Made by a program: the position numbers and the translations under genes. This document shows, one piece after another, positions 1 to 64,000 of a DNA stretch of 64,000 nt. The notes beneath the pieces are model-generated. The model was not told the origin of the DNA. It made no database searches and was given only the letters and a program-made list of their open reading frames with translations. Every line of letters begins with the position of its first letter. The first letter of the stretch is position 1. This DNA is from Methanoregulaceae archaeon PtaB.Bin056 (GTDB lineage Archaea; Halobacteriota; Methanomicrobia; Methanomicrobiales; Methanospirillaceae): contig MVQD01000037.1 in the NCBI GenBank assembly GCA_002067095.1, positions 1-64,000 of the forward strand, given 5' to 3'.

Positions 1-56
1 AGGAGGTCGGGGAGATCAGGCAGGAGTTCGGAAGCATCAGCATGGACTCCCTGTAA
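1..56 (+). CDS. C-terminal tail of an unidentified protein (partial)
   Basis: Reading from base 3, the frame stays open to a TAA at 54-56 and ends in the residues EFGSISMDSL. Only about 17 residues lie inside the window, so no family can be named. A pyrimidine-rich stretch with a T5 run follows at about 67-77 and would suit an archaeal terminator. Confidence 0.4.
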   Translation, partial: EVGEIRQEFGSISMDSL

Positions 57-351
57 GTGCACACCCTTCTTTTTCCCAATTTTATAAAGATGTTCATACA
101 CGGAGACACTCATGTCCGCGCCTTCCTGGAAATGCAATACTTCGGAAGCCTGCCGGATACCCCGGTTTGAAACAGGAGAGAATACTCCACCCCACTTTTT
201 TTCGGCGTTCCCCGTGTGAGGGTCCCCTGCATGCGTCAACTCAAAAACCGTGACCTGTGTGCTGCGTGAAAAAAACTGCGATCTCCCTGCACACCGCACG
301 ACCGGGTGAACCGCAAGGTGCTTGAGAGGGATAAGGACCGGAGTATTCTCG
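57..351. other. Intergenic region, about 295 bp
   Basis: No convincing gene is seen. The stretch holds a T-rich run just after the upstream stop and a TATA-like ATTTTATAAA near 79-89 with no good start codon behind it. The next gene is on the minus strand and ends at 352, so any transcript from this TATA would run into its 3' end. Confidence 0.4.
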
Positions 352-1200
352 CTATTTCAGGTTCAGCGGCTCCCGGTAACTCTCCAGTATCTGGATCACA
401 AAATTCTGGTGCTCGTCGAGCGACTGGCCGTCGTCAGGGGACTGGAGATATGCGGCAGTATAGAGGAGCAGGAGTGCATTGTCGAGTGCGAGGGTGTCCT
501 TGTCCTCGACCTGGTCATCCCTGAGGACAACGGGGAGGTACGGCAGGTCCGCGGCATCAAACTTCTCCGGCGAGAACTCTCCGACCCTGGCTTCTTCGAG
601 GGCCCTGGCGCGGTCTCTTAGGATCCTGAGGGCTTTTCCAATCACCTCGCCGGCTCTGTCCTCCGGGAGGCGGGAGGTCGCTTTCCCCACATCGGTCACC
701 GTCTTTGCATACAGGCCGAATTTGAAGGAGAGGACCGCTGACGCAATCTCGTGGGCAGTATCGGGATCAATAACCCGCAGAAAAGGAGTCATGCGGTGGA
801 TATAGTCATACAGGTACTTTTCCATGGAATCTTCCTCTTTGGCAACGGTTTTAGGGGTGCTGAAGCGGTAATGAAGCCTGACAAGAAGGAGGGTGATGCT
901 CACGGCATAGAGTGCCTGAAGGAGCAGGGATGCCTTCGTCTCGAGAGGGACGATAAAGATGAGGAGCGCGTAGAATGGTGCAAAGAGGGAGACGATGTCC
1001 CGCCTGGGCTTCAGGTACGCAAGGCAGGAGAGGATCACCGATGCCGCCACGCTCCCCCAGTAAAAGTCCGCTGCATCGGCGATGATCCCTGCATCCTGGA
1101 GCAGGACGGCAAGGCCGAGCCCTCCGAATGCACAGACAGGCACGGCCAGGGTGAGCTGCATCTCGCGCTTCTTCCTTTGAGGGTCAGGGTTCTCGTTCAT
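352..1200 (-). CDS. Hypothetical membrane protein
   Basis: This 282-residue protein has a hydrophobic N-terminal third with about four membrane segments (residues 15-125), followed by a soluble acidic helical domain of about 160 residues ending in ESYREPLNLK. I do not recognise the family. The start at 1200 gives MNENPDPQRKK, a plausible charged cytoplasmic N-terminus. An in-frame start at 1272 would add 24 residues with a further hydrophobic stretch and cannot be excluded. The gene is divergent from the sugar nucleotidyltransferase at 1353. Confidence 0.7.
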   Translation of the reverse strand: MNENPDPQRKKREMQLTLAVPVCAFGGLGLAVLLQDAGIIADAADFYWGSVAASVILSCLAYLKPRRDIVSLFAPFYALLIFIVPLETKASLLLQALYAVSITLLLVRLHYRFSTPKTVAKEEDSMEKYLYDYIHRMTPFLRVIDPDTAHEIASAVLSFKFGLYAKTVTDVGKATSRLPEDRAGEVIGKALRILRDRARALEEARVGEFSPEKFDAADLPYLPVVLRDDQVEDKDTLALDNALLLLYTAAYLQSPDDGQSLDEHQNFVIQILESYREPLNLK

Positions 1201-1352
1201 ACTGGCTGGCAAGATACCATTCAGAATGTGGGGACACCACCAGAAAAAGATTTCAATACGCATCTCCTGCATTCCCCTTTGGGTTCACCGGCGATCTCCG
1301 CGGGGATACGTCTCCCAGATGGTTTAAACATCTTCAAGTGGAACCATTGGGT

Positions 1353-2531
1353 ATGAAGGTGTGTATCATGTGCGGGGGAGAGGGGACGAGGCTTCGCCCG
1401 CTCACCTTCGAGCGCCCCAAGCCATGCATCCCCATCGTGAACCGCCCCTCCATCCAGCACCTGGTCTCGCATCTCTCGAACCTCGGGTTCCGGGACATCG
1501 TGATCACCCTCGGCTACATGGGAGGATCGATCGAAGAGGCCCTGGGCGACGGCTCGCTCTTTGGGGCTGACATCACCTACGTACATGAAAAGGTCAAGCT
1601 TGGGACCGCGGGAAGCGTGAAAAACGCCCAGAAATACCTTGAAGAGGGCGATTTCCTGGTGGTCGGCGGGGATCACGTCACCGATCTCAACCTCCTCGAT
1701 TTTTTTCGTGAGCATGCCAGGCACCCGGCGCCAGTATCGATAGGGCTGATCAGCATCGATGAGCCAGGCGAATACGGGATTGCGGAGATAGACGCGGACT
1801 TCCGGATCAAGAGGTTCAAGGAGAAGCCGGCCCCCGGTGAGATCTTCTCGAACCTTGCCAGCACGGGGATCTACGTCTGCGCACCGGAGATCTTCGATGA
1901 GATCCCCCTGAAGAAGAAGTATGACTTCGCAAGGGACCTCTTCCCGAGCCTCATGGAGAGCGGTCATGTCCTTCATGCATGGCTCGCACGGGGGAACTGG
2001 ACCGACGTCGGGAATCCCGCCTCCCTTCGACAGGCGGAACGCTGGAAGCTGCAGGAGATCCCCTACACGAGCATCAGCGGCGACCTGACGATTCGGGCCG
2101 GGCAGATCCAGGGGCCGGTGCAGCTTGGGACTTCCTTTTCCATGGGGGAGAACTCGCGGATCATCGGGCCGGTTGCAATCGGGGCAGGGACCGCCATCGG
2201 CGACCACGTGCTCATCGGGCCGTACACGAGCATCGGCGAGAACTGCCTTGTGAAGAGCAATGCCAAGATATTCTCCTCCTCGCTCTACAACAGGGTCGTG
2301 GTCGGGAGAAACAGTACCGTATCGGGCAGCATCATCGACAACGACACGGTGGTTGGGGACGACTGCAGCCTTGAGAACGACACAGTCATCGGGCCGCGGG
2401 TGGTATTCAGGAACGGCGTGGTGGTCCACTCCAGGACACGGATCTGGCCGGAAGTGGTCGTGCCTGACAGGGCAATTGTGAAAGAGCACCTCCTGAACGA
2501 GGAGTATGCCGTCAAATACGAGGGGTCTTAA
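1353..2531 (+). CDS. NDP-sugar pyrophosphorylase with left-handed beta-helix C-terminus
   Basis: The protein (392 aa) should make an NDP-sugar from a sugar-1-phosphate and an NTP for glycan or S-layer glycosylation pathways. The N-terminal nucleotidyltransferase domain opens with the signature GGEGTRLRPLTFERPKP (residues 8-24) and carries the later VGGDHV and FKEKP motifs. From about residue 245 the sequence becomes hexapeptide repeats (IGPVAIGAG, IGDHVLIGP) typical of a left-handed beta-helix acyltransferase fold, as in GMP-mannose or glucose-1-phosphate transferases. The base specificity cannot be told. A TTTAAA box about 27 nt before the ATG suggests a leaderless start at 1353. The 3' end overlaps the converging CBS gene by 4 nt. 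Confidence 0.9.
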   Translation: MKVCIMCGGEGTRLRPLTFERPKPCIPIVNRPSIQHLVSHLSNLGFRDIVITLGYMGGSIEEALGDGSLFGADITYVHEKVKLGTAGSVKNAQKYLEEGDFLVVGGDHVTDLNLLDFFREHARHPAPVSIGLISIDEPGEYGIAEIDADFRIKRFKEKPAPGEIFSNLASTGIYVCAPEIFDEIPLKKKYDFARDLFPSLMESGHVLHAWLARGNWTDVGNPASLRQAERWKLQEIPYTSISGDLTIRAGQIQGPVQLGTSFSMGENSRIIGPVAIGAGTAIGDHVLIGPYTSIGENCLVKSNAKIFSSSLYNRVVVGRNSTVSGSIIDNDTVVGDDCSLENDTVIGPRVVFRNGVVVHSRTRIWPEVVVPDRAIVKEHLLNEEYAVKYEGS

Positions 2532-3313
2532 CCCCTCCGCACCAGCCTGTGCGTGATGGCCACCAGGGGGTGGCGGGCATAATCGAGGACCTGGATATCG
2601 TCAAGTGAGCGCAGGTTCATCGCCCGTGCGGTCCGCTCCATCCCGAGTTCCATGTCCTCGTTCACGTCGATGACATAGGCGTCAAGAGTCTTTATCCCCA
2701 TCTTCTTTGCGGCAATGGCCCGGTGGTGCCCATCGACAAGGATGAGCTTTCCCGGCCTTCTCACGACGATGAGGGGTTCGGCCAGGCCTTTTTTTATCTC
2801 GTAGATCCGGCCCTCCAGCTCATCCTCGTAAATTCGCGACTGGGTGGGAAGGAGCTGGTCTATTGGGACGGCCTCCCTCTTCAGCTCGGGTGCTATCCCG
2901 TGGAGCGTCTTCAAGGTGGTGATGAAGTTGAATACTTTCTCGGGTGAGACATGCTCAATCTGGGAGCGGATCACGTCGGTATTGGATATGATGCCAAGCA
3001 GCCTGTTCTGCTCGTCTACGACCGGGAGTTTCTGGATCCCTGAACGGAAAATGACCCTTGCCGCATCGTTGATGCTCATGTCGGGGTCGGCTACGATCAG
3101 GTGCTCGGACATCACCTTCCGGACAGGGGTGGATACGGGCTGGAAGAGGAGGTCACGGGCTGCGATATACCCCACCACCTCGTTTCCTGCCACGACCGGG
3201 AACCCGTCATGCCCGGTCTTCTGGATCTTCTCCATGACCTCCCGCACGGTCCCCTGTACGTCGACAGTGACCACGTCGTAGGTCATGTAGTCCCTGACCT
3301 TCTTCTTATCCAT
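2528..3313 (-). CDS. CBS-pair protein with ParB-like C-terminal domain
   Basis: This 261-residue soluble protein has two CBS domains (about residues 5-55 and 65-120), which usually bind adenosyl ligands. A linker is followed by a ParB/sulfiredoxin-like domain with the signature VDGHHRAIAAKKMG (about 193-206). The ParB/Srx fold can act as a nucleotide hydrolase or kinase, so the architecture suggests a ligand-gated enzyme or regulator rather than a partitioning protein. It is a single gene, converging on the pyrophosphorylase, and a ParA partner is not seen. The function is not established. Confidence 0.85.
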   Translation of the reverse strand: MDKKKVRDYMTYDVVTVDVQGTVREVMEKIQKTGHDGFPVVAGNEVVGYIAARDLLFQPVSTPVRKVMSEHLIVADPDMSINDAARVIFRSGIQKLPVVDEQNRLLGIISNTDVIRSQIEHVSPEKVFNFITTLKTLHGIAPELKREAVPIDQLLPTQSRIYEDELEGRIYEIKKGLAEPLIVVRRPGKLILVDGHHRAIAAKKMGIKTLDAYVIDVNEDMELGMERTARAMNLRSLDDIQVLDYARHPLVAITHRLVRRG

Positions 3314-3364
3314 CGTATCTCATTGTCGGGTCAAGGGACTAAAAACCATCGGAAAAATAGGTGA

Positions 3365-3835
3365 TTAATCGATTTTGATACGGCTTCCCCGCTCTTCCTT
3401 CGATTTCTTCATCCGTATCTCAAGGACACCGTTCTTGAAGCTCGCGGAAGCCCCTTTTTCCGTGACATCATGGGGAAGAGCGACGATCCGGGCCATGGAC
3501 CCGTACATCCTCTCCCTGACGTAGTACCCTTCATCCTTCTCCTCTTTGTCCATCTTCCTCTCGCACGAGATCTCGATGGTGTTCGGGTTGAGAAGGGAGA
3601 TCGAGACGTCCTCCTTGTCGACCCCCGGAAGGTCGGCGACGATCATGACTTCATCCTCATGCTCCCTGACATCAACCCTGAACTCTCCGCGGATCGCCGG
3701 GAGCATCCTGTCTGCGACCCCCCCGGGGGGAAGAAGTCGCCCTCCACCACCCCAGAACCGGTTCTCCAACTCCGACATCATCTCCTCAAAGTCGCGCATC
3801 ATCCAGCCAAATGGGTATCGCCTTCTGTATACCAT
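3365..3835 (-). CDS. Small heat-shock protein (Hsp20/alpha-crystallin)
   Basis: The 156-residue protein has a Gly/Pro-rich N-terminus and an alpha-crystallin domain (about residues 50-145) with the typical DLPGVDKEDVSISL and SFKNGVLEIRM strands. It ends in the C-terminal I-x-I motif (RIKID) used for oligomer assembly. It acts as an ATP-independent holdase. GGAGGGTG lies about 6 nt before the ATG. The promoter lies in the 190-bp gap upstream. Confidence 0.95.
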   Translation of the reverse strand: MVYRRRYPFGWMMRDFEEMMSELENRFWGGGGRLLPPGGVADRMLPAIRGEFRVDVREHEDEVMIVADLPGVDKEDVSISLLNPNTIEISCERKMDKEEKDEGYYVRERMYGSMARIVALPHDVTEKGASASFKNGVLEIRMKKSKEERGSRIKID

Positions 3836-3899
3836 TGTTACACCCTCCTTAGGTCCCCGGCGGCAAATGCCGATGGACTAACTTTATGTGAGGCTTCGT

Positions 3900-3911
3900 A
3901 GTATAAAAAAA
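3900..3911 (-). promoter_or_regulatory. Probable TATA box of the hsp20 gene
   Basis: On the minus strand this reads TTTTTTTATACT, about 70 nt before the hsp20 start. That would give a 5' leader of roughly 40 nt containing the strong ribosome-binding site. A second TATA-like ACATAAAG lies nearer, at about 3881-3888, so the exact box is uncertain. Confidence 0.4.
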
Positions 3912-4061
3912 TTCTTATCATGCCAATGACCATCGCCTGGTCCGGTCACAACAACCTATAGGGATGCGGTTCAGAGAACCCGGCACGGTCTTTTAGTCCC
4001 TGAAGGTCTTTTTCCCCCCCGCGCTGTAATGTTTATTTTCCCCGGGACCAATCGTACAAGG

Positions 4062-4766
4062 ATGAAAGATCCAGAGAAAGGAAAGAAAAAGAAGAAACCC
4101 GCCTCCCAATGGACTGCAAAAAAGATAGGGATCATTGTCATAGGCGTCGGATTTGCGTTGATCATGGTGGTCAGCTCTCTTGGTATGGGCTGGCTTGTAT
4201 CTATGCACCCTGCCGCCGCTGGCGATGGGGCGGTTGTGGATGTTACGTTTTATGACGGGATGGGCCGCCCGGCACTCACCTCCAACATCCGTACCTTCAA
4301 CGCCACGACCGAGTCCGGGAATATGATATGGTTCTGCGGCCAGTTCTCCACGAGGGTGAATGGAACGAGCCAGAAAGAGATAATCTCAATCCCGGTATAC
4401 AACTCCTTTTACGGTGAGGCGAAATATGCCCTCTTCTCCCCTGAATGGAATGCAATCGCCGCCCAGCTGGAAGGGATGCGGCAGGGCGACTCCCGCAGGG
4501 TCACATTCCCTACACCCGAGGGTTTCGAACGGGAGATGACTGCTGAAGAGTTTAACGGGATTGGGGGGAACTTTACCACCGTTGCAACCGGTGACCAGAT
4601 CGTGCTCGGCTTTACCGAGAATCCCGAGGTCTCACTTGAAGAGAATGTGACACCCAGCTACGTGATCCGTACGGGATATGTCATTGAAAAGACAGACGCA
4701 GGGATCCGGGTAAATTATGCCTTCCCATCGGCACAGATAACCCTGCTCCAGCTCACCAAGGCTTAA
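4062..4766 (+). CDS. Membrane-anchored protein, possibly FKBP/SlyD-like
   Basis: The 234-residue protein starts with a very Lys-rich cytoplasmic segment (residues 1-23), one membrane helix (about 24-45) and an extracytoplasmic domain. The segment LEGMRQGDSRRVTFPTPEGF resembles the 'GM..G....v..P' strand-turn of FKBP/SlyD prolyl isomerases, but the active-site aromatic residues are not obvious, so the assignment is tentative. The start is placed at 4062 because a T-rich TATA-like box (TTTATTTT) sits about 26 nt upstream. The start at 4029 would lie over that box. Confidence 0.65.
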   Translation: MKDPEKGKKKKKPASQWTAKKIGIIVIGVGFALIMVVSSLGMGWLVSMHPAAAGDGAVVDVTFYDGMGRPALTSNIRTFNATTESGNMIWFCGQFSTRVNGTSQKEIISIPVYNSFYGEAKYALFSPEWNAIAAQLEGMRQGDSRRVTFPTPEGFEREMTAEEFNGIGGNFTTVATGDQIVLGFTENPEVSLEENVTPSYVIRTGYVIEKTDAGIRVNYAFPSAQITLLQLTKA

Positions 4767-4776
4767 AATACCAGAG

Positions 4777-4784
4777 TTTTTTTT
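4777..4784 (+). terminator. T8 transcription terminator
   Basis: A run of eight T residues lies 10 nt past the stop codon at 4766, which is the usual archaeal oligo-T termination signal. It separates this gene from the thioredoxin-like gene at 4808. Confidence 0.5.
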
Positions 4785-4807
4785 AAGATCATCTCCCATT
4801 TTTCAGC

Positions 4808-5074
4808 ATGGCACTACGGATACTCTATTTCTCACAGGAGGGGTGCATGGCCTGCGAAGAGCAGGAGCCGATAATCGCTGAGGTAGAAAAGGACTGCAAT
4901 GTCAATGTCGAGAGGATCAGTATCAGTCCAAGGGAGAGCCGGGAGGTGATCCGGGATTACCGCCTGACCGTGACTCCCACCATCGTCGTGATCCGGGATG
5001 GAGCCGAGGTGGAACGCTTCGAGGGCCTGGTATACCGTGAACAGATGGACGAGGCCATCCGCCGTCATTTATAA
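4808..5074 (+). CDS. Thioredoxin-like protein with CMAC motif
   Basis: This is a small (88 aa) cytosolic thioredoxin-fold protein. It begins with a beta strand ILYFSQEG followed by the redox motif CMAC (residues 13-16) and keeps the cis-proline segment TVTPTIVV (about 56-63). It probably reduces protein disulfides. It is shorter than bacterial thioredoxin, like the minimal Trx/Grx-type proteins of methanogens. It converges on the HVO_0476-family gene with a 6-nt overlap. Confidence 0.9.
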   Translation: MALRILYFSQEGCMACEEQEPIIAEVEKDCNVNVERISISPRESREVIRDYRLTVTPTIVVIRDGAEVERFEGLVYREQMDEAIRRHL

Positions 5075-5650
5075 GGGATAGGCAAATATCCTCCGGATCT
5101 CGCGGGCTTGCGCTTTTGCACCCTCCCTGCGGAGCATCGTTCCTTGCCGTATTTTGATCCGGGATACCCTTATCCTCCTCTGGCCTGCCTTGTACGCCTC
5201 CCCGACCACGAATGGTTCTTCTCCGGGGACGATAATCTGGAGGGAGGTGGTTGTCCGGCCTGAATGGAGTGAGATCCTCACTGCCACCTCCTCGACCTTC
5301 CTCGTCCAGATTGTGGTGATATCGTTGCTGATCGCCTTTTTCGCCCGGGACCCCCCCCGCTCGATTGCGGTCACTTCCACGCCTATATACTCATCCCCGC
5401 ACAAGGCCACGAAACGGTCGCCGATACGGCAGGGTTCCCCTTCCTCCATCTCGACCTGGCAGACCCGGGATATGCCCTCTGCGCTCACGATGGCTTTCAC
5501 CCGGAAGGTCTTCTTCTCTTTCGCCGCCTCAAAGGAGTGCACGCTCCCGCATTCAAGGCACCGGGCAAGGGGGTTCCTCCCCCTGGCGATCACTTCGTGT
5601 TCCATTACCTCACCGCAGGCAGGGCAGAAGCACTCCACGTCTTTCTCCAT
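5069..5650 (-). CDS. HVO_0476-family zinc finger protein
   Basis: The protein (193 aa) starts with a zinc ribbon, CPACG at residues 8-12 and CLECG about 20 residues later. A beta-rich domain follows, with two similar halves (strand patterns ending in VEVTAIERGG and VSRIKIR). This matches the archaeal family named after HVO_0476, whose biochemical role is unknown. The start may be the ATG at 5650 or the GTG one codon upstream. Confidence 0.85.
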   Translation of the reverse strand: MEKDVECFCPACGEVMEHEVIARGRNPLARCLECGSVHSFEAAKEKKTFRVKAIVSAEGISRVCQVEMEEGEPCRIGDRFVALCGDEYIGVEVTAIERGGSRAKKAISNDITTIWTRKVEEVAVRISLHSGRTTTSLQIIVPGEEPFVVGEAYKAGQRRIRVSRIKIRQGTMLRREGAKAQAREIRRIFAYPL

Positions 5651-5839
5651 CACCCTTCACCATTCCCGGTATACCATTCCATCTCCCCTGCAATATAGAC
5701 TCCCGCCCCTCCCCGGCCAGTCCTCTTCCGTTTCATCTCACGACTCCCCGTTGCCATGACCACATCCTCATCCGGCACCCTGCCCATGCATGCTCTGGCA
5801 TCCACCCGCCCGATCGTGGTGCGAATCGGTCCCCAGCCT

Positions 5840-7036
5840 CTACCACCAGAGAGAGGAGAGGGCGATGGCGCATACCCCCCCGCCAAGCGTCGCAAGGAAG
5901 TTCGTCCCCGCATTCCCGACAAACCCGGGGTTCTCCATCAACGCTCCCACCACGCTGTCAATGTTTGTGCCGATGAATCCGGCAACCATGCAGGCTGCCG
6001 CAGTCGGCAGGTCAATAATCCCGAGGAGAAAGGCAAGCAGAGAGACAATGAAGGCTCCCGCGATCGCCACTCCCTCCCCGGTGAGCGTCACGCCGCCATT
6101 CGTCCCCGCCGGCACCCTCTCGAACGTGGTGATCAGAAACGGGCTGCCACCCGTCACCCCGATCTCGCTTGCCATGGTATCGCCTGCCGCGGTGGCTATG
6201 CTGCCCACGAAAAGGGCGAGGAATACCGGAGAGCCGGTCACACCCCACAGGACTGCCGCGGCCGCGGAGACGCTCCCGTTCGCAAAGACATTCAGGTATC
6301 CCCTTGCGCCACCGTGAACCTGCTCAACGCCGATCCGGAGTTTATAGTCATACCGGTATTTTGTACTGGCCGATCCCATGATGAAGAATGCCAGGACGAC
6401 CAGGAACCAGCGGATGTCGGCAAAGATTATCAGGATGATTCCTATCAGTGCAGCCGAGAAGAGCCCGCTCACGTCCGCGGTCCCCGCCCGGTACGAGAAA
6501 TATGCAAAAGAGAAGGCGATTGCGACAGCAATCCCGATGAGGGCCATGTCTGCATGGTAATTCAGTTCGTAGATGAGGAACATCGTCATGGCGATGCCAA
6601 GCGCCTCGATCATCAGCGCATCTTCCCGTTCCCTGAGAATCGCCCTCAGGAGGACTGCGACGACGACCCCGAAGAGCACGACAAGGGGGACCCATGTGTT
6701 GAGGTAGGCCATCACGAGAACGCAGCCCACCAGTGCCGCGGCAATATACCCGATGTACGAGTAAAGACGCTCATCCGTCCCCCTGAATGCAAGCTCGCCC
6801 ATCACCATGATGGTGAGGGTGCAGGAGAAGACCAAGAGGGGAAGGATTGAGACGCCATAGAGGATGGCGATGGGGATGAGCGCCATCGCAAGGAACCGGG
6901 TCTTTCTGATGAGAAAGAGCACCATTGAAAAGAGCACCACCATGATTGCCAGGAGCCACGGCGGCTGTACAACGGGTGCGATGAGGATGAAAGAGAGCAC
7001 GAGGACAGCGGCGAGGCGCTCCCCCAATCGATTCAT
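5840..7036 (-). CDS. DUF92 / TIGR00297 family integral membrane protein
   Basis: The 398-residue polytopic protein has about ten hydrophobic helices. Its second half carries the conserved DUF92 signatures [27 protein letters not shown] and [15 protein letters not shown]. Related proteins include the phytyl-phosphate/polyprenol-phosphate cytidylyl-type kinases of plants (VTE6), so a lipid-phosphate reaction is possible but not shown. The start is at 7036 (ATG), with a second ATG one codon upstream. It is divergent from valS. Confidence 0.88.
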
Positions 7037-7203
7037 CATTCTTCTCTTGTTTGCCCGGACAAGATAAGAGCTTTTGTCTGGGTCCGCACGTTCAACCCGG
7101 GATGCTGATCCGTGCCGTTCAGCCCGGTTCCGCAGATGCCGCCCAGTCCGGCAGTATTTACGTTCGATTAGGTATATCTCCTGTAAAGACCCATATTGAG
7201 AAA

Positions 7204-9798
7204 ATGTCGCCGTCTTTGGATCTCCCCAAGAATTACGAGTTTTCGGAGGTGGAACGGCGCTGGCAGGACGCCTGGCGCGATGAAGACAACTATTTTGACC
7301 CGGCATCCACGAAGCCAAAGTACATCATAGATACCCCTCCCCCTTACCCCACCGGCACGTTCCACATCGGAAATGCCTTCAACTGGTGCTACATCGATTT
7401 CATCGCCAGGTACCGGAGGATGAGGCAGTTCAACGTGATGTTTCCCCAGGGATGGGACTGCCACGGCCTGCCGACCGAGGTGAAGGTGGAGGAGATCCAC
7501 GGAATCACCAAGAACGATGTGCCAAGGGAGGAGTTCCGGAAGATGTGCCGGGAGCTGACCCTCTCCAACATCGAGAAGATGCGCCGCACCCTCCGGAGGA
7601 TGGCCTTCTCAGTCGACTGGAGCCACGAGTACATCACAATGCTCCCGGCCTACTACGGCAAGACACAGCTCTCTTTTCTCAGGATGCTCGCAGGCGGGTA
7701 TATCTACCAGAGCGAGCACCCGGTCAACTTCTGCACGCGGTGCGAGACTGCCATCGCTTTTGCAGAGGTTGCATACGAGCCCCGTGAGACCACCCTCAAT
7801 TATTTTGATTTCGATGGACTCGAGATTGCCACCACAAGGCCCGAACTGCTCGCGGCATGCGTGGCGGTGGCGGTCCACCCGGAGGATGAGCGATACCAGG
7901 GCATGGCAGGCAGGAACCTCACAGTGCCGCTCTTTGGCCACGAGGTCCCCCTGATCACCGATCCCGCCGTCGATCCGGAGTTCGGATCAGGTGCGGTGAT
8001 GATCTGCACATTCGGCGACAAGCAGGACGTGCACTGGTGGAAACAGCACAATCTCGATTTGAGGAAGGCTATCGACCGGCAGGGACGGATGACCGGCATC
8101 GCAGGACGTTATGCGGGCATGAAGTCCACCGAGTGCCGGCAGGCCATCCTGGATGACATGAAGAGGGCACAGATCCTCACCCGCCAGGAAGTCCTCGAAC
8201 AGAGGGTTGGAACCTGCTGGAGGTGCAAGACCCCGATCGAGATCATGAGCGAGCGCCAGTGGTTCGTGAGGATCGACCAGGACGCGATCATGAAGGCAGC
8301 CCGCGAGGTCACCTGGAATCCTGATCACATGTTCCTGCGGATGGAGAACTGGGTCTCGCAGATGGAATGGGACTGGTGCATATCCCGCCAGCGGATCTTC
8401 GCAACCCCAATCCCGGTATGGTTCTGCAACCGCTGCAACGAGATGGTGGTACCGCCCGAAGAGGATCTCCCTGTCGATCCCACCACCTCACGGCCCTCCC
8501 ATCCCTGCCCCAGGTGCGGTTCGACTGAGTTTACCGGGGAAGAGGATGTTCTCGATACCTGGATGGACTCCTCCATCTCGGTCCTGAACGTGACGGGGTG
8601 GAACGGAACATCCAACCCGCCGCTCTTCCCTGCCGAGCTCCGGCCGCAGGGGCATGATATCATCAGGACGTGGGCATTCTATTCCATCCTCCGTTCCGTA
8701 GCCCTCACCGGGTCAAAGCCCTGGAACCAGATCCTCATCAACGGGATGGTGCTCGGTGAGGACGGGTTCAAGATGAGCAAGAGCCGGGGCAACATCATCT
8801 CCCCGGAGGATATCATCGAGAAGTACGGAGCCGATGCCCTCCGCCAGTGGGCAGCCGCCGGGGCCGCAACCGGGTCGGACATCATGTTCAACTGGAATGA
8901 CGTCGTTGCCGCCTCCCGCTTCCAGACCAAGTTCTGGAACATCGCGCGCTTCGTCCTCCTTCAACTCGAGCGCAGGCCATATTCCCTTGACGCGCCAGTC
9001 GAGGCTCCCTCTGACCGCTGGCTCATGGCCCGCCTCTCAGGAACGGTGCGGGAGGTGACCGACGCGATGGAGGCATGCCAGTTCGACCGCGCACTCAAGG
9101 CTTTGAGGGAGTTCTCCTGGGACGTGCTCGCCGACAATTATATCGAGCTTGCCAAGGGGAGGCTCTATTCCGATGAAAAGGACCGGGAAGGCGCCTGCAG
9201 GGTCCTGCATACGGCCCTCGACACTCTCTGCCGCCTGATGGCGCCGTTTACCCCGTATTTTGCAGAGGAGTGTTACTCGCACCTTGGCATGGGGAGCGTG
9301 CATGCCTGCACCTGGCCCGACCCGGGGCCAGAAGACCCTGAAGGGCTGGCAAATGGCAATCTCCTCGTGCGGATCGTTGCCGAACTTCGCCGGTACAAGC
9401 ACGAGAAGGGGCTCGCCCTGAATGCCCCGATGGGGAGAGTCTCGGTATTCTCTTCTCCCATCACAGACGACGGCGGCGACGCAGGCCGGGCGCTGAATGC
9501 CCCATTTGACTGGCACGCAGAGCCGCCGAAACTCGAGAAGGTCCCCTCAGAGCTGAAGTTCAACATGGCAGTTATTGGGCCGAAACTCCGGAAAGACGCA
9601 GCCGCATTCATGAAGGCGGCACGGGCGCTGCCCCATGATCTCCAGGAGAACCCTCCCCGGGAACTCGATATCGGGGGGAGGAGTATCGTTGTCCCGGAGG
9701 GTGCATTCTCACTCGAGTACCGGTACCTCGAGGCCGGGGAGCAGGTGGACGTGATCAGCGTCGGTGACGTGATCGTGACGATCCACACCAATCCCTGA
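7204..9798 (+). CDS. valS: Valyl-tRNA synthetase
   Basis: The 864-residue class I synthetase charges tRNA-Val. It has the HIGH-type motif [11 protein letters not shown] near residue 43 and the KMSKS loop, present as FKMSKSRGN near residue 525. Between them lie the CP1 editing domain (WWKQHNLDL region) and zinc-binding Cys clusters (CWRCKTP; CNRCNE). An anticodon-binding helical domain follows. The length fits archaeal ValRS. The start at 7204 ([13 protein letters not shown]) is preferred to a longer reading. The 3' end overlaps the converging tmk by 44 nt. Confidence 0.96.
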
Positions 9799-10375
9799 CC
9801 ACCCCTTCCGCAAAAGAGGCAAGTTCTTCCTCCCCAATCTCCGCGTCCACGACCATGAACCGGTAAGGCTCCTCTCCTGCCAGGCGGAGGTAATGCTCCT
9901 GGACCCGTTCCAGGAGGGCAGCCTCTTCAAAGTGTTCCCTCTTCCCTGCATGTTTCTTTCGCGAAAGCGCAACCTCTACCGGGAGGACAAGGAGGAGAGT
10001 ATGGTCGGGAGGGACCGTCCAGCCGGCATGCACCTGCCGGAGCCAGGCGAGAGGATCCGGGAGCACCCCTTCGAGGGTGGCCCACTGGTATGCGTACCTG
10101 CTGTCGGTGTACCGGTCTGAGATGACGATCTTCCCTTCAGCGAGCGCGGGCCTGATGACTGCATCCAGGTGGGCGGCATGGTCTGCGGCAAAGAGGAGGG
10201 CTTCAGTGACGGGGTCGACCTCTTCTGCAATGGCCCTTCGCACCTGATCACCTATCCAGGTGGCGCCGGGCTCCCGGGTAAAGACGGGGGAAAGGTCCGC
10301 GAGATCTCGCTGGAGCGCGGCAAAAAGGGTGCTCTTGCCACTCCCATCGATCCCTTCCAGGGTGATCAGGACCAT
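9755..10375 (-). CDS. tmk: Thymidylate kinase
   Basis: The 206-residue enzyme phosphorylates dTMP to dTDP. The P-loop GIDGSGKST is at residues 8-16, the DR(Y/F)xxS motif is [11 protein letters not shown] near 90, and a lid region follows. The translation starts directly with [11 protein letters not shown]. The stop of the HisA-like gene lies inside the first codons of tmk (10-nt overlap), so the two are co-transcribed with the HisA-like gene first. Confidence 0.95.
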
Positions 10376-11037
10376 CTGCCCCTCCGCATGTCCTCGAGAG
10401 GGATACTGCCCCTGTGTATCGCGGTGGCGACAATCGTGCCGTCGAACCCCAGTGACGCCAGCGTATCCAGGTCAGCAGGAGACGCTACACCTCCTCCGTA
10501 GAGGAGGGGCTTATCATATGCGTCCCTGAACCCCGCCAGGGACCGGGGAATGATGCCTCCTTCCGTTCCCACCGCTCCGACGTTCAGGATGATAGCCCCC
10601 TCAAAATGCCAGTCCCCCGCCTTCCTGAGGAGGACGAGGGGGTCTTCGCCGGTTGGCATGACCCGGCCGCTCTTCATATCGACGCTCAGGTACCCTCCCG
10701 GGTACGTCGAGAGGTCAGCCTCAGATGTCTCGGTTGCTGCAACATCCGTGATTCGAGGCTCATGGAGGTAATCCCCCGGGCCCCTGCAGCCCCTGTCCAG
10801 GTAGCAGGTCTCAACCAGGTAACTGCAGGTCACGACCTGGCTCCTGTGGTCGCCATTCCGCATGATGCGGTCAAGATCCGCGACATAGAGGTGCCTTGGA
10901 GAGAGTTGCTCCACGTAGCCTACCGGATCTGCGGTGGATGAGAGTCCCCATGTGAGCGGCCGGTAGGAATCCCGGTCTCCTGATGCGCCGTGCACCACCT
11001 CTCCGGCCTTCAAATCCATGGCTAAAATCAATTCCAT
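10366..11037 (-). CDS. HisA/HisF-like TIM-barrel protein
   Basis: The 223-residue protein has the HisA-type phosphate-binding barrel: an opening ILAMDLKAGEVVHG strand, LYVADLDRI in the middle and LLYGGGVASPADL / FDGTIVATAIHRG near the end. Other archaea carry a HisA-related paralog of this kind in addition to true HisA. The start MELILAMDLK at 11037 lies 45 bp from the divergent mfnB, which hints at a coenzyme-biosynthesis rather than a histidine role. That link is inference. Confidence 0.8.
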   Translation of the reverse strand: MELILAMDLKAGEVVHGASGDRDSYRPLTWGLSSTADPVGYVEQLSPRHLYVADLDRIMRNGDHRSQVVTCSYLVETCYLDRGCRGPGDYLHEPRITDVAATETSEADLSTYPGGYLSVDMKSGRVMPTGEDPLVLLRKAGDWHFEGAIILNVGAVGTEGGIIPRSLAGFRDAYDKPLLYGGGVASPADLDTLASLGFDGTIVATAIHRGSIPLEDMRRGRWS

Positions 11038-11081
11038 GCTGTCAGCGCAATCACTATTAGCCAGCAGGATCATTAAATCCT

Positions 11082-11768
11082 ATGCAATTACTGGTCAGCC
11101 CGAGGGACATTGAGGATGCCAGACGTTCTCTTGCTGCTGATATAGTGGACGTGAAGAAACCGTCCGAAGGATCTCTGGGTGCAAATTTTCCGTGGGTGGT
11201 GCGGAGCATCAAGGCCATCTCCCCAAAACCCGTCAGCGCCGCAATCGGCGATTTCGATTTCCGGCCAGGGGGAGCCGCCATGGCCGCATACGGAGCAGCA
11301 TGCGCCGGGGCTGACTATGTAAAAGTAGGGCTGATGTTCGATGGTGCCGATCGTGCCAGGGAGCTCATTCAGGCTGTGGTGAGGGCAGTCAAGGAAGAGT
11401 TTCCCGAGAAGAACGTCGTGATTGCAGGGTACTCTGACTACCAGCGCCTGGGGAGCATCTCACCTTTCGAGATATCCTCTCTCGCTGCAGAGGCCGGGGC
11501 AGACATCGCGATGGTTGATACCGGCATCAAGGACGGTCGGAGCACGTTTGAGTTCATGGACGAGGAGTCATTGCTGCGTTTCTGCACTCTCAACCGGGAA
11601 GCGGGAATGGCCACGGCAATCGCAGGATCGCTCAAATTCGAGGATCTCCCTGCCCTGAAGCGCATAGGACCTGACATCATCGGCGTCAGGGGTATGGTCT
11701 GTGGGGGAGACCGGAACGACGGTATCCGTGAAGAACTGGTCGACCGGCTCGTCAGGATGGTGCACTGA
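11082..11768 (+). CDS. mfnB: (5-formylfuran-3-yl)methyl phosphate synthase
   Basis: MfnB (228 aa, DUF556/COG1891) condenses two glyceraldehyde-3-phosphate molecules into the furan precursor of methanofuran, the first C1 carrier in methanogenesis. It starts MQLLVSPRDIEDA and has the conserved lysine segment DVKKPSEGSLGA (residues 23-34), a second GDFDFRPGGA loop and the late GVRGMVCGGDR phosphate-binding strand. The length matches the family. Its stop is 2 nt before the guaB start codon, so the two genes are probably translated from one mRNA. Confidence 0.95.
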   Translation: MQLLVSPRDIEDARRSLAADIVDVKKPSEGSLGANFPWVVRSIKAISPKPVSAAIGDFDFRPGGAAMAAYGAACAGADYVKVGLMFDGADRARELIQAVVRAVKEEFPEKNVVIAGYSDYQRLGSISPFEISSLAAEAGADIAMVDTGIKDGRSTFEFMDEESLLRFCTLNREAGMATAIAGSLKFEDLPALKRIGPDIIGVRGMVCGGDRNDGIREELVDRLVRMVH

Positions 11769-11770
11769 TC

Positions 11771-13237
11771 ATGTTCAGGGATAAGCTCGAGGCCCCGCTT
11801 GCCCTGACCTTTGACGACGTCCTTCTTGTCCCTGCACCCTCGCTTGTAGAGCCAAACGAAGCCGATATCCATACCCGCTTCTCCCGGAATATCCCCCTCA
11901 ACATCCCGCTTGTGGGGGCAGCGATGGACACGGTGACGGAATCTGCGATGGCGATGGCACTCGCACGCGAAGGGGGAATCGGGGTCATCCACCGGAACAT
12001 GTCCCCGGAACAGGAGATAGAGGAGGTGCACCGGGTCAAGCGGGCAGAGGAACTGATAGAGAGGAACGTTCTGTCGGTCAGCCCCACCACCAGCGTGGCG
12101 GAGGTCGAGCGCCTGATGGTTGAGCACGGCATCGGCGGCGTACCGGTTCTTGAAAACGAGAAGATCGTGGGGATCGTAAGTCGGAGGGATGTCCGTGCTA
12201 TCGCCTCCCGAAGGGGTTCCGAGAGCGTGCAGACCATCATGACAAGGCAGCCGATCACTGCTGGCGAGGACATCTCCATGGAGCAGGCGCTTGAGACGAT
12301 GTACACCAGCAAGGTTGAACGGCTCCCGGTTGTCGACAAAGGCGGCCGCCTCCTCGGGATAATCACCATGCAGGACATCCTCGAAAAGCGCCAGTACCCG
12401 AATGCCACGAGGGACGCGAAGAAGCGGCTCAGGGTGGCCGCCGCGGTCGGCCCGTTTGACATTCCCCGGGCGCACCTCCTTGACGAATGTGGTGTCGATG
12501 CTCTGGTGGTCGACTGTGCCCACGGCCATAATCTCAACGTCGTCAGGGCAATCAGGGACATCAAGGGGAGCGTGAAGGCCGACGTGGTGGCGGGCAATAT
12601 CGCCACGCGCGAGGCGGCAGAGGACCTCATCGATACTGTTGACGGGTTGAAAGTCGGCATCGGGCCCGGGTCCATCTGCACGACCAGGATCGTTGCCGGC
12701 GTAGGCGTCCCGCAGGTCACTGCGATTGCAAGTGTTGCAGACGTCGCAAGAGGGACTGGGGTCCCGGTCATCGCGGATGGAGGGATACGGTTCAGCGGGG
12801 ACGTGGCAAAAGCCATCGCTGCCGGTGCCGACTGCGTGATGATCGGGAGCCTCTTTGCCGGGACCGATGAGTCGCCAGGCCGGGTAATCACGATGAAAGG
12901 CCGCCGTTACAAGCAGTACCGGGGCATGGGGTCACTCGGGGTGATGAGCGGCGGGGTCTCAAGCGACCGCTATTTCCAGAAGAAGGAGATCGGGAAGACC
13001 AAATTTGTCCCCGAAGGGGTGGAAGGGGTGACTCCTTACGTCGGCACCGTCTCCGATGTCGTCTACCAGCTCGTAGGCGGCCTGAAATCCGCCATGGGGT
13101 ACACGGGTTCACGGACCATCCCAGAGATGCACGAGAAGACGAAGTTTGTCAGGATCACCGCTGCCGGGCATACAGAGAGCCACCCCCACAATATCATGAT
13201 CACGGACGAGGCTCCCAATTACCGGATCTCGGATTGA
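11771..13237 (+). CDS. guaB: IMP dehydrogenase
   Basis: The 488-residue enzyme oxidises IMP to XMP in GTP synthesis. It has the usual order: barrel start (LTFDDVLLVPAPS), inserted CBS pair (about residues 95-205), the catalytic loop GPGSICTTRIVAGVG with the active Cys, and the flap region KQYRGMGSLGVM. Coupling to mfnB is unusual in metabolic terms. A T6 run follows at 13248-13253. Confidence 0.96.
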   Translation: MFRDKLEAPLALTFDDVLLVPAPSLVEPNEADIHTRFSRNIPLNIPLVGAAMDTVTESAMAMALAREGGIGVIHRNMSPEQEIEEVHRVKRAEELIERNVLSVSPTTSVAEVERLMVEHGIGGVPVLENEKIVGIVSRRDVRAIASRRGSESVQTIMTRQPITAGEDISMEQALETMYTSKVERLPVVDKGGRLLGIITMQDILEKRQYPNATRDAKKRLRVAAAVGPFDIPRAHLLDECGVDALVVDCAHGHNLNVVRAIRDIKGSVKADVVAGNIATREAAEDLIDTVDGLKVGIGPGSICTTRIVAGVGVPQVTAIASVADVARGTGVPVIADGGIRFSGDVAKAIAAGADCVMIGSLFAGTDESPGRVITMKGRRYKQYRGMGSLGVMSGGVSSDRYFQKKEIGKTKFVPEGVEGVTPYVGTVSDVVYQLVGGLKSAMGYTGSRTIPEMHEKTKFVRITAAGHTESHPHNIMITDEAPNYRISD

Positions 13238-13247
13238 ACACTTTTCC

Positions 13248-13253
13248 TTTTTT
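13248..13253 (+). terminator. T6 terminator after guaB
   Basis: CTTTTCCTTTTTTCG, with six consecutive T residues, starts 11 nt after the guaB stop and precedes a new promoter, as expected for archaeal oligo-T termination. Confidence 0.45.
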
Positions 13254-13308
13254 CGATTGCAGAAAAACTCTCTTTCCCGGGGTGTTCATGGGAGACGATT
13301 CAATAAAC

Positions 13309-13316
13309 TATAAATA
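13309..13316 (+). promoter_or_regulatory. TATA box (TATAAATA)
   Basis: A canonical archaeal TATAAATA lies about 30 nt before the ATG at 13343. This predicts transcription starting within about 5 nt of the start codon, giving a nearly leaderless mRNA for the winged-helix gene. Confidence 0.65.
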
Positions 13317-13342
13317 CTGAAAAGACTAACATGAAGTAATCA

Positions 13343-13960
13343 ATGCTGGATCAGGTAGAGGTCTCACGACTCCTCGATATCCTTGGAAACCGGAACAGGC
13401 GCCGTATAATCGAGCTGTTGAGACAGAAGCCCTGTTTCGTCACCGAGATCTCAGACCGCCTGGTGCTCTCTCCAAAAGCCGTCATCGAGCACCTGCAGCT
13501 GATGGAGCGCGAGGAGATACTCTCGTTCCGGCTCGACGAACGAAGGAGAAAGTACTATTTCCTTGCCAATGACATTGATGTGATGGTCAGGCTGCTCAGG
13601 CAGGACCAGATCACCGTCGAGGCAAAGGACAACTCCTACCGCCTCCGCTCCTCGCTCGCCAGGCTCCAGAAGATGGTAGAGACCAGGGAGGAGATGGCAG
13701 AGAGCCTGAAGAACCTTGAGAGGGATATCGACCAGCAGATAAAGGATATCATCTCATTCGGGCAGGAGATCCTTGAGAACGAGACCCAGATCGACCTCCT
13801 TATCAGCCTTGCCCACTGCAATCTCACTCTCCATGAACTCTCGGAGCTCGTCGAGGCCCCGCGCGATGCCGTATCCGATAACCTTGAATGGTTGCGCAAG
13901 AAACACATAGTCGAGAGGGAAGGGGAGACCTACCGTCTCTGTGATGCACATGCCCAGTAA
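13343..13960 (+). CDS. ArsR-like winged-helix transcription regulator
   Basis: The protein (205 aa) begins with an ArsR-type winged helix (residues 5-75, RRRIIELLRQKPCFVTEIS then LSPKAVIEHLQLMERE). A long coiled coil (about 95-145) and a second small HTH-like domain (LTLHELSELVEAPRDAVSDNLEWLRKK) follow. Two DNA-binding-like domains joined by a coiled coil suggest a dimeric regulator. It overlaps the Hsp20-like gene downstream, so it may control that gene or respond to protein stress. Confidence 0.88.
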   Translation: MLDQVEVSRLLDILGNRNRRRIIELLRQKPCFVTEISDRLVLSPKAVIEHLQLMEREEILSFRLDERRRKYYFLANDIDVMVRLLRQDQITVEAKDNSYRLRSSLARLQKMVETREEMAESLKNLERDIDQQIKDIISFGQEILENETQIDLLISLAHCNLTLHELSELVEAPRDAVSDNLEWLRKKHIVEREGETYRLCDAHAQ

Positions 13961-14387
13961 TGAGAACCCGTATGACGAGTTCATCAGGAACCTTGCGAAG
14001 ATGGTGGAAGACCTCCTGAAGAAGATGCCTGATCAGGACACCACGCACATCATCGGATGCACCATCATCACCGGGAATGGCCCGAACATGCCCCATATCA
14101 TCTTCAACGGCAATCGGCAGGACGAAGAGACCACGTTCGAGTTGATAGAGGGGCCTGACAAGGTCTTTGTCACCGCAAACCTGCCCCCCGTCCTGCACTC
14201 GGCACCGTACGCAGATATCACTCCCGACTCCCTGCACATCGTCGTGAACGAAAAGAGGACCAGGGTGGAGCTTCCCTGCAGGGTGGACGTGATCCACAGC
14301 TTCTACCATGTCCGCCATGGGGTCATCGACATCATACTGAAGAAGAAAACAGGTGCTGCCGCCAGTACCAGCATCGAGCACGGGTAA
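13950..14387 (+). CDS. Hsp20-like / GvpH-type protein
   Basis: The 145-residue acidic protein has a helical N-terminus (NPYDEFIRNLAKMVEDLLKK) and a beta domain resembling alpha-crystallin (FELIEGPDKVFVTANLPPV; HIVVNEKRTRVELPC; HVRHGVIDIILKK). The last piece matches the Hsp20 'NGVLEI' strand position. It lacks a C-terminal I-x-I motif. Starts at 13944 or 13950 are both possible inside the end of the regulator gene. No gas-vesicle genes are nearby, so a general chaperone role is more likely than gas vesicles. Confidence 0.75.
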   Translation: MPSNENPYDEFIRNLAKMVEDLLKKMPDQDTTHIIGCTIITGNGPNMPHIIFNGNRQDEETTFELIEGPDKVFVTANLPPVLHSAPYADITPDSLHIVVNEKRTRVELPCRVDVIHSFYHVRHGVIDIILKKKTGAAASTSIEHG

Positions 14388-14596
14388 GCCACTGGCACCC
14401 ACCGCATCCCATCTTTTGTAGAATCATCATGCCCGAGGACAGCTGCCGCTCCATTCATCCACGCATTCCATGCACCCGTAATCGATGGGAACCCGAAAGA
14501 TCGGTCCGCCAGGCAAGGCCGGGTGCGGTGAATTGGTGGGACTGGGTCCCTCCCGTAACCCTGGAATAGGGGGAGGAGGGAGATCCTGCATTTACG

Positions 14597-17500
14597 TCAG
14601 GCCTGGATCCTTCCCCCGGCAGACACCCACTCCGAGATCCTGTTCCTGTCGCTATGGAACTCGCGGAACTGGTGGAGCGAGACCGTGAGATCCCTGGTGA
14701 AGGCAAAGTACCCGATCTGGGTCGTTTTGCAGAGGTTCATCGCCATCTCCATCAGGCCCCGGGGATCCGGCCGTGACTCGCCGAGCCAGATATGGAATAT
14801 GTTCCCGCCGTCAACGATGGGGAAGAATACATGCTCGATCGACATCCGTTCGGCCATCGTCACATTTGCCCCAGGCGCGACATGGGTCCCGTTTGTGTAA
14901 TAGATCGGGAGGTCCCTGGTGGAGCCAAGGCGGGGGAGAGCCTTTTTGAGATCGCCCTTGATCACCTTCGCGGCCCCGTCACGGTATTCCTTGTTGAGGA
15001 GATCGGCGACGGCAAAACGCTGCCCGGTCGTTTCAGCGGGGGTCCGGGCAAGCGCGATAGTCATGTTGTGCCGCTTCGAGAGCTCGCGGGCGTACTGCTC
15101 CATATGGGTCATCGCAAGGATGGCCAGGCGGAACGCATCCCTCGACTCGTGCAGTTGTGACCCTGCATGGTGCTGGACCATCTCGTTTACTCCCACCACC
15201 CCGATCGTGTAGACGAGGCCGTCGAGGTCGACTGCAACCGAGCCCCTCTCGCCGGTCACCGGGTCCCTCGGGCGCTGCATCGCAAACGGCATCCTGCCCT
15301 GTGACCGGATCGTCTCAAGCCACCTCCGCTTGATGCGGAAGACCTCGACGCAGACGTCCATCAGTGCGCGGAGCTCGGAAAAGAGCCGCTCGTTGTCCCC
15401 TTCCGCCCTGTATGCTGCACGCGGGCAGTTGAGGGACACCACCTGCCAGGAGCCCATGGAGAAGTGCTTGCCTTCCCTGAAGTACAGCTTCTCATCGAAT
15501 TCCGAGTCCTGGTCCGCGACCGCTGAGAACTGGTATGCGCAGCACTGGTAGCAGGAGATACCCTTGCCTGCGCCGCGATATGGCGGGATCTGGTTGTCGT
15601 AATATGGGGTCCCGAACTTCGACGCAAGCTCGAACGTGAGGAGGTAGAGGTCCTGGTATGTGGGAAGGTCGGGGTGGGCTTCGTTGTACGCGTTGTCCTC
15701 ATGCATGAACTCAGGTTCGATGCTGATCTCGGGTTTTGGGAAACTGAAGGGCTTGCCCCATGCATCCCCCTCCAGCATGACCTCCATCAGTGCCTTGAAG
15801 AGGAGCCGGACTTCCCGCTCGAACTGGCCATACGTTCTGCGGGCACCGCTGCTGCCGTCCCAGACCCTGCCCCGGAATACGACGGGCTTGTCCTTCCAGA
15901 GGGATGGGACGCCAGGGCTGAGCTGGACCGATGAGAAGACGAGCTGCCCGCCTCTTGCAACCATCATCTGGGTCATCTCGTAGACAAACATCTGCATCAG
16001 CTGCTTGATCTCGCCGTATTCCATCCCTTCAAAGTAAGGGGCGAGGAAGGTGAGGAAGTTGTAGTAGCCCTGTCCCCCGGCAAAGTTTGTCTGGGCGCTC
16101 CCAAGCGCCTTGACCGCGTGGAGGACCGCCACTTCCGCACGCTTCGCAGGGCCTGCAACCGATGCCTTGGTCCCGTTCCCGTCGGGCATCAGGCCGTAGT
16201 AAAAGAAGTAGCGGAGGTCCCAGTCCTGACAGTTGTGGACCAGGAGACCGTCGGCGGCGTAGTAAGTATGGCTCTCTTCGGATCCGTCACCATCAAGGAA
16301 AATGTCATATACATACTCTCCGGTAGAGAAAACCTCTTCAATAGAGACGATCCTTTCAGGTTCCGGATTGCGGGAGATGGCGTTTACCCTGGAGAGGAAC
16401 GAAGTGATATGCTCCTGGCGTTCGTCGTTGAAATGGGCATATCTTGAGAAGATACGGATATTTGCCGCCCCGTTCATCTGGATACGGTATATAGTGGCCC
16501 GGTCCTTCTCTTCATACAGTTCAACGATATGCAGCTTCATCCCAAGTGATGAGAGGAGGAGGGCAAGTTCCTGGCGGAGAGCGGGCGAGGTGGTGGTATA
16601 ATTGACGATGCAGTCGGATTTCTCTGGGCGATAAAAGACTGATCCGTCCCCGGTGAAGAGCGCAGAGAGGAACTCGGCAAGGAGCTCGTCATCAAGGTGC
16701 CAGACGATCCAGGGAAGGCGCTTGTCCACGGCCTTTTCCGGGATGGCGAACACGTAACGGAAGAGGAGCCAGAGAATCTTGCCACTCATGTACACCTGCA
16801 TGGCCCTCGGTCGTGTGACCGGAACGCCGTAAATCTCGGTCGAGGCGATTGCACCTCCTGTCCTCGTGGCGTTGCACTGCAGGGAGACGTGGGCGTCAGC
16901 GATGATTGCGGACGACTGGTGGTTCTCGGTGATGACAAGATTGTAATGCTTTCCGTCATTCACGTTGTAATTCCCCTCTGCAACGAAATACCCCAGGAGC
17001 CGTGCAAGGGATGCATCGATCGGCAACTCAAGGGGGAGGTCATGTTCGCTCCCGGCAGCACCGATCCGGATGCCGGAAAGGTCAGTAATGTCGAACCTCT
17101 CGCAGAGGCGGTGGAAGACTGCAACAGGCATTATCCCCCGGCTGTACCACTGCTTCCTGTGGGGGACCCCCAGTTCCCTGGAGATCTCGCGATATCTCAG
17201 CCCCTTTTTATGCAGTCGGCCAAAGATCTCCCCTGCCCCCCTGATATACAGATTCCTGAGGTGTTCAGGAGGTACCCGCGCGACCAGTTCCTGGAGGAGG
17301 TCAATTGAGTAGACCGGTTCCCCTCTGATATCGCGGGTCTCTGGGAGGGAGAAGAGCTCGTCTCCAATCTTCAGGGCCTCTGCACGGATGACCTTCATCC
17401 CTCCTTCGTTTACAGGGATGCGGTGCTCCCCCGTCACCCGAATGGCTCTTCCCGACCCAGTCCTGATCTTCAGCAGCCGCTCTCCTCTTACAGGCCGCCT

Positions 17501-18205
17501 GGTGAGTTTGCGGACTTTCCTGAATCCCTTCCGCGAGAGAATAAAGAGATCGGAAGGCACGTGGACATCTCCATCGTAGGGGAACGCATCAGGCCTGATT
17601 ATCTGATGCCTGCCCTCGATGACAGCAGGGATATGCGTCGCGCCATCGATGCAGAACGGCCTTGTACCGAAGTATTCCAGGTCGTGGATATGGATATCGC
17701 CCGAGAGGTGGTGATCTGCGAGGTGGGGGGGCAGCTGGAGGAGGTACTGCTCCTTGCTGATCTTGTCGGCCTTCTTCTTGTGAGAGGTCTCGGCGTTCTC
17801 CTGGAGGTTGGCGTTGTCTTTTGCCTCGAACCCCCGCCCGACATCGATCAAATGCGCATCGAAAACCGGGGTACCCACCCTCGTGCAGACGTTCCTGTAC
17901 TGCACCATCCCCTTCTCGAGGAGGGTGATGTTCATGATCTCCCTGATGAGTGGCCCGCTGAGCGTGCGAAGGTTCATCGACCGAATCCGTTGCTCGACAA
18001 GGCGGGCAATCTCCTGGGCAGTCTCTTCCGACGCGCTTTCGTAGCCGTAGAACGTCTCTACGAGTTTTGTCTCTTCCAGGATCTGGCGCACGATCCGCTG
18101 CCGGTCCCATTCCATGATGTGCCCGTCAGACGTCCTGACCGGGGGCATGCTGGGAATGAAGATCCCATCAAGCGTGGACTGGCGCGTATCGCGGGTGGGC
18201 ATCAT
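14597..18205 (-). CDS. nrdD: Anaerobic ribonucleoside-triphosphate reductase with intein; atypical C-terminus
   Basis: The precursor is 1202 aa: an ATP-cone (about residues 24-115), the class III reductase barrel, and a 474-residue intein (185-658) that leaves a 728-residue mature enzyme. NrdD reduces NTPs to dNTPs using a glycyl radical. The extein around the insertion reads GTRPF|CQDWDLRYFFYYG, and late extein motifs KTTQIGYFAFTRDLT are intact. After TRDLT, however, the expected Cys-rich zinc motif and RVxGY glycyl-radical loop are missing. The protein ends after 31 more residues without a Cys or any R-[VI]-x-G-Y. A 4-nt ATGA overlap joins it to the upstream glutaredoxin gene. Confidence 0.93.
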   Translation of the reverse strand: MMPTRDTRQSTLDGIFIPSMPPVRTSDGHIMEWDRQRIVRQILEETKLVETFYGYESASEETAQEIARLVEQRIRSMNLRTLSGPLIREIMNITLLEKGMVQYRNVCTRVGTPVFDAHLIDVGRGFEAKDNANLQENAETSHKKKADKISKEQYLLQLPPHLADHHLSGDIHIHDLEYFGTRPFCIDGATHIPAVIEGRHQIIRPDAFPYDGDVHVPSDLFILSRKGFRKVRKLTRRPVRGERLLKIRTGSGRAIRVTGEHRIPVNEGGMKVIRAEALKIGDELFSLPETRDIRGEPVYSIDLLQELVARVPPEHLRNLYIRGAGEIFGRLHKKGLRYREISRELGVPHRKQWYSRGIMPVAVFHRLCERFDITDLSGIRIGAAGSEHDLPLELPIDASLARLLGYFVAEGNYNVNDGKHYNLVITENHQSSAIIADAHVSLQCNATRTGGAIASTEIYGVPVTRPRAMQVYMSGKILWLLFRYVFAIPEKAVDKRLPWIVWHLDDELLAEFLSALFTGDGSVFYRPEKSDCIVNYTTTSPALRQELALLLSSLGMKLHIVELYEEKDRATIYRIQMNGAANIRIFSRYAHFNDERQEHITSFLSRVNAISRNPEPERIVSIEEVFSTGEYVYDIFLDGDGSEESHTYYAADGLLVHNCQDWDLRYFFYYGLMPDGNGTKASVAGPAKRAEVAVLHAVKALGSAQTNFAGGQGYYNFLTFLAPYFEGMEYGEIKQLMQMFVYEMTQMMVARGGQLVFSSVQLSPGVPSLWKDKPVVFRGRVWDGSSGARRTYGQFEREVRLLFKALMEVMLEGDAWGKPFSFPKPEISIEPEFMHEDNAYNEAHPDLPTYQDLYLLTFELASKFGTPYYDNQIPPYRGAGKGISCYQCCAYQFSAVADQDSEFDEKLYFREGKHFSMGSWQVVSLNCPRAAYRAEGDNERLFSELRALMDVCVEVFRIKRRWLETIRSQGRMPFAMQRPRDPVTGERGSVAVDLDGLVYTIGVVGVNEMVQHHAGSQLHESRDAFRLAILAMTHMEQYARELSKRHNMTIALARTPAETTGQRFAVADLLNKEYRDGAAKVIKGDLKKALPRLGSTRDLPIYYTNGTHVAPGANVTMAERMSIEHVFFPIVDGGNIFHIWLGESRPDPRGLMEMAMNLCKTTQIGYFAFTRDLTVSLHQFREFHSDRNRISEWVSAGGRIQA
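16232..17653 (-). mobile_element. Intein in NrdD with LAGLIDADG homing endonuclease
   Basis: The insertion spans precursor residues 185-658. It begins with Cys185, has a block B T-x-x-H (TGEH, 258-261), ends in HN at 657-658 and is followed by Cys+1 at 659, all residues needed for class 1 splicing. Two LAGLIDADG-type helices, LLGYFVAEGNY (403-413) and FLSALFTGDGSV (511-522), with acidic E410 and D520 retained, mark a probably intact homing endonuclease. It sits exactly in the conserved FCQDWDL site of the reductase. Confidence 0.9.
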
Positions 18206-18471
18206 TCACCCTCGATGAAAGGGATGACCTGATCCTCTCTTATTGCCCCCTGGGAGAACATCTCGGCAGACGTGAGGAACCGGGTATCCCTCTGGAGGAC
18301 GGGGGCCTCCGAGACAAAGACACCATTTATACGAAGTTCAGTGAGAGATTCTGCGGTAGAAAGATCCCGCTCCTGGAACGGCACTGCCTTCTCTTTCAGG
18401 AAATGCTTCAGAGTATCGCAATTCGGACAGAATTCCAGTGTATATACAATCAGGTCGTTGGGTCTGCTCAA
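18202..18471 (-). CDS. Glutaredoxin-like protein, probable NrdD reductant
   Basis: This is an 89-residue glutaredoxin-fold protein with the redox motif FCPNC (residues 14-18) and the TVAP-type turn replaced by SEAPVLQ. It overlaps the nrdD start by 4 nt (ATGA), so both are made together. Methanogen class III reductases of the Methanosarcina barkeri type take electrons from an NrdH-like glutaredoxin, and this gene is the natural candidate. No activase (nrdG) is seen nearby. Confidence 0.88.
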   Translation of the reverse strand: MSRPNDLIVYTLEFCPNCDTLKHFLKEKAVPFQERDLSTAESLTELRINGVFVSEAPVLQRDTRFLTSAEMFSQGAIREDQVIPFIEGE

Positions 18472-18654
18472 ATGTGTCCCCCCGGTTTGACTCTTGAATC
18501 AATGATAGCTCTTCTGTGAAAAAATATTTGTTGATCTGACTGTAATTGTACGTTGAGAATTGAGAATTTTTCCAAAAAAAAGCACATTTAACGCGTGAAA
18601 GATGATGACCCATACGATGGCCCTCGGCAAGGGGCCTGCGCGGGAGCCGGGCTG

Positions 18655-19194
18655 ATGGAGAGGCTCTTTGTGGCCGTGGAACTCCCGGGAGAGGTGAGAG
18701 AGGCGCTTTCTTTTGTCCAGGACGCCCTCAAGGCGAGCCGTGCTCGCCTCACCCTTGTGGACCCGGGCATCATTCACATCACCCTCAAGTTCATCGGGGA
18801 CGTTCCCGAGTCCCACGCGAGGAAGATTGGAGAGGTACTTGGCCAGGTGAAGGCTGAAACGTTTTTGCTTCGCGTGCGTGGCATCGGCGGGAACAACCCG
18901 CGCCAGCCCCGGGTGATCTGGGCAGACATCGACGACGGGGGGAAGTGCAGCCTCCTGCATGCACAGATAGAGGACCTGCTCGCTCCCCTGGGGGTAGAGA
19001 GAGAAGCCCGCGCGTTTTGTCCCCATGCCACGGTGGCACGGGTAAAAGAGTTCCACCCTGACCTTTTGGAACACCTGAAGCCTTTCCGGGAAAGGGACTT
19101 CGGATGCGGGATGGTACAGGGGTTCACCCTGAAAAAGAGCACCCTGACACCCCGGGGCCCGGTCTACCAGGACGTAAAGGAAGTGTGCTTTTGA
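18655..19194 (+). CDS. thpR: RNA 2',3'-cyclic phosphodiesterase (LigT/2H family)
   Basis: The 179-residue enzyme carries the two H-x-T/S motifs of the 2H family, HITL (residues 41-44) and HATV (124-127), with the spacing of ThpR. It opens 2',3'-cyclic phosphates at RNA ends, possibly in tRNA processing. The start at 18655 (MERLFVAVEL) is chosen because this is the family N-terminus. The stop overlaps the start of cca, a pairing that fits a tRNA 3'-end job. Confidence 0.92.
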   Translation: MERLFVAVELPGEVREALSFVQDALKASRARLTLVDPGIIHITLKFIGDVPESHARKIGEVLGQVKAETFLLRVRGIGGNNPRQPRVIWADIDDGGKCSLLHAQIEDLLAPLGVEREARAFCPHATVARVKEFHPDLLEHLKPFRERDFGCGMVQGFTLKKSTLTPRGPVYQDVKEVCF

Positions 19195-20585
19195 CCCGCA
19201 CCGCACTCGAGGAAGAAGTGCTCACGGCGATTCGGCCTGATGCCGGAGAGACACGCCATATCCATGAAGTGGCGGAGAGAATCCTCTCCCGCGTCGAGAG
19301 TTCCGGGAAGGCGACCGCAATGGTGGTAGGATCGGTTGCGCGGGGCACCTGGATCCACGGCGACCGGGACCTCGACATCTTCCTCCTCTTTGACCCCTCG
19401 CTTCCAAGGGAGGAGCTCGAGTTGCAGGGACTCTCACTTGCCAGGGAGGTGGCACACGCCGAGTCCGGCAGGTTCCGTGAGAAATACGCCGAGCACCCGT
19501 ACATCAATGCGAGCATCGACGGCCTGGACGTGGACCTGGTCCCCTGCTATCAGGTGGAGTCTGCGGCATGCATCCAGAGCGCGGTCGACCGCACCCCGTT
19601 CCATACGCGGTACATCAGGGAGAGGATCCCGCCATTCGTTGACGATGTCCTGCTCCTCAAGCAGTTTGCAAAGGCGGGAGGGATCTACGGGTCCGACCAG
19701 ATGACGGAAGGGTTTGCGGGTTACCTCTGCGAGCTCCTCGTCCTCCACTACGGGGGTTTCCTCCCGCTGCTCGAGGCCGCGTCTCACTGGAGGCCTGGGG
19801 TTCTCATCGATCCGGAAGGACACCGTTCGCGCGACTTCTCAGAGCCGCTGGTAGTGGTTGACCCGGTAGACCCGGGGAGGAACGTCTCGGCATCGGTGTC
19901 TCTTTCCAGGATGTGCGAGTTCATCGAGCTCGCCCGGGGCTACCTGGAGCACCCTTCAAGGGAGTTCTTCTTCCCTCCTCCCCTCCCGGTCCTCTCCCTG
20001 GATGAGGCGGCAGACCGCCTCGCAAGGAGGGAGACGTCCCTCTATGCCATCACTCTCCAGACGCCCCCGTACATCGAGGACATCGTCGTCCCGCAGTTGC
20101 GAAAGAGCCTCGATGCACTCCAGGCACTCCTCGACCGGCACGGCTTCCTGGTGAACCGTGCCGATTGCGAAATGCACGAGGAGGAGTCGATGCTCCTCTT
20201 TGAGCTCCTGGTAGAGGAGCTCCCCGCGGTCAGGCGGCACGCAGGCCCCCCGGTCTGGAACCGGGTCAATGCCGGGAAGTTCACCGCCAAGTACCTCGAT
20301 GCAGATGAGCGGGGGTTCTTCGCGGGGCCCTTCATCGACGAAGGTATCTATGTCGTGGAGATCCGCCGGCCGTTTACCCGGGCGATCGATCTCCTGCGTT
20401 CCGATCAGGTGCTGCAGGTGGCGCTCGGAAAGCACGTCAAGCAGTCGATGGAACGCTCGCTCCAGGTCTTCCGTGGCATCGAGTGCTACCAGGAGGAGTT
20501 TGCCCCGTTCATCTCGGGGTTCCTCCAGAAAACGTCTCCGATGATGCGGATCGAGCGGGCCAGGAGAGATCATCCCGGAAATTGA
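19191..20585 (+). CDS. cca: CCA-adding tRNA nucleotidyltransferase (archaeal class I)
   Basis: The enzyme (about 464 aa) adds CCA to tRNA 3' ends. The nucleotidyltransferase core has GSVARGTWIHGDRDLDIFLLF with both catalytic Asp residues, followed by YINASIDGLDVDLVPCY. The helical, body and tail domains typical of archaeal CCA enzymes follow. The start is inferred as the TTG at 19191, in a TTGA overlap with thpR and preceded by AAAGGAAG. A GTG at 19185 is the alternative. The only tRNA in the window lacks an encoded CCA, in line with need for this enzyme. Confidence 0.93.
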   Translation: MTRTALEEEVLTAIRPDAGETRHIHEVAERILSRVESSGKATAMVVGSVARGTWIHGDRDLDIFLLFDPSLPREELELQGLSLAREVAHAESGRFREKYAEHPYINASIDGLDVDLVPCYQVESAACIQSAVDRTPFHTRYIRERIPPFVDDVLLLKQFAKAGGIYGSDQMTEGFAGYLCELLVLHYGGFLPLLEAASHWRPGVLIDPEGHRSRDFSEPLVVVDPVDPGRNVSASVSLSRMCEFIELARGYLEHPSREFFFPPPLPVLSLDEAADRLARRETSLYAITLQTPPYIEDIVVPQLRKSLDALQALLDRHGFLVNRADCEMHEEESMLLFELLVEELPAVRRHAGPPVWNRVNAGKFTAKYLDADERGFFAGPFIDEGIYVVEIRRPFTRAIDLLRSDQVLQVALGKHVKQSMERSLQVFRGIECYQEEFAPFISGFLQKTSPMMRIERARRDHPGN

Positions 20586-20720
20586 TGGAAAACAGCGGCG
20601 ATCCTTCCCTGTACAGATCCGGCCAGAGGCCACCTCTCCGCCGGCCGCATTTCATCTGAATCCGGACGAAACATGCGAATTCCGAGCCGGATATCCCCAT
20701 TTCACGGTGGATCTTTTGAT

Positions 20721-20734
20721 ACTTTTATATAATG
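20721..20734 (+). promoter_or_regulatory. TATA box of the surface-protein cluster
   Basis: ACTTTTATATAATG is an AT-rich box about 34 nt before the ATG at 20762 and gives a very short leader. It is the only clear promoter before the two overlapping pilin-like genes. Confidence 0.5.
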
Positions 20735-20761
20735 ACCCGCCACACATACTCAATAATCTCC

Positions 20762-22216
20762 ATGCCGTCCGGACGCCGCGAGGATGCACTTTCAGAGGTC
20801 ATCGGGTTCATCCTGATCCTCGCCCTGATTGCGGTGCTCGCCTCGCTCTACCTCACCTACGTGGTCCCCGCCCAGGGGAGAGAGGCAGAGATACGGCACA
20901 TGGCAGAGATCAACGACCAGTTCCTCGGCTACAAGACTTCGGTGGACTCGCTCTGGATCAATGACCAGAAGAATGTCCCCATCTCCAGGACTTTTACCCT
21001 CGGGACGCTCACCGGTCTGACGCAGGGTGCGTTCGTGGTCCCGCTGTTCCAGCCGTATCCGTCGAGCGGGACGATGGTGGTGAACGGGAGGGGGGAGACG
21101 ATAACTATCAGTGCTGATGCGCTGGTGCAGGGGTTCCCGGGAAGTGCAACGCCGAACCTGACCACTATTCGGTACGAACCGGATCATATCTATGTGCAGA
21201 TCATGACCACGAATGTGTCGAGAGAGGGTGGTTTGAATCTCTCTCCTAGTTCTGGAAATTGGCTCATATGGTTGAATATTACAAAGACATACTCCTCTCA
21301 AACAATCTTGATAGGAACTATTCCGACGTTCCCTGATCCTGGCAGTGGAAGTTTAAAAAATTATATTGATAACAGTTTAAATAATCCAGGGGGCTGGGTA
21401 TCTCAACTTCAATCAGTCTTTTCATCAACCACCAATTCGAGTTTTTTTATTTCAATGACTCTTATAAAAAATGGCAATGTTGTATTCGCTGAATTACCAA
21501 TCGTGAAAAATGTACAGAATAACGCCTGGTATACAATAGATATCCTTGATCCAGGATATGGACTAGAAAATCAGTTGTTATTTCCTTTTTCTCTCAATGT
21601 GAGTAATTCTACAAGTAACTGGATTCAATACCGGTATCCTATTCAGGTGGGATATTTACCATATTCCATCAATCAATCCCACCCCCTGGGATCACTCGAA
21701 TTCCAGTCAAGCAACAACTACTGGATCCAGCAGAACTATTATTACCAACAGGGAGGAGTTTTCCTCCAGCAGCCTGACGGCATGGTCACAAAGGTCGTTC
21801 CCCTGATAAGCATCACCAACCAGAGCGGAATTCCATATGTAAAGATCGTGGATGTTTCAATCTCAGGGTCCGGAAATGTCGGGGGAACATCTCCCGTACA
21901 GGTCGTTACAAAGCTCGACTCGGTTAATAGAAATGTCATCGATGGATCGACCCTTGCACAGGGGATTCCCAATGCCAGGAATGTGACTCTGACCGTGAAC
22001 GCCCAGGATACGGCCACTGCACAGATGTGGAACTCCACCTTTGCCGCTATCAGGAACGGTGCAGGAGCCGGGATTCAAAACTGGATATCCAGCACCCAGA
22101 CAGGCAACCAGGCAACTCTCTCGGTGAAAAATCCCATCCCTGGAAGCGATTATGACATTATCCTTGACTATACGAGAGTGAACCTGACTGTCGAACTCCA
22201 GCCGGTCGCAATATGA
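20762..22216 (+). CDS. Large pilin-like surface protein with AT-rich internal segment
   Basis: The 484-residue protein has an archaeal type IV pilin-like N-terminus: a short basic leader (MPSGRRED) followed by ALSEVIGFILILALIAVL, suited to prepilin-peptidase cleavage before the hydrophobic helix. A helix (REAEIRHMAEINDQF) and a long beta-rich Asn/Ser/Thr domain follow, as in the DUF7289 type. Residues about 157-306 are encoded by DNA far richer in A+T than both flanks, with ATA, TTA and AAT codons. The stop overlaps the next pilin gene by 4 nt. Confidence 0.8.
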   Translation: MPSGRREDALSEVIGFILILALIAVLASLYLTYVVPAQGREAEIRHMAEINDQFLGYKTSVDSLWINDQKNVPISRTFTLGTLTGLTQGAFVVPLFQPYPSSGTMVVNGRGETITISADALVQGFPGSATPNLTTIRYEPDHIYVQIMTTNVSREGGLNLSPSSGNWLIWLNITKTYSSQTILIGTIPTFPDPGSGSLKNYIDNSLNNPGGWVSQLQSVFSSTTNSSFFISMTLIKNGNVVFAELPIVKNVQNNAWYTIDILDPGYGLENQLLFPFSLNVSNSTSNWIQYRYPIQVGYLPYSINQSHPLGSLEFQSSNNYWIQQNYYYQQGGVFLQQPDGMVTKVVPLISITNQSGIPYVKIVDVSISGSGNVGGTSPVQVVTKLDSVNRNVIDGSTLAQGIPNARNVTLTVNAQDTATAQMWNSTFAAIRNGAGAGIQNWISSTQTGNQATLSVKNPIPGSDYDIILDYTRVNLTVELQPVAI

Positions 22217-22626
22217 GTGCCCCTCCTCCCCGCGATTCAGCGGTGTCAGAGATCCTCGGTGCTCTCCTTCTCATTGCCGTCATAAGTCTTGCAGTGAGCA
22301 TCGTAGGCGTGACCATCCTCTCGAATGTCGAGACCTCTCAAGTTCCTGCCGTCTCACTTCTTATCACAAACCAGAGTCAGAACATTTCTGTCATGCACAC
22401 CGGCGGAGACCCTCTTTTGGCCGGTTCATACCGGATAATTGTGAATGATGTGGACCAGACTGCATCTTTTATCCCTGATCCCGGCATCACAGTGTTCAAG
22501 GCAGGAACAGTATTACATTCGGATGGTCAATTTTTACCTCCGGGACAGGGGCCGCGGACTGTTGTGGTGATATCCCGTGGGGCTGACGGGAAAGAGGTTG
22601 TCCTCATCCAGAAATTCTTCTCCTGA
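22213..22626 (+). CDS. Archaeal type IV pilin-like protein (PF07790 type)
   Basis: The 137-residue protein has the pilin pattern: a short leader (MSAPPPRDSA), the helix VSEILGALLLIAVISLAVSIVGVTIL and a beta domain with the hallmark MHTGGDPL (about residues 60-67). The class III signal suggests export and pilus assembly or membrane anchoring. It overlaps the preceding gene (ATGA), so the two are translationally coupled. Confidence 0.85.
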   Translation: MSAPPPRDSAVSEILGALLLIAVISLAVSIVGVTILSNVETSQVPAVSLLITNQSQNISVMHTGGDPLLAGSYRIIVNDVDQTASFIPDPGITVFKAGTVLHSDGQFLPPGQGPRTVVVISRGADGKEVVLIQKFFS

Positions 22627-22676
22627 ATATATTCACAGGCCAACTGGTTAGAAAGACACTCAATTATATCAATACC

Positions 22677-24209
22677 ATGAATAGAGTAATTGGAAGAGAG
22701 GGGCGATCGAGGGTGGCTGTAAAAGAGAATGAGTCCCATGCGGTTTCTGAGTTGATTGGAGCAATACTCCTGGTCGGGCTGGTCATCACCGCCATGGCAA
22801 TAGTCGCGGTAATGGTATTATCCAATCCACCTCCCGAAGAAGTCCCGCATCTCAATGCGCTGGCGGGAAATACGAGTGATACGATATTGCTCTACCATAC
22901 CGGCGGTGACGAACTGAAGGAGGAAGAGACCATCATCCGGATCAACAATAACCCTAATGATATCCCGCACTCAGAAATCTATCTGAAATCAGAGGATGGT
23001 TCAGTTGAAAGTTCCCCATGGACAGTGACGAAAACCCCCTGGGCCGTCGGAAAGACTCTTGTCGTTCCCTCTCCTGTTCCTCCTCAGAGCATAACCGTCA
23101 CTTACCAGGGACCGACTTCGCAACATCTCATCCTCTCTACCTCGTTCATCGCTGGCAGTGGGGTTGGCGGAGTCATAACAACAGGTACAGGGACTGTGAC
23201 CGCTACCGTAACTACCACCGCCACCACAACTGTTCCAACAACTAATACAACGACACCTGCAACCACTTCACCTACACCAACCCCTACCCCTGCCTGCGGC
23301 ACAATATCCGGGTATAAATGGAATGATCTCAATAACAACGGCGCCTGGGACACAGGAGAACCGGGGTTATCGGGATGGACAATGAACGTATCCCAATGCA
23401 ATTCAGGGAACTGTAACTCCCTCACATTTCTTACTTCGACAGTTACCAATGCAAGCGGTTATTATGCATTTAACGGCCTCAACTATCAGCCAGCCACTTG
23501 GTATCGGATACAGGAAACAGTGCAACCGGGATGGGTGCCCACCTCGCCCTCTAGTGGTTACAGAGATCAAAAGTTGGAGCCGCCGGGACCCGGATCCGTC
23601 GGTGTGCCACCAAAGTGTTATGACACCGACGTGAATTTCGGAAATCGGCAGCTTCCGATTCCCACAACGCCTGTGCCAACACCCACTCCTGCCACTGGAG
23701 AAGACACGCTTTTAAACACTGAACGGCAAGGTTTTGTCCTGAATGGAGGCACAGTGTCCTTTACCGTTGAACAGGGAAGCAGCAGTTCAAACATACGCGT
23801 TGGTGGCGTGCTGTATAATTTTGCGGTCGGCGACGTAGTCTCACTTACCATCAACGGGGATAGCACGAATGTCGAGATCGATATGAATAGCAACCATATC
23901 TCGAGGTTTTCTTTCCCGGATGTTACTGTCTATCGCAACGGCGCTTTCACGGCACGTGGACAGGTGACAAATATTTGGATCAGCGAATACAGCAACATGG
24001 CCTCATCTCTTTCCATTGTCGTCCCATCCAGGTCTCCTGTATGGACACGGTTTGTGTTTGACGGCAACACCCTCATTGACGGGCAGAATGGACAGAGGAT
24101 TGAATTATTCAATCTCTATCCCAAGGCGTCGAGTGGATTCATGCGGCTTGAGGTTACGAATTCAAAAACCTATTACGATGGCGCTGCAACCGCATACCAG
24201 CTTACCTGA
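22677..24209 (+). CDS. Pilin-like surface protein with SdrD-type B domain
   Basis: The 510-residue protein begins with a pilin-type leader and helix (residues 20-50, AVSELIGAILLVGLVITAMAI) and the LYHTGGDEL domain. A Thr-rich linker (about 165-200) leads to one SdrD/Cna-B-like module (GTISGYKWNDLNNNGAWDTGEPGLSGW near 204) and a Pro-Thr linker. The C-terminal domain of about 165 residues recurs in the genes at 24233 and 25671. It is probably a long extracellular adhesin or pilus tip built on a pilin stem. Composition is slightly lower in GC than the neighbours. Confidence 0.82.
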   Translation: MNRVIGREGRSRVAVKENESHAVSELIGAILLVGLVITAMAIVAVMVLSNPPPEEVPHLNALAGNTSDTILLYHTGGDELKEEETIIRINNNPNDIPHSEIYLKSEDGSVESSPWTVTKTPWAVGKTLVVPSPVPPQSITVTYQGPTSQHLILSTSFIAGSGVGGVITTGTGTVTATVTTTATTTVPTTNTTTPATTSPTPTPTPACGTISGYKWNDLNNNGAWDTGEPGLSGWTMNVSQCNSGNCNSLTFLTSTVTNASGYYAFNGLNYQPATWYRIQETVQPGWVPTSPSSGYRDQKLEPPGPGSVGVPPKCYDTDVNFGNRQLPIPTTPVPTPTPATGEDTLLNTERQGFVLNGGTVSFTVEQGSSSSNIRVGGVLYNFAVGDVVSLTINGDSTNVEIDMNSNHISRFSFPDVTVYRNGAFTARGQVTNIWISEYSNMASSLSIVVPSRSPVWTRFVFDGNTLIDGQNGQRIELFNLYPKASSGFMRLEVTNSKTYYDGAATAYQLT

Positions 24210-24232
24210 AATCCCATTTTTTCCTCTAAATC

Positions 24233-25468
24233 ATGAACCTTGCACCATCCCGCAGAAAAATCCTCCTCGCAGCCCTCTTCATGCTCTGCATAATCCTGCT
24301 CGCAGCACTCGCCATCTCCCTCCTCACCACCCCAACCCCCCGCATCACCACCAATTTCAACCTCACCGTATCCGGTGACCAGGTGCTCATCACCCATACC
24401 GGCGGCGAATCGCTGGATTGCGGCCATCTTGCAGTTCTCCTTGATGATGTCACTTTTTATCTCCCCGGAGAAGGCACCATCGACTGCCCCTGGTCGATAG
24501 GGGAGACATTGATCATTCCATATACTCCGTCATATTCGGGCCGGGAAATCCGGATAACATACGATGCCGGGAAAGGGCCGCAGGAGCTCATGGTCGCCGA
24601 GATACCCGGCCGTGGAGAAGAACCCGGCGTTCCTGCAACACCAACGGTCCTTCCTACCACGCTGCCTGTAACTCCCACTCCCACTCCAACCCCGACCCCG
24701 ACCACCACCCAAGGCCTCCCTGTCTCCTCCTTCAACGCCACCCCGCGAGCCGGTCCGGTCCCCCTCACGGTCAGGTTCACCGACACCTCAACCGGTATAC
24801 CGGAGGAATGGCTCTGGACGTTTGGGGACGGGGCGACATCCCCTCTTCAGAACCCAGTCCACACCTATACGGAGGTGGGAAGCTACCAGGTGGGCCTGGC
24901 AGTGAAGAACGAGTTCGGCGGGCACACCAGGATCAGCCAGGGCTACATCACGGTCACCCCTGCGGAAGAGAGGAGTCTCTACCTGGAGGCGCAACGCAGT
25001 GCAATAGTCTCACCCGGAGGATTCCTGGAGTTCTCGGTCACGAAACCGGGGGCCAGGGTGAAGATCGGGGGACAGACGCTGGACATGCCTCCAGGTTCCC
25101 ATGTACGCTTGACCATCGACGAGGGAGGAAAAGGGAAGATATCTTTGCGGGATGGAACTATCGTTCTGTTCTTCTTTGACGAGGTCATCCTCTCGATCAA
25201 CGGAACGGAGAGTGCAAGAGGGACAGTGCAGGATATCGTGGTTCCTGGGTATGACTCCCTCGTTTCCAGCATCAACCTTGCGATCGACGGTGGGAAAGGG
25301 GAAGTGCGAGTCTTCGAGAGCGGGTTGCCCTCGCCCCTTTTCCCGGGTGAATCACCCCTATTTCTCTCATCGCTTCGCCCGGACCCGTCAGGCGCCCTGA
25401 CCCTTGACTGCTACCGGGAGAATACCACAGTCTTCCGGGGGGCAGTCACCTCTTACCGTGTCGAATAA
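24233..25468 (+). CDS. Membrane-anchored surface protein with PKD domain
   Basis: The 411-residue protein has an N-terminal hydrophobic segment (residues 9-32), a domain with ITHTGGESL and a Pro-Thr linker coded by a short CCNAC-type tandem repeat (about 24655-24710). One PKD domain follows (FNATPRAGPVPLTVRFTD ... WTFGDGATS) and then the C-terminal domain shared with the two neighbouring paralogs. The leader looks like a signal anchor rather than a clear pilin cleavage site. Confidence 0.8.
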   Translation: MNLAPSRRKILLAALFMLCIILLAALAISLLTTPTPRITTNFNLTVSGDQVLITHTGGESLDCGHLAVLLDDVTFYLPGEGTIDCPWSIGETLIIPYTPSYSGREIRITYDAGKGPQELMVAEIPGRGEEPGVPATPTVLPTTLPVTPTPTPTPTPTTTQGLPVSSFNATPRAGPVPLTVRFTDTSTGIPEEWLWTFGDGATSPLQNPVHTYTEVGSYQVGLAVKNEFGGHTRISQGYITVTPAEERSLYLEAQRSAIVSPGGFLEFSVTKPGARVKIGGQTLDMPPGSHVRLTIDEGGKGKISLRDGTIVLFFFDEVILSINGTESARGTVQDIVVPGYDSLVSSINLAIDGGKGEVRVFESGLPSPLFPGESPLFLSSLRPDPSGALTLDCYRENTTVFRGAVTSYRVE

Positions 25469-25670
25469 TCTCCCGTGTCTTTGCCGCAAAGCCCCGGTAT
25501 TTCCACTCATAAGACACCCCTTTTCACCCATTCACGCCGAAAAATTACGGATTTTTGGGGATAGATTGATATAGGGTCAGGAGAGATGAAATTTAAATAC
25601 CTAATCTGAAAGGCCAGTGAGCCAATCGGCCTGTTTGGAGAGGGGAAAGGCATATTTCGAGTGGAGCAGC

Positions 25671-27203
25671 ATGGATCGGGAATCGGCAATCTCAAAAAAT
25701 ATCATACTGGCGCTCGTTGCAGCGGTAGTGATCATCATGGCAGTCATGGTGGTGGTGATGATCTTCTTCCCCCCGCAACCAGACATCGTCCCACAGTTCA
25801 ATGCCAATATCGAACGGTCAGGGAACATCGTCTACCTCTACCATGACGGGGGAGACCCCCTCCAGAAAGGACGGACCATCGTGAGGATCAACGGCCAGGA
25901 CGTCCCGGAATCCTCTATCGCGTTCCTCCATGCCCAGGACTGGCCCTGGACTCCGGGGAAGACCATGCGGATCCAGTATGACGGTCCCGGGACTCCCGCC
26001 CTTGTCCAGGTGATCTACTCCGGCGGGGCGGGCGAGATGCTGGTCTTCTCGGACCAGGCACCCGCGGTCCAGGACACTCCCATTCCTGTCTCGACCGTGC
26101 CGACCGCGGTGACCACCACTCCGCCGGGTGCGACCGCAACGCCTACCGGTGCAGGAGCGGTAACCGCGCCTCTGTCGCCTGCCGCAACCCAAACCACGTC
26201 ATCCGCCCCGCAGCCACCCCAGGCTGCATTCACCGCCGACCCGCGGGCCGGCCAGCTCCCGCTTTCCGTCCAGTTCACCGATGCGAGCACCGGAACCCCC
26301 ACTTCATGGCTCTGGAACTTCGGGGACGGCGAGACCTCAGACCAGAAGAACCCGGCTCACACCTACAAGAACCCGGGGATGTACTCTGTCTCCCTGACGG
26401 TCCGAAACCAGTACGGGACCAGCCAGAAGGCCGAGACCGGATTCATCTCTGCAGGCACCCTGCCCGTTGCCCAGTTTACCGCGCTCCCCGCAGAGGGAAC
26501 TGTCCCGCTGATCGTCCATTTCACCGACCTCTCGACGGGTCTTCCCACCGCGTATGCATGGGACTTTGGGGACAAGGCGACATCGAACGAGAAGAACCCG
26601 CTCCATACCTACACGAAGGCAGGGACATATGACGTGAGCCTTACCGTCGGGAACGAGTACGGGTACAACACCCGTATCCAGACTGGGGCAGTCCAGGTGA
26701 AAGAGCCCGCGAGGGTGGACGTGTACCTGACAGGGAGCAGGATGGGAACCCTCTCCACCGGGTACCTGCAGTTCCTTGTCACCGGGGAGGGCGGCTGGAT
26801 CAAGATCGCAGGGTCCACCTACCCCTTCTCGACCGGCGACACCGTGCAGCTCTTCATCGATCAGAGCCAGAACGGAATGATCGATGTGAACGCACGCGGA
26901 ATAGCCGGTTTCCGCTTCGAACAGGTGCGCATGTTCGTCAATGGCAACCCTGCCAGGAGCGGCATTGCGACCGATATCTCTGTGCCCTCTTATGCGGGCC
27001 TCCAGACCACGCTCTCCATATCCATTCCCCCGGGAGATTCAACCACGGTACTCTTCATCAACAGCGGGAGGATCATCCCGGGCCCGGCACAGCAGCTCAC
27101 CATCTCGAACCTTGCCGAGAACAGCCAGGGACAGATGAGCCTTGCAGTAAAGCCCGGCTCGGTTGAATACCGTGGAGGCGCAGGGTCTTACACGGTATCG
27201 TGA
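25671..27203 (+). CDS. Surface protein with two PKD domains
   Basis: The 510-residue protein has an N-terminal helix (SKNIILALVAAVVIIMAVMVVV), the LYHDGGDPL domain, a Thr/Ala/Pro linker, and two PKD repeats (WLWNFGDGETS; YAWDFGDKATS). It ends with the C-terminal domain shared with 22677 and 24233. The start at 25671 is chosen because GGAG lies 5 nt before it and the leader MDRESAISKN suits a pilin-like signal. A TTTAAATA box lies near 25590. Confidence 0.82.
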   Translation: MDRESAISKNIILALVAAVVIIMAVMVVVMIFFPPQPDIVPQFNANIERSGNIVYLYHDGGDPLQKGRTIVRINGQDVPESSIAFLHAQDWPWTPGKTMRIQYDGPGTPALVQVIYSGGAGEMLVFSDQAPAVQDTPIPVSTVPTAVTTTPPGATATPTGAGAVTAPLSPAATQTTSSAPQPPQAAFTADPRAGQLPLSVQFTDASTGTPTSWLWNFGDGETSDQKNPAHTYKNPGMYSVSLTVRNQYGTSQKAETGFISAGTLPVAQFTALPAEGTVPLIVHFTDLSTGLPTAYAWDFGDKATSNEKNPLHTYTKAGTYDVSLTVGNEYGYNTRIQTGAVQVKEPARVDVYLTGSRMGTLSTGYLQFLVTGEGGWIKIAGSTYPFSTGDTVQLFIDQSQNGMIDVNARGIAGFRFEQVRMFVNGNPARSGIATDISVPSYAGLQTTLSISIPPGDSTTVLFINSGRIIPGPAQQLTISNLAENSQGQMSLAVKPGSVEYRGGAGSYTVS

Positions 27204-27287
27204 TGTGACCTCAAGTAGTCCAGGTATATCCTGGATAACGATTTTTTTCTGGTTCCAGAACGGGCGCAAGGCCAATACACTGAGGCA

Positions 27288-30200
27288 TCACAGGTCGCGA
27301 AGCCTCTGCGACACGAAATCCACCAGTTCCTTTGATTCCTGGCGGGCATACCGGAGGAACCCTTCGTATGCCGTGCGAGCCTCGGCGATGCGGGAAAGTT
27401 TCTCGCAGGCAAGTGCCTTGTTCAGGTAGGCCCGGGCATACCCGCGCTGGATGGAGAGTGCACGGTCAAACTCGCGTATCGCCTCCTCGTTCCGGTTACG
27501 GTTGTAATGGATGTTGCCCATGTTGTAATAGGCCTCGGCAAGGTCGGGCTTCAGCTCAACAGCACGCGTGAAATCCGATATCGCCTCGTCGTTGAGCCCT
27601 TTCTTCCCAAACTCGATCCCACGGTTGTAATATGCGGTCGGGTTCTCGGGATTGATCTCGATGGCACGGGTGAAATCCGATATCGCCTCGTTGTACATCC
27701 CCAGCCCCGCATGCGCATTGCCGCGGTTGTTCCATGCCTTCTCGTTCCCCGGGGCAAGCATTATTGTCCTCGTGTAATCTTCAACCGCCTCTTTCAGCCT
27801 CTCAACCCTCTGGTATGCGACCCCGCGGTTGTAGTATGCCTCTGCAAGGTCAGGCTTGATCTGGATGGCACGGGTGAAATCATCCATCGCCTGGTCTATC
27901 AAGCCTTTCCGCCCATACTCGATCCCCCGGTTGTAATACGCGGTCGGGTTCTCGGGATTGATCTCGATGGCACGGGTGAAATCCGATATCGCCTCGTCGT
28001 AGAGGCCCTTCCCGGCATAGGCATTCCCACGGTTGTTGTAAGCCTTTTCGTTGTCAGGCTGGAACTCCATTGCACGGCCGTAATCAGCGATCGCCTCGTC
28101 GAGCATCCCCTTCTTGTGGTAGGCGACTCCCCGGTTATAGTATGCCTCGCCGAGGTCCGGCCGCAGTACTATCGCCTCGCTGAGATCCGCAATCGCTTCG
28201 TCGAGCATCCCGTGCTCCCCGTACTCGATTCCCCTGTTGTAAAACGCCGTGGCATTCCGGGGGTTCCGCTCGATTGCCCGAGAGAAATCGGAGATGGCCT
28301 CGTTGAAGAGGCCCATTGAGGCATAGGCATTTCCCCTGTTGTTGTATGCCATCTCGTTCCCGGGGTCAATTTCGATGGCGCGGGAAAAATCCGCAATCGC
28401 CTCTTCCATTCTCCCCAGCCGGTCATACAGGAGACCGCGGGCAAGGAATGTACTATCATCATCAGGGGATATCTCAATCGCCCGTGTGAGATCAGAGACC
28501 GCCTCTTCGTGCCTTCCCATATGGCCAAACTCGGCAGCCCTCGCGAGGTATACCTCCCTGGCCCCTGGATTCAGGGAAAGAGCGCTTGTAAAGTCTGCCA
28601 CAGCTTCTGCGGTCTTCCCGCAGCCGCTGTACTCCTGCCCGCGGCGGAAGAAGGCCTCGAAGCATCCGGGGTCCGCCTCGATGGCGCGGGTGAAATCCGC
28701 GATGGACTCGGGTGCCCTGCCGGTGCCCGAATAGTCAATGCCCCGCTGAAGGTACGCGTGCGCATTCAGCGGACTGATCTGGATGGCCCTCGTGGAATCC
28801 TGGATCGCTTCCTCGCGCTTTCCTGCCTGCCGGTACGCACGGGCCCGCAAGAGGTATGCATCGGCCCATTCAGGGTCTCTTGTTATTGCAAGGGAGAGAT
28901 CGGCGATTGCCTCGTCAACTCTCTGACCGTTCAGGTATTCCCTGGCTCTGCCCAGGTACGCCTCTTTCTGCGAAGGGTCAACGGAGATGACAGATGTGTA
29001 ATCGGCTATCGCCTTTTCAGAATACCCCTTCCTTGCATACTCGACACCACGGCAGAGCAGAGCCTGGACGTACCCGGGACGGATCTCGAGTGCACGTGAA
29101 AAGTCCCTGATTGCCATATCGGAGAGGCCGATACGGGAGAATTCCCTCCCTCTCCGGTAGAGTGCATCTGCGTACCCAGGATTGATCTCAAGGGCCTTCG
29201 TATACTCTGATATTGCCTTGTCTGATAGACCTGACTTCTGATACTCGTTCCCCCGCCTGAAGCAGGCATCGGCATACTGTGGATTAATCTTCAAGGCACG
29301 GGTATAGTCATCGATAGCGTCCTCAATTCTGCCAATACGGTCATACTCGTTCCCCCTGTTGTAATACGCCTCGATATAGCCTGGGTCTATCTCGATCGCG
29401 CGCGTGAAGTCATCGATGGCATGCGCAGAAGATCCCAGGCGTGAATATTCCATGCCTCTCCTGTTGTAGAGTTCCGGGTCATCTGGGACATGAGTGATCT
29501 CACGCGTCAGCTCGAGTATTGCGGGGTCCTCAAGATCGGCCACGGTCCCGCCGTGCCCAATCTCTCCGCCAAACTGGTGAACTGCGGGGGCGGTCACGCT
29601 GGGAGGTTCAGGGACTTGCCCTGCTGCGGGGTTGGCGGCAGGCACTGGCGATTCTGTTGCGGTAGGCTCATCGACCCATGTGGGCCCTTTCAGGGACTCC
29701 TGGTCCTTTATATCGACGCGAGGAGAGATCCCCTCCTCTCCGGCATTGGTATCGGGGGGGGCCTGGTCGAAGATCTCGAGGGCATGTGAGAAATCCGCGA
29801 TCGCCTCGTCGTATCTTCCCATGCGGTTGTACAGCACCCCCCGATTGTTGTATGCCTCCACGAACCGCGGATTGATCTCGATGGCCTTTGCATAGTGCTC
29901 GAGCGATGTGTCATAGAGGCCCAGCCTGCTGTATTCGACGCCGAGGTTGTTGTATGCCTCTGCAGACCGGGGATTCTTCTCAAGGCAGGCGAGGTAATCA
30001 GCGATTGCCCCTTCTGACTGCCCCATCTTTCCAAGAACAATACCCCGGTTGTAGAGGATGTCAGGGTTCCCGGGATCGATCTCCAGTGCGCGGGTATAGT
30101 CATCTGCCGCGTCCTGGAGGCGGCCCATTCGCGAGTATTCGATACCGCGGTTGAAGAGCGTCTCGATGAATTGCGGGTTTATCTCAAGCGCCCTGGTATA

Positions 30201-30683
30201 ATCCGCGATCGCCTCCCTGTGCATGCCTTTCCGGCCGAAAATCACGCCCCGGTTGTTGTAGGCAGCGACATACTCGTGGTCAAGTTCCAGTGCCCGCGTG
30301 AAATCTGCAAGCGCAAGGTCATCCTCTCCGATGTGTGCATACTCGAGTCCCCTGTTATAATATGCCTCGATAAAATCCGGGTCGGTCTCAAGAGCGGTGG
30401 AAAATTCCGCGATCGCCTCTTCCGGCCGGCCCAGGAGAGAGTACGCAACGCCCCGGTTGTAATACGCCTCGGTGAAGTGAGGGTTGAGCCTGATGGCAGA
30501 GTTATAGTCCTCTATTGCACCCGCATAATCACGCTTCCCGGCTTTCGCAACCCCACGGTTGTGATACGCCTCCGAATCAGCCGGATTGATCTCGATGGAA
30601 CGGGTATAATCCGAGATTGCCTCGTCGAACATCCCCTTCTTATGAAAGGCAATCCCGCGGTTGTAGTATATCTGGCCGTCCAT
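27288..30683 (-). CDS. Giant TPR-repeat protein
   Basis: The 1131-residue protein is almost entirely tetratricopeptide repeats: about nine units in residues 1-304, a disordered Pro/Ala-rich linker (305-398), then about twenty-one units to the C-terminus. Units carry the usual YNRG...A...Y..AI...P pattern. No signal peptide or catalytic domain is seen, so it is likely a cytoplasmic scaffold. From about residue 800 the repeats are arranged in a higher-order 102-residue unit with high similarity at DNA level. Confidence 0.92.
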   Translation of the reverse strand: MDGQIYYNRGIAFHKKGMFDEAISDYTRSIEINPADSEAYHNRGVAKAGKRDYAGAIEDYNSAIRLNPHFTEAYYNRGVAYSLLGRPEEAIAEFSTALETDPDFIEAYYNRGLEYAHIGEDDLALADFTRALELDHEYVAAYNNRGVIFGRKGMHREAIADYTRALEINPQFIETLFNRGIEYSRMGRLQDAADDYTRALEIDPGNPDILYNRGIVLGKMGQSEGAIADYLACLEKNPRSAEAYNNLGVEYSRLGLYDTSLEHYAKAIEINPRFVEAYNNRGVLYNRMGRYDEAIADFSHALEIFDQAPPDTNAGEEGISPRVDIKDQESLKGPTWVDEPTATESPVPAANPAAGQVPEPPSVTAPAVHQFGGEIGHGGTVADLEDPAILELTREITHVPDDPELYNRRGMEYSRLGSSAHAIDDFTRAIEIDPGYIEAYYNRGNEYDRIGRIEDAIDDYTRALKINPQYADACFRRGNEYQKSGLSDKAISEYTKALEINPGYADALYRRGREFSRIGLSDMAIRDFSRALEIRPGYVQALLCRGVEYARKGYSEKAIADYTSVISVDPSQKEAYLGRAREYLNGQRVDEAIADLSLAITRDPEWADAYLLRARAYRQAGKREEAIQDSTRAIQISPLNAHAYLQRGIDYSGTGRAPESIADFTRAIEADPGCFEAFFRRGQEYSGCGKTAEAVADFTSALSLNPGAREVYLARAAEFGHMGRHEEAVSDLTRAIEISPDDDSTFLARGLLYDRLGRMEEAIADFSRAIEIDPGNEMAYNNRGNAYASMGLFNEAISDFSRAIERNPRNATAFYNRGIEYGEHGMLDEAIADLSEAIVLRPDLGEAYYNRGVAYHKKGMLDEAIADYGRAMEFQPDNEKAYNNRGNAYAGKGLYDEAISDFTRAIEINPENPTAYYNRGIEYGRKGLIDQAMDDFTRAIQIKPDLAEAYYNRGVAYQRVERLKEAVEDYTRTIMLAPGNEKAWNNRGNAHAGLGMYNEAISDFTRAIEINPENPTAYYNRGIEFGKKGLNDEAISDFTRAVELKPDLAEAYYNMGNIHYNRNRNEEAIREFDRALSIQRGYARAYLNKALACEKLSRIAEARTAYEGFLRYARQESKELVDFVSQRLRDL
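27600..28400 (-). repeat. 306-bp higher-order repeats within the TPR gene
   Basis: The coding DNA for the C-terminal TPR block repeats with a period of three TPR units (102 codons). The best matching pair is near 27605-27695 and 27905-27995, where a run of more than 50 bases is the same. A third, more diverged copy lies near 28200-28300. This points to recent internal duplication. Exact copy ends were judged by eye. Confidence 0.65.
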
Positions 30684-31015
30684 CAGTACCCCCGTTCACC
30701 CGCAGTATGCATGAACACGGAAAAATATTACCCCTTGTACTCCATGGGTACCAGGAATAATAAATTATATCGCTTTTTCTCCCGGATCCCGGAATATCCG
30801 GGAGCTGCGGGTGCATGCACGGGCAGGGAAGGAGGCTATCCCACTGCGATGCCAGCCTTGATTTCGAAATTGTTATAGAGATAAAGGCCAAAAAACAATT
30901 ACAATCCAATCCTGTCCGGACCACGTGCCCCGTATCCTTTCACCGCGGGACCGGACACCCCCTGTCCGTGACGAAGAGGAACGCAGATGGGGACGGTTTG
31001 AAGAGGAGATGTATC
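30684..31015. other. Divergent intergenic region, 332 bp
   Basis: The region lies between the TPR gene and a secreted-protein gene. It holds an AT-rich box at about 30758-30772 that reads as a TATA on the minus strand for the TPR gene, and a TTATAGAG at about 30870 usable for the plus-strand gene. GAGGAG before the start at 31016 is the ribosome-binding site. No small gene or RNA is recognised. Confidence 0.45.
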
Positions 31016-31936
31016 ATGACAGGAACCAGAGTTTTCGTACTCCTTCTGCTGCTCACCTGCGGTGCGGTAATTTCTTTCCCTTCCCTGGCAGCAGAGACCA
31101 CGCAGCAGGCAATACTGTATCAGTCAGATTTCTCCCAGAACCCGGGATGGACCACCAACAGCCCGACCCGGTACTACTGGGACCCATCCCTTGAGATGTA
31201 TCACTTCAAGGCAGAGGGAGGAACAAACGGGTATGCATTTATCCCGGTGAAGTATAACGGGCAGTCGTTCACGCTCGATTACGACGTGATCATTCTCACC
31301 TCACAGAAGGACAGCGCATTTCGTTTTGGCGTGATCAGTTCAGAGATGGACTTTACACGGGGTACGAATGTCCTCTCCTCCTTTGAGAATGGGAAATACG
31401 GCCGGCTCATCACACTCCGGGTGATAGACCAGAACAACCAGCTCCGGGAGACGACAAGTTATTATGCCTCCTATTGCGGAGACCTTCCTGATTGCCGGAC
31501 CGTCGAGTTTGAGAACAATGTCACTTACCACGTCACGGTCCGGTATAACAAGGACCTGGGGAACGCTGATATCAAGGTGACCGAAAAGGAGACTGGCAAC
31601 CTCCTGTGGGGGTACTTTGTCACAATCGGCAAGGAACTCTTCTTCATGGACCGCCTCGCCGTCACGACAAGGGGAGATTATTCGTTCGGGCCATTCTCCG
31701 AGGGCTACATCGACAACGTGGAACTCGTGACCTATGTTCCTGTCGAGGAGACACCTGCCACCCCGGAACCAACGCAGGTGCCAACCGATGTGACCACTAC
31801 GCCCTCCACCAATCCCACAACCGCAGAACAGACGCCCGCGCCGACCCCTACCACGCCACTCGGGATTTCCCATGTCGTGGTCGCGCTTGCGATCACATGT
31901 CTCCTGTCAGGGAGCCGCGTCTGGAGAAAAGGCTGA
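31016..31936 (+). CDS. Secreted, C-terminally anchored surface protein
   Basis: The 306-residue protein has a signal peptide (VFVLLLLLTCGAVISFPSLAA), a beta-rich domain of about 210 residues resembling a concanavalin-like fold (opening YQSDFSQNPGWTT, closing FSEGYIDNVELVTY) and a Thr/Pro stalk. It ends in a hydrophobic helix with RVWRKG, like an archaeosortase-type or simple membrane anchor. A 'DUF1080-like' sugar-binding role is possible but not shown. GAGGAG sits 7 nt before the ATG. Confidence 0.8.
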   Translation: MTGTRVFVLLLLLTCGAVISFPSLAAETTQQAILYQSDFSQNPGWTTNSPTRYYWDPSLEMYHFKAEGGTNGYAFIPVKYNGQSFTLDYDVIILTSQKDSAFRFGVISSEMDFTRGTNVLSSFENGKYGRLITLRVIDQNNQLRETTSYYASYCGDLPDCRTVEFENNVTYHVTVRYNKDLGNADIKVTEKETGNLLWGYFVTIGKELFFMDRLAVTTRGDYSFGPFSEGYIDNVELVTYVPVEETPATPEPTQVPTDVTTTPSTNPTTAEQTPAPTPTTPLGISHVVVALAITCLLSGSRVWRKG

Positions 31937-31958
31937 TGTCATTCCTCTCAAATCGAAA

Positions 31959-31966
31959 TTTTTTTT
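31959..31966 (+). terminator. T8 terminator
   Basis: Eight T residues lie 22 nt past the stop of the secreted-protein gene, followed by a second T5 run near 31978-31982. This is a standard archaeal oligo-T signal. Confidence 0.45.
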
Positions 31967-32105
31967 GGCAGCCCCCGTTTTTAGTGTAAAAAATTTCTCG
32001 GCACTCAGAAAGGCCAGGCCTGACAGCACTGCAATATCCGGTGAACTGCAATGGGATTTGATTTTCAGGACCTCAATACCTGCAAAAAATCACATGATTC
32101 TTGTC

Positions 32106-32145
32106 GAGACACATGCACACAGAATGAAAATCGCGGGTGCGATTT
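32106..32145 (+). repeat. 40-bp dispersed repeat, copy 1, with 8-bp-stem hairpin
   Basis: It matches 63474-63513 at 37 of 40 positions, in the same orientation, and the three differences are all transitions. Its right half contains the inverted repeat AAAATCGC-GGGT-GCGATTTT (32127-32146) followed by T and A residues. It lies about 170 nt past the stop codon at 31936. Confidence 0.75.
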
Positions 32146-32263
32146 TTAATAGTAACCGCCTATGACCGCCATGCGATCGAGCATTCCGCATGAGAATGGC
32201 AGAGCCATATTCATTAGAGAAAAGAGGAAAAGACCTCCCGGAAAAGAAGCCTGAATGGGGAAC

Positions 32264-32521
32264 TCATCCCCTTCCGCTCCCTACCACGATTCCATTCTCA
32301 ATGATGTAGAATCCTTTCGAGTGCCTGACCTGGTAGTTGCGAAGACCCGCGGCTTCTGCCTCGTCAACCTGCGTTCTCATGCGCTTCTGTTCATCCGGAG
32401 GGTGGTTATGTACCATGTTCTTGAACCTTGTCTCGGGCATCTTGAGCCCTCGCACGTAATTGTCCCTGGCATCATAGCCAGACTCTTCGGCAATGTGTTT
32501 TTTTGGATCAAAGTCTCCCAT
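32264..32521 (-). CDS. Small conserved-looking hypothetical protein
   Basis: This 85-residue charged protein (MGDFDPKKHIAEESGYDARD ... GFYIIENGIVVGSGRG) has a middle helix DEQKRMRTQVDEAEAAG and a C-terminal beta hairpin. The residue mix looks like a real folded protein rather than chance translation, but I do not recognise a family. It stands alone between two intergenic regions. The start at 32521 is preferred to one at 32560. Confidence 0.6.
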   Translation of the reverse strand: MGDFDPKKHIAEESGYDARDNYVRGLKMPETRFKNMVHNHPPDEQKRMRTQVDEAEAAGLRNYQVRHSKGFYIIENGIVVGSGRG

Positions 32522-32712
32522 GGCAACTCCGTCAATCCCGTGAGTTATAATGCCTGTCATCGTGGCAATGGGTCAATCATTCTTTTAGAAAAGAGCGATA
32601 ACAGCTCAAGGATTGTTGCATTCCCGGAGTGCCTCCCTGGAACACTGTCGCGCTTGCCTTTTAACAATGGATTGAGCCAGTGTTTTCAAGAGAAGAGGTC
32701 CTCAAGTCCGAA

Positions 32713-32797
32713 TGCGAGGGATGGGATTTGAACCCAAGAACTCCTGCGAGACCAGCCCCTCAAGCTGGCGCCTTTGACCTGGCTCGGCAACCCTCGC
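32713..32797 (-). tRNA. tRNA-Leu (anticodon GAG)
   Basis: On the minus strand an 85-nt gene runs from GCGAGGG to the matching CCCTCGC plus discriminator A. The anticodon stem CCAGC/GCTGG encloses TTGAGGG with anticodon GAG, so it reads CTC/CTT leucine codons. A long variable arm (TCTCGCAGGAGTTCT) confirms a type II tRNA, and the T arm is TGGGTTCAAATCCCA. No CCA is encoded and no intron is seen. A TATA-like TTATTTCGA lies about 30 nt upstream. Confidence 0.95.
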
Positions 32798-32934
32798 TCC
32801 GTGCCATATTACATGGATGCCGCTTCGAAATAAGGTTATCCATATCAGGAGACGCGAAGTGGGACGAATTGCCCGGGTCCTTCATCCACCGGTTTATTAC
32901 CATCATTCGTCATTGTCCATATCTGACCAGGGAT

Positions 32935-32947
32935 GTATATTTATTAC
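32935..32947 (+). promoter_or_regulatory. TATA box of the ACT-domain regulator
   Basis: GTATATTTATTAC is centred about 26 nt before the ATG at 32967, predicting a transcript that begins at the start codon. Confidence 0.6.
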
Positions 32948-32966
32948 AAGCCCATAGATCTTCACT

Positions 32967-33479
32967 ATGTGGTCGGAGATCATAGGGGAATTTGCAGATT
33001 CCCCCTCGCAGACCCGGGTCCTGCGGTTCCTTCTCGAGAACGGTTTCGGTGTCAATGCAGACGGCAGGGTCACCTGCAACGGGATTGAGATACCTGCTAC
33101 ACAGGTCGCAAAGGCACTCGATACAGACCGGAGAGTGGTGGATACCACCGCACAGCGCATACTCTCACTCCCCCTTCACCGCAGCATATTCATGCATATG
33201 CGGGTCGCTCCTGACCTCTCGCGGGTGGCGGGGCACCTGGGCCTCTCGGTGATGACCATATATCCAAAAGACGCAAGTGAGAAAGGCATTGTCAGCGCCG
33301 CGGTCAGGGTCATCGCAGAAGAAGGGCTCTCAATACGCCAGATCTATGTGACAGACCCTGTACTCTCGGAAGAGCCCAGGCTTGTGGTGATCATCGACGG
33401 GGACTTTCCCCCCGCAGTGATCGAGGGGATCAGGCGCCTCCCCCAGGTGCGCCAGGTCATGTTCCAGGGCTCTGCCTGA
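32967..33479 (+). CDS. HTH-ACT domain regulator (COG2150 type)
   Basis: The 170-residue protein has an N-terminal winged-helix-like part (TRVLRFLLENGFGVNADGRV ... VAKALDTDRRVVDTTAQRI) and a C-terminal ACT domain (about 95-168, VSAAVRVIAEEGLSIRQIYVTDP). This matches the archaeal 'regulator of amino acid metabolism' family, which should bind an amino acid through the ACT domain. It converges with a 23-nt overlap on the HD-domain gene. Confidence 0.88.
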   Translation: MWSEIIGEFADSPSQTRVLRFLLENGFGVNADGRVTCNGIEIPATQVAKALDTDRRVVDTTAQRILSLPLHRSIFMHMRVAPDLSRVAGHLGLSVMTIYPKDASEKGIVSAAVRVIAEEGLSIRQIYVTDPVLSEEPRLVVIIDGDFPPAVIEGIRRLPQVRQVMFQGSA

Positions 33480-33963
33480 ACATCTCCATCTCAAGCCATA
33501 GACGGTAAAGTCGCCGTTTCAGCCTCCTTGGGAGGTGTGCTGCACGCATCATCCTCTCTTCCAGGGTGATGATGCGCGTACCCGCCACCCGGTTGTCCGC
33601 ATGTGCGACCACGCGTTCCTCGGGAGTGAGTGGCATGCAGCCGATAGGAAGGAGTCCAAGAAGCGTGCACTCATCAGCAGTGAGCCCGGCTCCGATATGG
33701 CGCTCGACCACCCTGGCAACCTTCTCCGGCAATCCCTTGCGGCGGCAGAGATCTGCCCCTGCCTGGGCATGGCAAAGGCCATGGGTGATACCCCTGCCGA
33801 TATCGTGGAGGTAGGCACCCGCTTCCAGCACTTCCCGGTCCATGATATCCTCATGCCAGTATTCGAGTGCCAGTTCGTGGACAGATCTGCAGTGTGCGAT
33901 TACCCTGTTGCTGCAACCGGCTTCCCTGAGCAGAGCCTCCCACTGCTCCCCTGCCTCATGCAT
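33457..33963 (-). CDS. HD-domain protein (TIGR00295 type)
   Basis: The 168-residue protein carries the HD metal-dependent phosphohydrolase motifs: [20 protein letters not shown] (HD pair) and ERHIGAGLT. The helix-rich C-terminus is basic. Archaeal members are uncharacterised, and a nucleotide or nucleic acid phosphohydrolase is likely. It is the last gene of the wHTH-trm56-ATP-grasp-tfe operon, starting inside the end of tfe. Confidence 0.88.
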
Positions 33964-34468
33964 GCCCAAGGGACTCTTTCATGCTCCTGATCCTCCGCTT
34001 CAATGCCCGCAGAAGGATCTCGTTATCAAAGTGCTCCAGCCCCGTATCGCATGAGGGACACTGGAACTGGCAGTCCATCGCCTGGCTGAACGTGAACATG
34101 AACCCGCACGATTTACAGATATAGAAGTCGTTCTCCTCCTCGAACTTCTCCCTTGCCTCAAGCTTCTCCAGTATCGCCTCCATATCCTCGGCGATCACAT
34201 CGTACACCCTGTCTATGCGGAGGTGCCACAGGTAGGTGAGCCATCCCGTTTCGTTGTTCTTGATCCTGCGGTACTCGGCGAGCCGTTTCTCATAGAGGGT
34301 ATAGAGGGTGTGCCTGACCGAGTTTAAGTTGATCCCGGTATGGGCGGCCAGTTCCTCATCGGAGTACTCGCCCTCCCGGGGAAAACTCTCCAGGAGAGAG
34401 ATGCCCTCCTCTCCTATCAGCCGGGCGAGGTATGCATGAACCGGGGTATTTGCGAGGATCTCTTCCAT
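33956..34468 (-). CDS. tfe: Transcription factor E (TFE alpha)
   Basis: The 170-residue archaeal basal factor, related to TFIIE-alpha, helps open promoter DNA. The winged helix (residues 20-90, [34 protein letters not shown]) is followed by a zinc ribbon, CKSCG and CPSC (about 122-145), and a charged helical tail. It begins 7 nt after the ATP-grasp gene and overlaps the HD gene. Confidence 0.95.
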
Positions 34469-34475
34469 AGGGCAA

Positions 34476-35552
34476 TCAACCCATATATTGTCGTACCCTC
34501 TTCATATGTGTATCCAGCAGATCCATGGCGGCATCAAGGCTCCTGCCCCACCCATACACGCTGACCACCGCCTGCCCCTCCTCAAAAGAAGTCCCAGGCC
34601 AGGGAATGTCCGCCACTGCAGGAAAGAGAGAGGAGAGATCATGGTTCACCACCATGTCGCGGTCCGCGAAGAGGATCCTGCGTACCGCATAACCTGAATG
34701 CAAAGGCCGGCGGGAGGGGAGTTCTCCCCTGCACGCCCGGGCATGGAGAGAGAAGAGGTTCTGGCCGGTCGCGGCCTCGACGGTATCAAGGGTGGCCTGG
34801 AAACGCGGGTTCACCTCGATTGCCCAGGGCTTATCTCCGATGACAAAGTCGATGCCGAGGGTGCCCCTGCAGCCAGATACTGCCGCAATCCTCTCGGCGG
34901 TCTCCATCATCGGTTGGACACCGGGATGATCGAGCGGAGTGACCGACCCCGAGAACCCGAAGTAGAGGCCCTCTTCCTCGCGGAGGATCTGGCGGTTCGC
35001 GGCAATCGCCCGTGCTCCGCCAGTCCCATCGGCGACGCAGCAGACAGAGGCGGCGACCCCTGGTACCACCTCCTGCAAAAGGAACGGCTGGTGCGAAAAG
35101 GCATCGAGCCATGATGCCAGTTCCCCGTCGTTGTGGACCACCATATTCCGCCACCCTCCGGATCCTGTCCTTGGCTTTATCATTGCGGGATACCGGCCCG
35201 GCCCGACGATCCCTGGGACAGGGATCGAGAGCGACTCGAAAAATTCCTGCGTGAGGATCTTGTCCATGAACCGGGCGGCCTTCTCAGGAGAGGTCCCAAG
35301 GACGGGAACCCTCGAGGGGAGCATCTCTGCGCCTGACGTGGGGACCAGCCACTCCACCTCATGGCGGCTGCAGATCTCCTGGATCGCACAAGGAATATCC
35401 GCAAGATCATCAAACCTCACCCTGTCAGCGGTATACCAGGAGAGATCCTGGTCGCAGAAGTGATCCACTGCATAGACCGTGTACCCTGCTGCATGGGCAG
35501 ACCGGGCCACGTGCCGGGTGGCAAAACCACAGACGAGCACCGACCCCTTCAT
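34476..35552 (-). CDS. ATP-grasp ligase (COG2232-like)
   Basis: The 358-residue enzyme has a Rossmann-like N-terminus ([28 protein letters not shown]), a preATP-grasp part, and an ATP-grasp core with [17 protein letters not shown] and the metal-binding [21 protein letters not shown]. It should join an acid to an amine through an acyl phosphate, but the substrate is unknown. It starts within trm56 (ATGA) and lies just before tfe. It might relate to coenzyme or tRNA modification chemistry, which is inference from position only. Confidence 0.85.
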
Positions 35553-36073
35553 TGTTCCTCTGTAACCTTTCCGTCCGGCGAAGGGATGACCCGTATCCTG
35601 GCGCCGGGAAATTCCCTCTCGAGTTCGTTGCCCTGGAACAGGCGATCGAGGAATACCGCGAGGCTCCCGATCTCAGAGTGGGGCTGCCCCGTCACCGAGA
35701 TGTTGTAATCGGCCATGCCATAAATCTCTCCCGGGACCTTCTCCGCTCCGACGACTACAAGGATGCGGTCACATCCCCTCAGCGCCTCCTCGCTGCTCCT
35801 GATCCCCTCACCGTACATCGTGAGGTGTACGACGCACCCCCCCTGGGCCTTCCAGTCCCTGATGCACCCCCTCCAGGAGACCTGGTCCTCGACAGTAAAG
35901 TCCCCTCCCCACCTCGATACCACATCGCGGATGCTCTCCACCACCCCCGAGTCCCGTGAGGCAAGGTACATCCCCCGTGCTCCGAGCGCACGTGCGGTGA
36001 GCCCGACATGGGTGGTCACCCTCTGGTCGCGTTCCGGCCGGTGGCCGATCCGCAGCACGAAGACCTCAGTCAT
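35549..36073 (-). CDS. trm56: tRNA (cytidine-56) 2'-O-methyltransferase aTrm56
   Basis: The 174-residue SPOUT-class enzyme methylates C56 in the T loop of archaeal tRNA. It opens [29 protein letters not shown], the family signature, and ends with the knot region ([31 protein letters not shown]). The start is at 36073, 8 nt inside the upstream regulator gene. Linkage to tfe is typical of euryarchaea. Confidence 0.94.
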
Positions 36074-36404
36074 CCTCCCCCCGACTGCCCGACCTCGGAC
36101 GGATGACTCCACCCGTTATCGAAAACGGACAGTTCCTGTCGTAGCGGGCCTGGCAACGAAGCATCATCTCCGGGACAGAGAGGATGCGGACGCCGGAGGG
36201 CGTGCATTCCAGGAGCATGGCGCTCTCAAGCCGCTTCATGGACCGCTGTATATCATCCAGGGAGCACCCCAGGAGCGCGGCAAGTACCCCTGCTTGCCTT
36301 TCCGCGTCCTCCAAGAGCATGTGGTATACCTGCCAGTCCAGCTCTTCTTCCTTCATCTTCTGTCGCGTGCGTAAGGTATGGAGAAAAGAGGAGATAATGC
36401 TCAT
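36066..36404 (-). CDS. Small winged-helix-like protein
   Basis: The 112-residue protein is mostly helical in its first 60 residues ([38 protein letters not shown]), which fits a small HTH. A beta wing ([15 protein letters not shown]) and two Cys residues in CQARYDRNC follow. It is the first gene of the trm56-tfe operon and may autoregulate it. A start at 36614 is possible but would run through the divergent gene at 36558. Confidence 0.65.
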
Positions 36405-36557
36405 GCATGTATCTCCTGCGCAAGCTGCGGCCAAGGCGTGTCTCTTGGGCTTTGACCAGGCATTCTCCCTGGATTCCCTCCCCTCTTTTATTTGCGGGCG
36501 CAGGGTGCGCGATGATGATTCACCAAGTATAAGGGGACTCCGGCTCCATCCCTGGGT

Positions 36558-36968
36558 ATGGAAGGCCGGGAGAAGATTCCCACCTACAGGGAGCTTGCAG
36601 GGATCGCAGAGCATCTCCTCGAGAGGGCCGACGAGGACGAGGCACTCCTCGCCAGGGAGCTTGATTTGATTGATCCTCCCATCCGCCGGGAGCTGCTCGT
36701 ATCCGACTTCCTGAACGCCTACCAGGTCTACTATTACTTTTTCCGCGAGGCCCCGGGCGACCTGGAGCGGGAGAGGCTCATCCTGCAGCCGGCATCAGCG
36801 CTGGTGCAGGGCGTGATGATGGCGGAACTCGAACTCCTCGAGATAATCTTCCGGATAGAGGACGACAGGCCGGTGATTAGTGTCAGTGACGGCGAACAGT
36901 TCCTCGTGAACTACCGGGGTAAAGACGCGTATAACAGGGCACTTCGTTTTATCGACGATGCACTCTAG
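36558..36968 (+). CDS. Hypothetical protein
   Basis: This 136-residue acidic, helix-rich protein (IPTYRELAGIAEHLLERADEDEALLARELDLIDPP) has a Tyr-rich segment NAYQVYYYFFREAPG. There are no membrane segments or known motifs, and I do not recognise the family. It is a single gene, divergent from the winged-helix gene. The first Met is in the middle of a 150-bp shared upstream region. Confidence 0.7.
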   Translation: MEGREKIPTYRELAGIAEHLLERADEDEALLARELDLIDPPIRRELLVSDFLNAYQVYYYFFREAPGDLERERLILQPASALVQGVMMAELELLEIIFRIEDDRPVISVSDGEQFLVNYRGKDAYNRALRFIDDAL

Positions 36969-37033
36969 CCAGCCGGGGAGCAGGCATGGCTGCGCGCGGG
37001 AGGTGTCCCTGTCTCCCCACAGGCTGCGCGCGC

Positions 37034-37636
37034 TTATTCTCCTGAACCCGGGATGCCGATCACCTGCTGGATGATCCGCTTCATCCTGGCAAGCTGGATC
37101 GCCTCGGGGGTCTCCTCCCTCTCCTTTTGGCTGTCCTGCTCCTGTTCAAGGAGCAAAGAAAATGCCTGCTGCGCCTTGACTATCCGGGACAACCTGCAGT
37201 ATTCCTCGAGGAAACTCCGCTCGGTCCCCTTCTCGCAGGCCTCGTGAACGATGCCGGAGAGGCGTTCCTGTTCAAGGAAGGCTGTCCGGATGCTCTCTTT
37301 CAGGCTGCGGAGATCAAAGGGCTTGAGAATGTACCCGTCAATGAGGGGGGCATACTTCTCCGCCTCCTCACTCGTCGGGTGCTTTGCAGTCAGCATGATG
37401 ACCCGGACCTTCTTCATCCCAGGCTGCTCCCGTATCCTTTCGAGGACCGTCCATCCGTCCATGGGCGACATGACGATATCGAGGAGTACAAGCCCGGGCT
37501 TCTCCTTTTCGAGGTAGGCAAGGCATTCTGCACCGCTGTAGGCCGCATGCACGATGTATCCCTCCATCTCCAGCACAGTCTCGAGGAAATCGACGATCCT
37601 CCTGTTATCGTCGACCACCAGTATGGTCCTGTCCAT
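37034..37636 (-). CDS. Response regulator receiver protein
   Basis: The receiver domain (residues 1-120) has acidic D9/D10, phospho-acceptor D53 (LVLLDIVMSPMDGW), T86 (MLTAKH) and the late Lys in ILKPFD. The remaining 80 residues are a Glu/Gln-rich helical tail with no known output domain. It may signal by protein contact, as stand-alone archaeal receivers do. No histidine kinase is next to it. Confidence 0.92.
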   Translation of the reverse strand: MDRTILVVDDNRRIVDFLETVLEMEGYIVHAAYSGAECLAYLEKEKPGLVLLDIVMSPMDGWTVLERIREQPGMKKVRVIMLTAKHPTSEEAEKYAPLIDGYILKPFDLRSLKESIRTAFLEQERLSGIVHEACEKGTERSFLEEYCRLSRIVKAQQAFSLLLEQEQDSQKEREETPEAIQLARMKRIIQQVIGIPGSGE

Positions 37637-37772
37637 TGCCACTCTTTGCAACCCCTGCGGGTGCGCCCATCGTAACCTCTGAACCGATCTCTCCTGCAGG
37701 GAGTATGGTCCACCACTGCACGCATTCCTGCATGCCTATATCTCAAAGAACATCACGTAGTCTTTTTGATCC

Positions 37773-38483
37773 TCACCAGGGACCGCCCGTCACCAGGTCA
37801 CGGTCCACCCTCGCCCTGACCAGGGGGGGCAGAGTGCCAAACGAGGAAGTCCACTCACCCGCCACGACGTAGACACCGTCCACCTCCTCCCAGGGCACCT
37901 TGTCGATGATGCTGGTGTCATCCGGCGTGATGGTGTTGCAGATCGCGGTCGCCCAGGCATCTGCGAGGGCGGGATCGGATGAGAAGACACAGACCGCATC
38001 CGCAGTGCCGAGCGAGAGGGAATGCCCGACTGTTGCAGATGAGGTGCATATCCCAAGGATCTCTTCCTGCGCAGGGATCTCGAAGGCAAAACGGTCGCTG
38101 TGCGGCGACCGTCCGGCATGTACACCCACCCGGAGAACTCGGTCCGAGAAAAGAACGATGTCTCCCCCGTTGTCAATCACCCCAAAGGAGGCCCCGGCAG
38201 CGGCCATCGACTCCACGCCGGCCCACGCGATCGCCCCTGCCACGGCGGCCATGGGACCCACGCCTGCAGAGAGCGCAGCGGCAATCATCCTCCTGGCGAC
38301 CCTGCTGTCAGACTGCCCTGCGTATGGCTCTAATGTAGCCAGAAAGAACGGATCCTGGGCGATATGGTGCTCGAGTTCGTGCCGTGCCCGCACCAACCCT
38401 TCCCGGGCAGCATTCACATGGCTCTCGTCGTCTGCGAGGATTGTGGCGATCGTCTCGCGGAAATGGAACCGCCGCCGGATCAT
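37773..38483 (-). CDS. UPF0280 family protein
   Basis: The 236-residue protein has the Gly/Ala-rich core (VGPMAAVAGAIAWAGVESMAAAGASFGVIDNGGDI) and the SSATVGHSLSLGTADAVCV segment of UPF0280, a family distantly related to ApbE flavin transferases and common in methanogens. The role is unknown; chemistry on a flavin or another coenzyme has been suggested by fold. It is a single gene starting MIRRRFHFRETIATI. Confidence 0.88.
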   Translation of the reverse strand: MIRRRFHFRETIATILADDESHVNAAREGLVRARHELEHHIAQDPFFLATLEPYAGQSDSRVARRMIAAALSAGVGPMAAVAGAIAWAGVESMAAAGASFGVIDNGGDIVLFSDRVLRVGVHAGRSPHSDRFAFEIPAQEEILGICTSSATVGHSLSLGTADAVCVFSSDPALADAWATAICNTITPDDTSIIDKVPWEEVDGVYVVAGEWTSSFGTLPPLVRARVDRDLVTGGPW

Positions 38484-38545
38484 AAGTGAGAATTAGTTCC
38501 TCCCAATCTGAAAAAATGGCATGGTCGCTGCTTGTGCGGTACGCA

Positions 38546-38556
38546 CTTATTTATAG
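38546..38556 (+). promoter_or_regulatory. TATA box (CTTATTTATAG)
   Basis: This archaeal-type box is centred about 38 nt before the ATG at 38589. The resulting short leader would hold GGAG at 38579-38582, a usable ribosome-binding site. Confidence 0.55.
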
Positions 38557-38588
38557 GCACCCTCGCAAGCGATCTTCTGGAGAATCCC

Positions 38589-39881
38589 ATGGCGCGCAAG
38601 GGCCGCTCCGGCCACAAAAGGCGTATGACCGGGAACCACCGCCCACCCGTATACCTGGTGACAGCGCAGGTGAACAGCCGTTTCGCAAGGGAGTGTCTCT
38701 TGCGCCTGGCAGTAAAGTTCACGCTATCGCGCAGTGAGCGGCATGACCCCCATATCACCCTCTTTGGACCATTCACGCTGGAGGATGGCTGCGACCCGGT
38801 ATTACTCATCAGCCGGGTTCTTCCGCATTCCCGGGAAAGTATCACGTCATGCACCGCGCGGCTCGGCGATCCCCTGCTTCTCAGGGGGAGGAGAGGGTTT
38901 GCGGCGGTTGTCAGGGCCTTCCCCGATGAACACCTCTCCAGGATCTCTGCACGCATCAGGGAACAGCTGCTCCCCCACACCCGTTCCTGCACCTGGATCG
39001 ACCAGCGCCCGGGTCAGCGTATCTTTCACGTGAGCGTTGGATTTGGGTTACGCGAGGCAAGGGCCAGGGAACTCATCAACTTCCTTGAGACGGTCCCTGC
39101 CGGTACGCGAGGCGCAGATGGGATAGGGAGGCTGGAAGGGACAACCATTGTGTCGTTTCGCCTTGCAGTGATCCGGAGGGGAGCGCTCTGGAAGGTCTTT
39201 GACTTCCCCACGGACCGGTGGATCGGCCGCGGGCGGGCGTTCGGAAAAAGCGCAGGAGAGGAGACCCTGGAGGCGTTCAGGAAAAGAGAAGGGTTCGAGC
39301 TCGATCGGCCACGCTTTTGCGAGGGAGATGCCGCATTCGTCATCTCTGACCTGCACCTCGGTCATGAAAATATCATCACCTATACCTCCCGGCCATTCCC
39401 GGACGCTGCCGCAATGGACGATGTGCTCATCCGCAACTGGAACTTCCGGGTAAAACCCACTGATACGGTCTATTTCCTGGGCGATCTCGCCTACGGTCGG
39501 AGTTCACGACATCCCGCAGACTACCTCTCCCTCCTTTCCGGAGTGATCCATTGCGTGGCCGGCAACCACGATACGGGGCTTGCGCACACCAGGGTGAGAA
39601 TCGAGGTAACCTGGAAGGGCCAGCGGTTCCTGATGGTGCACGTCCCCGTTGACGCACCACCGGATTATCCGGGGTTTGTAGTCCACGGCCACCTTCACAA
39701 CAACCAGCCGGATGAGTTCCCGTTCCTCAACATGGAGGATCGGAGGGTGAATGTCAGCGCAGAGGTGGTGGGATACGTGCCTCTCTCCCTCGATGATCTC
39801 GTGGAGATCATCGGGGCATCACCTGAGCGGGCGCGGTTTGCGACGCTTGCCGATGCGCGCAGGGCGCTCTGCCTGACCTGA
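38589..39881 (+). CDS. Fusion of 2H RNA phosphoesterase and calcineurin-like phosphoesterase
   Basis: The 430-residue protein joins two hydrolases. Residues 20-215 form a 2H (LigT-like) domain with HITL (55-58) and HVSV (147-150). Residues 248-415 form a metallophosphoesterase with DLHLGH (254-259), GDLAYG (298-303), GNHD (325-328), H351 and HGHLH (367-371), so both active sites look complete. The first might open cyclic phosphates and the second remove the monophosphate, or both may act on a nucleotide signal. It is a single gene with its own promoter. Confidence 0.88.
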   Translation: MARKGRSGHKRRMTGNHRPPVYLVTAQVNSRFARECLLRLAVKFTLSRSERHDPHITLFGPFTLEDGCDPVLLISRVLPHSRESITSCTARLGDPLLLRGRRGFAAVVRAFPDEHLSRISARIREQLLPHTRSCTWIDQRPGQRIFHVSVGFGLREARARELINFLETVPAGTRGADGIGRLEGTTIVSFRLAVIRRGALWKVFDFPTDRWIGRGRAFGKSAGEETLEAFRKREGFELDRPRFCEGDAAFVISDLHLGHENIITYTSRPFPDAAAMDDVLIRNWNFRVKPTDTVYFLGDLAYGRSSRHPADYLSLLSGVIHCVAGNHDTGLAHTRVRIEVTWKGQRFLMVHVPVDAPPDYPGFVVHGHLHNNQPDEFPFLNMEDRRVNVSAEVVGYVPLSLDDLVEIIGASPERARFATLADARRALCLT

Positions 39882-39947
39882 TCCACTCCACCGCTCATGA
39901 ACCCCCGATGCAAGGAGGGGGGAGGCTCGCCATCCCCCCCGGGAGTC

Positions 39948-40340
39948 TCAACTCTCGATCCTGCGTGAAAGGGCGCGGTGAGGGCAGATCTCGATGCACC
40001 TTCCGCAGAGCACGCAGCGTTTTGCGTCCACGCGGAGGCGGAACTCTTCATCAAACGAGAAGACCTCCTGCGGGCATATGCTGATGCAGGCACCGCAGTC
40101 CACGCACTCGTTCTCGTCGAGACTGATCTCCTCTTCGAGGATTCGCACCGAGGCGCCGAGGTCTGCCAGCTTGTCCTTGACGATCCGGCAGGACTCATCG
40201 GGAATATCGATGAGGGCTTCCCCTTCCGATGAATCGATGAGGGCCCGCTCCACGTTCACGAGCACTCCCGTGTCCCGCACCACCTGGGCAATAATGGGTT
40301 TTTTTCCTTCTTTTCTCGAGAAGGTGACCAGGAGTTTCAT
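39948..40340 (-). CDS. NIL-domain 4Fe-4S ferredoxin (homocysteine synthesis partner)
   Basis: The 130-residue protein has an N-terminal NIL domain (KLLVTFSRKEGKKPIIAQV) and two 4Fe-4S sites, CVDCGACISICP and CVLCGRCIEICP. It corresponds to Methanosarcina MA1822, which works with MA1821 in converting aspartate semialdehyde and sulfide-derived sulfur to homocysteine. It overlaps the end of the partner gene by 3 nt (ATGA). Confidence 0.92.
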   Translation of the reverse strand: MKLLVTFSRKEGKKPIIAQVVRDTGVLVNVERALIDSSEGEALIDIPDESCRIVKDKLADLGASVRILEEEISLDENECVDCGACISICPQEVFSFDEEFRLRVDAKRCVLCGRCIEICPHRALSRRIES

Positions 40341-41845
40341 TTCAGCCACCTCCCGCCAAAGAGCTTTCCGAGGTCCATCGCAGTGAGCATCCCCACTACG
40401 CGGTACTCTTTGTCGACCACCGGGAGGGCGCTGATGTTGTGTTTCTCAAGTTTCCTGACCGCGATATCCACCGGTTCGTCCGCGGTGGTGGTGATCACTT
40501 TGCGGCGCATGATGTCCCTGACATGGGATATCTTCTCGGGGTTCACGACGGCTTTGGATACATCGTACGTCGTGACGATCCCTACGAGGACCCCCTCGCC
40601 GTTTATCACCGGGAGGTGGTTGGTCTCACCTTTCAGGAGTTTTTTTGCGGCATCCCTTATTGGCTCTTCCTCGGAGATAGTGATCAGCCTGCGATCCATG
40701 ATCTCAATCACCCTCGGGCCCTGCGCGGTCTCCCTCATCGGTCCCGCTCTCCTGGCCGGATCGATCCTCCGCGTCGGCAGGCAGACCGTCATTTTTCCGG
40801 ACTCAATCCACTTTTTCAGGTCTGATGCAACCCTTCTCGCCCTGCGGAAGCTCGAGAGCGATGAAGTACGCACCTCCTCGCCATTTATCTCCAGGCGGCC
40901 TTCCCTGAGCATTGCATAGTTCACTTTCCCAAGGGAGGGTCGGTCCCGCGAAGGAACCCCGTAATCGATGATATCCATCCATATATCCTCGTCCCTCACG
41001 GCAGTGCTTCTCACTGTCTCAATATCGAGTACGGGAATGGGGATCCCGAGCCCCACGTACAGCGTTACCCCGTATCCCGTCATCGTCGCGGCCCTGATAT
41101 ACTCCGTGTTCATCTCCTTCATGTTGCCGGTGACCATCAGGGTCCCAAACCCTGCGGCAGGTGAGGCCTGGGTACCTTCGCCAATAACCATCCCCGGAGC
41201 CCCGCCGAGGAGACACGGCACCCCTGACCCGATGACCCTGAAATGGGGGTCGTTCGAGATGGGATTGAGGAGGCCTGCCCCCGAGTAGGTGACGTTGCCG
41301 CACCCGGGGAGGAGCATTCCCATGTAGGTATGAAGAACCCGGTCGGTTGAGTTGCTGGCTGCGTTGTAACGCTGGTACCCGTTCCGGGGGTTGCACATGA
41401 TTGCCTGGTTGAGGTTGTCGATGAGGAGATCGGTGGTGATCGTCCGCCGGGGATAGCAGTCAGTGCCGTGGGAGATTGCCCTGAGTTCCACGGCTTTTCC
41501 GGCGATGAAGTCCTCGATCACATGGGCGCCACCGTAATTCTCCTCCCGCGTGGTGGACTGCTGTGTGGCGCCCAGGTATGCATCGACTGCGGCAAGCCCC
41601 GCGTATGCCTCAACATCGTTCAGCCAGACACGCTCCATCCGTATCGGGGGATCCGCATGCCCGAAGTTGAAAAAGCTCCCTGACGAGCACATGGCGCCGA
41701 ATGTTCCGGTTGTCACCACGTCGACCTCTGCAAGTGCGCCTTCCTCGCCGAGCTCGGCAACGAGGGCGGGCATCTCTTCTGCGGTGACCACCCTTGCATT
41801 GCCTTCGCGGATCCGCTCGTTGACCTGATGGATGGTCTTCTTCAT
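40337..41845 (-). CDS. L-aspartate semialdehyde sulfurtransferase (DUF39-CBS)
   Basis: This is a 502-residue protein: the DUF39/COG1900 domain (1-370) with conserved TGTFGAMCSSGSFFNFGH, SHGTDCYPRR and LPGCGNVTYSG cysteines, then a CBS pair (about 385-500). It matches Methanosarcina MA1821, needed for the O-acetylhomoserine-independent route to homocysteine in methanogens. The CBS pair suggests adenosyl-ligand feedback (for example by SAM, inferred). The ATG at 41845 lies close behind a palindrome and TATA box. Confidence 0.92.
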   Translation of the reverse strand: MKKTIHQVNERIREGNARVVTAEEMPALVAELGEEGALAEVDVVTTGTFGAMCSSGSFFNFGHADPPIRMERVWLNDVEAYAGLAAVDAYLGATQQSTTREENYGGAHVIEDFIAGKAVELRAISHGTDCYPRRTITTDLLIDNLNQAIMCNPRNGYQRYNAASNSTDRVLHTYMGMLLPGCGNVTYSGAGLLNPISNDPHFRVIGSGVPCLLGGAPGMVIGEGTQASPAAGFGTLMVTGNMKEMNTEYIRAATMTGYGVTLYVGLGIPIPVLDIETVRSTAVRDEDIWMDIIDYGVPSRDRPSLGKVNYAMLREGRLEINGEEVRTSSLSSFRRARRVASDLKKWIESGKMTVCLPTRRIDPARRAGPMRETAQGPRVIEIMDRRLITISEEEPIRDAAKKLLKGETNHLPVINGEGVLVGIVTTYDVSKAVVNPEKISHVRDIMRRKVITTTADEPVDIAVRKLEKHNISALPVVDKEYRVVGMLTAMDLGKLFGGRWLK

Positions 41846-41850
41846 GCGGT

Positions 41851-41870
41851 AATATTCTATAAAGAATATT
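41851..41870 (-). promoter_or_regulatory. Palindromic operator at the sulfurtransferase promoter
   Basis: The arms AATATTC and GAATATT are a perfect 7-bp inverted repeat around TATAAA. The minus-strand TATA box (TTTAAATA) begins at about 41874 and the start codon is at 41845. The palindrome therefore lies between TATA box and transcription start, the usual place for an archaeal repressor site. Confidence 0.6.
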
Positions 41871-41883
41871 TAAAGATGTTTCG

Positions 41884-41900
41884 TATTACCCACAGTAATA
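41884..41900. promoter_or_regulatory. Second inverted repeat in the shared upstream region
   Basis: TATTAC and GTAATA form perfect 6-bp arms around CCACA, between the sulfurtransferase and NIF3 genes. It is 36-52 nt before the NIF3 start, so it could affect that promoter. No known factor is assigned. Confidence 0.4.
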
Positions 41901-41935
41901 TATCATTAATAAGCCCGCGCACCGATATACCTGTC

Positions 41936-42664
41936 ATGGAGATCGGGGAGTTCATCCGCATCATGGAGTCTCTGGCACCGCCTGAACTTGCGGAAGAATG
42001 GGATTCAGAGAAGATCGGCCTGATCGTGGAGGGAAGACAGGAACTTGAACAGATCTGCTGTGCACTCGACGCGACCCCGGAGACTGTCGGCCGGGCAGTC
42101 TCAGCGCGAGCCGATATGCTCGTGGTGCATCACACGCCCCTGTGGACTCCTGTCACTGCGTTTCGCGGGCCCCTTGCTTCACTGCTGCGGGAGGCTGTCG
42201 GCTCCGGGATGAACATCTACGTGCTGCATACAAACTACGACCATGCTCCAGGAGGTGTAAACGACGTTCTTGCAGACCTCCTCGGGTTGGAGAATACGCT
42301 CCCCCTCTCGCTTGGTATTGTCGGGGAATGCGGGATAGGGATCCAGGAGATCGCCGACAGGCTGAACAGCCCGCTGCGGGCATGGAACGACCCACACCTG
42401 CCGGGGACGCTCGCAGTCGTAGGAGGATCAGGATTTTCACCCGAACTTATACGCGAAGCGGCGGATGCGGGGGCAGGATCCTTCCTCTCCGCAGAGTTGC
42501 GGCACTCGGTCGCCCGCAGCTCCCCCATTCCCCTCCTGGAAGCGACCCACTATGCCCTGGAAGCCCCTGCCATGAGAGCGCTGGCGGAGAGAATGGGCTG
42601 GACCTATATCGAGGATATTCCGAATCTGCTGACATGGACCCCGAAGAGTTCTGGAAGTTGTTGA
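41936..42664 (+). CDS. NIF3-family dinuclear metal protein
   Basis: The 242-residue NIF3/YbgI-type protein has the metal ligands in ADMLVVHHTPLW (paired His), NIYVLHTNYDHAPGGVND and a late SAELRHS segment. It is a probable metal-dependent hydrolase (some relatives act as GTP cyclohydrolase-like enzymes). The start at 41936 is chosen because an AT-rich box lies 26 nt upstream. The 3' end overlaps the SWIM gene by 31 nt. Confidence 0.9.
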   Translation: MEIGEFIRIMESLAPPELAEEWDSEKIGLIVEGRQELEQICCALDATPETVGRAVSARADMLVVHHTPLWTPVTAFRGPLASLLREAVGSGMNIYVLHTNYDHAPGGVNDVLADLLGLENTLPLSLGIVGECGIGIQEIADRLNSPLRAWNDPHLPGTLAVVGGSGFSPELIREAADAGAGSFLSAELRHSVARSSPIPLLEATHYALEAPAMRALAERMGWTYIEDIPNLLTWTPKSSGSC

Positions 42665-42957
42665 CGGGGGAAAAGTGCCTCACGCCCTGGCTCCTCGACG
42701 AGTTCATCTGCATGTATGGTGACCGTGCCCAGAAAGCCCTGGACGCGTACAGGAACGGGAAGGTCAGGAGATACCGGGATTTCGTCGTCGTCGCAGGCAG
42801 TTCACAGGAGTATATCGTCGAGGAAGACTTCTGCACCTGCCATGACTTTCTGTTCCGGGGGAAGTGCTGCTGGCACCTCCTTGCGGCACGCCTCGCGGCA
42901 GCATGCGGGGGATACGACGCACGCGACGAGTGGTACCAGGACAGCTGGGACCTCTGA
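42634..42957 (+). CDS. SWIM zinc-finger protein
   Basis: The 107-residue protein has a C-terminal SWIM motif C-x-C-x8-C-x-H (CTC at about residues 70-72 then CWH), a zinc finger linked to DNA or protein binding. The N-terminal half is helical (FWKLLTGEKCLTPWLLDEFICMYG). It is squeezed between NIF3 and alaS, starting inside NIF3. I know of no fixed function. Confidence 0.82.
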   Translation: MDPEEFWKLLTGEKCLTPWLLDEFICMYGDRAQKALDAYRNGKVRRYRDFVVVAGSSQEYIVEEDFCTCHDFLFRGKCCWHLLAARLAAACGGYDARDEWYQDSWDL

Positions 42958-43019
42958 AGGAGTGGAATCCAACAGTTTTTATCGTGAAAAACCGAATAAA
43001 TGGAGAAGAAGAGGGTTTT

Positions 43020-45761
43020 ATGCTCGAAGAGGAATACCAGCTCGAATATTTTAAGACCCACGGGCTCACGCGGAAGATATGCACCAGGTGCGGGTCGGCG
43101 TTCTGGACGAGGGACCCCGACACCGATATCTGCGGCGACGCCCCCTGTGAAACGTACAATTTTATCGGGGCCCCGATCTTCAGGCGCCACACCGTGGACG
43201 AGATGAGGGAGGCATACCTCTCCTTCTTCGAAAAAAACGGCCATACAAGGATTAACCGCTATCCTGTCGCAGCACGCTGGCGGGACGATATTTACCTCAC
43301 CATCGCCTCGATTGCAGATTTTCAGCCATGGGTGACCGGCGGGATTGTGCCTCCTCCTGCAAACCCGCTGACCATATCACAGCCCTGTATCAGGTTAAAT
43401 GACCTCGACTCGGTTGGCCGATCAGGGCGGCACCTCACGCTCTTTGAGATGATGGCCCACCACGCCTTCAACTCTGAAGTCGAGGAGATCTACTGGAAAG
43501 AGCGAACAGTGGAACTCTGCGAGCAGTTCCTCTCTTCTATTGGCGGGGACCTCTCCCGCGTGACCTACAAGGAGCACCCATGGATCGGCGGGGGAAACGC
43601 CGGCCCAAGCCTGGAAGTGCTTATCGGGGGTCTCGAGGTCGCGACGCTGGTCTTCATGAACCTCGGGAAGCAAAAGACCGGCAAACCCGGCATCGAGCTT
43701 GCGGGGGAGCCCTACTATCCCATGTCCAACTGGATCGTGGACACGGGGTACGGCCTGGAGCGTTTCGTATGGGCTTCACGAGGGTCGCCCACCATCTACG
43801 ATGCGGTCTTCCCCGAGATGGTCAGCAGAGTGATGGAGGCCGCGGGCCTTGCCCACGCCCTCGAGGACAAGGAGTATACCAAGATCCTCTCACTGAACGC
43901 CAAGTTCGCGGGCGTTATGGATATATCGGGGACCAATCTTTACCAGCTGCGAAAGAAGGTCGCCACCGCTATCGATGTGCCCATCGAGCGCCTTGACAGG
44001 ATGATCGCCCCCATCGAGAAAGTATACGCGATCGTCGACCATACCCGATGCCTCGCCTACATGCTTGGCGACTGCATCGTGCCCTCCAACGTGAGGGAGG
44101 GGTATCTCGTCCGGCTGGTGCTACGCAGGACGCTGCGCATGATGAACGACCTCGGGATAAAGGAACCCCTGGCAGATCTTATCGAGCAGCAGATGAGAAT
44201 AGTGGGGACCTCTTCCTTTGAGCAGGACATGTTCATCGTGCGCGAGATCGTGGAGCGCGAAGTGGAAAAGAGCAATGCCACGATGGAAAGGGGCACCAAG
44301 ATCGTCCAGAGGATCGCCCGCACTTACAAGAACAGGCGGGAGAGGGTCCCCTTGAAAGAGGTGATCACCCTCTACGATTCGCACGGGATACCCCCCGAGA
44401 TCGTCCGGGATGTGGCACTCAGGGAGGGTGCAGTCGTGGACCTTCCCGACAACTTCTACTCCCTCATCGCGGACATGCACTCCGAATCCGGAGCCGTCGT
44501 GGAAGAGGACCCCTTCGCCCGTTACCGGGACCGTATCTCCGCGCTTCCGGCAACAAGGAAACTCTTCTACGAGCAGCCCTGCGACATGGAGTTCGATGCA
44601 ATGGTCATCGACTTCTTTGACGGATACGTAGTAATGGATCAGACGCTCTTTTACCCCGAGGGGGGAGGCCAGCCCCCTGACAGCGGAATGCTGATGACGG
44701 CGGAGAACATGGTCAGGGTTGACGATGTCAGGAAAGTAGGGGACGTGATCGTGCATCACGTGGCAGGCGGGACGCTGCGGAGAGGTGACCGTGTCAAGGG
44801 GATTGTAGATGAGGAACGACGCTGGTCCCTCATGCGCCACCATACCGCAACGCACCTCCTCCTCCACGCCGCAAAGGAGGTTCTCGGTGCGCACATCCAC
44901 CAGGCAGGGGCCCAGAAAGGCCTTGAGAGCTCCAGGCTCGATATCCGTCACTACGCGCACATCACCCCGGACGAGCTGAAAAAGATCGAGATCGCGGTGA
45001 ACCGCATGGTCATGGCCGACCAGGTAGTCGACGTCAAGCACCTTGACCGCACCCGGGCCGAGCAGCTCTACGGGTTTGCCCTCTACCAGGGGGGTGTCCC
45101 GCCGGGACGCGAGATCCGCATCGTGCAGGTCGGAGGGGACGTTGAGGCATGCGCAGGCACTCACTGCAGGAGCACCGGTGATATCGGGTTCGTCAAGATT
45201 ATCAGGGTTGAACACATCCAGGACGGGATCGAACGCATCGAGTTTGCAGCAGGGCTGGCCGCCGTAGAATACGTGCACCGCATTGAATCCCTGATGACCC
45301 AGGCCGCAGATGTACTCTCCGTCCAGTACGAGAACCTGCCAGCAACCGTGAGCCGGTTCTTCTCTGAGTGGAAAGGCCAGAAGAAGGAGATCGAACGACT
45401 CCGCCAGAGAATCGTGGAACTGGAGATGGAACACCTCACGCCTGAGACGGTCAATGGCACCCCGCTTCTCGTGCGCCAGATTGACCTCTCCAGCAAGGAG
45501 CTGGCGGCAATCGGGGGGAGTCTCGCGGAAAAAGGAGGGGTCGCTCTGCTTGCAAGCGGCTCCGACCCTGCAACCGTACTCCTCATGTCGGGTTCCGAGA
45601 AGGTGAATGCCGGAGAGATAATCGGCCAGGTCTGCTCGCTGCTCGGCGGCAAGGGGGGCGGCTCAAGGACCATGGCCCAGGGGGGCGGCCCCGACGTGCA
45701 GCAGGTCGACCTTGCCCTGAGGGTCGGAAGGGAACGGATACTTGAGGCGCTGCGGGGCTAG
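43020..45761 (+). CDS. alaS: Alanyl-tRNA synthetase, archaeal type
   Basis: The 913-residue class II synthetase charges tRNA-Ala. It shows the archaeal N-terminal extension with CTRCGSAFWTRDPDTDICGDAPC, then the aminoacylation core (ARWRDDIYLTIASI, NWIVDTGYGLERF). The editing domain with RHHTATHLLLHA and CAGTHCRSTGDIG zinc ligands follows, and then the C-Ala oligomerisation part. GAGGG precedes the ATG. It ends 22 nt before the HTH regulator. Confidence 0.96.
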   Translation: MLEEEYQLEYFKTHGLTRKICTRCGSAFWTRDPDTDICGDAPCETYNFIGAPIFRRHTVDEMREAYLSFFEKNGHTRINRYPVAARWRDDIYLTIASIADFQPWVTGGIVPPPANPLTISQPCIRLNDLDSVGRSGRHLTLFEMMAHHAFNSEVEEIYWKERTVELCEQFLSSIGGDLSRVTYKEHPWIGGGNAGPSLEVLIGGLEVATLVFMNLGKQKTGKPGIELAGEPYYPMSNWIVDTGYGLERFVWASRGSPTIYDAVFPEMVSRVMEAAGLAHALEDKEYTKILSLNAKFAGVMDISGTNLYQLRKKVATAIDVPIERLDRMIAPIEKVYAIVDHTRCLAYMLGDCIVPSNVREGYLVRLVLRRTLRMMNDLGIKEPLADLIEQQMRIVGTSSFEQDMFIVREIVEREVEKSNATMERGTKIVQRIARTYKNRRERVPLKEVITLYDSHGIPPEIVRDVALREGAVVDLPDNFYSLIADMHSESGAVVEEDPFARYRDRISALPATRKLFYEQPCDMEFDAMVIDFFDGYVVMDQTLFYPEGGGQPPDSGMLMTAENMVRVDDVRKVGDVIVHHVAGGTLRRGDRVKGIVDEERRWSLMRHHTATHLLLHAAKEVLGAHIHQAGAQKGLESSRLDIRHYAHITPDELKKIEIAVNRMVMADQVVDVKHLDRTRAEQLYGFALYQGGVPPGREIRIVQVGGDVEACAGTHCRSTGDIGFVKIIRVEHIQDGIERIEFAAGLAAVEYVHRIESLMTQAADVLSVQYENLPATVSRFFSEWKGQKKEIERLRQRIVELEMEHLTPETVNGTPLLVRQIDLSSKELAAIGGSLAEKGGVALLASGSDPATVLLMSGSEKVNAGEIIGQVCSLLGGKGGGSRTMAQGGGPDVQQVDLALRVGRERILEALRG

Positions 45762-45783
45762 ACCTGCAGGCAGGGTGCAGCAG

Positions 45784-46422
45784 ATGAACAGTCTTCACGA
45801 CGGTGCAGGGGAAAAGGACCCGGGGGTTTTGGCAGGAGATGTGGTCGTGCTCCAGCCAGGCGACGAGCGGGCCCAGAAGATCGGCAAGGCGATTGCCAGC
45901 CAGTCTGCGAACGATATTCTGCACGCGCTTCAGGAGAGACCAAAGACCGCCGGAGACCTGGCATCGGCACTTTCCATGCCCATGGGGACAGTCAAGTACC
46001 ACCTTGAGAACCTCCTTGACGCGGGCCTCCTCGAGGTCCGCGAAACACGTTACAGCGTGAAGGGGAGGCAGATAAAAGTCTACGGGATCAAGGACCAGCT
46101 CCTCATCGTCGCGCCGAGAGTCCAGAACATCAGGTCCATCCTCCTCAAGTATGCCACCCTCTTTGGAATCATCGTCCTTGCCTCCATCGCGGGATATGCG
46201 ATGCTGCCGATCATGACTGCTCCTCCCGGGAGGGGAGGCGAAGATCTCGCAGCGTTCCAGGGGGAGAAAGCGGTCGGCATTATGTCCGAGCCTTCACCTG
46301 CGGCCGGCGTCCTGCAGCAGGGAATCGCACCTGACCCGATCCTTGCGTTCTTTATCGGAGGGTGCCTGGTCATCGTCCTTCTTCTTATTTACGAAGTGGC
46401 AGTGTGGAGGAAATTGAAGTGA
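45784..46422 (+). CDS. Membrane-bound ArsR-like regulator
   Basis: The 212-residue protein has an ArsR-type winged helix (about 40-105; NDILHALQERPKTAGDLASALSMPMGTVKYHLENLLDAGLLE) followed by two membrane helices (about 118-140 and 183-205) flanking a short loop. It is likely a membrane-tethered one-component regulator. It starts 22 nt after alaS, so it could be read through from that gene. A start at 45742 would overlap alaS. Confidence 0.85.
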   Translation: MNSLHDGAGEKDPGVLAGDVVVLQPGDERAQKIGKAIASQSANDILHALQERPKTAGDLASALSMPMGTVKYHLENLLDAGLLEVRETRYSVKGRQIKVYGIKDQLLIVAPRVQNIRSILLKYATLFGIIVLASIAGYAMLPIMTAPPGRGGEDLAAFQGEKAVGIMSEPSPAAGVLQQGIAPDPILAFFIGGCLVIVLLLIYEVAVWRKLK

Positions 46423-46448
46423 GAAGAACGCTGCATGGGACCAATGGC

Positions 46449-46474
46449 AAAGGAAGGCTGAATTCGCTTTCCTT
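46449..46474 (+). terminator. Perfect 8-bp hairpin after the HTH regulator
   Basis: AAAGGAAG and CTTTCCTT pair across a 10-nt loop, 27 nt after the stop at 46422, in the gap between converging genes. There is no long T run, so the terminator function is tentative. Confidence 0.35.
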
Positions 46475-46615
46475 CAAGGACCTCTACCGTCTCAAAGGCT
46501 GATGCCATTTTTTCCCGTCTTTTACAGGATTCCGGCTCCCCTGCAGTGAATGCCCGGGCTGAAACGGCAAGTGCCCTTCCGGCCTTACAACCATGGTGCA
46601 TCCCCTTCTCCCCGA

Positions 46616-47413
46616 TCACCTCTTCCGGATCCGTGGTGCCAGCACGCCTGCACCGATCAACGCTGCACAGAACCCTGCAATGGGTGCAGGTACGACAGTG
46701 GGGGGCGGTGTCTCCCCGGGGGACAGGGTGATCGCAGGAGATGCGATCGGGGTCTCTTCAGGGGGGCTGTCCACCATGAACTTCACCGTCGCCATGAATC
46801 CCCTTACATCATAGAAGTCCACGTAATAGTTACCCCTCTCTGTGACCGGGATGGTCCTTGAGAAATATCCTTCATCCTTTCCTGTCCGGGTGGTAGTCCG
46901 GACATCCTGCGGGGGGAGTACTGCCCCCTGCGGCCCGCTGACTTTCAACGTGATCGTCGTGACTCCTGCCTTTGGAATATACCCTTCTATCCGGAGCGCT
47001 TCTCCCAGCACCTGATCCGAAGGGACGGTCAGGACGATCTCGCCTGAACGGTCAGTGATCCGAAAGACCCTCATGGTGACCGAATCTGACCCGAGTTTTG
47101 ACCCGGGATCCGTCAGGAACCTTGCCTCTACCTTGTAATCTCCCGACAGCAATCCGGATGTCGGAAAGGATTCCTGGAAAGATTTGGACTCATCCACGAT
47201 GATGATCTTCCTTGCTACTTCCTCGGGGGTGGTGGGCTGCAGCCGGTAGATCACCAGGTCAAACTGGGTCCCCACGGGAAAGGTGGTGGTCCCCGAGATC
47301 TCAAGAGGCGCCCCTGCCCTGATCTCTGCAGGCGCGGATATTGTGAGGACGTATGCCTGTGCGCTTCCGGCAAGGAGGAGCAGGCAAAGGAGGAAAAAAA
47401 CTGCTGATCTCAT
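46616..47413 (-). CDS. Secreted surface protein with C-terminal membrane helix
   Basis: The 265-residue protein has a signal peptide (MRSAVFFLLCLLLLAGSAQA), two or three immunoglobulin-like beta domains (YVLTISAPAEIRAGAPLEISG; EIVLTVPSDQVLGEALRIEGY), a Pro/Thr stalk and a C-terminal helix ending IRKR. The repeated 'a.aG.pl.i.G' pattern suggests MG2- or CARDB-like modules. Many methanogens carry such proteins; the role is unknown. Confidence 0.8.
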   Translation of the reverse strand: MRSAVFFLLCLLLLAGSAQAYVLTISAPAEIRAGAPLEISGTTTFPVGTQFDLVIYRLQPTTPEEVARKIIIVDESKSFQESFPTSGLLSGDYKVEARFLTDPGSKLGSDSVTMRVFRITDRSGEIVLTVPSDQVLGEALRIEGYIPKAGVTTITLKVSGPQGAVLPPQDVRTTTRTGKDEGYFSRTIPVTERGNYYVDFYDVRGFMATVKFMVDSPPEETPIASPAITLSPGETPPPTVVPAPIAGFCAALIGAGVLAPRIRKR

Positions 47414-47600
47414 GAGATTCACTCAGTGGGCCGAAGATAATTAGTTTCTGTTCAGGAAAACACGGGGCAGGAGAATGGAAATCCACAATGGCGGGGACTG
47501 AGTGCATCCCGCCGGGTGTGGTTTTTCCAAAATACCTGGAATTGAGAACAATTTCTGATTCTGTCGGAATAAATCTCCATTTTTCGACCGATTTTGGAAT

Positions 47601-47615
47601 AAAATATATAAATAG
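47601..47615 (+). promoter_or_regulatory. TATA box of the coiled-coil gene cluster
   Basis: AAAATATATAAATAG is centred 28 nt before the ATG at 47636, predicting a leaderless first gene. It is the only strong promoter before the six small genes down to 49678. Confidence 0.65.
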
Positions 47616-47635
47616 TGAACACAAGTTTCTGTCAT

Positions 47636-48130
47636 ATGGATTCTGTGAAACTGAAGGTCCAGGAACGCGCTTTTCCAAGCAGGGGACGTGCCAGGTTGCA
47701 CGAGAAATATCTCAGGCAACTGGGTATCAACGAAGGCGACGAGGTAGAAGTCTCAATCGAAGGGGCGGAAAAACCCGGCATCGTCGCAGTGTTTGCCGAC
47801 ACCCTGGTCGAGGAGGGGCATATCCGCCTCAGCCCCCAGGATATCGCGGCCATCGGAGCTGCCCCGGGGTCGACGGTGACGGTCAGAAAGAGGCCCCCCC
47901 TGGTGGACAGGGTGAAGAAAGGGGCGGAAGGTACCGCGGAGAAGATCAGAGAGGGGGCCGGCCAGGCCAGAGAGAAGATCAAGGGGGGAGCACCGCAGGC
48001 CTCGGAGAGAGTCAGGGAAGGGGCCGGCAAGGCTGCTGACAAGGTCAAGGAAGGAGCGGCTGCTGCAAAGGAATCCATCGAAAAGGGCACAGAGTCGGTG
48101 AAGAAGAGACTGCAGGACAAGGACCTGTGA
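47636..48130 (+). CDS. Double-psi-barrel protein with six 11-residue amphipathic repeats
   Basis: The 164-residue protein has an N-terminal domain (2-88) resembling the CDC48/VAT-N double-psi barrel (GRARLHEKYLRQLGINEGDEV ... GHIRLSPQDIAAIGAAPGSTVTV). Residues 93-158 are six unbroken 11-mers of the form (V/I)(K/R)xGAxxAxE(K/R), a pattern shared with LEA group 3 and synuclein/apolipoprotein helices that bind membranes. No signal peptide. A role in membrane association or stress protection is inferred. Confidence 0.82.
   Translation: MDSVKLKVQERAFPSRGRARLHEKYLRQLGINEGDEVEVSIEGAEKPGIVAVFADTLVEEGHIRLSPQDIAAIGAAPGSTVTVRKRPPLVDRVKKGAEGTAEKIREGAGQAREKIKGGAPQASERVREGAGKAADKVKEGAAAAKESIEKGTESVKKRLQDKDL
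47912..48109 (+). repeat. Six tandem 33-bp units coding 11-mer repeats
   Basis: Codons 93-158 of the double-psi-barrel gene give six exact-length 11-residue units with the phase kept throughout. The units differ in DNA sequence, so the repeat is old and held by selection on the protein, not recent slippage. Confidence 0.75.
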
Positions 48131-48146
48131 CCAGGGGAGGCGACCG

Positions 48147-48530
48147 ATGACAGATATCTGGGTGACCTTCAATCAATCCTTCCCCATCCTCCTGATCATA
48201 CTCGGGCTGGTCATCTTTTACTTCATCATCCGCGAGATCCGGATCATGTACACAAAGACCAGGATTGCAAAGCTGGACCTCGAGAAGGAGAAACTCCAGC
48301 TGATCAAGGCAGATCTGGAGCAGAAAGGCCACCCGTTCTTTCGCGTCTCTCCTGCAAAGCAGGAGGAGCTCCGGAGCCTTGACGAGGAGAACACAATGCT
48401 TGAGACCGATATATTTGCCCAGCAGAGCGCGGTGGAGAAGCGGATCCAGAGGCTCGAGAGCAAAGTCAAGCTGACCAAGCTCGACCACATGATCGAGAAG
48501 ATCAAAAAAGAAGAGGACCGCCTGGGGTGA
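48147..48530 (+). CDS. Membrane-anchored coiled-coil protein
   Basis: The 127-residue protein has one N-terminal membrane helix (about 12-30, FPILLIILGLVIFYFIIREI) and a long Lys/Glu-rich coiled coil from residue 40 to the end (IAKLDLEKEKLQLIKADLEQ; AVEKRIQRLESKVKL). It lies 16 nt after the double-psi-barrel gene and before three related small genes, so it may anchor a complex at the membrane. Confidence 0.75.
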   Translation: MTDIWVTFNQSFPILLIILGLVIFYFIIREIRIMYTKTRIAKLDLEKEKLQLIKADLEQKGHPFFRVSPAKQEELRSLDEENTMLETDIFAQQSAVEKRIQRLESKVKLTKLDHMIEKIKKEEDRLG

Positions 48531-48536
48531 TCATGC

Positions 48537-48845
48537 ATGACAGTCTATGAAACACCTGATGCGACTGAGGGGAAGCATTCCTTCCTCGACGGAATAAAGG
48601 AGATCCCTGGCTATATCGACCAGAGACTCCCGACCCTGGACAAGGACTTTGACCTTTACTTCGAAGAGAACCTGCCAGCAATCATCGAAGAGTGGGGCCT
48701 TCTCAGCAGCGTCCATCTCACCCAGCTCGAACGGCGTATCACACGGATCCACCAGCAGGTCGATTACCTGGAGAAGGAACGGGCCACTCTCGAGGAGAGG
48801 GCCGCCAGGCTTGATAGGGAACTCAAAATTCTGGAGGGATTATGA
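48537..48845 (+). CDS. Small coiled-coil protein with IEEW motif (family member 1)
   Basis: The 102-residue soluble protein has a helix YFEENLPAIIEEWGLL (about 41-56) followed by a coiled coil with heptads (LERRITRIHQQVDYLEKERATLEERAARLDRELKIL). The EEW helix recurs in the next two proteins. The stop overlaps the next gene by 4 nt. Confidence 0.72.
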   Translation: MTVYETPDATEGKHSFLDGIKEIPGYIDQRLPTLDKDFDLYFEENLPAIIEEWGLLSSVHLTQLERRITRIHQQVDYLEKERATLEERAARLDRELKILEGL

Positions 48846-49063
48846 TGCGATCAGACTACATGGAGCGTTATATCGACCGCCGGATGAAGTATCTCATCGA
48901 TGAATGGAACCTCGCAACGAGAAATGACCTCGGCGACCTTTATACGAGGCTCCATGTGATCGAGGATGAAGCGAGGAGATGTGCCGGATTTGAAGCAACC
49001 GCCTCAGCAAAGATGACCGAACTCGAGAAGCGCCTCCTGCACCTGAAAGGAGTGATGAAATGA
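48842..49063 (+). CDS. Small coiled-coil protein with IDEW motif (family member 2)
   Basis: The 73-residue protein opens with ERYIDRRMKYLIDEWNLATR (IDEW at 19-22) and ends in a coiled coil (MTELEKRLLHLKGVM). It is the shortest of three tandem relatives, without a membrane segment. ATGA overlaps join it to both neighbours. Confidence 0.72.
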   Translation: MMRSDYMERYIDRRMKYLIDEWNLATRNDLGDLYTRLHVIEDEARRCAGFEATASAKMTELEKRLLHLKGVMK

Positions 49064-49398
49064 CCGTGGTCGAAGCGCTCCTGATCCTCCTGCTCATACT
49101 CCTGATAGCGTTCATCATATACTACTACTTCCGCGGTTCATCCGGCAAGCTTGAGATATCCCGGCCGATGGAGAGCAGGATTGATGAATACCTTGACCGG
49201 CGTTTCGATGCGATGATTGACGAATGGTCACTTGTCCGGAGGCCACAGGCGCTGAAGTTCAGGGACGAGAAGCTCGCCGACATCTCCCGGGAAGAGAAGA
49301 GGATGGCCTCCCTGGTCGGGTTCGAGAAAGAGTTCGGGGAGAAGATGGCTTCCCTGGAGGAGCGGCTTGAGACTCTGGAAAAGCAGGTCATCAGGTAG
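49060..49398 (+). CDS. Membrane-anchored coiled-coil protein with IDEW motif (family member 3)
   Basis: The 112-residue protein has an N-terminal membrane helix (ALLILLLILLIAFIIYYYF, about 6-24). EYLDRRFDAMIDEWSLVRR (IDEW at 53-56) and a C-terminal coiled coil (MASLEERLETLEKQVI) follow. The middle is the same helix as in members 1 and 2, so this one could tether the others to the membrane. Confidence 0.74.
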   Translation: MTVVEALLILLLILLIAFIIYYYFRGSSGKLEISRPMESRIDEYLDRRFDAMIDEWSLVRRPQALKFRDEKLADISREEKRMASLVGFEKEFGEKMASLEERLETLEKQVIR

Positions 49399-49459
49399 CA
49401 GGCGACCCGGGAGTGAGAAGGGGGACCTGGTATCCCGGCTGAAGAAGGACATTCCACGG

Positions 49460-49678
49460 ATGAGGAACCAGGGGGAGCCCCCTGAGAAGGATCCGGCTCA
49501 TTTCTCCGGGTTCCTGTGCGATCTCTGCAACAGCGCGTTCGCATACCATGAACTCAGGCAGTGTATCCTGTGCGGCAGGTGGGCATGTCAGTCCTGCTGG
49601 ACACCGGAGTTTTATGTATGCAACTCATGCAACGGGATGATCACGCTGCATACCCTTGGCGATAAGAGCACGAAGTAA
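49460..49678 (+). CDS. Small eight-cysteine zinc-finger protein
   Basis: The 72-residue protein has four C-x-x-C pairs (CDLC, CILC, CQSC, CNSC) with interleaved spacing and a His/Trp-containing middle, like a cross-brace treble-clef (FYVE/B-box type) binding two zinc ions. It is the last gene of the coiled-coil cluster. An upstream TTG at 49367 with a good GGAGG would add 31 residues and overlap the preceding gene. Confidence 0.68.
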   Translation: MRNQGEPPEKDPAHFSGFLCDLCNSAFAYHELRQCILCGRWACQSCWTPEFYVCNSCNGMITLHTLGDKSTK

Positions 49679-49719
49679 AGAAAAAGCTCCATTTATCCCC
49701 TCTCCCCATTTATCCCGGA

Positions 49720-49727
49720 TTTTTTTT
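49720..49727 (+). terminator. T8 terminator after the coiled-coil cluster
   Basis: Eight T residues about 42 nt past the zinc-finger stop separate the cluster from the DUF308 gene at 49798. Confidence 0.45.
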
Positions 49728-49797
49728 ATGATGCGTGGCGGGTGAATATCCCGGGATCCCGGCGCTTTCTGCGGTGGAAGCCTCGATATATTGATAC

Positions 49798-50391
49798 ATG
49801 GCGGATGCGCCATACATCTTTATGCCTGACACGGTAGTTGTGGTCACCCCCTGCGACAGGGGATGGGGTGCGCTCCTTGTTCTTGGACTCCTCTCGATCC
49901 TCTTCGGGGTCCTCATGATACTCTTTCCCGATCTCACGGCGATTGCGGTCGTGACGCTCATCGGGGTGCTCGTCATCATCCTCGGCGCCATCATGCTCCT
50001 CTCGTCACTCTTTTTACCTGCCGGGGCAGCGCGGTCAACTCTCCTCCTCTTCGGAGGCCTGGCAGGGCTTCTGATCGGAGTGGGGATAATCGTCTACCCC
50101 ATCCTTGCCGGTGCCGTGATCACCGAGATCATCGGGGCGGTGATCTTTGTCATCGGGATGATGCAGATCCTCTTTGGCCTGGTATTTGAAAAGGACAGAA
50201 GGAGGGGCCTGTACTTCATCGCAGGGATACTCTCCGCAATATTTGCGCTGCTGATCGTCTTTTATCCCTTCATCGGCAGCATTGTCCTCTTTGGGTATCT
50301 CCTCGCCATCTACTTCCTCCTCCTGGGGATTATGATGGTGATCGCCGGGTACCTCGGCCACTCTCTCTGCACCAGGTATGCAGAGTCCTGA
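49798..50391 (+). CDS. DUF308 (HdeD-like) membrane protein
   Basis: The 197-residue protein has six hydrophobic helices in three pairs, each with the DUF308 pattern (LLVLGLLSILFGVLMILFP; GLAGLLIGVGIIVYP; GILSAIFALLIVFYP). Relatives include HdeD, linked to acid stress in enterobacteria, but archaeal roles are unknown. It has its own terminator before it and converges on the minus-strand gene at 50429. Confidence 0.87.
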   Translation: MADAPYIFMPDTVVVVTPCDRGWGALLVLGLLSILFGVLMILFPDLTAIAVVTLIGVLVIILGAIMLLSSLFLPAGAARSTLLLFGGLAGLLIGVGIIVYPILAGAVITEIIGAVIFVIGMMQILFGLVFEKDRRRGLYFIAGILSAIFALLIVFYPFIGSIVLFGYLLAIYFLLLGIMMVIAGYLGHSLCTRYAES

Positions 50392-50428
50392 TACCTCTGC
50401 TTGCTTTTTCCTTCAGGGCCGGGAAACC

Positions 50429-51055
50429 TTATCCCACCTTTTTGCGGGCGAGCTTCCCTGACAGCACCAGGATAACGATTCCCGCCGCTCCCACCACCCC
50501 AAGGATGAATACGTCCTCAATACTCTTTATGTGCTGAGCAATGAAGATCACGAACGCCGCAGCGATCACAAAACCGACCGTGGTAAAGACCGCCGCAAGC
50601 CACCGGTTCCACCCCAGTATCCATGCAATGATGGGTGTCCCGTAGAGACCTATCCCTGGTATCCAGGCAATGAGGGTGCACGAGACGGCCCCGTACTTCT
50701 GGATCGCGGGATATTTCTCCATCTTCTTTCCAACCTTCGCAATCCAGCGTGAGACCCGTTCTGACGTGAGTGCCAGGCTCTCGCATACTTCCAGGATTGC
50801 CAGCACGACGCCGAAAGAAAACGATGCCATGACTGCGAGTATTGTGACAGGAGAAAGCCCAAGCGGCCCTCCAAGCGGGGGTGCGGCCGCCTGGAGGATG
50901 AACGTGGAGGCGAGAAAACTGAGGATGGTTGCTGCCGGTATTTCGAGCACCATGCCCAATGTGACCGGGACTGCAATCACGAAGAGAAAGAAGAAGATCA
51001 GCGCCTTTGAGAGTTCTTTTAGGACCCTGAGTGTCGAAAGGAACCTGGCGCGCAT
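50429..51055 (-). CDS. Putative small multidrug export protein (PF06695 type)
   Basis: The 208-residue integral membrane protein has about five helices, with the family-like segment AWIPGIGLYGTPIIAWILGW and VFTTVGFVIAAAFVIF. The COG2426/PF06695 group is named for drug export on thin evidence, so transport is inferred only. The start MRARFLSTLRVLKEL fits a positive-inside N-terminus. Confidence 0.8.
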   Translation of the reverse strand: MRARFLSTLRVLKELSKALIFFFLFVIAVPVTLGMVLEIPAATILSFLASTFILQAAAPPLGGPLGLSPVTILAVMASFSFGVVLAILEVCESLALTSERVSRWIAKVGKKMEKYPAIQKYGAVSCTLIAWIPGIGLYGTPIIAWILGWNRWLAAVFTTVGFVIAAAFVIFIAQHIKSIEDVFILGVVGAAGIVILVLSGKLARKKVG

Positions 51056-51195
51056 ACTCAGACATCACCGGGAGCACTGTTATCTCTTTTCATCATCGGT
51101 TGCCGGATATCCGTTCTTTTTTCCCTTATACGCCAGGCAGCGGTATCTATAGGAGTGGTGCGTCTTCTTGCCTTTCAATTCGCGGTATCCTCTCA

Positions 51196-52107
51196 TCAGG
51201 GACTCGGACTCTTTCGCACAGCGCGCATCTTCTCCCGCAATCTCCACCCGCTCGAGGCCATGGCGATCCCGAGGAGGAACACCAGTATCCCGAAGGTCTC
51301 CATGAGCAGTTCAAGCATCGCATCGGGCACGATCAGTATGCCTGCGGCCAGGATAAACGAGAAGACGCCAATTCCCATCCGGCGGAAAAAACCTTCCGGC
51401 ACCTCCCTTCTTCCCCGAGCCACGCGGGAGAATGACATATAGGCACTCCCAAACGCCCAGGACGCAAGGATCAAAAGAAGGAGCTGGATCCACACATCCA
51501 GCGGAAAGTCAAATGTCACGATGCCAAGAACCACGAGGGAGATGCCGATAAAAAAACTCCCCGGGGAGACCAGGGCTCTCTGGTGCAGGCTGATGCCTTT
51601 GCGGGAAATGACGATCCCAAGCGCGATGATCCCGAGGGGGAACAAAAGAGAGACGATCCCCCCGAAACTACCCAATGGATTTCCAAAGACCCATATCCCT
51701 ATGAGTGCAAGGGCACACCCTGCAAGGAAAAGCACCTGCCAGGTCCGCTTCTGCTCCTTTAATTCCATGTCAACGTACCGGCCGGGACCGCGCCTTGCGG
51801 CGGCAACCAGCGTGATGAAGGTATCGGCGATCATCAGGAGGAGGGGCGCATCGTCCAGGAGGTGGAGAAGAGGATGGGCTTTCGGGTCATAACGGTCAAG
51901 GTGCACCTTCCACTCCGCAACAGTCTCGTGCGCATGGTACTGGCCTTTCCTGTAACTTGCGATGGTCCCTGGAGTAGGGATGTTGATCAAAGACCGCTCC
52001 CACCCTGCATCCAGCGGCTCTGTGACCGATTCTTTTGGAACAGCAACCTGCCAGATCCCCTGGTGCAAGGGGCCCAGGAGATCGTCAAGTCTGGTCACGT
52101 CACTCAC
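51196..52107 (-). CDS. Hypothetical membrane protein
   Basis: The 303-residue protein has a soluble N-terminal 110 residues (LDDLLGPLHQGIWQVAVPKES ... HETVAEWKVHLDRYDPKAH) and then about six membrane helices in a Gly/Leu/Ile-rich C-terminal part. I do not recognise the family. It ends 140 nt from the divergent-side multidrug-type gene and has its own upstream region. Confidence 0.7.
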   Translation of the reverse strand: MSDVTRLDDLLGPLHQGIWQVAVPKESVTEPLDAGWERSLINIPTPGTIASYRKGQYHAHETVAEWKVHLDRYDPKAHPLLHLLDDAPLLLMIADTFITLVAAARRGPGRYVDMELKEQKRTWQVLFLAGCALALIGIWVFGNPLGSFGGIVSLLFPLGIIALGIVISRKGISLHQRALVSPGSFFIGISLVVLGIVTFDFPLDVWIQLLLLILASWAFGSAYMSFSRVARGRREVPEGFFRRMGIGVFSFILAAGILIVPDAMLELLMETFGILVFLLGIAMASSGWRLREKMRAVRKSPSP

Positions 52108-52314
52108 ATCACGGTGGGTTGGAGCTTTGCATCAACATTGTGAAAATGGTTCCTGCGAAGGCAGCGGCAAAACCGATAATTCATGATGGGGGGTGAGAGT
52201 GTTTTCATATATCCCTCACCCTGCATCTTCCCCTGGTGAAGTGAACACCTCGCCTTGCCCTCCACAACCCGCGTGACCGATAGCTTAAGGTAGCCGACCC
52301 TTGAGTATTCATGC

Positions 52315-52824
52315 ATGAAGAAGGCCTTTGCCTGTCTCATATCAGGGGTGCTTGTCCTGGCGCTCTGCACCTGCGGGTGCAGCGTCCTGGTCCCCCATGG
52401 CGAAAGCCCTGGAGGGGCAGGGCACCCTGCAGGTCCTGCGGCGTCCGGTGAAATGACCGGGCTTGAGGGGGTGACGTGGTATCTTATCGTGTTCCATACG
52501 GCATCCGGCAGATCGGCCGAGGTTCTTCCAGGGACAAAGATCACTGCCTTATTCGGGGGAGAGGGCGGGGTCAGCGGCCTCGCCGGCTGCAACAGGTACC
52601 AAGCATCCTGGACGCAGAATGAGGGGGGACTTTATTTCAGGGACCTTGCCGTCACCGAGCTCTATTGCGGGTCGCCTTCCGGCATCATGAGCCAGGAGGC
52701 CATGTACCTCTCGTTCCTGCAGCGGACTGCAGGATACAGGATTGAGAACGGACTTCTCACCCTCACCAATGCAGAAGGCAGCCCCCTCCTTACTTTCAGC
52801 ACGGCAAATCCACGCTCCCCCTGA
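52315..52824 (+). CDS. META-domain (HslJ-like) lipoprotein
   Basis: The 169-residue protein has an N-terminal hydrophobic segment and Cys residues (ALCTCGCSVLV) that could serve as a lipobox. A META domain follows (about 50-165) with GLEGVTWYLI, GLAGCNRYQASW and MSQEAMYLSFLQRTAGYRIENGLLTL, the family hallmarks. Bacterial relatives (HslJ) give heat or novobiocin resistance; the archaeal role is unknown. Confidence 0.87.
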   Translation: MKKAFACLISGVLVLALCTCGCSVLVPHGESPGGAGHPAGPAASGEMTGLEGVTWYLIVFHTASGRSAEVLPGTKITALFGGEGGVSGLAGCNRYQASWTQNEGGLYFRDLAVTELYCGSPSGIMSQEAMYLSFLQRTAGYRIENGLLTLTNAEGSPLLTFSTANPRSP

Positions 52825-52863
52825 GATGAAGAAGGGGGGAGGAACCCCTTCATACTCCCTCCT

Positions 52864-53472
52864 TCAGACCATCGCGATGAAGTTACGAAGCATCCGGAGG
52901 CCTGCTTCACCGCTCTTCTCCGGGTGGAACTGCACCCCATAGACGCGGTCCCGGTTCCATATCGCTGATGAGAACGGGCAGATATACTCGGTCCCTGCAA
53001 GGGAATGGGCGGTGTCGGTGTCCGCGTAATACGAGTGGACGAAGTACATGTATTCCCCGGACGAGATGCCCTCAAAAAGCGGGTGTCCGTCAGCGGGAAT
53101 GGCGAGCGTGTTCCACCCCATGTGGGGGATCTTGTACCCCTCCCTCCTTGGGAACCTGCGCACCACTCCAGGAATCAGACCGAGACCACGGTGAATGCCG
53201 TGCTCCTCGCTCCAATCCAACAGCATCTGCATCCCGAGGCATATGCCGAGCATGGGGACCGATGACGAACTGGCAACAAGAACCCTTTGCAGCGCTCCCA
53301 GTTGCTGCATCCCGTCCCGGAACGCTCCCACCCCTGGGAGCACGATGCCCTCTGCAGAAGATATCTCTTCGATGTCAGACGAGATGACAGGTCTTCCTCC
53401 CGACTTCTCGATTCCCCTCATTACAGAACGCAAATTCCCAAGCCCGTAATCAACAATTATAATCTTCTTCAC
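52864..53472 (-). CDS. hisH: Imidazole glycerol phosphate synthase, glutaminase subunit
   Basis: The 202-residue class I glutamine amidotransferase makes ammonia for HisF in histidine synthesis. It has the nucleophile elbow GICLGMQ (Cys near 77), the oxyanion PGVGAF strand, and the catalytic HPEKS with a preceding FVHSYYAD. The start MKKIIIVDYGLGN lies 23 nt inside the 3' end of the PUA-PAPS-reductase gene, so the two are one operon. No other his gene is in the window. Confidence 0.95.
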   Translation of the reverse strand: MKKIIIVDYGLGNLRSVMRGIEKSGGRPVISSDIEEISSAEGIVLPGVGAFRDGMQQLGALQRVLVASSSSVPMLGICLGMQMLLDWSEEHGIHRGLGLIPGVVRRFPRREGYKIPHMGWNTLAIPADGHPLFEGISSGEYMYFVHSYYADTDTAHSLAGTEYICPFSSAIWNRDRVYGVQFHPEKSGEAGLRMLRNFIAMV

Positions 53473-54859
53473 CAGGCACCCCCTTCATCCTCCAGCGGGC
53501 CTCTCCCGTCCACGAATCAGGGAGATTTTTCTCCCTCTGCCAGTCTTCCAGCCGGGTTCTCCACTCTTGCCAGAGCGCAGGATGGCTCACCTCTATCTGC
53601 CGGAGGACGGCGACATCGCTCGAGGGGCACATGAAGCACCCGATCCGGTCAAGCCCCTTCTCGTACAGCGGGTTGTAAGGTGCCTTCTCCCTGAAGAGGT
53701 AAAGCCAGACCTGCAGTGCAGTCCAGTGATGGATGGGCGCGGCAGAGAGCTGCCGTTTCAGGTGCGGGTTTCTCCAGACCCTCCTGCTTGCCATCCGCCG
53801 AAACGACTCGTACTTCCTCTGGCCGATAAACGAGAGGCATTCGCCCCATTTCTCCCTGATCGTGTCCTCTACAGGCCCAAGCTTTGCGGCACGGCAACAC
53901 CACCGGAAATCAACTGCAGGAGGCCCGCGGGTCTCAAATGCCTTCCAGAAAGCATCCTTTCCACATGCCCGCACGACCGGTGCGTTGAAAGTGCGTGAGA
54001 CCTCGTCAACGTTCTGGCACGTCTCGGGGAACTCAAGCCCCGTATCTGCAAAGAGGATCGGGACAAGACCGAGCGCTTTTCTCACCAGGAGGAGTGTTGC
54101 AAGGCTGTCCTTGCCACCCGAATACGACACGTTCACCGGCAGAGGGTTTCCTGCTGCGACATCCCTGATAAAAGAGACCGCCTCCGCCTCCTGTTCTTCG
54201 AGAACCCCTTCACACGACCTCACCGCATCGTCCCATGTCGCCTCTCCCTTCGTGCATACCGAGGGGAAGTTCCGCCTCGTCCTGACGACCGGGCCCCGTT
54301 CCATCCGCGTGGCATCGTCGGCGTCCACCTTCGCCCTGCCGACGGCGACAACGTTCCTCTGCTCGTCGAGGACAAACACCTCGTCCCCCCGTGTTACCGA
54401 TGGCTCTATCTCGACGAGCCCGGGGGCGAGCACGCTCGCCCCTTCCCCCTGTATGGAGGGGACCGCCCCGTTGTCCACGACGACATATTTCCTCCGGGGC
54501 GTAAGAAATACCGAGGCCTGGGGGCGGGGGATCGCCTCCCACCTTGATTCATCGGGGAGGTACTTTATTGACCCGGCGACGCCCCCTCCCAGGATTATCT
54601 CTTCCATTCGATCGGGATCGGGTACCTTATTAAGCAGCGCCAGGTGCCCCGGGGGAATGAGAGGCTCGCCGAAGTGCTCCGAGTACACCCTGTTCACCAG
54701 TGCGATGTCGGCAGGAAATGCGGGTCTCGCGTCCCCCGGGGGGGTAACCGTGACCTCGCGGGACCGTGAGCCGCACCATGAGCAGACCCTTGCGAGTGCG
54801 GGGGTATGGCAGGAGTCACACCACCAGATCAGACCCCTGCGGGGTGACGGAGGGCGCAT
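53450..54859 (-). CDS. PUA-linked PAPS reductase-like (PP-loop) protein
   Basis: The 469-residue protein has an N-terminal zinc ribbon (CDSC, CSWC at 14-29), a PUA RNA-binding domain (about 120-190, ASVLAPGLVEIEPSVTRGDEVFVLDE) and a PP-loop ATP domain with SYSGGKDS near 250. A Cys-rich end follows (WCCRAAKLGP; GCFMCPSSDV) that could hold an Fe-S cluster. PUA plus PP-loop suggests RNA thiolation or modification rather than sulfate assimilation. It overlaps hisH. Confidence 0.85.
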   Translation of the reverse strand: MRPPSPRRGLIWWCDSCHTPALARVCSWCGSRSREVTVTPPGDARPAFPADIALVNRVYSEHFGEPLIPPGHLALLNKVPDPDRMEEIILGGGVAGSIKYLPDESRWEAIPRPQASVFLTPRRKYVVVDNGAVPSIQGEGASVLAPGLVEIEPSVTRGDEVFVLDEQRNVVAVGRAKVDADDATRMERGPVVRTRRNFPSVCTKGEATWDDAVRSCEGVLEEQEAEAVSFIRDVAAGNPLPVNVSYSGGKDSLATLLLVRKALGLVPILFADTGLEFPETCQNVDEVSRTFNAPVVRACGKDAFWKAFETRGPPAVDFRWCCRAAKLGPVEDTIREKWGECLSFIGQRKYESFRRMASRRVWRNPHLKRQLSAAPIHHWTALQVWLYLFREKAPYNPLYEKGLDRIGCFMCPSSDVAVLRQIEVSHPALWQEWRTRLEDWQREKNLPDSWTGEARWRMKGVPGEEDYNC

Positions 54860-55189
54860 TGGTGGTACACTTTGCAGATATATCCATAAATATCCACAGG
54901 TAGCTGCCTTCCTCATGCATGGGTAACGCGGAAAGGGAAATTTGCTGTGCAAGTGATTTAAATTGCTTTTTTCTTTCAATAAATCATTTAAATCGTTTTG
55001 GGAATTGCAGGAGACAGCATTATTTATCTCACTTCATTTACATAATTGATCATGATAAATTGAACACTGCGGAGAAGTACCCACGTCTCCTCAGCTAGGT
55101 AACTGTTTCCGAAAAATCAGGCATCCTGTGATATCCATGATGATTGGTGCATCTAAAGAATACAGGGGCAACGCCCGCCGGAGGTCTGG
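54860..55189. other. Upstream region of the mbh operon, 330 bp
   Basis: The region is strongly AT-rich around 54950-55070. It holds two copies of ATTTAAAT(C/T)G(C/T)TTTT 30 bp apart (separate entry), TATA-like TTATTTATC near 55020 and GATAAATT near 55054. GGAGGTC (about 55180-55186) serves as the ribosome-binding site of the first mbh gene. The leader would be about 110-140 nt. Confidence 0.5.
54955..55000 (+). promoter_or_regulatory. Direct repeat in the mbh promoter region
   Basis: GATTTAAATTGCTTTT (54955-54970) and CATTTAAATCGTTTTG (54985-55000) match at the core ATTTAAAT(C/T)G(C/T)TTT with a spacing of 30 bp, close to three helical turns. Two same-facing half sites suit a DNA-binding regulator. 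Confidence 0.5.
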
Positions 55190-55717
55190 ATGATCCCGTT
55201 CCTGCTCACGTTTCTCCTCGCTCTCCTGCTGTATCTTCTGCTGACAGCCGGAAGCGGAAACCTCCTGCTCTGGTCCCCTCAGGAACTTGTGGCAGGAGTT
55301 GTCCTCTCACTCCTTGCCGCTGCGGTTGCAAAGAACTTCCTCTGCAGGTCGCACAACTTCCGTATGGCGAACCCGCTCCGGCTCATCCTCATCCCCCTAT
55401 ATCTTCTCGGACCGTTCCTGCTGGAGGTCACATTGGCCAACCTTGACGTGGCATACCGGGTGATCACGGGGAAGATCCGTCCCGGGATCATCAGGGTGCA
55501 GTCAGGGTTGAAGACCGATCTCGGCATCTTCATGCTCGCAAACTCGATCACCCTGACCCCCGGGACAATCACCGTCGACATCGACGAAGAGAGCCACGAC
55601 CTCTACGTCCACAATATCAATGTCCCCGCAGGGTGGGAGGCGGAGACCGGGGTTATTGACAGGGAGCTCTTCTCCCTCGCGGACATCCCTGCCTGGATAC
55701 GGAGGATTGCGGAATGA
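55190..55717 (+). CDS. mbhA: Mbh hydrogenase subunit A (MrpE-like)
   Basis: The 175-residue protein has an N-terminal pair of membrane helices and a soluble MrpE/MnhE C-terminal domain (DLGIFMLANSITLTPGTITVDID). It is the first gene of the 14-gene mbh order A-N and is preceded by GGAGGTC. It belongs to the cation-antiporter module of the complex. ATGA overlap with mbhB. Confidence 0.92.
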   Translation: MIPFLLTFLLALLLYLLLTAGSGNLLLWSPQELVAGVVLSLLAAAVAKNFLCRSHNFRMANPLRLILIPLYLLGPFLLEVTLANLDVAYRVITGKIRPGIIRVQSGLKTDLGIFMLANSITLTPGTITVDIDEESHDLYVHNINVPAGWEAETGVIDRELFSLADIPAWIRRIAE

Positions 55718-55971
55718 TCGAACCATGGTATGCTGCAGTGTTCGTACTGGTCATACTGGTCTGCCTCGCGCTTGCGAGGCTGTTCCTTGGACCAACCGCC
55801 GCAGACCGGGCTGTCGCGGTTGACACGGTCAACACCCTCTCGGTGGCCGTGTTGATCCTTCTCGGGGTGGCCTACCAGCAGATCATCTTCATCGACGTGG
55901 CAATCGTTTATGCGGTCCTCTCGTTTGTCAGCACGCTCTATATCGCGAAGTATCTCGGAGGAGAACTGTGA
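55714..55971 (+). CDS. mbhB: Mbh hydrogenase subunit B (MrpF-like)
   Basis: The 85-residue protein has three membrane helices and the MrpF motif RLFLGPTAADRAVAVDTVN. In Mrp systems F is a small core antiporter subunit. Its stop overlaps the GTG start of mbhC. Confidence 0.92.
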   Translation: MIEPWYAAVFVLVILVCLALARLFLGPTAADRAVAVDTVNTLSVAVLILLGVAYQQIIFIDVAIVYAVLSFVSTLYIAKYLGGEL

Positions 55972-56324
55972 TCGCAGATATCCTGGTCCTGGCATGCCTC
56001 TCCATAGGAATTCTCTTCAATACCCTGGGTATCGTGGGACTCCTCAGGTTCCCTGATGTCTATACAAGGATGCATGCCACGACAAAGATGACCACGTTCG
56101 GGTCAATGTTCACCGCACTCGCGGTGATCATATTCGGGGGGGCACAGTTCATCTCGACCGGGGACAGCCAGTACGTGACGCTCTCCACCCACACCATTAT
56201 CGCAGCACTGGCGCTTGCATTCACAAACGCCGTGGGGTCCCACGCAATCGCGCGGGGAGCACACCGGTCCGGCCTAAAGCCCGCCCCGGCGGTCGTTGAC
56301 AGGCTCGAGGAGTGGGCACCATGA
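55968..56324 (+). CDS. mbhC: Mbh hydrogenase subunit C (MrpG-like)
   Basis: The 118-residue protein with three helices has the MrpG pattern [25 protein letters not shown]. It uses a GTG start within the mbhB stop and ends overlapping mbhD. Confidence 0.92.
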
Positions 56325-56575
56325 TGGAGATGGCAATTCACTCGCTGGTCATTGCCGGGCTGATCGCATCCGCCCTGATGGTCTTTTACTTCCGCGACCT
56401 CCTGGCGGCGACGCTGGCCGCAGGCTTCTTCAGTTTTCTCATCTCGGTCGAGTTCTACATCCTGCAGGCACCGGACGTGGCGATCTCGCAGGCTGCAATA
56501 GGGGCAGGGCTCACCACTGCCATCTTCATCATCGCCATACGGGCGACTGCAAGGTACGAGGGGGAGCATCCATGA
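56321..56575 (+). CDS. mbhD: Mbh hydrogenase subunit D (DUF4040/MrpA C-terminal type)
   Basis: The 84-residue protein with three helices carries [29 protein letters not shown], the conserved helix of the DUF4040 domain found at the C-terminus of MrpA. In the complex it joins antiporter and membrane parts. The ATG lies in an ATGA overlap with mbhC. Confidence 0.9.
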
Positions 56576-56856
56576 GGAGGGGCCTGGTCATAGTTATATT
56601 CGTCGTGCTTGCCGCAGGCCTCTCCACCATCCCCGCATTTTTCACCTTTGGAGAGCCAGCAGAGTCCGGGATGGACCGGTACTTCATCGAGCACGGGCAG
56701 GCGCAGGCCGCCGCGAACAACATCGTCACATCTGTCGTCTTTGACTACAGGGGCTTTGATACGCTTGGCGAGTCGGTTATTCTCTTCACCGCGGTCATTG
56801 GCGTGGGACTGATGTTCAGATCGATGCGAGGGGGGGAAGAGCATGAGGATGAGTAA
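56572..56856 (+). CDS. mbhE: Mbh hydrogenase subunit E
   Basis: The 94-residue protein has an N-terminal helix, a loop with [31 protein letters not shown], the MrpB/MbhE signature, and a second helix. It begins in the mbhD stop (ATGA) and its last codons overlap mbhF. Confidence 0.9.
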
Positions 56857-57310
56857 GATCGTGCGGACCGGTGCAAACCTCCTCTACCCGTTCATTCTCA
56901 TCTTCGGCCTCTACGTGATCATGCACGGCCACCTCACCCCAGGCGGGGGTTTCCAGGGAGGAGCGGTGGTGGCGACTGCGGTGGCGCTGGTCATCGTCGC
57001 ATACTCCTTTGAGGAGGTGACGGCAATGATAAAGAAAGTGGGAATGAAAGCCAGGGAGTCGATCGGGCTCCTCCTCTTCATCGGCGCAGGGATTGCAGCG
57101 CTTGCGATAGGCGCGCCGTTCTTCTCAAACTTCCTCGCAAACAGCGGCCTCCTCTTCGGGCAGGTCGTCCCGTCCGGTCCAAACCCCGGCGACCTGAACA
57201 CCGCGGGAGTGATCCCCATCATGAACCTTGCGGTGGGAATCGAGGTGTGGGGAGGTCTCGCCGTAATCCTCCTCTACATGCTTTCAGGCATCACAAAGGA
57301 GGGGTCCTGA
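56843..57310 (+). CDS. mbhF: Mbh hydrogenase subunit F (MrpB-like)
   Basis: The 155-residue protein with four helices has the MnhB/MrpB signature [24 protein letters not shown] and a late [13 protein letters not shown] helix. It is part of the antiporter module. The start may be 56843 or 56849, both inside mbhE. Confidence 0.93.
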
Positions 57311-57312
57311 CC

Positions 57313-57657
57313 ATGTTCTGGAACCTGCCGCTCGTCGCGGTGGTCGCACTGGTCATCATTGCGCTTGCAATCATCGTCTTCAAGAAGAACCTGATCAAGG
57401 TCTTCCTGGGGATCGTAATTCTGGAGTCCGCGGTGAACCTCTTTCTGATCACACTCGGGTACCGGGAGGGTGGAATCGCCCCCATCTACACGAACGCACC
57501 CCCTGCATCGATGGTGCTCCCCACGCCGCAGGCACTCACCCTCACCTCCATTGTGATTGGGGTGGCGACGAGCGCCCTTCTCCTCTCGTTTGCCATCATT
57601 ATCTGGAAGAAGTACGGAAGCATCGATATCGACCGGATCAGGAGGCTCAAGGAATGA
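57313..57657 (+). CDS. mbhG: Mbh hydrogenase subunit G (MrpC/NuoK-like)
   Basis: The 114-residue protein with three helices resembles MrpC and NuoK, including the buried Glu of NuoK in IVILESAVNLFLITLGY. The start is 57313, 2 nt after the mbhF stop. ATGA overlap with mbhH. Confidence 0.93.
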   Translation: MFWNLPLVAVVALVIIALAIIVFKKNLIKVFLGIVILESAVNLFLITLGYREGGIAPIYTNAPPASMVLPTPQALTLTSIVIGVATSALLLSFAIIIWKKYGSIDIDRIRRLKE

Positions 57658-59228
57658 TCCCGGCGTTCATCGTGGAGAACTCCCCTGCCCTGATGGTCAT
57701 CGTCCCCCTTGTTGCGGCGTTCCTTTCGCCGTTCATCGGCCGCATCTCATCGATGGTCCGCTCGATCTGGGTGGGGGGGGCAATGGCCGTCACGTCCACG
57801 ATCGCACTCATCCTCGCGCTCGATGTGTATTCCGCCGGGACCAGGCTGTACGTCTTTGGTGCCTCCGCAGCATCCGCTGCGGTCCCTCCCGATTCTGGTG
57901 GAATTCCCATACGGATCATCTTCGAGATTGACCAGATGAGCGCCCTGATGCTCGTGATCACTGCCATATCGGGGTTCGCGATCATCCTCTACTCACTCTC
58001 GAGCGAGCGCTCCCACACGGGCCTTGAGAGCTTCTACACCCTCTACCTTTTGATGATCACGGGGATCCTCGGGATGGTCTCCACCGGCGATATCTTCAAC
58101 TTCTTCGTCTTCCTTGAGATCCTCTCCCTTGCATCCGCCGGCCTCATCGCTTACCGGGTCGATGGGGGGGTCGCAGTCGAGGCGGCCCTCAAGTACTTCG
58201 TCCTCAGCACCATCGGGGCCCTCGCGATACTCGTCGCGATCGGCATATATTACGGCCAGTACAATGCCCTGAACATGGCAATGATCGCCGCGAGGATGCA
58301 GTTCTCGGTCCTCGACCAGGTGGCGCTTGTCCTGATCATCGCCGCACTCGCGATGAAGTGCGGGGCAGTCCCGATGCACTTCTGGACCCCTGATGCCTAC
58401 TCGATGGCCCCTTCCTCCATCACCGCGCTCCTGGTAGTCGCAAGCCAGGCAAGTCTCTACGGGCTCTTCAGGACTGTCTTCACACTCTACAACGTCACAT
58501 TGAACGCTGCAACAGTCGGATGGCTGATCATCATCCTCGGCGTCCTCTCTATGGTTGTGGGAGTGACCATGGCGATCCCCCAGAAGAACGTGAAACGCCT
58601 GATGGCCTACCATGCCGTGTCCCAGACAGGGTATATGCTCCTTGGGGTGGGAGTCGGCCTCGCGGTGCTCGGGAACCAGTCGCTTCTCGACGCGTTCGGG
58701 TATATGGCCATGGAAGGGGGGATCTTCCACATCATCAACCATGCGATGTACAAGGGGCTTCTCTTCCTCACCGCGGGGGCAATATTCCTCCGCGTGGGGA
58801 CTTACAACCTGAACAGGATGGGAGGCCTCGGCCACTCGATGAAGTGGACGATGGTCTTCTTCGTGATAGGAGCACTGGCCATTGCCGGGATCCCTCCCTT
58901 CAACGGATTCGCCTCGAAACTGATGATCTACGAGTCTGTCTTTGTCTTCAACCCGTTGCTTGCGGTTATCGCGATGGTAGTGAGTATCCTGACCCTCGCG
59001 TCTTTCGTCAAGGTCTTCCACTCCATATTCATGGGGCCCGCACTTCCCGAATATTCGGGTGTGAGGGAGGCGCCGATGCCGATGCTCGTCGGGATGGGGA
59101 TCCTCGCTGTCGTGGTAATACTCTTCGGCCTCTTCCCGGGTATTGTCGTAGAGAGCCTGATCACCCCTGCGGCCCATGCCCTCGTGGATCAGGGAGCCTA
59201 TATAGGCGCAGTGCTGGGAGGTGCCTGA
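57654..59228 (+). CDS. mbhH: Mbh hydrogenase subunit H (MrpD/NuoL-N-like antiporter)
   Basis: The 524-residue, about 14-helix proton/sodium-translocating subunit has the antiporter core with the conserved Glu segment (FFVFLEILSLASAGLIAY), Lys in KYFVLSTIGA and AMKCGAVPMHFWTPDAYSMAPS. It pumps ions driven by the hydrogenase reaction. It ends overlapping the upstream side of mbhI. Confidence 0.95.
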   Translation: MIPAFIVENSPALMVIVPLVAAFLSPFIGRISSMVRSIWVGGAMAVTSTIALILALDVYSAGTRLYVFGASAASAAVPPDSGGIPIRIIFEIDQMSALMLVITAISGFAIILYSLSSERSHTGLESFYTLYLLMITGILGMVSTGDIFNFFVFLEILSLASAGLIAYRVDGGVAVEAALKYFVLSTIGALAILVAIGIYYGQYNALNMAMIAARMQFSVLDQVALVLIIAALAMKCGAVPMHFWTPDAYSMAPSSITALLVVASQASLYGLFRTVFTLYNVTLNAATVGWLIIILGVLSMVVGVTMAIPQKNVKRLMAYHAVSQTGYMLLGVGVGLAVLGNQSLLDAFGYMAMEGGIFHIINHAMYKGLLFLTAGAIFLRVGTYNLNRMGGLGHSMKWTMVFFVIGALAIAGIPPFNGFASKLMIYESVFVFNPLLAVIAMVVSILTLASFVKVFHSIFMGPALPEYSGVREAPMPMLVGMGILAVVVILFGLFPGIVVESLITPAAHALVDQGAYIGAVLGGA

Positions 59229-59232
59229 TACG

Positions 59233-59580
59233 ATGGATGCAACCTCAACGCTCCTGACTGGAGCCGGATACTGGAACCCACTCGCATGGCTCCTCGGCCT
59301 CCTTGCTGCAATCATTATCGCCTGGCTCATCTACTCGATGGGTGAGAAGGGGTATAAGCCCGGCACCGCTCAGGCAGAGCCCTTCATATCAGGAAACAAA
59401 GAGCCCGAGAAGGGGATGGTACATGTCAGGGCCGGGAACCTCTACTGGGGATATCTCGAGGCGCTCAGGGGATATTACGACCGCCTGGTCCCCCTTCATT
59501 CGGGGAACCTTCACGACTATATCCTCTGGTATCTCGGGATCACCGCGCTCTTCCTCGTCCTGGTGGTGATAATCTCATGA
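59233..59580 (+). CDS. mbhI: Mbh hydrogenase subunit I
   Basis: The 115-residue protein has two membrane helices and a middle loop (AQAEPFISGNKEPEKG, GNLYWGYLEALRGYYD), as in MbhI, which lies between the antiporter and hydrogenase modules. The ATG at 59233 is chosen because GGAGGTG lies 9 nt upstream. ATGA overlap with mbhJ. Confidence 0.9.
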   Translation: MDATSTLLTGAGYWNPLAWLLGLLAAIIIAWLIYSMGEKGYKPGTAQAEPFISGNKEPEKGMVHVRAGNLYWGYLEALRGYYDRLVPLHSGNLHDYILWYLGITALFLVLVVIIS

Positions 59581-60011
59581 AATTGAACTCCCTGTTCAAC
59601 CGGTCCCTCTGGGTCTACCACTTCAACTCGGGATCATGTAACGGCTGCGAGATAGAGATCGTGGCGACCATCACCCCGAGGTACGACCCTGAGCGGTTTG
59701 GCATGAAACTGGTGGGAAGCCCCCGCCATGCCGATGTCATGCTCATCACGGGCCCGGTGGTCCACAGGATGAAGGACCGGCTGCTTCGGGTATACGCCCA
59801 GATGCCTGATCCGAAACTCGTGATGTGCATCGGAACCTGCGGGATCTCGGGGGGTGTGTTCTACGACTCGTACAACCTTGAGGGGCCGGTTGACGAGGTC
59901 GTCCCTGTCGACATCTATGTTCCGGGCTGCCCCCCCCGGCCTGAGGCGATCATCCACGGCGTGGTGAAGGCGCTTCAGAAACTTGAGAGAATGCAGGGGG
60001 GTGGATCATGA
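59577..60011 (+). CDS. mbhJ: Mbh hydrogenase subunit J (NiFe small subunit)
   Basis: The 144-residue NuoB/small-subunit homolog binds the proximal 4Fe-4S cluster. Ligands are visible in FNSGSCNGCEIE (C21, C24), LVMCIGTCGI and VPGCPPRPEAI. It receives electrons from MbhL's NiFe site. ATGA overlap with mbhK. Confidence 0.95.
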   Translation: MKLNSLFNRSLWVYHFNSGSCNGCEIEIVATITPRYDPERFGMKLVGSPRHADVMLITGPVVHRMKDRLLRVYAQMPDPKLVMCIGTCGISGGVFYDSYNLEGPVDEVVPVDIYVPGCPPRPEAIIHGVVKALQKLERMQGGGS

Positions 60012-60658
60012 CCGACGCATTTCTGACACCCGGACAGGTGGCGGAGCGGTTCACTGCCAGGTTCGGGGCCGGAGTCCACGGCACCCGCATCGGTGAGCGG
60101 CGGGAAGGGAAGAAGAAAGAGCCCAACTACAATATCTGGATCGACCTGGAGAGAGATCTTTTGAAACCGGCCATACGCGTCCTCATGGAACTGGACTACC
60201 CGCACCTCTCGGTCATCTCCGGGAGCGACATGGGCGATTCCATCCGTCTCCTCTACCACTTCTCTCTCTACTACGGGAGGGTAAAAGGGGAGTACACGGT
60301 TACCTTCTCAGTCCTCCTTCCAAAAGACGACCTCACCGTTCCGACAATCTCCGACCTGATTCCCGGGGCAGTCTTTTCCGAACGGGAGAAGCAGGAGTTC
60401 CTCGGTGTGAAGGTCTCGGGCATCCCCGATGGCCGGCGGCTCTTCCTCCCCGAGGACTTCCCGGAAGGCATCTACCCCTGGAGGAGAGACGACACCGGAA
60501 TCCCTGATGGCATGGTAAAGGACCTCTGGGCCTCGAAGAGGCCAGCCGACAGGCCGGCACCACCCCTTCCCGAGGCACCGGCATGTGAACCGGATAAGGA
60601 AGAATCCACACCCTCACCCGCAGGCCGGGAGCACGGAAAGGAGGGCAGTCAGTCATGA
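60008..60658 (+). CDS. mbhK: Mbh hydrogenase subunit K (NuoC-like)
   Basis: The 216-residue soluble protein has the NuoC domain (residues 40-180) with SVLLPKDDLTVPTISDLIPGAVFSEREKQEFLGV. A charged Pro/Glu tail of about 35 residues follows that is not part of the usual domain. ATGA overlap with mbhL. Confidence 0.92.
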   Translation: MTDAFLTPGQVAERFTARFGAGVHGTRIGERREGKKKEPNYNIWIDLERDLLKPAIRVLMELDYPHLSVISGSDMGDSIRLLYHFSLYYGRVKGEYTVTFSVLLPKDDLTVPTISDLIPGAVFSEREKQEFLGVKVSGIPDGRRLFLPEDFPEGIYPWRRDDTGIPDGMVKDLWASKRPADRPAPPLPEAPACEPDKEESTPSPAGREHGKEGSQS

Positions 60659-61884
60659 GCGACGAGTCGAAGAAAGCACCCTACATCGTCCCCATCGGGC
60701 CAAACCACCCTGCACTGAAGGAACCAGTGATGTTCACCTTCGAGATGGAGGGAGAGGTCGTCAGGGAGGTGGACTTCGCGCCGGGGCAGGCTCACCGCGG
60801 GATCGAATGGATGGGAATGCGCCGGAATCCCGTCCAGATTGTCCACCTCACCGACCGCATCTGCGGCATCTGCGGGGTCTCCCATACCCTTGCATTTGCG
60901 CGGGCGGTCGAGCAGGTCGCAGGGATCGAGGTGCCAGAGCGGGCCGATTACATCCGCACCATAATCGCCGAGTTTGAGCGCATCCAGTCGCACCTCCTCT
61001 GGGCAGGCGTGGCTGCACACGAACTCGGCTTTGACTCCCTCCTCCATCTCACCTGGAAAGTGCGCGAGCAGTCGATGGACGTCATAGAGAACCTGACCGG
61101 AAACCGTGTCAATTACGGGATAGTCCAGGTCGGAGGTGTGAGGAGGGATATCGTTTTGGAGCAGCACCCGATAATCGACGACTGCCTTGGCACATACGAG
61201 GGACTGCTCGGGAAGCTGTTAAGCCTCTTCCTGGATGACAAGACTATCACTATGCGGTGCCGGGACTGTGGCGTGCTCTCGAAGAAGGAGGCACTCGAGC
61301 TCTGCACTGTCGGCCCGACGGCACGGGCTTCAGGAGTGAACGTCGACCTCAGGCAGGATTATCCCTATGCCGCCTATGGCGATCTGGATGTGAGGGCCAT
61401 CCTCCCTGAACAGCACATGGGAGAGACCCATGGGGATGTCTACGACCGGATCGTCGTCAGGCTTCTCGAGGTGGGCCAGTCCTGCCAGATCATCCGGCAG
61501 TGCCTCTCCGAGATGCCTGCAGGACCGGTCACGGCTGAAGAGAAACTCGCAAAACTCCTGGCAATCTGCAAGAAAGCACAGGGTGAGGCCATAGGGAGAG
61601 TCGAGGCCCCGCGTGGCGAATGTTTCCACTATGTCCGGATGGATGGCAAGGATGCACCCCACACATGGAAGGTGAAGGCGTCCTCCTACAGCAACCTGAT
61701 GTCTTGGATCCCGATGCTGCGGGGGGAGCAGATCGCAGACATCCCCATCATCATCGCATCGATCGACCCGTGCCTCTCCTGCACAGACAGGATTGCGGTG
61801 ATCAGTCATGGGCACCGGAGTGTCCTTGCAAAGGAGGACCTCCACAGGCTCTCAGTGGAGAAGACCCGGAGGCTCCAGCGATGA
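60655..61884 (+). CDS. mbhL: Mbh hydrogenase subunit L (NiFe large subunit)
   Basis: The 409-residue catalytic subunit carries both NiFe-ligand pairs, RICGIC (C70, C73) and DPCLSC (C373, C376), so it should be a true hydrogenase. Mbs/Mbx-type relatives have lost NiFe ligands. About 33 residues follow the last Cys, which may be a cleavable extension for the HycI-type protease encoded next to the operon. ATGA overlap with mbhM. Confidence 0.95.
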   Translation: MSDESKKAPYIVPIGPNHPALKEPVMFTFEMEGEVVREVDFAPGQAHRGIEWMGMRRNPVQIVHLTDRICGICGVSHTLAFARAVEQVAGIEVPERADYIRTIIAEFERIQSHLLWAGVAAHELGFDSLLHLTWKVREQSMDVIENLTGNRVNYGIVQVGGVRRDIVLEQHPIIDDCLGTYEGLLGKLLSLFLDDKTITMRCRDCGVLSKKEALELCTVGPTARASGVNVDLRQDYPYAAYGDLDVRAILPEQHMGETHGDVYDRIVVRLLEVGQSCQIIRQCLSEMPAGPVTAEEKLAKLLAICKKAQGEAIGRVEAPRGECFHYVRMDGKDAPHTWKVKASSYSNLMSWIPMLRGEQIADIPIIIASIDPCLSCTDRIAVISHGHRSVLAKEDLHRLSVEKTRRLQR

Positions 61885-62900
61885 CCCCGGCTGGAATTGC
61901 CGTCCTCCTTTTGTGGTGCGTCGTCCTCTCGTTCTTTGCACTAGCGGGCGGACTCTTTCTCCTCGGGGTTGACAGAAAACTCGCCGCTCACATGCAGGCC
62001 CGGATAGGACCGCCCATCCGCCAGCCGTTTATAGATGTCGCAAAGCTTCTCCAGAAAGAGAACGTGGTCCCTGGAAACGCCATCCCGGGCATCTTCCACC
62101 TTGCCCCGGTGATCGCGCTGGCATCGAGCATCGTGATCCTCTTCTACCTCCCGGTGGGCAGCATCCTGCCGGTGCTCGGCATGTACGGAGACCTGGTGCT
62201 GGTGATGTACCTCCTGACCGTGCCCGCGCTCGCGATGGTCGCAGGAGGTTTCGCATCTGGTTCACCGTATGCAACAGTGGGGGCCCAGCGCGAGATGGTC
62301 ACCATGATCGCATACGAGTTTCCGCTCGCGATCGTCGTGATCGGAATTGCATGGCGTATCGGGGCGGCAGGTCTCTCCTCGCCGTTTGCACTCGCGACGA
62401 TCGCGGCAACCCCGATATGGACGGTGGTAGGGCCACTGGGGCTCACAGGGGCCTTCCTTCTCCTCCTGGTGCTTGCAGCAGTCACACCCGCCGAGCTCTC
62501 CCGCATCCCCTTCGACACCCAGGAGGCTGAGACCGAGCTTGCCGGGGGGTTGCTGGTGGAGTACTCGGGCAGGAACCTCGCCATGTTCTATCTCGCCCAG
62601 GGAGTAAAGACGCTCGTCCTCGCGGCTGTGATCGTCGCAATCTTCTTCCCGTGGAACCTCTCGGGATTCATCGCGATGCCCCCGTGGCTTGCGCTCCCCG
62701 CAGACCTTCTCTTCTTCCTTGCAAAGGCACTCATCGTGCTCTTCTTTGCCGTCACACTCGTCCGTGTGGGGATGGCAAGGTTCCGGATCAACCAGGTGGT
62801 CTCAATCTACTGGATTTACCTCTCGATGATAGGACTCCTCGGCCTCCTCCTCCTCATGGCCGATGCCGCGCTTCCCGCGCTCGTGGGGGTGGGGCCATGA
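61881..62900 (+). CDS. mbhM: Mbh hydrogenase subunit M (NuoH-like)
   Basis: The 339-residue membrane protein with about eight helices has the NuoH signatures GVDRKLAAHMQARIGP and IPFDTQEAETELAGGLLVEYSG. It couples the hydrogenase arm to the antiporter module. The start lies in the mbhL stop, and ATGA overlaps mbhN. Confidence 0.95.
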   Translation: MTPAGIAVLLLWCVVLSFFALAGGLFLLGVDRKLAAHMQARIGPPIRQPFIDVAKLLQKENVVPGNAIPGIFHLAPVIALASSIVILFYLPVGSILPVLGMYGDLVLVMYLLTVPALAMVAGGFASGSPYATVGAQREMVTMIAYEFPLAIVVIGIAWRIGAAGLSSPFALATIAATPIWTVVGPLGLTGAFLLLLVLAAVTPAELSRIPFDTQEAETELAGGLLVEYSGRNLAMFYLAQGVKTLVLAAVIVAIFFPWNLSGFIAMPPWLALPADLLFFLAKALIVLFFAVTLVRVGMARFRINQVVSIYWIYLSMIGLLGLLLLMADAALPALVGVGP

Positions 62901-63298
62901 GGTTCCTCCCGCTCTTCCCCGAACTCGTCCGCCAGCTCTTCCGCGAGCCGGCAACGAACCGGTTCCCTGCAAAGTACCTCCCCCCCACGGTTACGGGATT
63001 TTTACATGACGTGGCTGCGGGGAGAGCACGACTCACCCCGCCAGTCCCCACGCCCCCGGAGTTCAGGGGCAAAATCGCCTACGCGCGTGATTCCTGCATT
63101 GGGTGCGGCCTTTGCACAAAGATATGCCCATCTCATGCCATCGAACTGCTACCGACAAAGAAGATACGCATCTGGATTGACCAGTGCATCTTCTGCTCGC
63201 AGTGCACCAGCATCTGTCCAAAAAGCAGTCTCACAATGAGCCCCGAGTTCCTCCTGGCGGACGAGGACAGGTACTCTGAGGACCTTATCGTGGAGTGA
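62897..63298 (+). CDS. mbhN: Mbh hydrogenase subunit N (two 4Fe-4S ferredoxin)
   Basis: The 133-residue NuoI-like electron entry subunit has two clusters, CIGCGLCTKICP and CIFCSQCTSICP, which should accept or donate electrons from/to ferredoxin. It is the last gene of the mbh operon. Confidence 0.95.
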   Translation: MRFLPLFPELVRQLFREPATNRFPAKYLPPTVTGFLHDVAAGRARLTPPVPTPPEFRGKIAYARDSCIGCGLCTKICPSHAIELLPTKKIRIWIDQCIFCSQCTSICPKSSLTMSPEFLLADEDRYSEDLIVE

Positions 63299-63303
63299 GA
63301 ATA

Positions 63304-63338
63304 ACCCCTCTTTTTCCTGCTACTTCCTGGGGAGGGGT
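63304..63338 (+). terminator. Stem-loop and T5 run after the mbh operon
   Basis: ACCCCTC and GAGGGGT pair (7 bp) across a T-rich loop just after the mbhN stop codon, with TTTTT at 63311-63315. A second pair of GC-rich hairpins lies at about 63415-63444. These are plausible end signals for the 8-kb operon. Confidence 0.45.
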
Positions 63339-63473
63339 GACAGAATATCTCCCTATAGAGAGTTGGATCAAAGAGTGGTGGCACGGAATGCTCCTCCTTT
63401 CCTCTTGCCGTAACGGGGGAATTTCCCCGGGCGGCACGCCGCCCATCTGAAAAAGACCTGCGTGATTCCCAAT

Positions 63474-63513
63474 GAGACACATGTATACAGAATGAAAATC
63501 GCGGATGCGATTT
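63474..63513 (+). repeat. 40-bp dispersed repeat, copy 2, with 7-bp-stem hairpin
   Basis: It matches 32106-32145 at 37 of 40 positions in the same orientation. The hairpin is AAATCGC-GGAT-GCGATTT (63496-63513). It lies about 175 nt past the mbhN stop, as copy 1 lies about 170 nt past the secreted-protein stop. Confidence 0.75.
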
Positions 63514-63624
63514 ATATAAAGAGGAAAATCAGGATCTTCTCATCCCAAATGGGAGAACATCATATTGACCCCCCGTTAGCGTGTGTGTCCTCCAGGGAAT
63601 GCGGGTATTGCCGTTCCTTCATGC

Positions 63625-64000
63625 TCATGATTCCGGTCCTTCTCCCAGCACCGGAATTTCCCGAATCCGTCCCCGCTGCAGCACCCGGATGAGCCGGTCT
63701 GCACCCTCCTGCACTTCGGGACTCAGGCCCTCTCCCGTTTCGACCACCTTCGGCTGGATGCCTATGACGATGATTTTCCCGGCACACTCCTCAATAAAAC
63801 CGATGAGAAAGTCAAGCGGGAGCTGGTGAGTCCCGATTCCCACATCCCTTATCCTCTCCCTCGGGATGACCGCATACTCCCCGGGGGCAAGTCCCATGTC
63901 GGCAGCGTCCACAAGGACGAGGAGACCAGGATGCTGTCGCCTCACCAGGCCGGTGAAGTTTTCCGGCGCGGTCCCGCAGTCTGCCACACTCCATCCGGGG
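63625..64000 (-). CDS. hycI: Hydrogenase maturation protease, HycI type (partial, 5' end outside window)
   Basis: About 125 C-terminal residues of a HycI/HyaD-like protease are present. The frame is open to the window edge, starting PGWSVADCGTAPENF and continuing LLVLVDAADMGLAPGEYAVIP, IGFIEECAGKIIVIGIQP, with the conserved Asp and His-type metal residues partly outside. It cuts the C-terminal extension of a NiFe large subunit after Ni insertion. It converges on the mbh operon, so MbhL is the likely substrate. Confidence 0.9.
   Translation of the reverse strand, partial: PGWSVADCGTAPENFTGLVRRQHPGLLVLVDAADMGLAPGEYAVIPRERIRDVGIGTHQLPLDFLIGFIEECAGKIIVIGIQPKVVETGEGLSPEVQEGADRLIRVLQRGRIREIPVLGEGPES

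Follow-up and report, generated by a model that had tools for sequence, protein, structure and literature searches.

FtsB, FtsL and DivIC are small single-pass coiled-coil proteins that act as a hetero-complex. The locus described here would encode a comparable small anchored coiled-coil set; there is no sequence relation between the two, and the weak matches to DivIC do not extend beyond the coiled coil. PspA-, phasin- and apolipoprotein-like coats are likewise helical and charged and give weak model matches to proteins of the locus, but they lack its EWxL helix, barrel and zinc finger. The barrel (residues 1-86 of the protein termed VN) has the same fold as the N-domain of Cdc48/VCP/VAT (PF02359; PDB 7dg9, 7dg7, 7dbo). 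Unlike Cdc48, however, VN stands alone, without the CDC48_2 domain or AAA/ATPase modules, and carries an amphipathic tail instead. The zinc finger (ZF) is a full member of the Pfam family Prok-RING_2 (PF14445), which covers the finger only and not the other proteins of the locus (VN, A, B, C and D). The name of this family implies a role involving ubiquitin; nothing found here supports it.

Burroughs, Iyer and Aravind reportedly surveyed prokaryotic RING fingers in 2011 and probably defined Prok-RING_2. No description of the operon was found in the literature search; the 2011 survey, which lay outside that search, may mention the neighbourhood. Since the zinc finger already has a Pfam name and the survey may cover its surroundings, the locus is not rated as a categorically new system. 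It is a new arrangement of known types of parts, together with one new paralogous family.

Composition and order of the six-gene unit

The window, that is, the whole 64,000-nucleotide stretch of DNA analysed (Methanoregulaceae archaeon PtaB.Bin056, contig MVQD01000037.1), contains the conserved unit VN-A-B-C-D-ZF (Table 1). The sequence-only reading of this DNA had proposed a set of three genes, B, C and D, with an order to be looked for in other Methanomicrobiales. These three do belong together, but the unit also holds VN, A and ZF, giving six genes. The order is conserved in relatives: all six genes keep it in 20 of 20 wide loci, beyond which the genes differ between genera, and A, B, C and D are in fixed order in all 31 loci inspected, with VN upstream and ZF downstream in almost all of them.

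Table 1. Positions of the genes and motifs of the unit in the window, and of VN genes with a TrkA_C domain in other loci
Feature	Coordinates	Strand	Remarks
VN	47636..48130	+	164 aa; start set by alignment with relatives
A	48147..48530	+	N-terminal membrane helix and long charged helical region; no family; unrelated to B/C/D
B, soluble paralogue	48537..48845	+	102 aa; LPTMDKxLDxYF...IIEEWGL helix; coiled coil 55-101
IEEWGL motif of B	48684..48701	+	residues 50-55; E52 and W53 invariant in 28 relatives
C, soluble paralogue	48842..49063	+	73 aa; YxxYxDRRM...LIDEWxL helix; coiled coil 23-73
IDEWNL motif of C	48896..48913	+	residues 19-24; Y6, Y10, D12, R14 and M15 invariant; W22 at least 90%
D, membrane-anchored paralogue	49060..49398	+	112 aa; ESRxDEYLDRRF...IDEWSL; coiled coil 84-112
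IDEWSL motif of D	49216..49233	+	residues 53-58; E55 and L58 at least 90%
ZF, eight-cysteine binuclear zinc finger (Prok-RING_2, PF14445)	49367..49678	+	likely start; Cys ligands 49517-49630
VN with TrkA_C	L106:6334-7068, L105:6663-7472, L111:6518-7327, L024:82-588, L026:21-587

The 4-nt overlaps claimed earlier between B and C (ATGA, 48842-48845) and between C and D (ATGA, 49060-49063) are real in the window and are kept in 25 and 27 of the 31 loci, respectively. Conservation of these ATGA overlaps is consistent with coupled translation. The A and B genes do not overlap in the window. The likely start codon of ZF is a TTG within the 3' end of D, giving an overlap of 32 nt (49367-49398); this start was placed according to the MxLWKxR start common to its relatives.

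Gene A has no described family in Pfam, NCBIfam, PADLOC or PHROGs. It was considered as a homologue of B, C and D and rejected: its profile-profile match with D covers the membrane helix only, and that with B only 17 columns. Adjoining the unit in the window are a DUF308 membrane gene (49798-50391), a small membrane gene (50429-51055) and a second membrane gene of DUF308-like appearance (51196-52107). DUF308/HdeD-like and DedA-like membrane genes also recur near several operons of other genera.

Paralogy and helices of B, C and D

The three small proteins carry their motif exactly where the first reading had placed it (IEEW at residues 50-53 of B, IDEW at 19-22 of C and at 53-56 of D), and among the 374 open reading frames of at least 60 aa in the window the pattern [ILVM]I[DE]EWxL occurs in these three only. 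BLASTP E-values were 3e-9 between C and D, 3e-5 between B and C, and 9e-5 between B and D. The real alignment score was reached by none of 2000 shuffles for C-D and for B-C, and by one of 2000 for B-D; profile-profile comparison gave E-values of 3e-16 (B-C), 3e-14 (C-D) and 1e-12 (B-D). In a tree of 87 sequences, based on a short alignment of 74 columns and showing a long branch between B and D, each of B, C and D formed its own clade (support 100/98, 95/86 and 97/84). By these comparisons B, C and D are true paralogues, as had been proposed, and the separate clades place the triplication before the split of the sampled lineages and the spread of the three proteins across three Methanomicrobiales families. 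That the three are instead independent proteins, alike only as coiled coils are, is scarcely credible. Generic coiled-coil models do match them weakly, but the homology extends beyond the coiled coil and is centred on the non-heptad helix YxDRR...EWxL, in which every family keeps some residues invariant, and both the profile-profile E-values and the clean clades contradict independence.

No family in Pfam or NCBIfam covers B, C or D, PADLOC and PHROGs gave no match, and PDB profile searches with C and D as queries returned generic coiled coils only. The earlier statement that no known family bears this signature is thereby upheld, and the three proteins did not scatter over separate, unrelated families. 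Judged by sequence, B, C and D form a new paralogous small-protein family. Gas-vesicle, phasin, troponin, XhlA, FlaC and ESCRT-like identities were considered and rejected; such matches are weak and extend over helical repeats only.

Segment-wise tests detected significant heptads in B55-101 (p<0.001), C23-73 (p=0.0003) and D84-112 (p<0.001), whereas whole-helix FFT periodicity was not significant. The heptad coiled coil that had been described as following the EW motif is thus present in these segments but not in D58-83, where the test was not significant; compared with B and C, D has 4 inserted residues there. Nor was the test significant in the EW helix of any of the three proteins, which suggests that the EW segment is an element separate from the coiled coil, possibly the specific contact.

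Structure prediction was carried out on single chains. The AF2 model of D (mean pLDDT 76.8) consists of a transmembrane helix at residues 3-27, a short linker of low confidence, and a continuous helix of 74 residues (38-111). Prediction agrees with the earlier assignment of a membrane helix to D and none to B or C; A, with a membrane helix at about residues 13-31, had been missed as a second membrane-anchored member of the unit. In both A and D, on average no Lys or Arg precedes the membrane helix and 3 to 4 follow it. According to the positive-inside rule, the two are predicted to lie with the N-terminus outside (N-out/C-in for A) and the coiled coils in the cytosol.

The VN barrel and the zinc finger

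VN residues 1-86 form a predicted double-psi beta-barrel of the Cdc48/VCP N-terminal (Nn) type, with pLDDT of about 80-92 in the AF2 model. Foldseek matched this barrel to archaeal and eukaryotic Cdc48 N-domains with a probability of 1.00 and an rmsd of about 2 A or less. CDC48_N was matched by all 21 VN relatives (best 3.5e-9); the VN of the window itself scores 33.6 bits, below the Pfam gathering cut-off of 35.1. Residues 87-164 make up a Lys/Ala/Glu/Gly-rich amphipathic tail, modelled as a helix of low confidence and similar to apolipoprotein-type repeats. Identification of VN as a Cdc48 AAA ATPase was rejected, as the protein has 164 aa and no AAA modules. In three genera VN carries a C-terminal TrkA_C (RCK_C) domain. 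TrkA_C is elsewhere a ligand-sensing regulatory domain, and its presence on VN is possibly a ligand-sensing extension.

VN is present in two copies in one near-complete genome of the Methanoregula-like genus g5 (G376), from which A, C, D and PF14445 are absent. One of its VN genes (L141:6078-6683) is located directly downstream of a cdc48 AAA ATPase gene (L141:3456-5885, C76) on the same strand; the second lies elsewhere (L142:1623-2315). This adjacency is a single case, 1 genome out of 108 in the family, and serves as a lead only. Irregular VN copies were also observed: a decayed extra copy with four in-frame stops, apart from an intact operon (G395:C16:3324-3545, L144), and a frame with one internal TAG (G494:C391:2574-3053), which may be a pseudogene or may have been misassembled.

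ZF matches PF14445 with E=9.9e-26 and 90.1 bits against a cut-off of 22.4. The predicted zinc ligands, Cx2Cx11Cx2Cx4Cx2Cx7Cx2C, have cross-brace spacing and are all Cys in 29 of 30 ZF copies. A FYVE-type PI3P-binding finger was rejected: LRQCxxCGRW stands in place of R(R/K)HHCR, and the FYVE match has E=0.13.

Inheritance and candidate function

Among 61 related genomes, 31 were found to encode D, and one or two more EW matches almost always stand immediately upstream of it. The closest named records, at up to 94% identity for D, are from Methanolinea sp., and the window belongs to a Methanolinea-like genome. Across 394 genomes of the phylum, the 32 that encode D coincide exactly with the 32 that have a strong PF14445 match. 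Eight further PF14445 matches in this sample are weak (E 1e-7 to 1e-4) and lie outside Methanomicrobiales, in genomes without D (G114, G124, G170, G175, G189, G236, G366, f8; G258, f9); they may be other small zinc fingers of distant families. Within the 150 genomes of Methanomicrobiales, A and C are present in the same 43, and VN is strong in those 43 and in G376. In the whole family of 108 genomes, VN is found in 74 and A in 72, the exceptions with VN but not A being G376 and the fragmented, 67%-complete G511. Separate contigs of five genomes (G027, G515, G527, G528, G532) hold the VN-A pair in two to three copies, either because the unit has been duplicated or because the bins are mixed.

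The distribution of the unit over an RpoB tree of 29 genomes cannot be explained with fewer than six changes between presence and absence. Three operons of family f2 are nested next to those of family f1 in the operon tree; a fourth f2 operon is not. This pattern suggests that the unit has been lost as a whole and transferred at least once.

The preferred reading, which we hold to be about as likely as not, is a coiled-coil scaffold built by the products of the six genes: obligate, hetero-oligomeric and tethered to the membrane, with VN and ZF serving as its adaptors. It draws on the homology and clades of B, C and D, fixed gene order, co-inheritance and conserved overlaps, and also on the significant heptads, the model of D, the topology of A and D, and the VN barrel. 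B, C and D would each be a specialised descendant of a single ancestral helix module (Y-x-D-R-R ... I-D/E-E-W-x-L, then coiled coil) and would most likely line up next to one another in a hetero-oligomeric rod at the cytosolic side of the cell membrane. D and, separately, A may act as N-out single-pass anchors of this rod, the tail of VN probably binds membrane or protein, and VN and ZF may dock on the rod and recruit a client or partner. Paralogy, fixed order, block co-inheritance, predicted anchors and helices, barrel fold and zinc-ligand pattern are results of computation; we infer that the subunits associate in a hetero-complex, as well as the stoichiometry of that complex, the docking of VN and ZF on it and a link to Cdc48. 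Against the scaffold it can be said that coiled-coil proteins of one operon need not bind one another and that the EW helix is without significant heptads. As partner pathway, protein handling of the Cdc48 type at the membrane is the most likely candidate, a suggestion that is possible but doubtful: adjacency to cdc48 was seen in that one genome, the functions of double-psi barrels are varied, and the operon encodes no ATPase, peptidase, ubiquitin-like protein or E2.

Other explanations account for parts of the same evidence. VN tails resemble apolipoprotein, ApoLp-III and Senescence models, Phasin is weakly matched by 11 of 28 B proteins (best 2e-5), and there is an apparent recurrence of DUF308/HdeD-like and DedA-like genes; these would also fit a membrane-stress or lipid-surface coat, in which the VN tail and coiled-coil rods line and protect the membrane in the manner of PspA, phasin or LEA proteins. 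Such helical matches, however, are typical of low-complexity helices compared with any coiled-coil model, and a coat leaves the three fixed paralogues, the barrel and the eight-Cys finger unexplained; we consider it unlikely. The changes on the RpoB tree, the nesting of f2 operons among f1 and the differing flanks between genera could indicate a mobile module, accessory or defensive, that genomes acquire and lose as a whole. This is improbable, in that PADLOC and PHROGs gave no match, searches of viral contigs with the C profile and of plasmids with ZF returned no relative, no integrase or defence gene recurs beside the unit, and flanks are often stable within genera.

A RING-named finger and a Cdc48-N-type barrel in one operon bring to mind a ubiquitin-like conjugation device, with Prok-RING_2 as a membrane-recruited E3 and VN passing clients to Cdc48. 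Compared with the classical C3HC4 RING, however, ZF is C4C4 and has no His. Classical E3 RINGs carry CPxC, and at this place ZF has CNSC/CKAC. No Ubl, E1 or E2 is found in the operon neighbourhood, and a search for E2 (PF00179) gave none in 19 operon-bearing genomes, although the positive control of that search was silent too. With all-Cys ligands and no E2 found by a search with a silent control, a ubiquitin-ligase role for ZF is unsupported rather than excluded, and the conjugation device as a whole is very improbable.

The membrane-tethered scaffold, if real, leads to a further and fairly unlikely possibility: an undescribed archaeal machine in which a three-paralogue rod with its own anchor recruits to the membrane, with no need of ubiquitin, either unfolding of the Cdc48 class or a VN gated by a signal, as TrkA_C in some genera might allow. 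The unit is present in several near-complete or complete genomes and absent from close congeners, making a comparison of organisms with and without it possible, and a concrete set of subunits is now defined for co-expression. A Pfam zinc-finger family without a function, Prok-RING_2, is placed in a strict six-gene context. If true, such a machine would be a ubiquitin-free counterpart of membrane-protein quality-control adaptors, and, if the link to Cdc48 holds, it would show how archaea aim unfoldases at membrane proteins without ubiquitin.
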